Part shown: in pieces, positions 1-30,994 of the stretch
Layout of the letters: every line of letters starts with the position of its first letter
Numbering within the stretch: position 1 is the stretch's first letter
Virus record (IMG/VR): IMGVR_UViG_3300021142_001585
Coordinates: 1 to 30,994 of that record
Source: a virus
Reading direction: 5' to 3' (one strand)
DNA length: 30,994 bases
The notes under the pieces: model-generated
Told to the model about the DNA's origin: nothing
Databases searched by the model: none
The model's input: only the letters and a program-made list of their open reading frames with translations
Program-made: the position numbers and the translations under genes

Positions 1-377
1 CCTGGCGGATGTAATGGGGGCTCTATTCTAGTACCACAAACAACGGTCTCTTTTTGAAGGTGTTTAAGGACATTTTCTATATAATTAGGTCCCATTATCA
101 TATCGCAATGAAATATTCCAACTATTTCAGTTTCAGCTAAATCAATCCCTTTATCGTAAAGTATAACATGACCTAATCTTTTTTCAGATCTATAGATACT
201 TGTGATATTAGAATCATTTAAAGAACTTATCCACTCAAAAGTTCCGTCAGTCGATCCGTCATCCAATAATACTAATTTAATATCAGAAGCGTGTTTTTTT
301 ATAGAAGCATAACAGTTTTTTAAGTGCCTTAAATTGTTATAACCAGGTATTACCAAAGTAATATTTTTTTGATTCAT
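1..377 (-). CDS. GT2 family glycosyltransferase, N-terminal part (runs off the window)
   Basis: I translated this from the ATG at 377; it stays open for 125 codons to the window edge. The product begins MNQKNITLVIPGYNNLRHL and has the GT-A layout: a beta-strand ending in a nucleotide-binding 'DDGSTDGT' segment and, near residue 90, 'HCDMIMGP' in the place of the DxD metal site. It is a paralogue of the GT2 gene at 1800-2936, sharing 'TRIEPPLHPPG' near the point where this copy is cut off. It would transfer a sugar from a nucleotide-sugar donor; donor and acceptor are unknown. The C-terminal half lies outside the window. It starts 5 nt after the stop of the homing endonuclease at 383-958. Confidence 0.85.
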   Translation of the reverse strand, partial: MNQKNITLVIPGYNNLRHLKNCYASIKKHASDIKLVLLDDGSTDGTFEWISSLNDSNITSIYRSEKRLGHVILYDKGIDLAETEIVGIFHCDMIMGPNYIENVLKHLQKETVVCGTRIEPPLHPP

Positions 378-382
378 ATTTT

Positions 383-958
383 TTATTTATTGTATTTAAA
401 AGTATATCCGTTTATTGATTCTTTTTTATTTCTACATATAGCAGATATCGTTGAATGCTTTATACATAAATGTCTTGCTGCTTCTCTCATACCTTCCCAT
501 GTTTTTATAAAATTACCATATAAATCAAATTGATCTATGGGTTTTCTTTTTCTTTTAGCAATTTCTCCCCACTTTGGATTTTTTTTACCATATAGTAGAT
601 GTTTTTCTCTTGAAATTAAGTATCCTTTTTTATACATAGGATTTTTTTCTCCTTTCCACTGGTCTTTTACCGTAATTCCTCCATCGCCTGTTTCTTCTTT
701 TAAATTTGCCCAATTTTCGCTATCAACTACGTTAAATATTTTAGAATAATATAGTCCTATTTTAATTAGATCATCTCTATCCTCTGTTTCATGTAATATC
801 CATGTCTTGATATCTTTAGGACATAAATTATGTTTTTTTATATGTAGCTTCCAATATTTGCAGGATCCTAAATAATTATCATGATTATTGAGAGTAGTTT
901 TTCCTAAATAGAATAATCCTAGTGGACTTTGTTTAACATATATCTTAATTAATTTCAT
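383..958 (-). CDS. GIY-YIG-like homing endonuclease with NUMOD3 and NUMOD1 motifs
   Basis: The 191-aa product has a divergent GIY-YIG-type N-terminus (residues 5-45: 'KIYVKQSPLGLFYLGKTT', then 'YLGSCKYWKLHIKKH'), the form common in free-standing phage homing endonucleases. Residues about 100-130 carry a NUMOD3-type segment ('GEKNPMYKKG', 'YGKKNPKWGE'). The C-terminus (about 138-190) is a NUMOD1 helix-turn-helix module ('FDLYGNFIKTWEGMREAARH'). Such enzymes cut an allele lacking the insertion and spread by recombination. The gene sits between the methyltransferase remnant and a GT2 gene, 5 nt from the latter, and is preceded by a structured RNA (970-1068) also found before the HNH gene at 29275-29883. 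The nuclease class is less certain than the homing role. Confidence 0.72.
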   Translation of the reverse strand: MKLIKIYVKQSPLGLFYLGKTTLNNHDNYLGSCKYWKLHIKKHNLCPKDIKTWILHETEDRDDLIKIGLYYSKIFNVVDSENWANLKEETGDGGITVKDQWKGEKNPMYKKGYLISREKHLLYGKKNPKWGEIAKRKRKPIDQFDLYGNFIKTWEGMREAARHLCIKHSTISAICRNKKESINGYTFKYNK

Positions 959-969
959 AAAATAAAAAT

Positions 970-1068
970 GGACCCAGAGGAAGCAAAGATCGGGGAATGA
1001 TCAATGATTCGTAGGTCAAATAAGTTTATTATAGATAGTTAATTCCCCTAACTTTCTATCTTTAATAA
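970..1068 (-). ncRNA. Structured RNA element, copy 1: two hairpins with complementary (kissing) loops
   Basis: Read on the minus strand. Hairpin A (1026-1068) pairs TTATTAAAGAT with ATCTATAATAA (one mismatch) and has an inner GTTA/TAAC stem closing the 7-nt loop GGGGAAT (1042-1048). Hairpin B (971-1017) has an outer GACC/GGTC stem and an inner GATC/GATC stem closing the 7-nt loop ATTCCCC (992-998). The two loops are perfect reverse complements. A U-rich run follows hairpin B, just before the endonuclease ATG at 958. A second copy at 29890-29990 has the same architecture with different but still complementary loops. The role is unknown: terminator, translational control of the endonuclease, or part of a mobile cassette are all possible. 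Confidence 0.75.
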
Positions 1069-1090
1069 AGATACAACTTCTTAACATAAT

Positions 1091-1788
1091 TTAATCTATT
1101 TTTTTATCTGCACAAAAATACCAATTCCAACTTTGTATTAATTGATCTGGTAATTCTTCTTCTGAAGAAAGTTTTGGCGAGTATTGACATGTCAATGGAG
1201 AACCGAATACTGAAGTTGATACCCATCCATGACCATCTGCGAAATAAATAAAATTATCATAATCAAATAAACCTCTATAAATAAATGCATGACCCATTCT
1301 CCAATTAGGAACCGATATAAAAAATCCGCTTTTTTCTTTAGTTATTAATCCCGCTTTATACAAAACATCACTAGGATTCGAGATATGCTCTAAAAAATCA
1401 TTTGCGATGATTAAATCATAATCGGTATCTAATCCTGTAATATCGAAAGAATCCATCAAATCTCTTACTATAAAATTGCCTTTATAATTTCTATTTTCAA
1501 AAATATTTTTTGCATGTATTTTATCTATTAAAGTATAATCTAATTCAGGATCATTTTTTAAAATAATTTGACTTAAAACTCCTGGTCCGGACCAATTTCT
1601 AAAATTTTTTTATAATTCTTTTCTTTACATAAAGTATTAATAAGATGAGCTTCGTATTCATATCTTTGCACCCATGCAGGTTCGTCTTGTCTAGTATCAT
1701 TTAACCACTCGTCTGGATTTATAGCGTCGTTTCTATATTTTCCATACATTTTCATATCTAAATCGCCTTTTGTTCTAAGTATGCTCAT
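1091..1788 (-). pseudogene. Class I SAM-dependent methyltransferase, disrupted by a frameshift
   Basis: Two reading frames together make one methyltransferase of about 232 aa. The N-terminal frame (1573-1788) ends shortly after 'ILEIGP', where SAM motif I should continue. Stepping back one base near 1586-1592 restores 'GPGPGVLSQIILKNDPELDY', then 'LIDKI' (motif II), 'YDLIIANDFLEHI' (motif IV region) and 'FFISVPNW', ending at 1091. The break therefore looks like a single-base deletion in motif I, at the 12-bp palindrome TGGTCCGGACCA. It could be true inactivation, a sequencing or assembly error, or -1 frameshifting, although no heptanucleotide slippery site is evident. It lies among glycosyltransferases, so sugar methylation is a reasonable guess for the intact enzyme. 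The next gene downstream is a homing endonuclease. Confidence 0.8.
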
Positions 1789-1799
1789 TTTTTTATTTT

Positions 1800-2936
1800 T
1801 TAGTTTAATTTTAATTTTGGTTGTTTTGGTTCTTTCTTTTTTACGTTCAATTTAAACGGTCCCAATTCGTACACGCCCAAATCTTCAGCATCGTAATGTA
1901 AAGTTTCTTGCAAAGATCCGATTAGAGATTGAAACATGTTTTCTGGTTTAATCATGTCTTCAAAATCAACAGTAAGAATTACGTCGTCGTTCAACTCATC
2001 CACAAACTTTTCACTCAAGTTAAATGAAGTATACGGTTGCATGTAATCGCAATACGATTTGGTATCTACCTCTACTTTAATGTGATCGAAATAGGGTTCT
2101 ACGCTCAATATCTGTTCGCTCTTACAATTCTTTATTTCTAGTCCTATGTTGTATTTTATGTTCGGTATTGGCTCTAGTGTGTCTGTCTGTTTTAAAAATC
2201 CTCCCCATTTTCTAATGTATTCGTACATTGATATGGTATTATTCTTATTCCAATCTTCGCTCTTTGTTTTAAAATCCTCCATCTTTTCTGCGTGAGCAAA
2301 CTGTCCGCCTCTACAAGTCAAGTGATAGACCATAGCGCTCCAGGATTGAATTAGATCATATCCAGTCAGCTTCATTCGTCTAAACAAGTCTGCATCTTCA
2401 AACACAGACCTAAATATAGGATCGTGTCCCAAATGCTGATTTTTATGTATTAACCAAGGAGCGAAAATACTTTTGGTTATCTTATCGCTTTTATTTTGTT
2501 CTACAAATTTGTTAAACTCATCTATCTTTAAATCCTCTGGCCACATGCCAAAATCCATTATTATTTTTTCTTGTCCTGGCGGATGTAGTGGTGGCTCTAT
2601 ACGAGTTGCACATACAATATTGTTGTCTGTTTTTAAATCAAACAAATACTTGTCAGCGTTTGGCCCTAATATCATATCTGCATGGAATGCTATTACGTAA
2701 TCGTACTTAGCTTCTAAAAACATTGTATCATAGGCGTAACCAATTCCTTTTGGAGTCTCTTCGTGATTTTGTATGAATTCAATATCGTTCTCTCGTAACC
2801 AATCTACTGTACCATCTGTATCTTGATCTACATACACAATAATCTGATTCTCGTAATAGGAATTGTCTTGTATGGACTTGATACAAGATTTAAGGTATCG
2901 TAAGTTATTTTTACTTGGTATGCAAAATGTTAGCAT
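1800..2936 (-). CDS. GT2 family glycosyltransferase with a C-terminal extension
   Basis: The 378-aa protein begins with a GT-A fold: 'MLTFCIPSKNNLRYLKSCIK', 'VDQDTDGTVDWL', and 'FHADMILGP' near residue 84, where HAD replaces the usual DxD. 'EDADLFRRMKLTGYDL' near 182-197 matches the catalytic ED region. The roughly 120 residues after the GT2 core resemble nothing I recognise. It is a paralogue of the truncated gene at 1-377, sharing 'TRIEPPLHPPG'. Its ATG overlaps the stop of the GT17 gene upstream (ATGCTAA), indicating coupled translation in the sugar operon. Donor and acceptor are unknown. Confidence 0.88.
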   Translation of the reverse strand: MLTFCIPSKNNLRYLKSCIKSIQDNSYYENQIIVYVDQDTDGTVDWLRENDIEFIQNHEETPKGIGYAYDTMFLEAKYDYVIAFHADMILGPNADKYLFDLKTDNNIVCATRIEPPLHPPGQEKIIMDFGMWPEDLKIDEFNKFVEQNKSDKITKSIFAPWLIHKNQHLGHDPIFRSVFEDADLFRRMKLTGYDLIQSWSAMVYHLTCRGGQFAHAEKMEDFKTKSEDWNKNNTISMYEYIRKWGGFLKQTDTLEPIPNIKYNIGLEIKNCKSEQILSVEPYFDHIKVEVDTKSYCDYMQPYTSFNLSEKFVDELNDDVILTVDFEDMIKPENMFQSLIGSLQETLHYDAEDLGVYELGPFKLNVKKKEPKQPKLKLN

Positions 2937-3802
2937 TTAAAATATTGTTTATATTTTTCTTTGTTATCGATTAAGTATTTAGGTAATTGAGATTCGTCTA
3001 ATGTATAATAGAATTCAGATCTACCTAATACATCTTTACCAGAATCTAAGTTGCTCTTCATTTGATTTTTTACACTGTCGTTATTAAATTCTTGATGACC
3101 ATAAGATTCGATCTTTAATTTCATTTTGTCTTCTCCGCCCATAAAACTAAAGTGCCAACCGGCATTGTCTATATATGTGTACTTTGTCTTTGAAGGAGTT
3201 CTTAAATGATTCAAACAAGCACCTTCTATATTAGAATATTTAGTTAATAAAGTACCAGCCCAAGATTCATTAGATTTATTGTTTAAATATCCAACGTATA
3301 CTAACTGTCTTAATTTATATACTGTATCTATATCTACATTACTATAATCTAGTTCTGGATTCCATATTTCATCTAGATCTCCTACAAAACATAGATCATC
3401 GCTCTTTGCACCAGCATTTTGTATCGCGAATCGTATCATTTCTTTTTGATAGAACTCCTTAAGCCAATGCACTTCGCCTTTGGGTACATTAGAAGTGGTT
3501 AATGCTTGAATCCAAAGATTCTTAATATCTTTATCCGTATTAGGTCTAGCTGTTACTACCCTTTGTTGTAAATCTTCGAAAGATTTGGGTGGATCGTAAG
3601 TTACGTGATGGTATATTTTGTGCAAATATTTTGAGAATCTTTCTTTGTTGTCTTGGAAGTACAACGGCTTTTGCTTGCCCGAGAAAGTCTCTGCACACTC
3701 GATTAACACGAACTGATCCACGTAAGGATCCAACATCTCTAGTCTTATTTCCAATAAATCTAATTCATTAAAAAATGTAAATACATCGAATACTCTAGCC
3801 AT
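2930..3802 (-). CDS. GT17 family (beta-1,4-N-acetylglucosaminyltransferase-like) glycosyltransferase
   Basis: The protein from the ATG at 3802 begins MARVFDVFTFFNELDLLEIR, which matches the GT17 (MGAT3-like) start, followed by 'FVLIECAETFSGKQKPLYF' and, mid-protein, 'FVGDLDEIWNP', the family's acidic metal/nucleotide site. Length is about 290 aa. An ATG at 3832 would add ten residues (MNYIKKKARY) not expected in the family, so I prefer 3802, which overlaps the upstream stop by 8 nt. GT17 enzymes transfer GlcNAc in eukaryotes; phage and bacterial members have unknown acceptors. It is part of the contiguous glycosyltransferase run. Confidence 0.85.
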   Translation of the reverse strand: MARVFDVFTFFNELDLLEIRLEMLDPYVDQFVLIECAETFSGKQKPLYFQDNKERFSKYLHKIYHHVTYDPPKSFEDLQQRVVTARPNTDKDIKNLWIQALTTSNVPKGEVHWLKEFYQKEMIRFAIQNAGAKSDDLCFVGDLDEIWNPELDYSNVDIDTVYKLRQLVYVGYLNNKSNESWAGTLLTKYSNIEGACLNHLRTPSKTKYTYIDNAGWHFSFMGGEDKMKLKIESYGHQEFNNDSVKNQMKSNLDSGKDVLGRSEFYYTLDESQLPKYLIDNKEKYKQYFKC

Positions 3803-4688
3803 ATATCTTGCTTTCTTTTTTATATAATTCAAATTCTCTCATCACGTCCTTATAAGATTGTAATTGTCCATATCTATCCATATAAGTGAATTTACGACTT
3901 ATATTATATCCACACGCCCAATATCCATTACTAACATTATGTCTAGCCCAATATTTTGGAGCGATGATTAAGTGTGCATCTGAGCAGAATGCTGGAAAAT
4001 ATGCAAAACTTGAATTAGATATAATTAACCACTTTGCGTTCTTTACTATCGAGTAGTCTTTGGCTAAATCGAAATGATATACGTTGTCCGCCAACTCTGG
4101 TAACAATCTCTTGGCCATATCAGGGTTTTCTGTGATAATCAAGAACTGCATATTAGGATTCAGATTGAGCATGTGATATATCGCCCTAACCCAATAGTCT
4201 CTAGCTAGGAACAACGTAGGATCCTCTTCATAGTCTCTGATGTTTAGCACACAGATGTCGTTGTCACTATAGTCCATACAATCAAACTCTGTTTTAACTT
4301 TCAACCAGTCTTTGATTTCTTCTCTGTAGGCCCAAAAATAGTCCTCACCCTGCATGATACCCATGATTTTAGTATTATCTGCTACATTTAATAGATCTTG
4401 ATCTATTAATCTAATATCGCATCCGTGAGTGGCATCATGTTGGGAGTGATTGAATTTCACTCTCGTCTCTTTCTCAATGTAAGTGTTATACTCGCTCTCC
4501 AATACTTCTTTACCTAGATCTATATCCATGAAGTACATGCCTTTATCATTGTATCTTCTATCTCCAAAGTTTTCTAAGCCTGTATAACCAAACTCGTAAC
4601 CATTGCGTTTGGCTATAGCTCTAGTGGTTACGTAGACTGCTAATTGATTTCCGAATCCTTGACCGAAAAGAAAAGATGTATAAATCAT
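3795..4688 (-). CDS. GT11-like fucosyltransferase family protein
   Basis: The 297-aa protein starts MIYTSFLFGQGFGNQLAVYV; the 'GxGxGNQ' motif (residues 9-15) is the signature N-terminus of alpha-1,2-fucosyltransferases (GT11). 'NSSFAYFPAFCSDAHLIIAP' near the C-terminus matches the family's NSSFSWWAAWL...AP motif in a degenerate form. The central HxRxGDY motif is weak here ('VLNIRDYEEDP'), so this copy is more divergent than the GT11 gene at 6029-6856 and its donor may not be GDP-fucose. Its stop overlaps the next start, and its own start abuts the DUF5672 gene's stop. Confidence 0.72.
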   Translation of the reverse strand: MIYTSFLFGQGFGNQLAVYVTTRAIAKRNGYEFGYTGLENFGDRRYNDKGMYFMDIDLGKEVLESEYNTYIEKETRVKFNHSQHDATHGCDIRLIDQDLLNVADNTKIMGIMQGEDYFWAYREEIKDWLKVKTEFDCMDYSDNDICVLNIRDYEEDPTLFLARDYWVRAIYHMLNLNPNMQFLIITENPDMAKRLLPELADNVYHFDLAKDYSIVKNAKWLIISNSSFAYFPAFCSDAHLIIAPKYWARHNVSNGYWACGYNISRKFTYMDRYGQLQSYKDVMREFELYKKESKIYG

Positions 4689-5344
4689 TATAGACTTTTT
4701 TGAGTTATTTGATAATAATAATTGTTTTTTCCATGAAATCCAAATGGAATGTGTCCATAATTTTCAGGTACCATTGTTTCATGACTAAATTTAGCCGCTA
4801 CTTCTATTGGAGCAAATTTACATCCAGCTGATTCGTACGCCTTTCTATTATGACAACAAATAAATCCATCTTCATTATAAAATCCATGATATGACTTCCA
4901 CTCTAGATTTAAATTACTTGCAACAGATAATAATTTTTTGCTTCTTAGTGTAAAGCCTCCATTACCCATTCTTTGTATATTACCATCTTGATCACGAAAA
5001 GAAAAATCATCTTTAGGTAAAGGCCAAAGAGCTCCAATATAATCGTATTCTAGGAATTCATCTGTCCACATATGAGGATTAACTACATATCCATCAGGCT
5101 GAATCAATAAAACAAATTCCGTGTCTATATATTCGTGAAGTCTATAAATACAAAAATGACTGAATTCTACGTAATTTATAGGTTCGCATTTTATAACTTC
5201 TATATCATCAGCTTTAATATTTTGAGAAGTTATTAGTTTTTTTGCTCCAAACTCTATCTCTCTACAAGAGTATCTTATTGCTTTTAATGACTGCTCCGCT
5301 GTGATTGTATCTACTGCTATTATTGTTACATTATCTAATTTCAT
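4688..5344 (-). CDS. DUF5672 family, glycosyltransferase-like
   Basis: The 218-aa protein matches what I recall of DUF5672: 'FVLLIQPDGYVVNPHMW' (residues about 87-103), 'EFLEYDYIGALWPLP', 'RMGNGGFTLRSKKLL', an 'NEDGFICCHNRKAYESAG' segment, and the terminal 'FSHE...IPFGFHGKN'. This is a GT-A-like family often found in polysaccharide clusters; its activity is not established. It shares one base with the gene that follows (4688) and overlaps the GT2 gene before it by 14 nt. The protein is soluble, with no signal peptide. Confidence 0.8.
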   Translation of the reverse strand: MKLDNVTIIAVDTITAEQSLKAIRYSCREIEFGAKKLITSQNIKADDIEVIKCEPINYVEFSHFCIYRLHEYIDTEFVLLIQPDGYVVNPHMWTDEFLEYDYIGALWPLPKDDFSFRDQDGNIQRMGNGGFTLRSKKLLSVASNLNLEWKSYHGFYNEDGFICCHNRKAYESAGCKFAPIEVAAKFSHETMVPENYGHIPFGFHGKNNYYYQITQKSL

Positions 5345-6044
5345 ATTTTTTTATTACTCTTGATACTTCTTCTTGCTTTTGTTTTTCCGTAGTCATCGTA
5401 GTCGTTCTTACTTCAGCATTTCTATTAACTGAACAAATATCCTCTATTATAACTGGATATCCGTACTTATCGTACAAACGTTTATAATACTCTACGTCTA
5501 CTAACCAATTTAATGTTTCATCAAATAAAAGTACATTATGATTTTTAATAGTTAATACTGTGGGACAACTAATAGTATTGATACCTTCATAAATTTTATC
5601 ATGATAATAAGGAATCATTTTATCGTACATAGTAACACAATCATCTGTATGACAACATGCATTAATAAACCAATTTTTATCTTGATATGATTGTATACAA
5701 TTATATATTATCTCAAGAGAATCGACATTATATAAAAAATCATCTTGAAATAATATTTTGATATACTTTCCTTTGCATAGTTTTATAACATTATTTAGGT
5801 TAGGGGCTATTTTACCTCTACCGTAAGAATTTCTAACGTACGTTATCTTGATTATAGATTTCCAAAGTTCACATATATTTTCTATGTCTTTATCTTCACT
5901 GTGATCTGATACTACGACTTCAAAATCTATAAAGCTTTGCTGCGCTATTATGTTAAATGAGTGCTCTAGGTACTCTGCACCTTTGCCGTTAATAGACCAC
6001 GTTGGAATAGCTATACTAAAAAAAGGTTTTATTTTACTATCCAT
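5331..6044 (-). CDS. GT2 family glycosyltransferase
   Basis: The 237-aa protein has a clear GT-A start ('FFSIAIPTWSINGKGAEYLEHS'), the 'FEVVVSDHSEDKDIE' nucleotide-binding strand and 'YIKILFQDDFLYN', where QDD takes the DxD position. The 'NCDS'-type acceptor region is short, so this is a minimal GT2. It overlaps the DUF5672 gene by 14 nt and the GT11 gene upstream by 16 nt, so the three are almost certainly cotranscribed and translationally coupled. Specificity is unknown. Confidence 0.85.
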   Translation of the reverse strand: MDSKIKPFFSIAIPTWSINGKGAEYLEHSFNIIAQQSFIDFEVVVSDHSEDKDIENICELWKSIIKITYVRNSYGRGKIAPNLNNVIKLCKGKYIKILFQDDFLYNVDSLEIIYNCIQSYQDKNWFINACCHTDDCVTMYDKMIPYYHDKIYEGINTISCPTVLTIKNHNVLLFDETLNWLVDVEYYKRLYDKYGYPVIIEDICSVNRNAEVRTTTMTTEKQKQEEVSRVIKKYEIR

Positions 6045-6856
6045 GATTCAGGGTATAAATCTTTTGTGCTGTGACTATATGCTGGTCCAAACCAATTTCT
6101 AGGGGCCACCACCTTTTTAAATTCTTTATTATTTAACCACGCTGCCCACCAACTAAATGAACTATTAGCAATTATATTATGATGGCATAAACTCATTGCA
6201 CACATATCCACTTCTGTTGAATTATTTATGCTATATGTTAAATTATCTTGATCTCCTAGCATACTCTTTGCGTATTCTATGTTATCAGAAAATACAATAA
6301 AGTGATAATCTTTATCAATAAAAGTTTCAAGTGCTTTAGAATAATATTCCGATGTTAGTATTGGATGAAATTCTTGAAGTCCAATATAGTCTCCCACTCT
6401 CATATGAATTGAAACTAATTCTAGATCTGTTTTTGGTATAACACAATTGGTGGCTATATCTAATATTGATACATTGAACATTAAAATATTTCTCAATTCT
6501 TTTTCGCAGTGTTTAAAATATTTCTCTGTTTGAAAATATCCATTTAAATTGGCTTCGTTTGGTATAGAAAACATTTCTTCAAAAAAATGAAATTGAGGTT
6601 CTTGAACTTCGAATCTAGTATTTATTTCTTTTATTGAACACAATAAATCTTGCGGTATCTCAAAATATTTAGGCACATCAAATGTAATCTCCCTTCTTAT
6701 TCCATCTTTAAAATCTTCTATAGATGGCTCTATAATATTTTCTATAGGAAATTTAACATCATATCCTAATTTTTTTGCTATACCATAAGTAGATGCAAAT
6801 TGAAATAATTGATTTCCCAGACGACCATGCTTTCCTATCTGTTTATAACTTATCAT
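6029..6856 (-). CDS. Alpha-1,2-fucosyltransferase (GT11)
   Basis: The 275-aa protein carries the full set of GT11 motifs: 'GRLGNQLFQF' (residues 11-20), 'NGYFQTEKYF' (105-114), 'HMRVGDY' (151-157, the GDP-fucose-binding HxRxGDY motif) and 'NSSFSWWAAWL...VVAPRNWF' near the C-terminus. Length is normal for bacterial family members. It would transfer fucose from GDP-fucose to a hexose in alpha-1,2 linkage. No GDP-fucose synthesis genes are visible, so the donor would come from the host or from elsewhere in the genome. Its start overlaps the SDR gene's stop by 4 nt. Confidence 0.9.
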   Translation of the reverse strand: MISYKQIGKHGRLGNQLFQFASTYGIAKKLGYDVKFPIENIIEPSIEDFKDGIRREITFDVPKYFEIPQDLLCSIKEINTRFEVQEPQFHFFEEMFSIPNEANLNGYFQTEKYFKHCEKELRNILMFNVSILDIATNCVIPKTDLELVSIHMRVGDYIGLQEFHPILTSEYYSKALETFIDKDYHFIVFSDNIEYAKSMLGDQDNLTYSINNSTEVDMCAMSLCHHNIIANSSFSWWAAWLNNKEFKKVVAPRNWFGPAYSHSTKDLYPESWIVK

Positions 6857-7671
6857 AATATTTCTTTTATTGCTTGAAACACTGTTTTAGATGGTTTCCA
6901 TCCAAGATTAGTTAATTTACTGCATTCTAAATACATGTTTTTCACTTGCACTATATCATGAAATTCTGTAGGTATCATTTGTCCAATATTGCTGCATGAA
7001 TTTAATTCTTGATGTATGTACATTATAATGTCTTTAAACAATATAGGCTTAGCTCCAGAAGCTAAGTTATAAATCTCTCCGCCAATACCATTATCTATAA
7101 TAAATCTTAATCCTGAGATTACGTCATCAACGTGTACAAAGTCTCGGTAAAATAATCCAGAGTCATAAAGCTTTATGTCGCGATTATTTTTCATTTCATC
7201 TATTAAGTACTGTAAAGCATTTTTCTTCTTAGATATTTTTCTATCTTCATTTCCAATTACGTTACCTAGTCGTGTTATCGTGTATTTAATCTTAAAAGTT
7301 TTACAGTAAGATTCTATTAGTTGCTCTGCAGCTAATTTAGTGATAGAATAAAATCCCTTCGGTTTACAGCAAGAATTCTCCTTCGCTGGCAAGTCAACTT
7401 CTCCATACACAAACCATGAGCTAACGAAATGAAATGTAATATTTTTATTTTTATTTGCATCCAACACTTTCATCAGATGAATTAGGTTCGTATTAATATC
7501 TATATATGGGTCAGTTAACACATTGTAATTATCAACTGTACTAATTAAGTATAGAATAGCCGAATCTTGTGGTACCTCTAATTCATTTTTTGCTACAATA
7601 TTACACTCATTGCTATATCTGCTATAAAATTTAGATCCTATAAACCCAGTGCCACCAAATATTTCAATCAT
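6853..7671 (-). CDS. NAD-dependent nucleotide-sugar epimerase/dehydratase/reductase (extended SDR)
   Basis: The 272-aa protein has the Rossmann glycine motif 'GGTGFIG' at residues 6-12, 'SSWFVYG' (84-90) and the catalytic 'YSITK' (Y108, K112), followed by 'TRLGNVIG' and 'YRDFVHVDDV', typical of extended SDRs acting on nucleotide sugars. It directly follows, by 1 nt overlap, an RfbH-like dehydratase. In O-antigen clusters RfbH is commonly followed by a CDP-paratose or CDP-abequose synthase of this SDR family, so I infer that it reduces or epimerises the RfbH product. A generic UDP-sugar 4-epimerase remains possible. Confidence 0.85.
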   Translation of the reverse strand: MIEIFGGTGFIGSKFYSRYSNECNIVAKNELEVPQDSAILYLISTVDNYNVLTDPYIDINTNLIHLMKVLDANKNKNITFHFVSSWFVYGEVDLPAKENSCCKPKGFYSITKLAAEQLIESYCKTFKIKYTITRLGNVIGNEDRKISKKKNALQYLIDEMKNNRDIKLYDSGLFYRDFVHVDDVISGLRFIIDNGIGGEIYNLASGAKPILFKDIIMYIHQELNSCSNIGQMIPTEFHDIVQVKNMYLECSKLTNLGWKPSKTVFQAIKEIL

Positions 7672-8957
7672 TATTTAAATTTTTTTACAACTTCTTCAAT
7701 ATATTCAAATACTTCGTTTGTGTAATGCGGGGCAGCTCCAATAAAAAACACCTTATCCAATACTTTATTCGCTTCAGGATAATTTTTATAATCATCTAAG
7801 AATGCATATCCTGGGTGCAATAGGATATTTCCTGCAAAATAGTTTCTTGTTTGAATTTTATTCGCTTCTAAGTGTGCAACTAACCGATGTTTCAATCCCG
7901 CTTCTTCGCAAATAAACGGAGTACCAAACCAACAAGGATCTGCCTTTTCTAATTTACTCGGAGTTCTTAAATTAGTAATATTGTCTGTAAATATTTTCTC
8001 TATTCTAATTTTAGCGTCTCTTCTTTTTTGTTCCATTATGTCAAGCTTTTCTAATTGCTCTAATCCAATTGCACCTTGTAAATCTAGCGGTTTTAGATTA
8101 TACCCCATTTCACTAAATACATACTTGTGATCAATTACTCCATCGTAATTATCTAACCACTTATCAAATCTGTTACCACAAGTGCCACATGGTAATAAGT
8201 TAGCAGATCCAATACAGTAACAATCTCTACCCCACCAACTAAGACTGACAAATAATTTCTTTAACTCATCATCGTTAGAACAAACCATTCCACCTTCTCC
8301 AGTTGATATGTGATGCGCTGGGTAGAACGAATTAGAAAAGGCCGTGTAATACTCGCTCAAATATTTACCTTCCCATTTTGACCCTAAACTATCACAATTA
8401 TCTCCAATCAATTTTAAATTGTACTTCTCTGCTAATTCAACTAATTTGTCCATATTTGGTGGGTTACCCAATACAGGAGAGATGAATATGCCTTTTGTTC
8501 TATCGGTGATCTTTGATTCTACTAGATCCAAATCAAAGTTAAGTGTATCCCACTCTATATCAACGAATACTGGTTTTAATCTATGTTGATACAATACTGA
8601 TACTGTTGTAGCAAATCCTACAGGAGACACAATAATTTCATCGTTATCTTGCCAATTGAATCTTCTCTTTAGCGCGGCGATCAAAATTAAATTTGCTGAG
8701 CTTCCTGAATTTACCATGTGAGAATGCTTAACATTAAATCTTTTACTAAATCTATTCTCAAACTTATAAACTTTTTCTCCAGTAGTAATCCATTTACCAT
8801 TTAAAAAGCTTTCAATAGCTGCTTCAGTTTCTTTGTTATCCCAGTATGGACCACTATAATAAATTGGTGTAATACCAGGAATGAAGTTCTTCGCATTGTA
8901 AATATAAGGTGCTACATGATTACCGACTAATTGTTGTATGTTTTCTAATTTTATCAT
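7671..8957 (-). CDS. RfbH/DdhC-like CDP-4-keto-6-deoxyglucose-3-dehydratase (DegT family, Fe-S)
   Basis: The 428-aa protein has the DegT/DnrJ/EryC1 fold ('HMVNSGSSANL', 'PVGFATTVS', 'LIGDNCDSLGSKW'). The usual PLP lysine is replaced by histidine: 'SFYPAHHISTGEGG', His216. That substitution is the mark of the PMP-dependent E1 dehydratase. Cysteines at 188, 246, 248 and 257 give C-x57-C-x-C-x8-C, nearly the 2Fe-2S motif reported for E1 (x57, x1, x7). The enzyme removes the 3-OH during 3,6-dideoxyhexose synthesis, normally with an E3 reductase that I do not see here. It overlaps the DUF3431 gene start side (ATGA) and the SDR gene. Confidence 0.87.
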   Translation of the reverse strand: MIKLENIQQLVGNHVAPYIYNAKNFIPGITPIYYSGPYWDNKETEAAIESFLNGKWITTGEKVYKFENRFSKRFNVKHSHMVNSGSSANLILIAALKRRFNWQDNDEIIVSPVGFATTVSVLYQHRLKPVFVDIEWDTLNFDLDLVESKITDRTKGIFISPVLGNPPNMDKLVELAEKYNLKLIGDNCDSLGSKWEGKYLSEYYTAFSNSFYPAHHISTGEGGMVCSNDDELKKLFVSLSWWGRDCYCIGSANLLPCGTCGNRFDKWLDNYDGVIDHKYVFSEMGYNLKPLDLQGAIGLEQLEKLDIMEQKRRDAKIRIEKIFTDNITNLRTPSKLEKADPCWFGTPFICEEAGLKHRLVAHLEANKIQTRNYFAGNILLHPGYAFLDDYKNYPEANKVLDKVFFIGAAPHYTNEVFEYIEEVVKKFK

Positions 8958-9625
8958 TTGTATTTTGGGTTAAATATATAACATTCTAATCTTTCGATAT
9001 TCCACGGAGCATTAACATTATCCAACAATAAATCACATATTGTTTTATAGAATTCTTTAGATCTTAATCTAGCATGTTTTTTCGTAATAGCAAAATGTCC
9101 TCCAGGTATAAATTCATAATAATTAGGTTTTTCATCTGCGAATAACAAATTCCAGTATTTATCTACATTAATATTGGGATTAGTATCTTGAGGATATCCA
9201 TTATTTTGACAAACTAATATGTTTCCATTATCATGATGTTTAGATGAACTTAAATTCCACATTCGACCTCCTAAAGAAGATGGCACAGTTATAGTATTGA
9301 AATGAAATCCATAATACCCTCCTATATTTAATTGACATCTTGCCTCTTGTGTATTAGAGTTGATTACTTGTACTATATCTTCCCAATGATCAAAAGGATA
9401 ATCTTGAGCAAAATACGTGATATCAGCCAAATTATCATAATTAATATATAGGTGATTAAAGAAAGTATGTACACATCTACCTCTATTTAATTCTATTTTG
9501 ATTTCATCGTCTCTCTGTGGAATTTCATCTCCCTTTCTATAGACAGTAACTTTTGTAGACGCTTCTATATTGTTTAGCCAATCTAAGTATTTATCATAAG
9601 CCGCTATAACTAATTCTTTACTCAT
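8954..9625 (-). CDS. DUF3431-like protein
   Basis: The 223-aa protein matches DUF3431 as I recall it: 'VIAAYDKYLDWLNNI', 'VTVYRKGDEIP', 'LNRGRCVHTFFNHLYINYDN', then 'ADITYFAQDYPFDHW'. Members lie in sugar-polymer clusters of fungi, bacteria and phages and look like glycosyltransferase relatives, but no activity is established. Here the family's usual 'NxGREAHTYL' reads 'NRGRCVHTFF'. It is a soluble protein without signal peptide or membrane segment. It is coupled by 4-nt overlaps to both neighbours, which places it firmly in the sugar operon. Confidence 0.72.
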   Translation of the reverse strand: MSKELVIAAYDKYLDWLNNIEASTKVTVYRKGDEIPQRDDEIKIELNRGRCVHTFFNHLYINYDNLADITYFAQDYPFDHWEDIVQVINSNTQEARCQLNIGGYYGFHFNTITVPSSLGGRMWNLSSSKHHDNGNILVCQNNGYPQDTNPNINVDKYWNLLFADEKPNYYEFIPGGHFAITKKHARLRSKEFYKTICDLLLDNVNAPWNIERLECYIFNPKYK

Positions 9626-10266
9626 ATAGTGTCGTATAAACTATTTTGTTTTTCTTGCCTTTCGATATCTTTAGGGTGAAATAAAGCCCAAGTTTCGTCT
9701 TCGTCAGGTAAATAAGTATAAATTTTACATCCACATAGTCTTTCGTGAACTTTGCCTTCCCACTTTATCTTATCGTTATTCTTACAAATTCTAGTTTGAT
9801 AATCTGGCCAATTAACGTAGCCTTTATCGTTTAACTGCCATTTCCACTTTAAAACGTGCTCTTTTGTTAATCCATCTACTGTATTTACTCTAGGCACATG
9901 AATGCATTCAATATTAGGATTCGCCTCTAGTACTTCTTTCAAATGTTGAATTAGAGGAGAAGACAAATATTCGTCAGCATCTATGAAAAAAATATAATTC
10001 TTTTTACAGTAAGATTTTAAATTATTTTTAAAGTGCGCAAAATCTTTGTTCAAAGGCATAGAGATAGACTTAAATGACCCTTCTGGAAATTGTGTTTTAT
10101 ACTGCTCTATTACATTTAGAACTTCTTCAGTAACGTTGTCTGAATCTGTCTGGACGATCACCTCGTCACTCAGGTCAGCGTATTTTAGTAATTGGTATAA
10201 TAATCTATCTAATTCTACTGATTCGTTACAGGCTGTCACTGCGTAGCTGATTGTTGCTTTACTCAT
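9622..10266 (-). CDS. GT2 family glycosyltransferase
   Basis: The 214-aa protein begins 'ISYAVTACNESVELDRLLYQ' and has 'IFFIDADEYLSSPLIQHL' near residues 92-109, a good DxD (DADE) site. 'RVNTVDGL' and 'DYQTRICKNNDKIKWEGKVH' resemble the acceptor half of WaaE/KdtX-type GT2 enzymes, which add a sugar to an LPS core. That resemblance is weak evidence for the substrate. The start overlaps the zinc-ribbon gene's stop by 4 nt. Confidence 0.85.
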   Translation of the reverse strand: MSKATISYAVTACNESVELDRLLYQLLKYADLSDEVIVQTDSDNVTEEVLNVIEQYKTQFPEGSFKSISMPLNKDFAHFKNNLKSYCKKNYIFFIDADEYLSSPLIQHLKEVLEANPNIECIHVPRVNTVDGLTKEHVLKWKWQLNDKGYVNWPDYQTRICKNNDKIKWEGKVHERLCGCKIYTYLPDEDETWALFHPKDIERQEKQNSLYDTI

Positions 10267-10715
10267 ATGTCAAATATTTGAATGTAATCACATGCTTCGA
10301 AGAAATCTTTACCAAAATCTTGAGTTGAAGACGTGTCAGATTTGTGAGTCTGGCCTTTGTACTTTGGTAACTTCAACTCTGCTTTAGTTAAAGGAACACT
10401 TTTGGTCGCTCTCCACTGCCAGTCTTTTACGTTGTGACCGAATGCGTACACTGTGCCTTTGCCCTTTATGTTTATGGTCATTGGGTACCAGACTCTGTGT
10501 ATTTCGTCTGTTCTCTTTATGTCTTTATATAACATTGGAAAAGCATCGTCTGATTCATAAGTTTCGAAGTCGAACTCTCCTTCTCTCATCAAGTCGTTTG
10601 TTTCGAATCCGCAAGCCACGCAAGAGTACTTATTGTGAAACTCATTGATCGGTTCTATGTTGCAGCACTCGTCTTGTCTGCACAAAGGACACATCATTAA
10701 TGTACTATCTATCAT
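10263..10715 (-). CDS. Hypothetical phage protein with an N-terminal zinc ribbon
   Basis: I do not recognise this 150-aa protein. It has 'MMCPLCRQDECC' and, about 20 residues on, 'YSCVACGF', two CxxC knuckles forming a probable zinc ribbon, followed by a mixed alpha/beta region without known motifs ('WYPMTINIKGKGTVYAFG'). The first ATG (10715) overlaps the upstream stop by 11 nt (ATGATAGATAG); an internal ATG at 10697 would leave the ribbon intact. It stands between a Thr/Gly-rich protein and the GT2 gene. Confidence 0.6.
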   Translation of the reverse strand: MIDSTLMMCPLCRQDECCNIEPINEFHNKYSCVACGFETNDLMREGEFDFETYESDDAFPMLYKDIKRTDEIHRVWYPMTINIKGKGTVYAFGHNVKDWQWRATKSVPLTKAELKLPKYKGQTHKSDTSSTQDFGKDFFEACDYIQIFDI

Positions 10716-11157
10716 TGTCGTCTGGTTTTAAATCGTTAAAATACGTAGAGTACCAATTAGGACTACCGTTTGTTGTAAATGTGATGTTACTACCTGATGT
10801 AGCAAAAGTAGTCATATCGTACCCTTGTGTAGTTGTTATTGTGCCTGGAAAAGAGGACGCTGAAGTTATTGTGTACGGTGGAGTGGTATTCGTTACGGGA
10901 CTTATGTATCCGGCTGTTACTCCGAATCCTGGAGTTGGGGTTCCGGTACCTGCATCACCGCAATATACTCTATACGGATCGTATTTATACGGAGTACTAT
11001 ATGGATTACGCGTTTCAATCGGAGACAAATACGTTGGTTCGTCCTTAACTTCGGCCAACTTTTCTTTTAATAAGGTCCACTGTTTAGGAGTCACGTTGTA
11101 TTCGTGAACTCCTTCAGTGAATCCTCGAAGCCATAAAATAAATTGTTGTGAGGTCAT
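10705..11157 (-). CDS. Hypothetical phage protein with a Thr/Gly/Pro-rich C-terminal half
   Basis: The 150-aa protein has a compact helical N-terminus (residues 1-40: 'MTSQQFILWLRGFTEGVHEY', then 'TPKQWTLLKEKLAEV') followed by a low-complexity region rich in Thr, Pro, Gly and Tyr that ends in an acidic tail. A similar N-terminus occurs in other phages as far as I recall, but no function is known. The composition of the C-terminal half would suit an extended or virion-exposed segment. A long plus-strand frame over the same DNA is a shadow. The start overlaps the HNH gene stop by 4 nt. Confidence 0.6.
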   Translation of the reverse strand: MTSQQFILWLRGFTEGVHEYNVTPKQWTLLKEKLAEVKDEPTYLSPIETRNPYSTPYKYDPYRVYCGDAGTGTPTPGFGVTAGYISPVTNTTPPYTITSASSFPGTITTTQGYDMTTFATSGSNITFTTNGSPNWYSTYFNDLKPDDNDR

Positions 11158-11825
11158 AAAATTTTTTTTAATTTTTTTTGGTTTTGAGCTAATATTCGTG
11201 CTTCACTCCAAGGTTTTCCTTTTTTACTTTCACTTATTTTCTTTTTTGTTTCTTCAGTTTTAGGAACGCTAAGTTTTTCTTTATGCGAATTAGATAGTCG
11301 TATCCCTTTAAATCTTTTAGAAACATCAGGTTGAGGCTTTCCTTTTTTTGCTTCACTCATTTTTTTCTTAACCTCTTCTGAATGTTTTATACCAGTTCTA
11401 CCATTATTTTTTTTAATTCCCTTATTTTTATAAGCGCCTTTTCCTAAATAACTTCCTTCCATTCGACCTTTCATTATGTTATCTATTCTTTCTTTAGAGT
11501 GTTTTTTTCCAATTAAGGTCTTACTTATTTTTTTCTTAGTATCTTCAGGACACGCTATGCCTTTTCTTTTTTCCGCAGCGTATTGGTTTATTTTTTTTAT
11601 TTCATCCTTAGATAAATTTAATCTTTGTCTTATTAATATGCACGCATTCCAATCTTGTTGTTTGTAGTGTATGTCGTAATGTTCTTGTATCGAAACCGCT
11701 TTTAAATTTTCTATTGAATTATTATTTCTATTTCCATCTATGTGGTGAATATCATAATGTACTCCATTTTCGTCTAATGGAATAGCTCCGTTGTGATCTT
11801 TCCAGATTTTTCTATAATTTTCCAT
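11154..11825 (-). CDS. HNH homing endonuclease with repeated NUMOD3 motifs
   Basis: The 223-aa protein has an N-terminal HNH domain: 'YDIHHIDGNRNNNSIENL' (catalytic His pair at 27-28, Asn in the loop) and 'SIQEHYDIH' completing the metal site. From about residue 80 there are several NUMOD3-type DNA-binding repeats ('GKKHSKERIDNIMKGR', 'GIKHSEEVKKKMSEAKKGK', 'TEETKKKISESKKGK'). It lies between a GT4 gene and a phage hypothetical gene and has a TATAAATAT element 10 nt upstream (11836-11844). Unlike the copies at 383 and 29275 it has no structured RNA before it. It is a free-standing mobile gene. Confidence 0.87.
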   Translation of the reverse strand: MENYRKIWKDHNGAIPLDENGVHYDIHHIDGNRNNNSIENLKAVSIQEHYDIHYKQQDWNACILIRQRLNLSKDEIKKINQYAAEKRKGIACPEDTKKKISKTLIGKKHSKERIDNIMKGRMEGSYLGKGAYKNKGIKKNNGRTGIKHSEEVKKKMSEAKKGKPQPDVSKRFKGIRLSNSHKEKLSVPKTEETKKKISESKKGKPWSEARILAQNQKKLKKIL

Positions 11826-11835
11826 TCTATTTTAT

Positions 11836-11844
11836 TATAAATAT
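11836..11844 (-). promoter_or_regulatory. ATATTTATA upstream element (plus strand TATAAATAT)
   Basis: Exact nonamer in the 36-nt gap upstream of the HNH gene at 11154-11825, 10 nt from its ATG. One of seven exact copies, all in upstream gaps or at a start codon. A promoter or other transcription signal is inferred. Confidence 0.5.
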
Positions 11845-11861
11845 CGTGAAAAACAAATTCT

Positions 11862-13178
11862 TTACTTGTCATCTTCTACTTTTTTAAGTTTCGGTAATTC
11901 AATCTTCCTGAGCTTAGGTAAAGTCAATCCAACTTGTTTAGGTACTCTATCTAAATAGATGGCTAGCATATTCTTCATCTCATCAAAAGAAAACATAGTC
12001 TTTGATTTATGAGCTTGCTGTTTTGCCTTTTCTTGATATTTAGAGTATTTTTCAAATACATCTCTCAAATAAAACTCCACTTGCTTAATGTCTGGAGAAA
12101 ACCATCCAGACTCTGGAATTAACATATTTTCTACTACAGCTGAAGGGTGAATTTGGGTTACTTGTCCTCCTACCATAGAAACGTATTCTATAAACAAGAA
12201 ATCTATATGGCCAGAATAAGCTGTAACAATGATTGGTTTTTTAGATAGGCTAAATTCTAATAACGGTCGACCAAAGCCTTCGCCTTTTGTTAAGCTTACC
12301 ATTGCTTTAACTTTACCATGATTGTAAAGATAGTTCATATCTTGGTCGTCTAGTTCTCCGTGAATTAGATATATGTTTGGCAAGTCTTTAGAGTCAATTG
12401 TCTTTCTGATCTTGTCTATCTTTTCTAATGTAGCATCCCTGTCCATAATACTAGCTCCACCTCCAGATACCTTTAATATCAACCCAGGTTTATTTTTTTT
12501 GTTCTTGAAAGTCTCTAAGAAAGTTTTTATAGTCAAACCTATATTCTTTCTATCTTCTCCTAAGTCACCTTGCAACCAATGACCTACTAACAAATAATTA
12601 AAATCTTCTTTGATTGTATCCAATGTTGCTACTAGATCTGTATCTGGTATTTTCTCGTCTTCTATGAAAAAATACTTATTTAGATCAGCTCCTTCGAATA
12701 AGACTTCTACTGGCTTTTCTAACTTAATGTCCCTTACTTTTTGACCTTGAGGATTACTTTCTACAAAAGTAGACTGTTGAAATACATTTTTAGCATGTTC
12801 AGAAGATACTAAAGTCAAATTCATTCTATTAACTCCATCTATCCAACTAGCATGACAAAGCGTAGTTTCTATTCCTGCTGTCACTCCTAAGTTAAATTTA
12901 CCGATTGGTTGAAATTCATTGGGCACAGTAACTTGGCACCAGAAGTCGGGTTGCTTCTTCAATTGGCCTGTCGTGTTGAACAAAGGTATTACCCATCCCC
13001 ACTCTTCTTCGTTGTCAGAGATGTAACCCCATGGAGTAGAGCCCCATCTCTGCGGTAGGATTTCTATGTCCCACTCGTCTTTCTTTAATTCGTACAGGGC
13101 CTTTACGAAATCTCTCGATCTGGCTCCGTATCCTGAGTATGTGTCTAAAGGACACGATATAACTGCGTATTGTTTCAT
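11862..13178 (-). CDS. GT4-type glycosyltransferase
   Basis: The 438-aa protein has the GT-B arrangement. The N-terminal domain starts 'YAVISCPLDTYSGYGARSRD', with the glycine-rich acceptor loop. The C-terminal nucleotide-sugar domain contains 'LLVGHWLQGDLGEDRKNI', 'LILKVSGG' and 'MVSLTKGEGFGRPLLEFSLS' (E-G-F-G-x-P-x-x-E, the GT4 donor-binding motif) followed by 'KKPIIVTAYSGHIDFL'. The donor is unknown. Of all the island's genes this one and the next are the two full-size GT-B enzymes. It lies 7 nt downstream of the second GT4 gene. Confidence 0.87.
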   Translation of the reverse strand: MKQYAVISCPLDTYSGYGARSRDFVKALYELKKDEWDIEILPQRWGSTPWGYISDNEEEWGWVIPLFNTTGQLKKQPDFWCQVTVPNEFQPIGKFNLGVTAGIETTLCHASWIDGVNRMNLTLVSSEHAKNVFQQSTFVESNPQGQKVRDIKLEKPVEVLFEGADLNKYFFIEDEKIPDTDLVATLDTIKEDFNYLLVGHWLQGDLGEDRKNIGLTIKTFLETFKNKKNKPGLILKVSGGGASIMDRDATLEKIDKIRKTIDSKDLPNIYLIHGELDDQDMNYLYNHGKVKAMVSLTKGEGFGRPLLEFSLSKKPIIVTAYSGHIDFLFIEYVSMVGGQVTQIHPSAVVENMLIPESGWFSPDIKQVEFYLRDVFEKYSKYQEKAKQQAHKSKTMFSFDEMKNMLAIYLDRVPKQVGLTLPKLRKIELPKLKKVEDDK

Positions 13179-13185
13179 AAACTTA

Positions 13186-14637
13186 TTAATATGTTAAAGG
13201 GTGAGGAATGCTTTTAGGTTTTAACGACTCTACTTTAAAGAACTCGAACTTGGCTCTTGGCGTAAACTTATCGAACGTTTCGTTGATTCCTTCGATTACG
13301 TTTTTGGACATCCATCTTGTGCTCATCATAGATTCGTCTGAAGACACCCATTCGCGAGCTGCTTTGGACACTTCTTCGTACTGAGTTGGGTTGGCCGTTT
13401 TCAATTCGTGCACTCGACCGATTTGTTCAGCAATGTCTCTAAAGTCCGCTCTATCGTCCCAGATGTAAGGAGTGGGAATCGACCCAACCAAACTCATGTT
13501 GCTTGGATATACTGGGAACGCCCAACTGCCATGATTCTTGTACGTACCAAAATGGTTAGACGGTATTTCTTTGGAAGGTGTGAACCAGTTTCCGTTATCG
13601 TCTGTGAATCTCATCTGATCTTGCATACCGCCAGTTACCGTAGCGATGATGGGTTTTCCGCACATCATGCCTTCGGTTAAACTCAATCCCCAACCTTCGT
13701 TAGAAGATATTAAAGCAACTGCGTCGCACAAGTTGTACATTAAATTCATCTGATCGACCGGTAATCTATCGTCGTTAATGATTATGTTCTTGTGGTCCTC
13801 AGAACAAAGTAAATTAACCACTGCTGGTAAATCCGTACCGTTCTCGTCCATCGGTTGAGTGTGCATTAACAACATGCACTTGCTTGCTTTTTCGGCTCCG
13901 ATCTCATCGCAAAAAGAAGACCATGCAGCGATCAAATCAGATACGCACTTACGTCTGATATTTCTTGCGTTGTAGAATAAGACGAACTCGTACTCTTTGC
14001 CCTTGAATATTTTGGTCTTTAACTCCTGCACTTTGGCGTAGTCCTCTGTCATGAACTCGTTGATCGGGAAGAAGTGCTTCTCGTTGATTCCATGAGGAAC
14101 GTACTTAAAAATTTTATCTTTGATCTTCTCTCCCAATACGAGTTCATTAATGATCTTAGTTTGTTTAGATATACATAAAAGTGTATCACAAGATTCGTAG
14201 TAAGATGCATTATATAACGGAGCTGGTAAATCATCCCAAATTGAAAGATAAATAATTGGTATCTTTCTTCTGATCTCGTTTTCCATTTGAAACAACCACA
14301 CCCAATATCTAGGATCAGTAAATATCATGATCGCATCTGGATTTTCCACCTGAATTAGATTCCTTACCAACTCTTGGGTACCATAACCGTTTATAGGGTA
14401 TATAAATACAGAAGAATCATCTATTCCTAAAATATTATTAGTGTCTTCGCAAATATCCAATCTTTTGCCTTGATCAGGGTGATTGATAGCTCCACCTAAA
14501 TTTACCCAGTTAAATATGTGAGACGTGCTTACTACTATTTCTCTTGCCATAGTGGATATCCCGCTCGTCATTCTAATATCATCGCAAAGTAGTAGGATTT
14601 TCTTCCTATCTTTTTGCGGAATATAACTTTCTATCAT
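13186..14637 (-). CDS. GT4-type glycosyltransferase
   Basis: The 483-aa protein is GT-B: 'KKILLLCDDIRMTSGISTMA' at the N-terminus (acceptor domain loop), 'YLSIWDDLPAPLYN', 'KYVPHGINEKHFFP' (the linker typical of GT4), 'EFVLFYNARNIRRKCVSDLI' and 'ISSNEGWGLSLTEGMMCGKP' (E-G-W-G-x-x-x-x-E), then 'IIATVTGGMQDQM'. The short hydrophobic stretches are internal, so it is cytoplasmic. It is the first gene of the glycan island, 16 nt after the ribbon-helix-helix gene, and is probably cotranscribed with it. Confidence 0.87.
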   Translation of the reverse strand: MIESYIPQKDRKKILLLCDDIRMTSGISTMAREIVVSTSHIFNWVNLGGAINHPDQGKRLDICEDTNNILGIDDSSVFIYPINGYGTQELVRNLIQVENPDAIMIFTDPRYWVWLFQMENEIRRKIPIIYLSIWDDLPAPLYNASYYESCDTLLCISKQTKIINELVLGEKIKDKIFKYVPHGINEKHFFPINEFMTEDYAKVQELKTKIFKGKEYEFVLFYNARNIRRKCVSDLIAAWSSFCDEIGAEKASKCMLLMHTQPMDENGTDLPAVVNLLCSEDHKNIIINDDRLPVDQMNLMYNLCDAVALISSNEGWGLSLTEGMMCGKPIIATVTGGMQDQMRFTDDNGNWFTPSKEIPSNHFGTYKNHGSWAFPVYPSNMSLVGSIPTPYIWDDRADFRDIAEQIGRVHELKTANPTQYEEVSKAAREWVSSDESMMSTRWMSKNVIEGINETFDKFTPRAKFEFFKVESLKPKSIPHPLTY

Positions 14638-14653
14638 AACGTTAATTTGATTT

Positions 14654-14875
14654 TTATTTTATTAGACCTGGATTTTCTGACCCAGTGTAATAAGTGTTAA
14701 TTTGATTGTAGATAGTCTTTCTAAAGTCCTCATCAGTCATATAGAGATACAGGGCTCTTTCTACAACCTCTTGTAAGTTCATCTTAGATTTTATACATGT
14801 TACTTTAAAGTCCTTATAAAGTGTCTCAGGGATCTTCAAGGAAGTAGTCGCCTTTTTTGATTTTGCTAATGTCAT
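14654..14875 (-). CDS. Ribbon-helix-helix DNA-binding protein (putative regulator)
   Basis: The 73-aa protein fits the RHH (MetJ/Arc) fold: a basic N-terminus, the strand 'TTSLKIPETLYKDFK' and two helices ('FKVTCIKSKMNLQEVVERAL'). RHH proteins bind DNA as dimers of dimers through the beta-strand. Directly upstream lie a perfect 14-bp palindrome (14922-14935) and a TATAAATAT element (14896-14904), so autoregulation is plausible. The gene precedes the glycan island and may control it. The direct targets are inferred from position only. Confidence 0.7.
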   Translation of the reverse strand: MTLAKSKKATTSLKIPETLYKDFKVTCIKSKMNLQEVVERALYLYMTDEDFRKTIYNQINTYYTGSENPGLIK

Positions 14876-14895
14876 AATAATGTTGTTTTGTTTTC

Positions 14896-14904
14896 TATAA
14901 ATAT
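14896..14904 (-). promoter_or_regulatory. ATATTTATA upstream element
   Basis: Exact TATAAATAT (plus strand), 20 nt upstream of the RHH gene's ATG and 17 nt from the 14-bp palindrome at 14922-14935. Probable transcription signal for the RHH gene and perhaps the island behind it. Confidence 0.5.
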
Positions 14905-14921
14905 CTACATAAATGCGTAAA

Positions 14922-14935
14922 TATATCTAGATATA
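14922..14935. promoter_or_regulatory. 14-bp perfect palindrome, candidate operator
   Basis: TATATCTAGATATA reads the same on both strands. It lies in the 68-nt gap before the RHH regulator gene, next to the repeated upstream element. The half-site ATCTA recurs at 14902-14906. A dimeric RHH protein binding here to control its own gene is the natural inference; there is no direct evidence. Confidence 0.45.
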
Positions 14936-14943
14936 CAAAATAG

Positions 14944-15843
14944 TTATGACCTAGAGCAAATTTCTTGATTATCCTTGAATTCACAGAATTTACAACCTTC
15001 TAAGTTCTTAGCATATTCTTTATCAATATACTTTGCGTCTTGAGTAAAGCAGTCACGTATAAATGCTTCGAACTCTTGCACGGCTTTTTTTAGCTTAGCT
15101 TTTCCTTGAGCTGGTTTTATTTCTTGAACCCAATGAGTCGGAAAGTCTTCGCTTATAAAAGGCCTTCTTTTTACTACCATGAACATCACTTCTACTTCTT
15201 CATGAGAGATCTTTAAAGCTCTAGAATAAAAGTGTTTGTATAGTAGCAATTGACTAAGTTTCACATCGTCCTTTTTATCAGAATCTTTCCACCCAGATGT
15301 GCTTGTTTTAAAGTCAATGATTATATAAATTTTTAAGTCTTCGTCGTAGAATATAATGTCTATGTAACCTTGCATAATTACATTGGGAATATCTTCGACT
15401 ATGTATTGCTCCATTGGAACCTCTATACCAACTAATTTTACCTTTTTAGTAGTGAAGTATTTCTTTCTATGCTTTTTAAGCCAAGATATTATATTGATAC
15501 CGTCTTGAATAAATGCATTAAAATCTTCTTTATTAACGTAATGCTGATCCTTGTTCTTTTCGAGCTCTTCTTTATAGTTAATTACCATACGCTCTTTAAG
15601 AAAAGTTTCGTAATCGAATTCTTCAGATTTTTTAACAGATTCTTCATACATCAATCGTAAATACTCTTGAATAGTTTCGTGAAAACTCGTCCCAAACAAA
15701 GTATGAATAGACGGTTTAAATACTCGTTGCTTTTTTACGTAATTTAGGTACCACCTAAAATTACATTGCTTATACATAGAGTACTGAGAATACGATACTG
15801 ATTTTTGGTAAGCATAATTTATAGTAGATTCTCTTTTGGGCAT
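14944..15843 (-). CDS. PD-(D/E)XK nuclease with a four-cysteine Fe-S site (Cas4/AddB-like)
   Basis: The 299-aa protein has the RecB-type nuclease core: 'FGTSFHETIQEYL' (motif with His), 'MQGYIDIIFYDE' (Asp) and 'YIIIDFKTSTSGW' (D-x-K). Four cysteines, at 27 ('YKQCNFRW') and at 284, 287 and 296 ('GCKFCEFKDNQEICS'), reproduce the split Fe-S arrangement of Cas4, AddB and Dna2. It should be a single-strand DNA exonuclease used in phage replication or recombination. The gene is coupled with the two small genes before it. No Cas genes or CRISPR arrays are present, so an adaptation role is not supported. Confidence 0.85.
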   Translation of the reverse strand: MPKRESTINYAYQKSVSYSQYSMYKQCNFRWYLNYVKKQRVFKPSIHTLFGTSFHETIQEYLRLMYEESVKKSEEFDYETFLKERMVINYKEELEKNKDQHYVNKEDFNAFIQDGINIISWLKKHRKKYFTTKKVKLVGIEVPMEQYIVEDIPNVIMQGYIDIIFYDEDLKIYIIIDFKTSTSGWKDSDKKDDVKLSQLLLYKHFYSRALKISHEEVEVMFMVVKRRPFISEDFPTHWVQEIKPAQGKAKLKKAVQEFEAFIRDCFTQDAKYIDKEYAKNLEGCKFCEFKDNQEICSRS

Positions 15844-15852
15844 AACTTATTT

Positions 15853-16074
15853 TTAACTACTTGTTACTCTTTTTATTTTTTCTATATAATTAACAGCATC
15901 CATTAATTCCTCTTGTAGATGAGTTAACCACTCAGATAAAGTTACATCTTCTCTATCTAAATCAGTATTATACTTCTTCTTTCCAAAACTGGCTCTGTTA
16001 ATAAACTTGTCAACAACGGAATCAACAATTGAATCTGTCTTTGGTACTTCTCTCGTAATTTCTTTATTGCTCAT
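15853..16074 (-). CDS. Small conserved phage protein, helical, MazG-like character
   Basis: The 73-aa protein contains 'FGKKKYNTDLDREDVTLSEW' followed by 'LTHLQEELMDAVNYIEKIKR'. The acidic helix 'QEELMDAVNY' is reminiscent of the metal-binding helix of MazG-type pyrophosphohydrolases, and short proteins of this type are frequent in phages. It is too short for a complete MazG domain, so no enzymatic function can be claimed. Its start overlaps the zinc-ribbon gene's stop by 11 nt. Confidence 0.6.
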   Translation of the reverse strand: MSNKEITREVPKTDSIVDSVVDKFINRASFGKKKYNTDLDREDVTLSEWLTHLQEELMDAVNYIEKIKRVTSS

Positions 16075-16306
16075 TTGTATCTTTTACTATTAGTTCTACT
16101 GGATAAAAATCTTTGTTCACATGGCCACACTTAACGCAGTAAAATGTTTGAAGCGGTAGCACTCCATCTTTTCCGTCTAAAGAAACGAATTTACTCACTT
16201 TACGAAGTAAAAGGCCTGCATTAAATACAGCGTGTTGACAATTGTCACATTGCATAGCAGTAGTCTTTGTTATGTCTATCTGCTTTTGTGGTGGTACTGG
16301 TCTCAT
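16064..16306 (-). CDS. Zinc-ribbon phage protein
   Basis: The 80-aa protein has two CxxC pairs: 'MQCDNCQHAVFNAGLLLRKV' and 'FYCVKCGHVNKDF', separated by about 35 residues, forming a likely zinc ribbon. Similar small proteins are common in T4-like phages, with unknown roles. It is the first gene of the block 14654-16306 and follows a strong terminator (16380-16406), so a promoter is expected in 16307-16379; I cannot point to a certain one. Confidence 0.65.
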   Translation of the reverse strand: MRPVPPQKQIDITKTTAMQCDNCQHAVFNAGLLLRKVSKFVSLDGKDGVLPLQTFYCVKCGHVNKDFYPVELIVKDTNEQ

Positions 16307-16379
16307 ATTATTTATGTTGTTTAATACGATTAATATACAATCTTGATACCACTCTGTAAAGTATAAATTATATGTGCAT

Positions 16380-16406
16380 AAAAAAAGGAGCTATTGAGCT
16401 CCTTTT
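16380..16406 (-). terminator. Intrinsic terminator of the structural protein gene
   Basis: On the minus strand, AAAAGGAGCT-CAAT-AGCTCCTTTTTTT: a 6-bp G/C-containing stem (GGAGCT/AGCTCC) extended by A-U pairs, a 4-nt loop and a U7 run. It lies 22 nt after the stop of the structural gene at 16429. It is the clearest conventional terminator in the window. Confidence 0.88.
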
Positions 16407-16428
16407 CATTTTATTTTGATAATCTATC

Positions 16429-18000
16429 TTAAGACATTGCTTCTTGACCAACAAAGTGACAACCAATACTAGATCCGGTAGTAGCTGTACTTACTGCGAC
16501 AGTTAAAATATCGGGCAAGTTACCTCTAATTGTGTTGTATAGAGGAAAAAAGTTCGATAAATCAAACACTTGTAAGCCAGATCCACCAGCTGGTGCGACG
16601 AACGCATATACAACCTCACCGCTACCAGAATTAAGTCCAGTTGCAGAGATATCCCTTAGCGCAAAAGAGTTAGAAGATCCTAGTGTATTCATAGGTACAA
16701 AGTTAGACCCTGTCAATATTACTGGATTATTTGGAATACTTGAAATCAACTCTACTGTACAAAGATTATCAGCTGAAATTACTAAGCTTAAAGGTAAAAT
16801 TTGGCCTCTATTTACAAGACCAATAGTATATTGACTACCTGCTATTTGAGCCGATTGAGTCATAGGAAGACCAGTAACAACATCAATAAAGTTGAGTGTA
16901 TTGTTTGTGTTACTGATAACACGAGCAGTTTGAGATCCAGTCGGGAAGTATACGAATTTACCAAGCCATTGATTTGTTGTCCATGGAGTTCCTGCTACAG
17001 TAATACTAGATGTTGTTGCAGAAGTAATTGCTGCTGTAGCTTGTGTGTACTCTTGAGTACCCATAGGTCTATTTTGAATCGATAAAACAGGGTATCTAAA
17101 AGATCCAGCTGGTACTGATCTACCTCTTGGAGTTTGAGGATTAATTCCGTAAGAGTAAGTAAAACCTCTTTGAGCATCTCGACCGCCTTCAACTACAACA
17201 GATACTCCATAATGCACGAAAGTAGTAGGTGCTGCAATTGTTTGACCAATTGATCCACTGTTTCTTACTTCGTATCTAACTGGTAAATTACCCGTTCTAG
17301 ACCAAGGGCCTTGAGCTATATTTGCTGTATTAAATGTGTGTAATACGTATTGTTCGCTATTTGCTGTGACACCGAATCTAACTGTGCCAGCCCCGTACCA
17401 AGCGTATTCGATCCAAATCATCTGAACAGTTGCCCAGTTAATATTTTTTGCGAAGTTAACGTCTCCATTCCATTGATCCAAGGATACTTTTGTAGTTACT
17501 GGTAAAGATCCAGTTAAACTAGCGTCTGAACGTAAACAAACGTACATACCTTGAGGATTCAAAGAAGAAGTTAAACCTTGTTCAAAGAAAGCTCCGTTTG
17601 AATCATCGAAAAAACCGACTCTTTGATAGTTACCAATTACTGGGCCTCCAAAATTGGCGTTTGCAGACATATACATCGTCTTACCAGGTTGATATCTATG
17701 ATAAGGTCTAGATTGACGAATAGCCAAATCATTGGATCCAGTACCAACTTGCATTACTACGCCACCTAAACTAGGTACTTGCACTATAGATGCAGAGCCA
17801 TACGTTAATGCTTCCCAACGTAAAGGTTGAGGACCGTATTCAAAGTCAGCCTCGTATACGTTTTGGTGGATTGTTACTTTTTGACGGCCAAAGTTATCTG
17901 CCGTTTTCTCTGAAGGTTGAGTGTGTAATGAATATCCTCCGTCAGCTAATGATGTTCCACTGAACCCATAGTTAGGATTGGATATATTAAATTGTGCCAT
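16429..18000 (-). CDS. Virion structural protein, probably fibre or head/tail decoration
   Basis: The 523-aa protein has no signal peptide or catalytic motif. Its composition is that of a beta-rich virion protein: many Gly, Ser, Thr, Asn and aromatic residues with short repeats ('GSGEVVYAFVAPAGGSGLQV'). The segment 'IRQSRPYHRYQPGKTMYMSA' recalls structural proteins annotated in T4-like phages of cyanobacteria and Bacteroidota. The gene stands alone as a transcription unit: a TATAAATAT element 18 nt upstream (18019-18027) and a strong terminator 22 nt downstream, suggesting high expression. The exact virion position is not decidable. Confidence 0.68.
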   Translation of the reverse strand: MAQFNISNPNYGFSGTSLADGGYSLHTQPSEKTADNFGRQKVTIHQNVYEADFEYGPQPLRWEALTYGSASIVQVPSLGGVVMQVGTGSNDLAIRQSRPYHRYQPGKTMYMSANANFGGPVIGNYQRVGFFDDSNGAFFEQGLTSSLNPQGMYVCLRSDASLTGSLPVTTKVSLDQWNGDVNFAKNINWATVQMIWIEYAWYGAGTVRFGVTANSEQYVLHTFNTANIAQGPWSRTGNLPVRYEVRNSGSIGQTIAAPTTFVHYGVSVVVEGGRDAQRGFTYSYGINPQTPRGRSVPAGSFRYPVLSIQNRPMGTQEYTQATAAITSATTSSITVAGTPWTTNQWLGKFVYFPTGSQTARVISNTNNTLNFIDVVTGLPMTQSAQIAGSQYTIGLVNRGQILPLSLVISADNLCTVELISSIPNNPVILTGSNFVPMNTLGSSNSFALRDISATGLNSGSGEVVYAFVAPAGGSGLQVFDLSNFFPLYNTIRGNLPDILTVAVSTATTGSSIGCHFVGQEAMS

Positions 18001-18018
18001 AATGGTTGAATTATTTCT

Positions 18019-18027
18019 TATAAATAT
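18019..18027 (-). promoter_or_regulatory. ATATTTATA upstream element
   Basis: Exact TATAAATAT (plus strand), 18 nt before the structural protein's ATG. With the terminator at 16380-16406 it frames a one-gene transcription unit, the best context for reading the motif as a promoter. Confidence 0.55.
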
Positions 18028-18057
18028 GCTGAATTGTGGCTTAGTATATATATAGAA

Positions 18058-18267
18058 TTATTCTACGGATCTAGACAAACTTACATTATTCTGTAAAGAT
18101 ACGTCTCTATTGCTTAGTACCCATATATCTCCGTTATCCAACCCACAGACAAAGTATACGTAATGCTCTTGAGAATAATCAATAATAGCGTAAGCGTAAC
18201 CTTTCATTCCATCGCTCTTTCTAACTATAGGAATAGTAGGATTAAGTTGCAGCATTGATTGTATCAT
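18058..18267 (-). CDS. Small hypothetical protein
   Basis: About 69 aa from the ATG at 18267; an in-frame ATG at 18273 would add two residues. I prefer 18267 because the TATAAATAT element (18273-18281) includes the first ATG. The product ('PIVRKSDGMKGYAYAIIDYS', 'VYFVCGLDNGDIWVL') looks like a small beta-barrel domain. No family is recognised. It is followed within 60 nt by the structural gene. Confidence 0.6.
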   Translation of the reverse strand: MIQSMLQLNPTIPIVRKSDGMKGYAYAIIDYSQEHYVYFVCGLDNGDIWVLSNRDVSLQNNVSLSRSVE

Positions 18268-18272
18268 ACGCA

Positions 18273-18281
18273 TATAAATAT
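18273..18281 (-). promoter_or_regulatory. ATATTTATA upstream element
   Basis: Exact TATAAATAT (plus strand), 5 nt before the ATG at 18267 and overlapping the alternative ATG at 18273. If this is a promoter, the transcript would be nearly leaderless. Confidence 0.45.
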
Positions 18282-18332
18282 CCAGTTGCTAAGGCTCAAT
18301 CGCAATTACGCTCTAACTATAATCTTTCTAGT

Positions 18333-18524
18333 CTAATTCTTCGTACGATATAAATGTTTATAGGATATAATAGCAAAATCAATTGGACATAAAATCCAAC
18401 CTATACACAATACCATTAAGAGCTCCAAAAAATTTCCTCCAATATCATCTTGGTATCTCCATTTTTTGATTAGTCGAAAACAACAGTAAATAATGCATAT
18501 GGTATAATAACAAGTAAATATCAT
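18333..18524 (-). CDS. Small membrane protein
   Basis: A 63-aa protein with two hydrophobic stretches: residues 2-18 ('IFTCYYTICIIYCCFRL') and about 33-52 ('LELLMVLCIGWILCPIDFAI'), joined by a charged loop ('KKWRYQDD'). It is probably an inner-membrane protein. Its place among small phage genes before the structural gene gives no functional clue; a holin-like or superinfection role cannot be excluded. It is followed by a 59-nt gap with no clear signal other than the element at 18273. Confidence 0.5.
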   Translation of the reverse strand: MIFTCYYTICIIYCCFRLIKKWRYQDDIGGNFLELLMVLCIGWILCPIDFAIISYKHLYRTKN

Positions 18525-18533
18525 AATATTTTT

Positions 18534-18740
18534 TTAATTGATCAAATAATCGTCTTGGATTAATTCTAGAGTGTCTACTATTTCGAATCTGTACTTATCA
18601 AAGCAATTGAAGCCTTGCGGAGGATCAACCTCCATTAGTGTATAGTTTCCTTTATTGGTAATGTGTTTAACCCAATAAATAGCATCCTCTACTAAGATAT
18701 TGGTATCATCTGCTTTGATACATTTTACTGCGACATCCAT
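18534..18740 (-). CDS. Small hypothetical protein
   Basis: The 68-aa product ('MDVAVKCIKADDTNILVEDA', then 'YWVKHITNKGNYTLMEVDPP', ending 'LIQDDYLIN') has the strand-rich character of small SH3-like phage proteins that read as 'value plus unit' domains. There is no known family and no membrane segment. It is 9 nt from the membrane protein gene and 18 nt after the tRNA. Confidence 0.55.
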   Translation of the reverse strand: MDVAVKCIKADDTNILVEDAIYWVKHITNKGNYTLMEVDPPQGFNCFDKYRFEIVDTLELIQDDYLIN

Positions 18741-18758
18741 AGATTTTAATTTTAGTAG

Positions 18759-18830
18759 TAGAGCGTATGAGAATCGAACTCATCATTTATCCTCGAAAGG
18801 GATACGTCTTAGCCGCTTGACCAACGCTCC
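18759..18830 (-). tRNA. tRNA-Glu (anticodon UUC)
   Basis: A cloverleaf folds on the minus strand: acceptor GGAGCGT with ACGCTCT (G1-U72 wobble), D-arm GTC/GAC, anticodon stem TATCC/GGATA with loop CTTTCGA (anticodon TTC at 18795-18797), and T-arm ATGAG-TTCGATT-CTCAT. The discriminator base is A, and CCA is not encoded (ACT follows). The 72-nt length fits. The G1-U72 pair is unusual. The decoded codon GAA is heavily used by the AT-rich neighbours. About 75 nt upstream hold only AT-rich sequence. Confidence 0.93.
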
Positions 18831-18904
18831 ATTTGTCTTCTATAATATAAGGATTAAAATATAGCCTTTTTAAGCTTGATAGAAAAATAAAAATCTTTGG
18901 TCAA

Positions 18905-19189
18905 CTAATATCTTCTCCTGTATATTGGACGATAGTAAAATCTTGGAGTTAAAGGATACACGATTATTGGTCTATTAAGAGGATAGTAAGGAATCCTGTA
19001 TATAGGAGGCGTTATCAAATCAACAGTAGTAGGAGATTGATCGTAGTATTTAGTCCTCACTTTGACTTGTTTACCAGTACTATCTGTAATAACAGTCTCT
19101 ACTACTTTAGTAGGAGTGCAACTATACATTACAATAGTCAACAATAAAAATAACAAAACTCCTACGCAAATCGAAACAATAGTTTTCAT
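18905..19189 (-). CDS. Small proline/tyrosine-rich lipoprotein, candidate outer spanin
   Basis: The 94-aa protein has a hydrophobic signal ('IVSICVGVLLFLLLTIVMYS') ending in a lipobox-like 'VMYSC' (Cys24), then a mature part rich in Pro, Tyr and Arg ('TPPIYRIPYYPLNRPIIVYP'). Small Pro-rich lipoproteins near holin and lysin genes are often Rz1-type outer spanins, and a holin candidate lies directly before it. The partner could be the TM-plus-coiled-coil protein at 22506-22787. This assignment rests on architecture and context only. An unrelated surface lipoprotein is equally possible. Confidence 0.6.
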   Translation of the reverse strand: MKTIVSICVGVLLFLLLTIVMYSCTPTKVVETVITDSTGKQVKVRTKYYDQSPTTVDLITPPIYRIPYYPLNRPIIVYPLTPRFYYRPIYRRRY

Positions 19190-19210
19190 AATTTTTTGAT
19201 TGGTTATAAT

Positions 19211-19486
19211 TTATGATACAGTAGTTTGTTCAGTATCCTTCTTTTTTGCTGTAAACTTATCTAAGCTATCTGCGCCCATACCAATGGCAGTAATTACCAT
19301 CACTGCGTCTACTAATTTATCAGAAGGTTTAAAGTCCTCTTTACTGAATGAGTTTAATAGCATGGTACCGCATAGGAATAAAGATCCAATAAACGCAACT
19401 ACGGGCTTAATTGAAATTGCACCTCTTTCGTCTTTAAAAAGGTCGATTATCCACTCTTTAAACGTCATTGAATTTTTATCGCTCAT
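19211..19486 (-). CDS. Putative holin (two membrane segments)
   Basis: The 91-aa protein has a short charged N-terminus ('FKEWIIDLFKDERGAISIKP'), a membrane segment at about 29-48 ('VAFIGSLFLCGTMLLNSF'), a charged loop and a second at about 59-78 ('LVDAVMVITAIGMGADSL'), ending in a polar tail. Size and layout fit class II holins, and I recall similar proteins labelled holin in Bacteroidota phages. The nearby glucosaminidase (21917) and lipoprotein (18905) support a lysis function. There is an ATAAATAT element at 19504-19511, 17 nt before its ATG. Confidence 0.62.
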   Translation of the reverse strand: MSDKNSMTFKEWIIDLFKDERGAISIKPVVAFIGSLFLCGTMLLNSFSKEDFKPSDKLVDAVMVITAIGMGADSLDKFTAKKKDTEQTTVS

Positions 19487-19503
19487 GGTCAGTATATTTT
19501 TAA

Positions 19504-19511
19504 ATAAATAT
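19504..19511 (-). promoter_or_regulatory. Variant upstream element (ATAAATAT on plus strand)
   Basis: This 8-nt match to the repeated TATAAATAT motif has A instead of T at the first position. It lies in the gap between the thioredoxin and holin genes, 17 nt before the holin ATG. Confidence 0.35.
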
Positions 19512-19516
19512 GTAGA

Positions 19517-19777
19517 CTACTTAGCAGAAGATAAAAACTGTGTTAAAGCAGATTTACTCATTGCTCCAGAGTGTCTCTTTATAGCTTGGCCAGTATTAGG
19601 ATTCACTATCAAAAGAGTCGGCACTGCATTAATACCGTATTGTTGTGCTGCATTACCGTTTGTGTCTACGTCTATGCATTGAACAGGAACCGATAATTCT
19701 GCAGATGTCTGTTCTAATACTGGCTTGAATGCTTTACAAGGGCCACACCATTTTGCTGAAAAGTATAATACTCTCAT
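19517..19777 (-). CDS. Thioredoxin
   Basis: This is a complete 86-aa mini-thioredoxin: active site 'WCGPC' at residues 10-14 after the first strand ('VLYFSAKW'), the 'CIDVDTNGNAAQQYGINAVP' region ending in the cis-proline (Pro53), and a C-terminal helix. There is no signal peptide, so it acts in the cytoplasm. Phage thioredoxins can reduce ribonucleotide reductase or act as polymerase processivity factors; the neighbours (secreted nuclease upstream, holin downstream) do not decide. It lies 11 nt after the NUC1 gene. Confidence 0.92.
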   Translation of the reverse strand: MRVLYFSAKWCGPCKAFKPVLEQTSAELSVPVQCIDVDTNGNAAQQYGINAVPTLLIVNPNTGQAIKRHSGAMSKSALTQFLSSAK

Positions 19778-19788
19778 TGTTAATTATT

Positions 19789-20436
19789 TTAATTGAATTT
19801 AAAACCTGTTAATTTTTCTATATCTGCTACTGTCACTTCATGAGAATGTAGGCCTGTTGGCTTATCAGATGTGTTTTTGAATTCGAACGCCATCCATTCT
19901 TTCGTCTTGATAATATAGATGACTTTCCAACACTCTGTGGGAACAGCAACTTTATCAACACCGAGTGTTTTTGCCACACCAATAGACCCTGCCCAAATAT
20001 GAATTGAATCGTATTTAATGGCCAGGTCGCGGGATAACGTCTCGACACTTTTCCAATCTCCAGCGTTAAGGGAGTGGTATTGGGGAGCCATGTTCGAAAA
20101 ATAAAAACATTCAGTAAGCACTTCGTGGCCAGAACACTCATTATCAGCTGCTGGACACATATGGCCACGATCTGTACCCGATCCTATATAATCTTTAGCC
20201 AAGTTTGTCTCCTTAGGAAGGAGAGGATCTGGTGCGAATTGGTCTTTTCTTGGTAATGGCGTAGTGCATGCTACTTTTGCTTTTGTCGTATACCATTCTA
20301 CTAATACAGGATACTTTAAAGATTTAGAGTACACTGTTGTGTAATTTGTATGTTTGATACGAATCGTATCTTCTTGCGAATAGGAGATTATTACAGTTGA
20401 TAATAATGCACCCAATAGTATTAATAGTTTTTTCAT
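19789..20436 (-). CDS. Secreted DNA/RNA non-specific endonuclease (NUC1, ββα-Me)
   Basis: The 215-aa protein has a Sec signal peptide (residues 1-20, 'MKKLLILLGALLSTVIISYS'), then the NUC1 core: the catalytic 'DRGHM' motif (D89-M93, His92 as general base) and 'NMAPQYHSLNAGDW' (115-128; Asn124 in the metal-binding position). Several cysteines in the mature part suit an exported protein. It should degrade DNA or RNA in the periplasm or outside the cell. An exported nuclease is unusual in a phage; clearing host DNA at lysis, or blocking incoming DNA, are guesses. TATAAATAT lies 3 nt before the ATG. Confidence 0.9.
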   Translation of the reverse strand: MKKLLILLGALLSTVIISYSQEDTIRIKHTNYTTVYSKSLKYPVLVEWYTTKAKVACTTPLPRKDQFAPDPLLPKETNLAKDYIGSGTDRGHMCPAADNECSGHEVLTECFYFSNMAPQYHSLNAGDWKSVETLSRDLAIKYDSIHIWAGSIGVAKTLGVDKVAVPTECWKVIYIIKTKEWMAFEFKNTSDKPTGLHSHEVTVADIEKLTGFKFN

Positions 20437-20439
20437 ATC

Positions 20440-20448
20440 TATAAATAT
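20440..20448 (-). promoter_or_regulatory. ATATTTATA upstream element
   Basis: Exact TATAAATAT (plus strand), 3 nt before the NUC1 ATG, in a 15-nt gap. If it is a promoter the mRNA would be leaderless or start within the gene; alternatively the motif acts in the mRNA leader. Confidence 0.4.
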
Positions 20449-20451
20449 ACA

Positions 20452-21201
20452 TTATTGGAAATGAAATAAAGTAAATTTATTATTGCAGTCCATTAAAATC
20501 GCCGTTCTATTTTCTACCCAATCTCCAGAGTTTATGTATCGATTGTTGTTAATAGTCATATCTGAAGGTTGATGTATATGGCCGCATATCGCTCCGTAGC
20601 AGCCTCTTTTTTTGGCCATTTGTATAGCCGTAATTTCGAAATCATTGATATAATTAGTAGCAGCTTTTACGCTCGCCTTTATATCTTTTGAAATAGATTG
20701 ATACGGTAATTTTCTCCAAGCTCTATATCTGTTATACCACCTATTGCACCAGAGCGCTAGGTCGTAACCAATTGATCCTATCTTTGCGATCCATTTGTAT
20801 TTTGTAATAAAGACGTCTATGATATCTCCATGAAATACTAGATAATTTTTCTTATCGTACTTATCATTTTCAGTCCACTGTATGGTTTCTATAATGTAGT
20901 CTTCTCTAATTTCTATATTGCCAAAATGTGAACCAACGAACTCTGATAAAAACTCATCGTGATTGCCTCTGATCCAAACTATCTTGGTTTTATTAGAAAT
21001 TTTCAACAACTTAGAAATAACTTTTGTATGCTGTTTCTTCCACTTAGAGCCTCTGTTTAAAGCCCAACCATCTACTATATCACCATTTAATATTAGAAGA
21101 TCAGTTGGATGAGAGTCCAAGAATTCTATAAAATCCTTGGCCTTACTATCTTTTGTACCTAGATGTAAGTCAGATACGATAATTGCTTTGTATTTAGTCA
21201 T
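20452..21201 (-). CDS. LpxH-like calcineurin-type metallophosphoesterase
   Basis: The 249-aa protein has all the metal-binding motifs of the family: 'SDLHLG' (D11, H13), 'NGDIVDGW' (D41), 'RGNHDEF' (N80, H81), 'VFHGDIID' and 'GHIHQP' near the C-terminus. Length and the order of motifs resemble UDP-2,3-diacylglucosamine pyrophosphatase (LpxH) of lipid A synthesis and the related UshA/YbbF-like group. It has no signal peptide. It overlaps the GT2 gene start side by 4 nt, so the two work together or are at least coexpressed. Lipid A or other nucleotide-diphosphate substrates are possible. Confidence 0.85.
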   Translation of the reverse strand: MTKYKAIIVSDLHLGTKDSKAKDFIEFLDSHPTDLLILNGDIVDGWALNRGSKWKKQHTKVISKLLKISNKTKIVWIRGNHDEFLSEFVGSHFGNIEIREDYIIETIQWTENDKYDKKNYLVFHGDIIDVFITKYKWIAKIGSIGYDLALWCNRWYNRYRAWRKLPYQSISKDIKASVKAATNYINDFEITAIQMAKKRGCYGAICGHIHQPSDMTINNNRYINSGDWVENRTAILMDCNNKFTLFHFQ

Positions 21202-21893
21202 GTCCAGTAATTATGATCTTGTTTAAACCAATCATCGTTATTCCTATTTAAAAAAGAATGATACGCTAACTTAATCATATACCATACACCTTTTTTATCA
21301 AACCTTCTGCTCTTAGTATATGCATAACAATTAACGATTCTAAATTTCTTGGGCGCAACTTTCGAACTGAGATGATAGTCCTCAGCAACTTTGTCTTCTT
21401 CATTAAATCTTCCTAATTTATTAAAAGTCTCTGTCTTAAATAGCATAAATCCGCCTATAGCAAAAGGTTTTGTTTTAGAGCTTACGAATTGAATAATATC
21501 AAACACCCTATAGACCCAATTAAATTTACCACCTAAAACTTTAAACTTACATGTTACTAGATCGTAATCGCCTTTTTTAGCAATGTCTAAGCACTTCTTA
21601 AGTATATCTTTATCTTTTAAATATATGTCTGCATCTAAAAATAAGACGTACGGAGTAGTTACCAACTTCGCTCCATTGTTTCTAGCGACAGAGGGTAATC
21701 CGCCTTCTACTATTCTTATTACATGCAATGATCTAGATCTGTAATTATGTATTAAGTTGAATGTATCATCGTTTGATGAATCAGCTATAATAATTTGACA
21801 GTCCAATCTTTGCCTCGTAATTAACTTTATAACATCTACGATGCCATGACCTTCATTTTTACACGGAATAACTATGGTAAGGTCTCTATTCAT
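21198..21893 (-). CDS. GT2 family glycosyltransferase
   Basis: The 231-aa protein is a typical GT2: 'LTIVIPCKNEGHGIVDVIKL' (nucleotide-binding strand), 'QIIIADSSNDDTFNL', 'VLFLDADIYLKDKDIL' (DxD) and 'EEDKVAEDYHLS' (catalytic ED). It ends with a basic region. It is separate from the large glycan island and coupled by 4 nt to an LpxH-like phosphoesterase. With that neighbour, modification of a lipid-linked sugar is a plausible but unproven role. TATAAATAT at 21897-21905 lies 3 nt before its ATG. Confidence 0.88.
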   Translation of the reverse strand: MNRDLTIVIPCKNEGHGIVDVIKLITRQRLDCQIIIADSSNDDTFNLIHNYRSRSLHVIRIVEGGLPSVARNNGAKLVTTPYVLFLDADIYLKDKDILKKCLDIAKKGDYDLVTCKFKVLGGKFNWVYRVFDIIQFVSSKTKPFAIGGFMLFKTETFNKLGRFNEEDKVAEDYHLSSKVAPKKFRIVNCYAYTKSRRFDKKGVWYMIKLAYHSFLNRNNDDWFKQDHNYWT

Positions 21894-21896
21894 GCA

Positions 21897-21905
21897 TATA
21901 AATAT
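21897..21905 (-). promoter_or_regulatory. ATATTTATA upstream element
   Basis: Exact TATAAATAT (plus strand) in the 23-nt gap before the GT2/phosphoesterase pair, 3 nt from the ATG. Confidence 0.4.
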
Positions 21906-21916
21906 CGATTACTTCG

Positions 21917-22477
21917 TTATCTACGATATTTAATTTTTCTCTTACGTGGCTTTACTTTTCTCTTTTTAACTAATTTTTTTGCATGATATATTCCTTTTGA
22001 TTCGTTATCCAAATCATCTAACTTAAGACGTTTTATAATGTCTTTTAATTGAGAAGAATAACTTGGTCCAACTTCGCTGTATATGTAATCTAAATAGTTG
22101 TAATAGCCTTGCTCTGTTGTAATTTTTTCAATATCGTTTCTAACCGAAGCCATTAAAAAATAATCTATAACGCTCTCTTCCCATTTTTTATAGTGAGCGT
22201 AACCATTAATAGATGTATCAGCAGTAGTCATTCTATTATAGGGCACTCTCATACCATATAAATTATTATTAAGCTTAAAGTTCTTTGATTTAAACCAGCC
22301 AGTTTCAAGCACAGCTTGAGCTATTACTATCTTTTTAAATTTAAAAGGCAAAGAATAAACTGCCTTTTCTAAATCGTTAACAGTAATACTATCGTTTGAT
22401 ATTGTCATTGCTGGAGGCTGCGTAAAACATTTAGCGGTTAAACACGTTAAAGCAATAAGTAATATTATTTTTTTCAT
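21917..22477 (-). CDS. Exported glucosaminidase (GH73, FlgJ-like) endolysin
   Basis: The 186-aa protein has a signal peptide (residues 1-20, 'MKKIILLIALTCLTAKCFTQ') and the GH73 core 'IAQAVLETGWFKSKNFKLNN' (catalytic Glu58), 'NLYGMRVP', 'YKKWEESVIDYF' and 'YLDYIYSEVGPSYSSQLK'. It should cleave the GlcNAc-MurNAc bond of peptidoglycan. Export by its own signal would place it in the periplasm, so the holin may act as a trigger rather than a pore for the enzyme. The C-terminus is a very basic tail ('KKRKVKPRKRKIKYRR'), perhaps binding the envelope. Confidence 0.85.
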   Translation of the reverse strand: MKKIILLIALTCLTAKCFTQPPAMTISNDSITVNDLEKAVYSLPFKFKKIVIAQAVLETGWFKSKNFKLNNNLYGMRVPYNRMTTADTSINGYAHYKKWEESVIDYFLMASVRNDIEKITTEQGYYNYLDYIYSEVGPSYSSQLKDIIKRLKLDDLDNESKGIYHAKKLVKKRKVKPRKRKIKYRR

Positions 22478-22505
22478 TCTACAAAATTTAGTTAAAAAAT
22501 TTTTA

Positions 22506-22787
22506 TTACTCTGTCTCTTTGTCCAAGAAGTTTTGCAATTCTGTTGCTCTTTTTGGATCTGTTTCTACTACGTGCTGTAAAGTTAGTTCATATCTGCCTA
22601 ACTCTGTACGAGTATCAAACAATTCTTGCTTTAAAGAATCTATTGTGTCTTCGCTCTGTTTATATAAAGAGTCAACAGATGCTTTCTCTGATTTATATGC
22701 CCTGATTTGTTTATCTTGGCCATGTATTGTAATTAATAATAGCCCAACTGAAGCTAAACTTAAAATAACATTGATGTATTTTTTCAT
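22506..22787 (-). CDS. Small membrane-anchored coiled-coil protein, candidate inner spanin
   Basis: The 93-aa protein has one N-terminal membrane segment (residues 4-22, 'YINVILSLASVGLLLITIH') and then a continuous charged helix ('KSEKASVDSLYKQSEDTIDS', 'LKQELFDTRTELGRYELTLQ') that fits a coiled coil. That is the layout of Rz-type inner-membrane spanins, and the gene precedes the glucosaminidase. The candidate lipoprotein partner is at 18905, about 3.3 kb away, not overlapping as in lambda. A structural role is an alternative. Confidence 0.6.
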   Translation of the reverse strand: MKKYINVILSLASVGLLLITIHGQDKQIRAYKSEKASVDSLYKQSEDTIDSLKQELFDTRTELGRYELTLQHVVETDPKRATELQNFLDKETE

Positions 22788-22830
22788 AATTTTTGTTTTA
22801 ATAATTTAATCAAATTAGATATTTTTCTCA

Positions 22831-22866
22831 GTACTTTGAAAATTATAAGTGCGAGTATAAAAGTAC
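22831..22866. repeat. Imperfect hairpin in the 82-nt gap
   Basis: GTACTTT and AAAGTAC (7 bp) enclose an inner TATA/TATA pair; the bulged stem closes the loop AGTGCGAG. It lies just after the stop of the gene at 22870. There is no following U-run, so it is not a standard terminator. It may be an mRNA 3'-end or processing structure. Confidence 0.35.
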
Positions 22867-22869
22867 AAA

Positions 22870-23361
22870 TTAACTCCACCACTTTTCAATATTTCTTTCT
22901 AGTAATTTAAATAACACTCTTACTGCTTTTGCGTGATTTATATGCCCTATATTAATAGCGATTCCATATTTCGTATTTGCAGAAAACTTAAGATTCTCGG
23001 CGCTTTTAACAATCTTATACGATCTAGAATACTTACTAAAATACATGTCTAATTTTCCAGAATTATTCGTTGGTTCAATTTCTAAATAATTAGTATTAGA
23101 TTCTAAATATTCACCGTATTCGTCCTGATAATAATCAGTTTGTACTCTTTCTATCAATTTCAAGCAAGTCTCCATCCTTTGGATGTCAAACTTATCTTCT
23201 TGATGATGGCCTTCTACTTTTAGATAGTTGATTTGATTTTTTATTTTGAATTTTAATACTTCGAAAATATAAAAATAGTCGTAATCTCTATCTTTCCAAA
23301 TAATAGGTAACCATCTATATACGTTATATAGACTCTTAAAAAATTGTTTTAATTTATACAT
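22870..23361 (-). CDS. Hypothetical phage protein
   Basis: This 163-aa protein is not recognised. The first 45 residues are rich in aromatic and basic residues ('LYNVYRWLPIIWKDRDYDYF') without a true membrane span. The middle is helical and acidic ('EDKFDIQRMETCLKLIERVQ'), and the C-terminus ends 'LLERNIEKWWS'. Similar proteins of this layout occur in large phages as far as I recall. It lies 5 nt after the stop of the gene at 23367 and is probably cotranscribed with it. Confidence 0.55.
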   Translation of the reverse strand: MYKLKQFFKSLYNVYRWLPIIWKDRDYDYFYIFEVLKFKIKNQINYLKVEGHHQEDKFDIQRMETCLKLIERVQTDYYQDEYGEYLESNTNYLEIEPTNNSGKLDMYFSKYSRSYKIVKSAENLKFSANTKYGIAINIGHINHAKAVRVLFKLLERNIEKWWS

Positions 23362-23366
23362 GATTA

Positions 23367-23834
23367 TTAGTTTTGTTCTCTACGAGCTTTAGTAATTTTT
23401 TTAACGTAAGTATACAGTTCCAATGTTGTGCCATCAAAGTCTTCCATGATAGCCTCCAATTCTTGAGGAAGAATATTGAAAGTAGCTTTGAAATCTTTTT
23501 TCATCTTCGATAAAATTTCTTTCTCGTCTTTTTGATAATCGTCAATTAGTCTTTTCCATCTAGCACCAAATAGACTTCGATCGTCCAATTGATCTTCGTA
23601 GTATTTTATGTGCACAATCTTATCGTGCAGTAAATAATTCTCCATCTCCGCTTGATAGAAGTAATCAGAATGCTCGTAATCTCCGTTTACTATTTTGTCG
23701 TATAGAGGAGCTTTGTCTGGTAAAGTTTGGCGATTTTCGTAGCGGCGCCACCAAGTAAATTTATTATATTTCTTTGGTGTTAGCTTAGATAGCTGTTGTT
23801 CTAAGAACTCTCGTGAATGTTTTGTTGCGATCAT
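23367..23834 (-). CDS. Hypothetical phage protein
   Basis: This 155-aa soluble, charged, mostly helical protein ('YNKFTWWRRYENRQTLPDKA', 'LFGARWKRLIDDYQKDEKEI', ending 'KKITKARREQN') matches no family I know. It is paired with the hypothetical gene at 22870 (5-nt gap). The 71-nt gap upstream carries a one-mismatch copy of the repeated element (TGTAAATAT, 23847-23855) and an A/U-only hairpin near 23871-23888. Confidence 0.55.
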   Translation of the reverse strand: MIATKHSREFLEQQLSKLTPKKYNKFTWWRRYENRQTLPDKAPLYDKIVNGDYEHSDYFYQAEMENYLLHDKIVHIKYYEDQLDDRSLFGARWKRLIDDYQKDEKEILSKMKKDFKATFNILPQELEAIMEDFDGTTLELYTYVKKITKARREQN

Positions 23835-23846
23835 AACTTTTATTTA

Positions 23847-23855
23847 TGTAAATAT
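23847..23855 (-). promoter_or_regulatory. Variant upstream element (TGTAAATAT on plus strand)
   Basis: One mismatch to the repeated nonamer, 12 nt before the ATG at 23834. Weaker support than the exact copies. Confidence 0.3.
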
Positions 23856-23905
23856 ACTAATTATCAGGATAAGAAAAAAATTATTTTTTCGGTGATTTAA
23901 GTATA

Positions 23906-24547
23906 TTAATGTATATTTTTATTCAAATGTCTTTCGTACAAATGAATATTAGTAATCATCCAATTCATTTTTCCTACATTGTAGCCCGTCTCTTGAGATA
24001 CTCTTTCCATCAATTTAGAAAAACAATATTGATCATTACAAAAACCCATCCATAAATCTATACTTCTTGCGAATATTGTTAGATGTAGCTTATCGTCTTT
24101 TATGTAAAAATTAAGAGCAACATTACAAGGCGTATCGTACTTATATAAATCTAATTCATCTAAATTATAATGTACTATTATAGCCCGTCTTGTTTCTCTG
24201 TTATTTTTTATTTCTTTAATAGTTCTATTTAATTGATCGTTGTAGTTCCAAAAATATCCATAATTTGAAACTACGTTAGAGGTACCAGGCACCATCATAT
24301 TTTTCCATATTTTAGCTCTTTCTGAAATTTCAGTTGCATCACGATTTCCCGTAAGATACCAATTCCATTCGTATTCTGCATAGCCTTGATTGAATTTCCT
24401 TTCGGGAGTAGTGATAATATTATCCTCTGGGTGGAGGATTGAAAAGGATTCGTTGAATATTGCTTTTGTGGATGCAAAATCTTCTCCATGAAATATTATT
24501 CTATTATATAGAGACTCAAACGCTTGAGTTGCATTACTGTAAATCAT
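23906..24547 (-). CDS. dCMP hydroxymethylase (T4 gp42-like, thymidylate synthase fold)
   Basis: The 213-aa protein is a thymidylate-synthase homologue: Glu60 in 'EYEWNWYLTG', 'SNYGYFWNYNDQL' (94 onward), the arginines 'ETRRAIIVHY', the catalytic cysteine Cys141 in 'TPCNVALNF', 'ARSIDLWMGFCND' and 'NIHLYERH'. Two features match T4 gp42 rather than thymidylate synthase: 'SNYG', and 'GFxND' with Asp172 in place of the Asn that binds uracil. That Asp selects cytosine. The enzyme should make 5-hydroxymethyl-dCMP from dCMP and methylene-tetrahydrofolate, implying modified cytosine in the phage DNA. The adjacent dCMP deaminase and MazG-like genes support a nucleotide role. Confidence 0.85.
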   Translation of the reverse strand: MIYSNATQAFESLYNRIIFHGEDFASTKAIFNESFSILHPEDNIITTPERKFNQGYAEYEWNWYLTGNRDATEISERAKIWKNMMVPGTSNVVSNYGYFWNYNDQLNRTIKEIKNNRETRRAIIVHYNLDELDLYKYDTPCNVALNFYIKDDKLHLTIFARSIDLWMGFCNDQYCFSKLMERVSQETGYNVGKMNWMITNIHLYERHLNKNIH

Positions 24548-24962
24548 ATTTTTCTACTTGTATAAATTGTTTTAAAAAATCTACGCTGCCATTATCTCTA
24601 GAGAACAGCTCTAAATATACAACTCTTTTTATTCCAGATTGCAAAATAAGTTTCGCGCAATCTCTGCACGGTGAAAGAGTCACATACATGGTGGCACCGT
24701 CTGTAGAAAATCCCATTCTTGCTGCTTTAAGTACAGAATTAGATTCGGCGTGAAGTACTTCTTGTTTTGAGACTAATTTTCCATCTACTTCCTCTTCGCA
24801 ACAGTTGTCAGATCCACTCGGAGTACCATTGTAACCAAAGCTGATAACGTTACCGCTTTTAACGATAACGCTACCAACTTTAGCTCTAACGCAATAAGAA
24901 AGCGTGGATACTTCTTTTGCCATGTTTAAAAATACTGAATCAAGTTTTTTTTGCTTTTCCAT
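24534..24962 (-). CDS. dCMP deaminase
   Basis: I take the ATG at 24962 (142 aa), which follows the MazG-like stop by 1 nt; the longer frame to 25016 would only add residues inside that gene. The zinc site is complete: 'HAESN' (H71, E73) and 'SPCRDC' (C99, C102). 'SVIVKSGNVISFGYNGTPSG' is the conserved substrate region. It deaminates dCMP to dUMP for dTMP synthesis and is usually controlled by dCTP/dTTP. In a phage that also makes hydroxymethyl-dCMP it competes for the same dCMP pool. It overlaps the hydroxymethylase start by 14 nt. Confidence 0.93.
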   Translation of the reverse strand: MEKQKKLDSVFLNMAKEVSTLSYCVRAKVGSVIVKSGNVISFGYNGTPSGSDNCCEEEVDGKLVSKQEVLHAESNSVLKAARMGFSTDGATMYVTLSPCRDCAKLILQSGIKRVVYLELFSRDNGSVDFLKQFIQVEKYDLQ

Positions 24963-24963
24963 A

Positions 24964-25272
24964 TTAAGCCTCTTTGACAAACGTACCGTTTTCCATTTTT
25001 CCTCTTCTCTTAGCAATTACTTCGTAAGCTGAATTAATACAGTCTTCTATGTTGTAGCCTTTGAGTTTGGCAAGATTTGTAAGTACTACTACGCAATCTC
25101 CGATAGCATCTACAAACTCTTCTTCGTCTGCTTTTAATATAGACTTTGCTAATTCTCCTGCCTCTTCTTGTAATTTAATGTACTGAGTTTTAGCATCTCC
25201 TTTATCGTAAATGCCTTTGTCTTGTGCCCAATCTCTGATCTTTTGAAAGATTTCTAGTGTTTCTGTTTTCAT
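24964..25272 (-). CDS. MazG-like nucleotide pyrophosphohydrolase
   Basis: The 102-aa protein has the MazG helical signature: 'QYIKLQEEAGELAKSI' (the ExxE half) and 'DEEEFVDAIGDCVVVLTNLA' (the ExxD half). Single-domain phage MazG-like enzymes hydrolyse (d)NTPs to monophosphates. Here it lies directly before dCMP deaminase and dCMP hydroxymethylase, so production of dCMP from dCTP, which would keep normal cytosine out of the DNA, is an attractive inference. It follows the ClpP-like gene by 3 nt. Confidence 0.85.
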   Translation of the reverse strand: MKTETLEIFQKIRDWAQDKGIYDKGDAKTQYIKLQEEAGELAKSILKADEEEFVDAIGDCVVVLTNLAKLKGYNIEDCINSAYEVIAKRRGKMENGTFVKEA

Positions 25273-25275
25273 TTT

Positions 25276-25830
25276 TTATATTATTTCGTCTATTATTTGA
25301 TATGATATTGCTTCTTTGGTCGTAAAAACCCAATCTTTCTTTGTATTATAGCATTCTTTTAGCTGCTTTTCAGTTAATTTTGTTTTCGCTAATGTGTGTT
25401 CTTCAATTAATTTTTGTAATCTAAGTATTTCAGCCAAATCTTCTTCCATATATTTTGCTTTACCAATACTTCCTCCGCTCACTTGATGATATAAGAAAGT
25501 AGCTTTATCATAAGCAAAACGTTTGTGTCCAGTTATAGAAATCATAAATCCACAACTCATTGCGCAGCCTGTCACAATTGTATGGATTGGCACTTTTGAT
25601 TTTTCCATTACAGATAATAAGCCGAACATTTGATATACTGTTCCACCGTAAGAATCTATATAGATTTTAATAGGTTTTGGAGTGTACACTAAATCATTGA
25701 TACTGGCAAGCTTTATTAAATACTCGTCATCTTCATTAATCTCTAAAATAGACTTAGTTAAAAGATTGATGCTATCTTGATCTACTTGTTTTGCAAAATG
25801 CAAAGTTCTGTCTTTTGGTTTTATTTCCAT
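25276..25830 (-). CDS. ClpP-like serine protease (S14)
   Basis: The 184-aa protein has the ClpP fold and a complete triad by alignment to the family: Ser92 in 'TGCAMSCGF' (normally GxAASMG), His115 in 'FLYHQVSGG' and Asp166 in 'KKDWVFTTKEAISYQIID'. 'IKIYIDSYGGTVYQMFGLL' is the oxyanion-hole region. It has no signal peptide. Phage ClpP homologues can be prohead proteases, but no capsid gene is nearby, so a role with host Clp ATPases is equally likely. It is grouped with nucleotide-metabolism genes. Confidence 0.88.
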   Translation of the reverse strand: MEIKPKDRTLHFAKQVDQDSINLLTKSILEINEDDEYLIKLASINDLVYTPKPIKIYIDSYGGTVYQMFGLLSVMEKSKVPIHTIVTGCAMSCGFMISITGHKRFAYDKATFLYHQVSGGSIGKAKYMEEDLAEILRLQKLIEEHTLAKTKLTEKQLKECYNTKKDWVFTTKEAISYQIIDEII

Positions 25831-25859
25831 GTTATATATTTTTGAATTGTAAAAGTTAT

Positions 25860-26138
25860 TTACTTTGTAGCGTCATACTCTTCCTTAGAGTGGTTATATT
25901 TAGCAGCTAAATAAGCAATTGCGTCTAACAAATTATCGTACTTTTTATTATATGATTCTCTAGAAAGCTTAAGTGCAATTAAAGCTGCGTACATATCTTC
26001 ACCAGTAATATCTTTACCAGTCATTCCTCTCATAATCATTGCGGCTCTATCCATTCCTTCAGAAAAGGGTCCATATTTGCGTTCTTTTTCTTGAGCCCTT
26101 TTATTTACGATGTTATCTGCTTCTTCTAATATACTCAT
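25860..26138 (-). CDS. DUF6378-like small phage protein
   Basis: The 92-aa protein ('ILEEADNIVNKRAQEKERKYG', 'DMYAALIALKLSRESYNKKY', 'NLLDAIAYLAAKYN') fits the pattern of DUF6378-type proteins as I recall it: an R-x-x-x-YG start, a central KLsR helix and a final D-AiaY-A helix. The function is unknown; the all-helical, metal-friendly layout recalls MazG. It stands between a hypothetical gene (6 nt) and the ClpP-like gene (30 nt). Confidence 0.6.
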   Translation of the reverse strand: MSILEEADNIVNKRAQEKERKYGPFSEGMDRAAMIMRGMTGKDITGEDMYAALIALKLSRESYNKKYDNLLDAIAYLAAKYNHSKEEYDATK

Positions 26139-26143
26139 GATTT

Positions 26144-26710
26144 TTATTCGCTTTTTTTAAATAATACCAACGTAGGTATGTTCAAGAATTTAAACTGACC
26201 GTAATTCCAGCTGGGTCCCAATTTATTTAGATTCTTTATCAAAATGGCTTTATAAAGATTATATTTTTGGGGATCTGAATACGAGCCATCGATGGTTTGT
26301 CCTGTTTTTGACATCTCCATAAATAATAGTGCTTCAATATCCTTGTGCGATTTAACAAATTCTATCGTTACGTCTGACACTGTTTTTAACACTTTTATTA
26401 AGGTGGCGTAGTCTAATTTTTGCGCTTGCGTATCTACTCCGTTGATTGTATATGAAACGTTATAAGTATTATTAATGAGTGGCTTTGTAGGAATTTTGAT
26501 TCCATTCAAAAAATACTGATCAATGTCTCCATTATTAAATTTAATTACAGCCGCTAAATCTTGATCTATCTCAAAAGAGTATTTAAAGTCATTTATCTTT
26601 TTTATTGGATAGCTTGTTGTCTTCTCAAGATCTCCTACCTCTTGCATGATCTCTTCTAGTAACATTACTAGTTTAAGAGGACTCATATAGTTGTCTGATT
26701 CTGTTTTCAT
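26144..26710 (-). CDS. Hypothetical phage protein
   Basis: The 188-aa protein is not recognised. The N-terminus is helical ('LKLVMLLEEIMQEVGDLEKT'), the middle has strands ('FKYSFEIDQDLAAVIKFNNG'), and the C-terminus reads 'KLGPSWNYGQFKFLNIPTLV'. The pattern 'Y..DPQKYNLYKAILIKNL' near 145-163 is similar to phage proteins of unknown function. It lies between the PLP-fold gene and the DUF6378-like gene. Confidence 0.55.
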   Translation of the reverse strand: MKTESDNYMSPLKLVMLLEEIMQEVGDLEKTTSYPIKKINDFKYSFEIDQDLAAVIKFNNGDIDQYFLNGIKIPTKPLINNTYNVSYTINGVDTQAQKLDYATLIKVLKTVSDVTIEFVKSHKDIEALLFMEMSKTGQTIDGSYSDPQKYNLYKAILIKNLNKLGPSWNYGQFKFLNIPTLVLFKKSE

Positions 26711-26746
26711 TAAATGAATCTAATTAATGTTTTTAATAGAATAAAA

Positions 26747-27634
26747 TCAATCTTTGTAGTGCTTTTTAAAATCTTTAAAGTCTCCCCATTCTCTGCTTGA
26801 ATCGATATCGCTTGGTTTTATAGTCGGCTTTGGCATATTACCAGCTACGTTCCAGAACCAATCCCCGTGCTGCCCATGACTCTTCAGGAGCTCCCAACCT
26901 TTGGCATCGTATGTTTGTATAGAATCAAAGGGAGTTTGTATCCTTGAAGCTTTTAGGAACGGTCTATCGTATGTATAAAATTTGGCACGACCAAGTTCTC
27001 CGTCTTGAATATTTCTTGCGACAGCTACTGCATTAAATTCTGTGTTGGGTAAAGCTATCTGTAAAGTTCTAGACAAAACTCCAGTAGAGAATACTGACCA
27101 CATTGTTTTTATGTCTGTGTCCTTAAAATTATCGTAAAATATTCTGACTCCACCGGCAACCACCATCTCGTGCTTTAGACCGAAAGGCAAATATTTTGCG
27201 CCGATTCTTTCTGCGAACTGTTTCGCCCATATGTTTGCGGTAGGCATCGCAGGAATCTTTACGAACAGTGGAATGCCGCCGTTTTCTATTGCGGTTAGTT
27301 GGTGCTCCGAAGCCTCTTTTGACGATGGCATAACTAGGTACAATTTCTTGTTGTACTTCTTGGCCAAATAGCAAAGAGAGTACGGTGCGTAACCGGTTCT
27401 TGGCGCTACGTAAACCATTGCGTCCTCTTTTACTTGCGATATGAAGAAGTCTGCCATTTTGGCTTTACTACCGAATTGAAATTCACTGTCGTCGACTACG
27501 TTGAACCCGTCGTACTGCTTTACTTTGAACGTAAAGTCGTGCTTGTAATCCTTTGTCATGTTCAAGTAGTAGTTTAGGTCCCTACCGTTGGACATGTCCA
27601 AGTTGGATTGATCTGTTGTTTTATTAATGAACAT
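26747..27634 (-). CDS. Fold-type-II PLP-dependent enzyme-like protein
   Basis: From the ATG at 27634 (295 aa). 'EFQFGSKAKMADFFISQV' resembles the GGNKxRKLEYL site of ACC/cysteine desulfhydrase-type PLP enzymes, with Lys57 as the probable Schiff-base lysine. 'GYAPYSLCYLAKKYNKKLYL' and 'ASEHQLTAIENGG' continue the fold, and 'FSTGVLSRTLQIALP' the phosphate-binding side. Substrate unknown. An ATG at 27664 adds ten residues and runs deeper into the upstream HNH gene. With 27634 the overlap is 11 nt (ATGTTCATTAA), suggesting that the homing gene was inserted right against this start. Confidence 0.7.
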   Translation of the reverse strand: MFINKTTDQSNLDMSNGRDLNYYLNMTKDYKHDFTFKVKQYDGFNVVDDSEFQFGSKAKMADFFISQVKEDAMVYVAPRTGYAPYSLCYLAKKYNKKLYLVMPSSKEASEHQLTAIENGGIPLFVKIPAMPTANIWAKQFAERIGAKYLPFGLKHEMVVAGGVRIFYDNFKDTDIKTMWSVFSTGVLSRTLQIALPNTEFNAVAVARNIQDGELGRAKFYTYDRPFLKASRIQTPFDSIQTYDAKGWELLKSHGQHGDWFWNVAGNMPKPTIKPSDIDSSREWGDFKDFKKHYKD

Positions 27635-28304
27635 TAGCTGTGTTTTTAATTTTACAATTTTCAAAATGCCATTGTTTCATTTGATTTATTGCCCCCTCTT
27701 TATCACAATAAGGACAGTGCACCTTCTTTCTTTTTAGCGCTCTATGTTTCATTTTTTTCTGAACATCTAATCTTTTAGCTGGATTATCTATACTTAGACC
27801 TCTAAGTCTTCTAGATTCTCTTAAATCGTCTGAAATATTTTTAGCTTTTTCACTCATTATTTTTTTAGTTTCTAATGAATGTTTTTTTCCACTGTGAATT
27901 TTAGACATGTGGTGTTTCATTTCGTCTGACCAAAATTCATTTTTCATATAGCTAGAATGTAAAATAGAACTTTTTATTTTAGCGTATTCAATTATTCTAC
28001 TACTAGGTGTATATCTAACTTGATTTTTATCTTTTACACTGCACAACATGCTAAATGCTTTTGCTAGCTTATAATTCTCAGGATAAATTTCATGTAATAG
28101 CCAATGGCATAAAAAATGTTCTCTAGCAGTTAATAAAGCTATATTCAAATGATCGTATTGGGTAGCCCACCCTGTTCCTCCTAAACATTTTGGAACTATG
28201 TGATGACCTTCATAATACTCTCCAAGTTTTTTTTTATTTTTTCTAATGCTTAATTCGTCCTTTGCTCTTTTACAAATATCTTCGTAGATTTTTTTATAAT
28301 TCAT
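27624..28304 (-). CDS. HNH homing endonuclease with C-terminal zinc finger
   Basis: The 226-aa protein starts 'MNYKKIYEDICKRAKDE' and has the HNH core 'YYEGHHIVPKCLGGTGW' (H34-H35) and 'LTAREHFLCHWLLHEIYP', a NUMOD3-like segment ('HSGKKHSLETKKIMSEKAKN') and a C-terminal finger 'HCPYCDKEGAINQMKQWHFENC' style (C-x2-C...H...C). It is a paralogue of the gene at 29275-29883, sharing the first 20 residues' pattern and the 'AREHFLCHW' block. TATAAATAT at 28320-28328 is 15 nt before the ATG. There is no structured RNA ahead of this copy. Confidence 0.87.
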   Translation of the reverse strand: MNYKKIYEDICKRAKDELSIRKNKKKLGEYYEGHHIVPKCLGGTGWATQYDHLNIALLTAREHFLCHWLLHEIYPENYKLAKAFSMLCSVKDKNQVRYTPSSRIIEYAKIKSSILHSSYMKNEFWSDEMKHHMSKIHSGKKHSLETKKIMSEKAKNISDDLRESRRLRGLSIDNPAKRLDVQKKMKHRALKRKKVHCPYCDKEGAINQMKQWHFENCKIKNTANVH

Positions 28305-28319
28305 AGTTATTTTATATAC

Positions 28320-28328
28320 TATAAATAT
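28320..28328 (-). promoter_or_regulatory. ATATTTATA upstream element
   Basis: Exact TATAAATAT (plus strand) in the 27-nt gap before the HNH gene at 27624-28304, 15 nt from its ATG. Confidence 0.5.
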
Positions 28329-28331
28329 TCA

Positions 28332-29270
28332 TTAACCTAAGATTTCATTTAAAAATGGATAATATCGAGGTTTTAAGTGAACAGATTGGCGACTTTCTAA
28401 TATATCCAACATTTTAGTTCCGTCTAAATCAATCCAATCTTCTGGCCATGATATATATTTCTGATCTGAATTTCTTATCATTTCTATAGCTATTTGTCGT
28501 ATCTCCATTCTCTCTTCTCTAGTTCCGAAGAACGGTTGTTTTTTATACAAGCCAGTTCCAGGAATTTTTCTAGATTCGTGTTCTATTGGAAGCGGCTCAA
28601 CTATAGTATTATTTTTTAGTCTGCTGGAAAAATCAATATATCTACCAATTAAGTCTTTGGTTGCATCTTTTGGATTCTCTTGTCTCATTAGATGGAATCT
28701 AATATCAATATTCATAAAATAAGTAGTGGTTTCGTCAAATTTATTATTAATTGCTTCTACCGTTTCTCTTTTTAAGAACCCGTGCAAAGTTCTACCGGCC
28801 GTAAACTCCAAAGAATAACCAGGTCTCCATACCGATAAGGCGTGAGAGTCTCCGATAACCGATTTTCTGTTCATTAAACCGTGAGCCATAAAAGTATTGT
28901 ACCAAGGCAATTCAACGACTTCTGGGTACGTTACTCCTTCGATCTTTAATCTTTGATTGAACTTGTTGAAGTCGAAAGACATATTAGAATATCTTATCTC
29001 GCCTTTGAACTCTGCGATCGCTTTCATCTTCTCATAGTGTGTTTTAGTAGGACCTCCTGGGATATTGAATGATCCTTCGACGAAATTAACACTTTCACAA
29101 ATGTATAATACATCGTAGTTTAGCCAAGTAGACACCTGAGGATTTACATCGACTATATCTTCTGGATGATTATCTTTCAACATTTTTGTTTGAATTAATC
29201 CATATCCTGCGCCTTGAGTATGAAACGTAGTTCCTACATTTCCTAAAATACTAATTAGACCTATATTCAT
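28332..29270 (-). CDS. Hypothetical phage protein with a GDSH motif
   Basis: The 312-aa protein is not assigned to a family. Residues 138-150 read 'SVIGDSHALSVWR', and 'GRTLHGF' follows. GDS(H) recalls block I of SGNH/GDSL hydrolases, and near the C-terminus 'ESRQSVHLKPRYYP' could supply the late His. The N-terminus ('MNIGLISILGNVGTTFHTQG') is not the usual start of that family, so hydrolase function is only a suggestion. It is flanked on both sides by HNH homing genes, 4 nt from the one at 29275. Confidence 0.55.
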   Translation of the reverse strand: MNIGLISILGNVGTTFHTQGAGYGLIQTKMLKDNHPEDIVDVNPQVSTWLNYDVLYICESVNFVEGSFNIPGGPTKTHYEKMKAIAEFKGEIRYSNMSFDFNKFNQRLKIEGVTYPEVVELPWYNTFMAHGLMNRKSVIGDSHALSVWRPGYSLEFTAGRTLHGFLKRETVEAINNKFDETTTYFMNIDIRFHLMRQENPKDATKDLIGRYIDFSSRLKNNTIVEPLPIEHESRKIPGTGLYKKQPFFGTREERMEIRQIAIEMIRNSDQKYISWPEDWIDLDGTKMLDILESRQSVHLKPRYYPFLNEILG

Positions 29271-29274
29271 AACT

Positions 29275-29883
29275 TTATAATTTATAATATTTTAAATTTC
29301 CTTTTTTTATTCTATATATAATTGCAGCTGACGTGATTCCAAAATATAATCCTGCGTCTTTTACTGAATCAAATATAATATTATTTTCAACACCTATAAC
29401 TTTTTTCCTTTGGGTGCTAGGTTTTCCAAATTGAGGATTATCTTTTCCGTATCGACTTCTACCCATTTTAGATTTAGATTCTTCAGAGTGCTTGTATCCA
29501 ATTACTTTTAACTTAATTCTATCAATTATTTCTTTAGAGTGCTTTTTTCCATAAAAAGGATTATTTGATCCAGCACTTAATCTAGCCATCTCTTCTCTAG
29601 CGTATTCAACTATTTTAGAGCTGGGAACGTATTGTTTTGCACTATTGGATTTAATATGAGACATTTTATCAAAAGCATACATTAATTTATAATCATTAGG
29701 ATATAACTCATGCAATATCCAATGGCATAAAAAATGTTCTCTTGCTGTTAATTTGACTATATTGCTTGAATCATCTGATCCTCCCATACACTTAGGGATT
29801 ATATGATGTTTTTCACAATAATCTGTTAAAGATCTATTTTTAGCTCGATCTATAATTTGATCGTATATTTTTTTATAATTCAT
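29275..29883 (-). CDS. HNH homing endonuclease with NUMOD3 and NUMOD1 motifs
   Basis: I start at the ATG at 29883 ('MNYKKIYDQIIDRAKNR'), matching the start of the paralogue at 27624; a further ATG at 29901 would lie inside the structured RNA. The HNH core is 'YCEKHHIIPKCMGGSDDSS' and 'LTAREHFLCHWILHELYP'. NUMOD3-type repeats follow ('FYGKKHSKEIIDRI', 'GYKHSEESKSKMGRSRYGKD'), and the C-terminus is a NUMOD1-like module ('ENNIIFDSVKDAGLYFGITS'). Between groEL and the GDSH gene it forms a compact unit with the RNA at 29890-29990. Confidence 0.87.
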   Translation of the reverse strand: MNYKKIYDQIIDRAKNRSLTDYCEKHHIIPKCMGGSDDSSNIVKLTAREHFLCHWILHELYPNDYKLMYAFDKMSHIKSNSAKQYVPSSKIVEYAREEMARLSAGSNNPFYGKKHSKEIIDRIKLKVIGYKHSEESKSKMGRSRYGKDNPQFGKPSTQRKKVIGVENNIIFDSVKDAGLYFGITSAAIIYRIKKGNLKYYKL

Positions 29884-29889
29884 AAAAAA

Positions 29890-29990
29890 TGGTCCAATCA
29901 AGTATTGTCGAAGCTGCGAACATTCGACATACTCTATGGACCAATAAGTTTATTATAGATTCTATTCGCAGTAGTTTCTATCTATAATAA
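29890..29990 (-). ncRNA. Structured RNA element, copy 2: two hairpins with complementary (kissing) loops
   Basis: Minus strand. Hairpin A (29950-29990): a perfect 11-bp stem TTATTATAGAT/ATCTATAATAA and an inner CTA/TAG stem closing the 7-nt loop CTGCGAA (29965-29971). Hairpin B (29890-29943): outer TGGTCCA/TGGACCA, then AGTA-type pairs, inner GTCGAA/TTCGAC, and a loop containing TTCGCAG (29914-29920). The loops are perfect reverse complements. Hairpin B is followed by U6 and the endonuclease ATG. Conserved with copy 1 (970-1068): the outer stem of hairpin A and the AACTTATT linker. The loop pair differs but stays complementary. Confidence 0.78.
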
Positions 29991-30001
29991 GTATCTTCAA
30001 T

Positions 30002-30781
30002 TTACATCATTCCAGCTAAAGGATTTACTTCGTCTTTCTCGTTGTCTCCTTTTTTCTCAAACAAAACGCTTTCAGTCGTTAAAATAGTACCAGCGACAGA
30101 GGCCGCGTTTTTAAGCGCAGTAATTACCACTTTCGCAGGATCTATAATGCCGGCTTCGATTGCGTTGACCATTTCGTAATTTTTAGCATCATATACTTCA
30201 CCGTCTTTGGGAATAAAATCGTACCAATTCTCTACTCCAGCATTATTTAAAATTTTCTTAAATGGAGCTTGAATAGCATTTTTAATAATAGATTGACCAA
30301 TTGTAAGAATCTGCAATTTTTTATCTTGCGAGTTACTTAAAGAAGCTTGAAATAAAGCAGATCCACCTCCAGATACAATACCGTCAGCCAATGCAGCTTT
30401 AGTTGCGTATAAAGCATCTTCTACTCTATCTTTCTTTTCTCTAATTTCAATATCAGAATTACCTCCTACGTTGATGATTGCAACACCACCTACTAATTTA
30501 CCCAATCTTTCTTGTAGTTTTTCTTTCTCGTAGAAAGAAGTTGCTTTTTCGATTTGTTCTTTGATTTCCTCTGCTCTTGCTTCAATTTTTGCTTCATCGC
30601 CTTTGCCATCCACAATTGTAGTTTCTTCTTTTGACACAGTGGCTAAACGAGCTGTACCAAGAAATTCTCCTAACTGTTGAGCTGTCAACTTATCCAATTT
30701 ATGGCCTTTGTCTTTAGATATAACTTGACCTCCGGTTAAAATAGCGATGTCTTCTAAAATTAGAGTTTTTCTTTCTCCAAA
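30002..30781 (-). pseudogene. groEL: GroEL chaperonin, C-terminal half only (5' part missing)
   Basis: Homology to GroEL runs from 'FGERKTLILEDIAILTGG' to the C-terminus 'NPLAGMM', about 259 residues: the return from apical to intermediate domain and the equatorial domain ('DYEKEKLQER'-type 'FYEKEKLQERLGKLVGGVA', 'SGGGSALFQ', 'AASVAGTILTTESVLF'). It corresponds to the E. coli protein from about residue 280. The typical GGM repeats at the end are absent. Upstream of 30781 the frame continues into unrelated sequence ('MPARSSKIENSPIRIF'), so the first half is lost or misjoined. A functional protein is unlikely as written. The phage neighbours suggest a phage-borne groEL; a misassembly is equally possible. 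Confidence 0.82.
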
Positions 30782-30812
30782 ATCACGTTTTTTGGATATG
30801 AACAGATATGCA
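30766..30812. repeat. Direct repeat copy A at the groEL break
   Basis: This 47-bp segment beginning TTTTTCTTTCTCCAAAATCA matches 30913-30958 with few differences and then ends in AACAGATATGCA. Its left part is groEL coding sequence (FGERK region), so the second copy is a fragment of the same gene next to unrelated DNA. Confidence 0.75.
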
Positions 30813-30912
30813 AAGATACGGATAGGGGAATTTTCGATTTTTGAGGAGCGAGCAGGCACGCCTTTTCTGAAAACAGGTTTACAACAAGAATTTTTTTCCT
30901 CGAAAAATTAGC

Positions 30913-30958
30913 TTTTTCTTTCTCCAAAATCAAGGTTTTGGAAATGAACAGATATGCA
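30913..30958. repeat. Direct repeat copy B
   Basis: 46 bp matching 30766-30812, 147 bp away, again starting TTTTTCTTTCTCCAAAATCA and ending in AACAGATATGCA, where it runs into the 10-bp tandem repeat. Confidence 0.75.
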
Positions 30959-30980
30959 CAGATATGCACAGATATGCACA
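30951..30980. repeat. 10-bp tandem repeat (GATATGCACA x3, with a decayed fourth)
   Basis: Three exact units of GATATGCACA, then GATTTAAGCA. Not a CRISPR: units are 10 bp with no spacers. Confidence 0.85.
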
Positions 30981-30994
30981 GATTTAAGCACATA

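Follow-up and report, generated by a model that had tools for sequence, protein, structure and literature searches.

The leader and its surroundings in the window

The window, the whole stretch of DNA analysed, is a virus record of 30,994 bp in which all the coding features discussed here lie on the minus strand. It carries two copies of a leader of about 110 bases that consists of a hairpin A with a 7-nt loop, a linker, a hairpin B with a complementary 7-nt loop, a U-rich spacer and an AUG (Table 1). Without the start codon, the RNAs correspond to 29,990-29,884 (copy 2) and 1,068-959 (copy 1) of the minus strand. Copy 2 reads, in minus-strand order, TTATTATAGAT..CTGCGAA..ATCTATAATAA-ACTTATT-GGTCCA..TTCGCAG..TGGACC-ATTTTTT-ATG. 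The initial annotation, made from the letters of the DNA, had recognized this element and its layout, and both proved real; what has to be amended is the strand, which is minus, and the extent of the kissing contact, which spans 7 bp. As it had also stated, the loops of copy 2 differ from those of copy 1 and are again perfect complements, while the outer arm of hairpin A and the linker are identical in both copies. The HNH-type gene that it assigned to copy 2 has a NUMOD3 domain; the GIY-YIG-like character of the gene behind copy 1 derives from an N-terminal motif and from relatives, Pfam finding NUMOD1 only. The nested fold of copy 2 is well beyond that of shuffled sequences (z -4.55), whereas that of copy 1 is not (z -0.99), so that minimum-energy folding alone is not the evidence for the element. 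Elsewhere in the window, one tRNA gene (Rfam tRNA, 57.4 bits) is found at 18,759-18,830 of the minus strand, and short direct repeats GAACAGATATGCACAGATATGCACAG lie at 30,790-30,981, where the contig ends, within the groEL fragment or on its border; they may represent an assembly edge.

Table 1. Coordinates of the two leaders and neighboring genes in the window.
Feature	Position	Strand	Basis or remark
Copy 2, whole leader, hairpin A 5' arm to ATG	29881..29990	-	sequence; CM R2 86.1 bits
Copy 2, hairpin A 5' arm TTATTATAGAT	29980..29990	-	overlaps position of ATATTTAT promoter-like motif, here ATACTTAT
Copy 2, loop A CTGCGAA	29965..29971	-	sequence
Copy 2, hairpin A 3' arm ATCTATAATAA	29950..29960	-	sequence
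Copy 2, linker AACTTATT	29943..29950	-	
Copy 2, hairpin B, outer stem GGTCCA / TGGACC	29891..29942	-	
Copy 2, loop B TTCGCAG	29914..29920	-	exact complement of loop A
Copy 2, U-rich spacer ATTTTTT	29884..29890	-	7 nt, shortened (10-12 in most of the family)
HNH-type homing endonuclease gene behind copy 2	29275..29883	-	NUMOD3; phrog_655 homing endonuclease; ATG at 29,883
groEL 3' end	30002..30859	-	copy 2 cassette directly behind groEL stop codon
Copy 1, whole leader, 5' arm to ATG	956..1068	-	sequence; CM R2 114.6 bits
Copy 1, loop A GGGGAAT	1042..1048	-	sequence
Copy 1, linker AACTTATT	1019..1026	-	
Copy 1, loop B ATTCCCC	992..998	-	exact complement of loop A
Copy 1, U-rich spacer ATTTTTATTTT	959..969	-	
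GIY-YIG-like homing endonuclease gene behind copy 1	383..958	-	NUMOD1; ATG at 958; close relatives L010, L014

Two subfamilies in environmental phages

Three patterns were used to collect relatives: one restricted to the outer stem and a portion of the linker retrieved 30 stretches in viral contigs, one fixing only the linker and the U-rich start gave at least 119 matches, and one built on the linker with a short hairpin A gave at least 120. The family splits into two subfamilies that have in common the linker, the U-rich spacer and the position of the AUG. Subfamily 1, found in large phages and including both copies of the window, is characterized by a long hairpin A whose outer stem hardly varies (alignment A1); subfamily 2, from smaller phages, has a short hairpin A, such as GGAT-GTAGGAT-ATCC, and other B stems (alignment A2). 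The covariance model of subfamily 2 detects one member of subfamily 1 (E 6.6e-5), and the linker varies more than the patterns suggest, since copies found by model alone carry, for instance, AAAATATT or AAACTCATT. In hairpin B of subfamily 2 (L045:141-247 and relatives), the purine-rich internal-loop strands UGAA and GGA, placed opposite each other, remain constant while the loops change, and could possibly form a bend motif that lets the loops meet. A scan with the linker as anchor, allowing one or two mismatches, was dropped because its noise equaled that of scrambled anchors.

The carriers are many uncultured phages. Promoter type, related genes of Bacteroidetes phages and related terminases indicate that they are probably Bacteroidetes phages. 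No convincing leader was found in the cultured phages immuto, DAC19, PTm1 and 1/32 or in one 735-kb record, and blastn of single elements against phages and plasmids gave no match. A pattern scan of genome contigs, a weak search, produced 22 matches across many phyla, none with the loop contact; in 299 genomes of one bacterial family the leader was not found, although this search was also weak, its filter having scored few candidates.

Neither window copy nor any of ten subfamily 2 loci matched Rfam release 15 at the gathering score, drum and skipping-rope, the phage motifs with which comparison had been advised, being among the families covered; these resemble the leader in being structured phage RNAs, but do not match it. 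A search at relaxed E-value yielded only chance-level matches far below the gathering scores. No description of the motif was found in the open-access literature. The earlier statement that no described family fits is thus upheld, and the leader appears to be an RNA family new to description, abundant in environmental phages and with good support from the covariation of its loops.

Covariation between the two loops

A set of 133 candidates was collected ignoring hairpin A and the loops. A perfect complement of at least 7 nt between the two loop regions was present in 122 of them, compared with 4.3% of mismatched pairs used as a control; three of the 122 were judged to be due to chance, leaving 119 candidates. 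The absence from other genomes that would have weakened a functional reading is not observed. Among the 11 sequences lacking such a complement, two (L080 and L132) are evident members without loop A and the rest are not member-like, so that few members were lost by selecting for complementarity. In both L132 (minus strand, ~2,956) and L080 (minus strand, ~956) hairpin B is intact and loop A lost, which makes them natural contact mutants.

The 47 distinct loop blocks hold 22 loop sequences, and all 329 kissing cells are Watson-Crick, with no G-T, although the blocks were selected by perfect complementarity and the complete pairing is in part a product of that selection. Double changes occur in 125 cells, compared with a mean of 33 after shuffling and 13-17 in slid controls, and the covariation score is 0.97 versus 0.21. 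The inner stems of hairpins A and B covary too. Covariance models, which take no account of the contact, yielded further copies that the patterns had missed, and in all 12 of those checked the loops pair. The claim, first made from the two window copies, that changed sequence with kept pairing reflects selection on a tertiary contact thus extends to the family, and the leader is almost certainly a real cis-acting RNA selected for its kissing contact. A ribozyme or a guide RNA was considered and rejected, given that no family matches and that the variable letters pair inside the element.

A given gene family can follow different loops, and one loop can precede genes of different families. All 14 checked records with several leaders have differing loops, one phage having six, a pattern that chance could produce as well (P ~0.12-0.16 and 0.35), and no claim of insulation is therefore made. 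It could be asked whether the element acts at the DNA level, for example as a site at which cassettes recombine and are exchanged, the pairing then occurring in a cruciform or in single-stranded DNA. The free exchange of loop and gene family, the lack of G-T among the loop cells and the fact that the subfamily 1 element travels with its endonuclease gene would suit such a site; the strict orientation, the fixed distance to the start codon, the promoters at fixed distance upstream and the choice of the loop set by perfect complementarity speak against it, and we regard it as very improbable.

Promoters and the outer stem

In 72 of the 76 distinct subfamily 2 copies, 2-5 nt separate hairpin A from the end of a TAnnTTTG box, the known -7 box of Bacteroidetes, so that transcripts probably start with hairpin A. 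The 5' flank of subfamily 1 carries ATATTTAT, which overlaps the 5' arm of hairpin A, a feature that the initial annotation had not included. This 8-mer looks like a phage promoter motif, possibly of late type: of its 115 distinct occurrences, 44 are found in the 40 nt before the starts of leaderless genes and only 8 inside open frames. It is altered in both window copies (ATACTTAT and ATCTTTAT). Two leaderless HNH genes of the window, at 11,154-11,825 and 27,624-28,304, have ATATTTAT 19-24 nt before their ATG (11,844 and 28,328, minus strand); since they possess the motif alone, the leader is not required for expressing HNH endonuclease genes.

This overlap recalls the scheme known for T4 I-TevI (PMC2988022), in which case only transcripts entering from the upstream gene would form the long hairpin A, and the leader would be a read-through switch. 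Besides the position of ATATTTATTATAGAT over the 5' arm, compensatory changes of the outer stem in three subfamily 1 lineages (L027, L054 and L084) lend modest support to this proposal. Against it, the outer-stem pairs mostly never vary and one is broken in several copies, the long hairpin leaves the start codon uncovered, and subfamily 2 has no outer stem (one proposed for it was rejected, being no better than permuted pairs). A switch of this type is accordingly held to be quite unlikely.

The start region

The spacer between stem and AUG measures 9-12 nt in 107 of 122 candidates, and most shorter values arise where the stem was extended too far into the U run. In subfamily 1, the lengths of the two spacer halves compensate each other (rho -0.57, P 0.004), but not in subfamily 2 (rho -0.10). 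The start region of the leaders contains 84-89% T; the remaining genes of these phages instead have 49% A there, and only 1 of 736 of them has nine or more T in the last 12 nt before the start; this U-richness was partly preset by some search patterns, although it is seen too in scans without a fixed spacer. No Shine-Dalgarno sequence was seen at the leaders, whose paired stem ends 9-12 nt short of the AUG. Bacteroidetes are known to initiate translation without Shine-Dalgarno pairing and to favor A at -3, and A-rich start regions are preferred in Flavobacterium (PMC6847099).

Hairpin B folds stably, at -18 to -19 kcal/mol on average. Hairpin A is weak alone (mean -2.8 to -4.8 kcal/mol), and the 7-bp contact contributes about -9 kcal/mol. 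That a hairpin probably located at the 5' end should be held by this contact fits a simple stabilizer, a sealed end guarding the message from decay with no further regulation; such a device, however, leaves unexplained both the U-rich start region and the restriction to replication-initiation and endonuclease genes, and is given little probability.

The fixed distance to the AUG favors a role in translation. Against this reading, spacer compensation is missing in subfamily 2, the window has two leaderless HNH genes, and a hairpin B followed by 5-7 U would fit an intrinsic terminator as well. The last point leads to the serious rival of translational control, transcription attenuation, in which hairpin B and the U run would terminate transcription behind the promoter, the kissing contact would tune the process, and most transcripts would be RNAs of ~90 nt unless a phage factor permits read-through. 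In most copies 5-7 U directly follow the GC-rich base of hairpin B, whose stability also speaks for this proposal. A terminator, on the other hand, needs no AUG at 9-12 nt, and several copies have only 4 U or interrupted runs, yet keep the length of the spacer. Moreover, these phages have plain terminators that consist of simple, perfectly paired stems, such as GAGCCCTCTTCGGAGGGCTTTTTT, and no antiterminator fold is visible, because hairpin B can form together with the kissing contact. On balance, attenuation is judged possible but somewhat unlikely.

Downstream genes and mobility

Every gene downstream of a subfamily 1 leader looks like a homing endonuclease of HNH or GIY-YIG type, and the ten tested by Pfam contain mostly NUMOD, HNH or GIY-YIG domains; the RNA is thus not tied to one nuclease type, as had been proposed from the window. 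The element was found upstream of phage homing endonuclease genes, where a consensus search had been suggested, but its distribution is not limited to nucleases. Subfamily 2 precedes replication-initiation proteins of unrelated families (DnaA-like or DnaD-like organizer, Lin1244_N, O-like, primosomal), which share a common role and not a common protein family, as well as NUMOD4/HNH endonucleases and a methyltransferase-like protein.

With the gene that follows the copy 2 cassette as the query, 80 loci were fetched. At empty sites, about 20 nt separate the groEL stop from the next ATG; in the window, the leader begins within ~10 nt of the groEL stop, and the stop codon of the endonuclease is followed by AGTT-ATG, the native tail. 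This comparison places leader and endonuclease together in the inserted segment. The groEL site is occupied by several different endonucleases with different loops, and the position behind the groEL stop is an endonuclease hot spot in related phages (window 29,883-30,002; L001, L016, L030 and L426). The leader is present in 2 of 14 further relatives, as expected for a mobile cassette.

Comparison with known systems

Related cases are the pseudoknots of the IncI-alpha/IncB repZ/repA leaders and the 7-nt kissing loops of ColE1 RNAI-RNAII, where loops pair in an RNA controlling replication initiation and an antisense RNA is involved. The leader likewise shows loop pairing in an RNA of replication initiation, but no antisense RNA is evident, and no opposite-strand promoter was seen at the leaders on reading the sequence.

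Endonuclease genes of T4 use RNA structure in their leaders for translational control (PMC2988022). In the T4-type leaders (I-TevI, I-TevII, I-TevIII, segB and Aeh1 mobE), as here, RNA structure is placed directly before endonuclease genes; a late-type promoter lies near or inside it, to which the promoter-like ATATTTAT at the 5' arm of subfamily 1 may correspond. In contrast, these are single hairpins covering the Shine-Dalgarno sequence and serve endonuclease genes, whereas the present RNA has two kissing hairpins, no Shine-Dalgarno sequence in view, and is found on replication-initiation genes too (PMC2988022). The seg43 hairpin of Aeromonas phage 25 is, like the leader, stable and located just upstream of the start region without covering it, but it is a single hairpin with no loop-loop contact described (PMC2988022). 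The T4 gene 32 operator also combines a 5' pseudoknot with an unpaired A/U-rich start, an arrangement matched here by the covariation and the U-rich spacer; in that case, a single-strand binding protein acts on its own gene and the topology is different, and no such gene was found behind the leaders (PMC535899).

A model for the kissing-hairpin leader

These observations can be integrated in a model in which the main function of the leader would be the cis-acting control of translation initiation of the downstream gene, a proposal to which we give about even chances. Transcription would start on the first base pair of hairpin A or beside it, making this hairpin the 5' end of the message. Loop A would then kiss loop B over 7 bp, forming a compact domain of ~85 nt whose end, 9-12 nt before the AUG, would leave a U-rich stretch unpaired where these phages usually have an A-rich start region. 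What the sequences show directly is the architecture of the RNA, the covariation of its loops, its place at start codons, the classes of gene that follow and its inclusion in the inserted segment; the transcription start, the translational nature of the control and its sign and signal we infer. The kissed domain would present or hide the U-rich start to the 30S subunit or to an RNA-binding protein of phage or host. In large phages, homing endonucleases carry the leader within the mobile cassette, together with a promoter-like motif of their own.

A broader and more tentative notion, which we think rather improbable, is that the leader represents a separate class of RNA device, in which a kissing-hairpin leader starts translation at a U-rich site lacking Shine-Dalgarno and A-rich context, and which phages, probably of Bacteroidetes, would use for unrelated replication-initiation families, mobile endonucleases having taken it over. 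The leader is tied to two gene classes that need tight dosage, namely replication initiation and homing endonucleases, and its 22 natural loop pairs are a ready set of 7-bp kissing contacts for RNA design. The U-rich start behind the kissed domain would offer a direct test of how phages control starts on ribosomes of the Bacteroidetes type.
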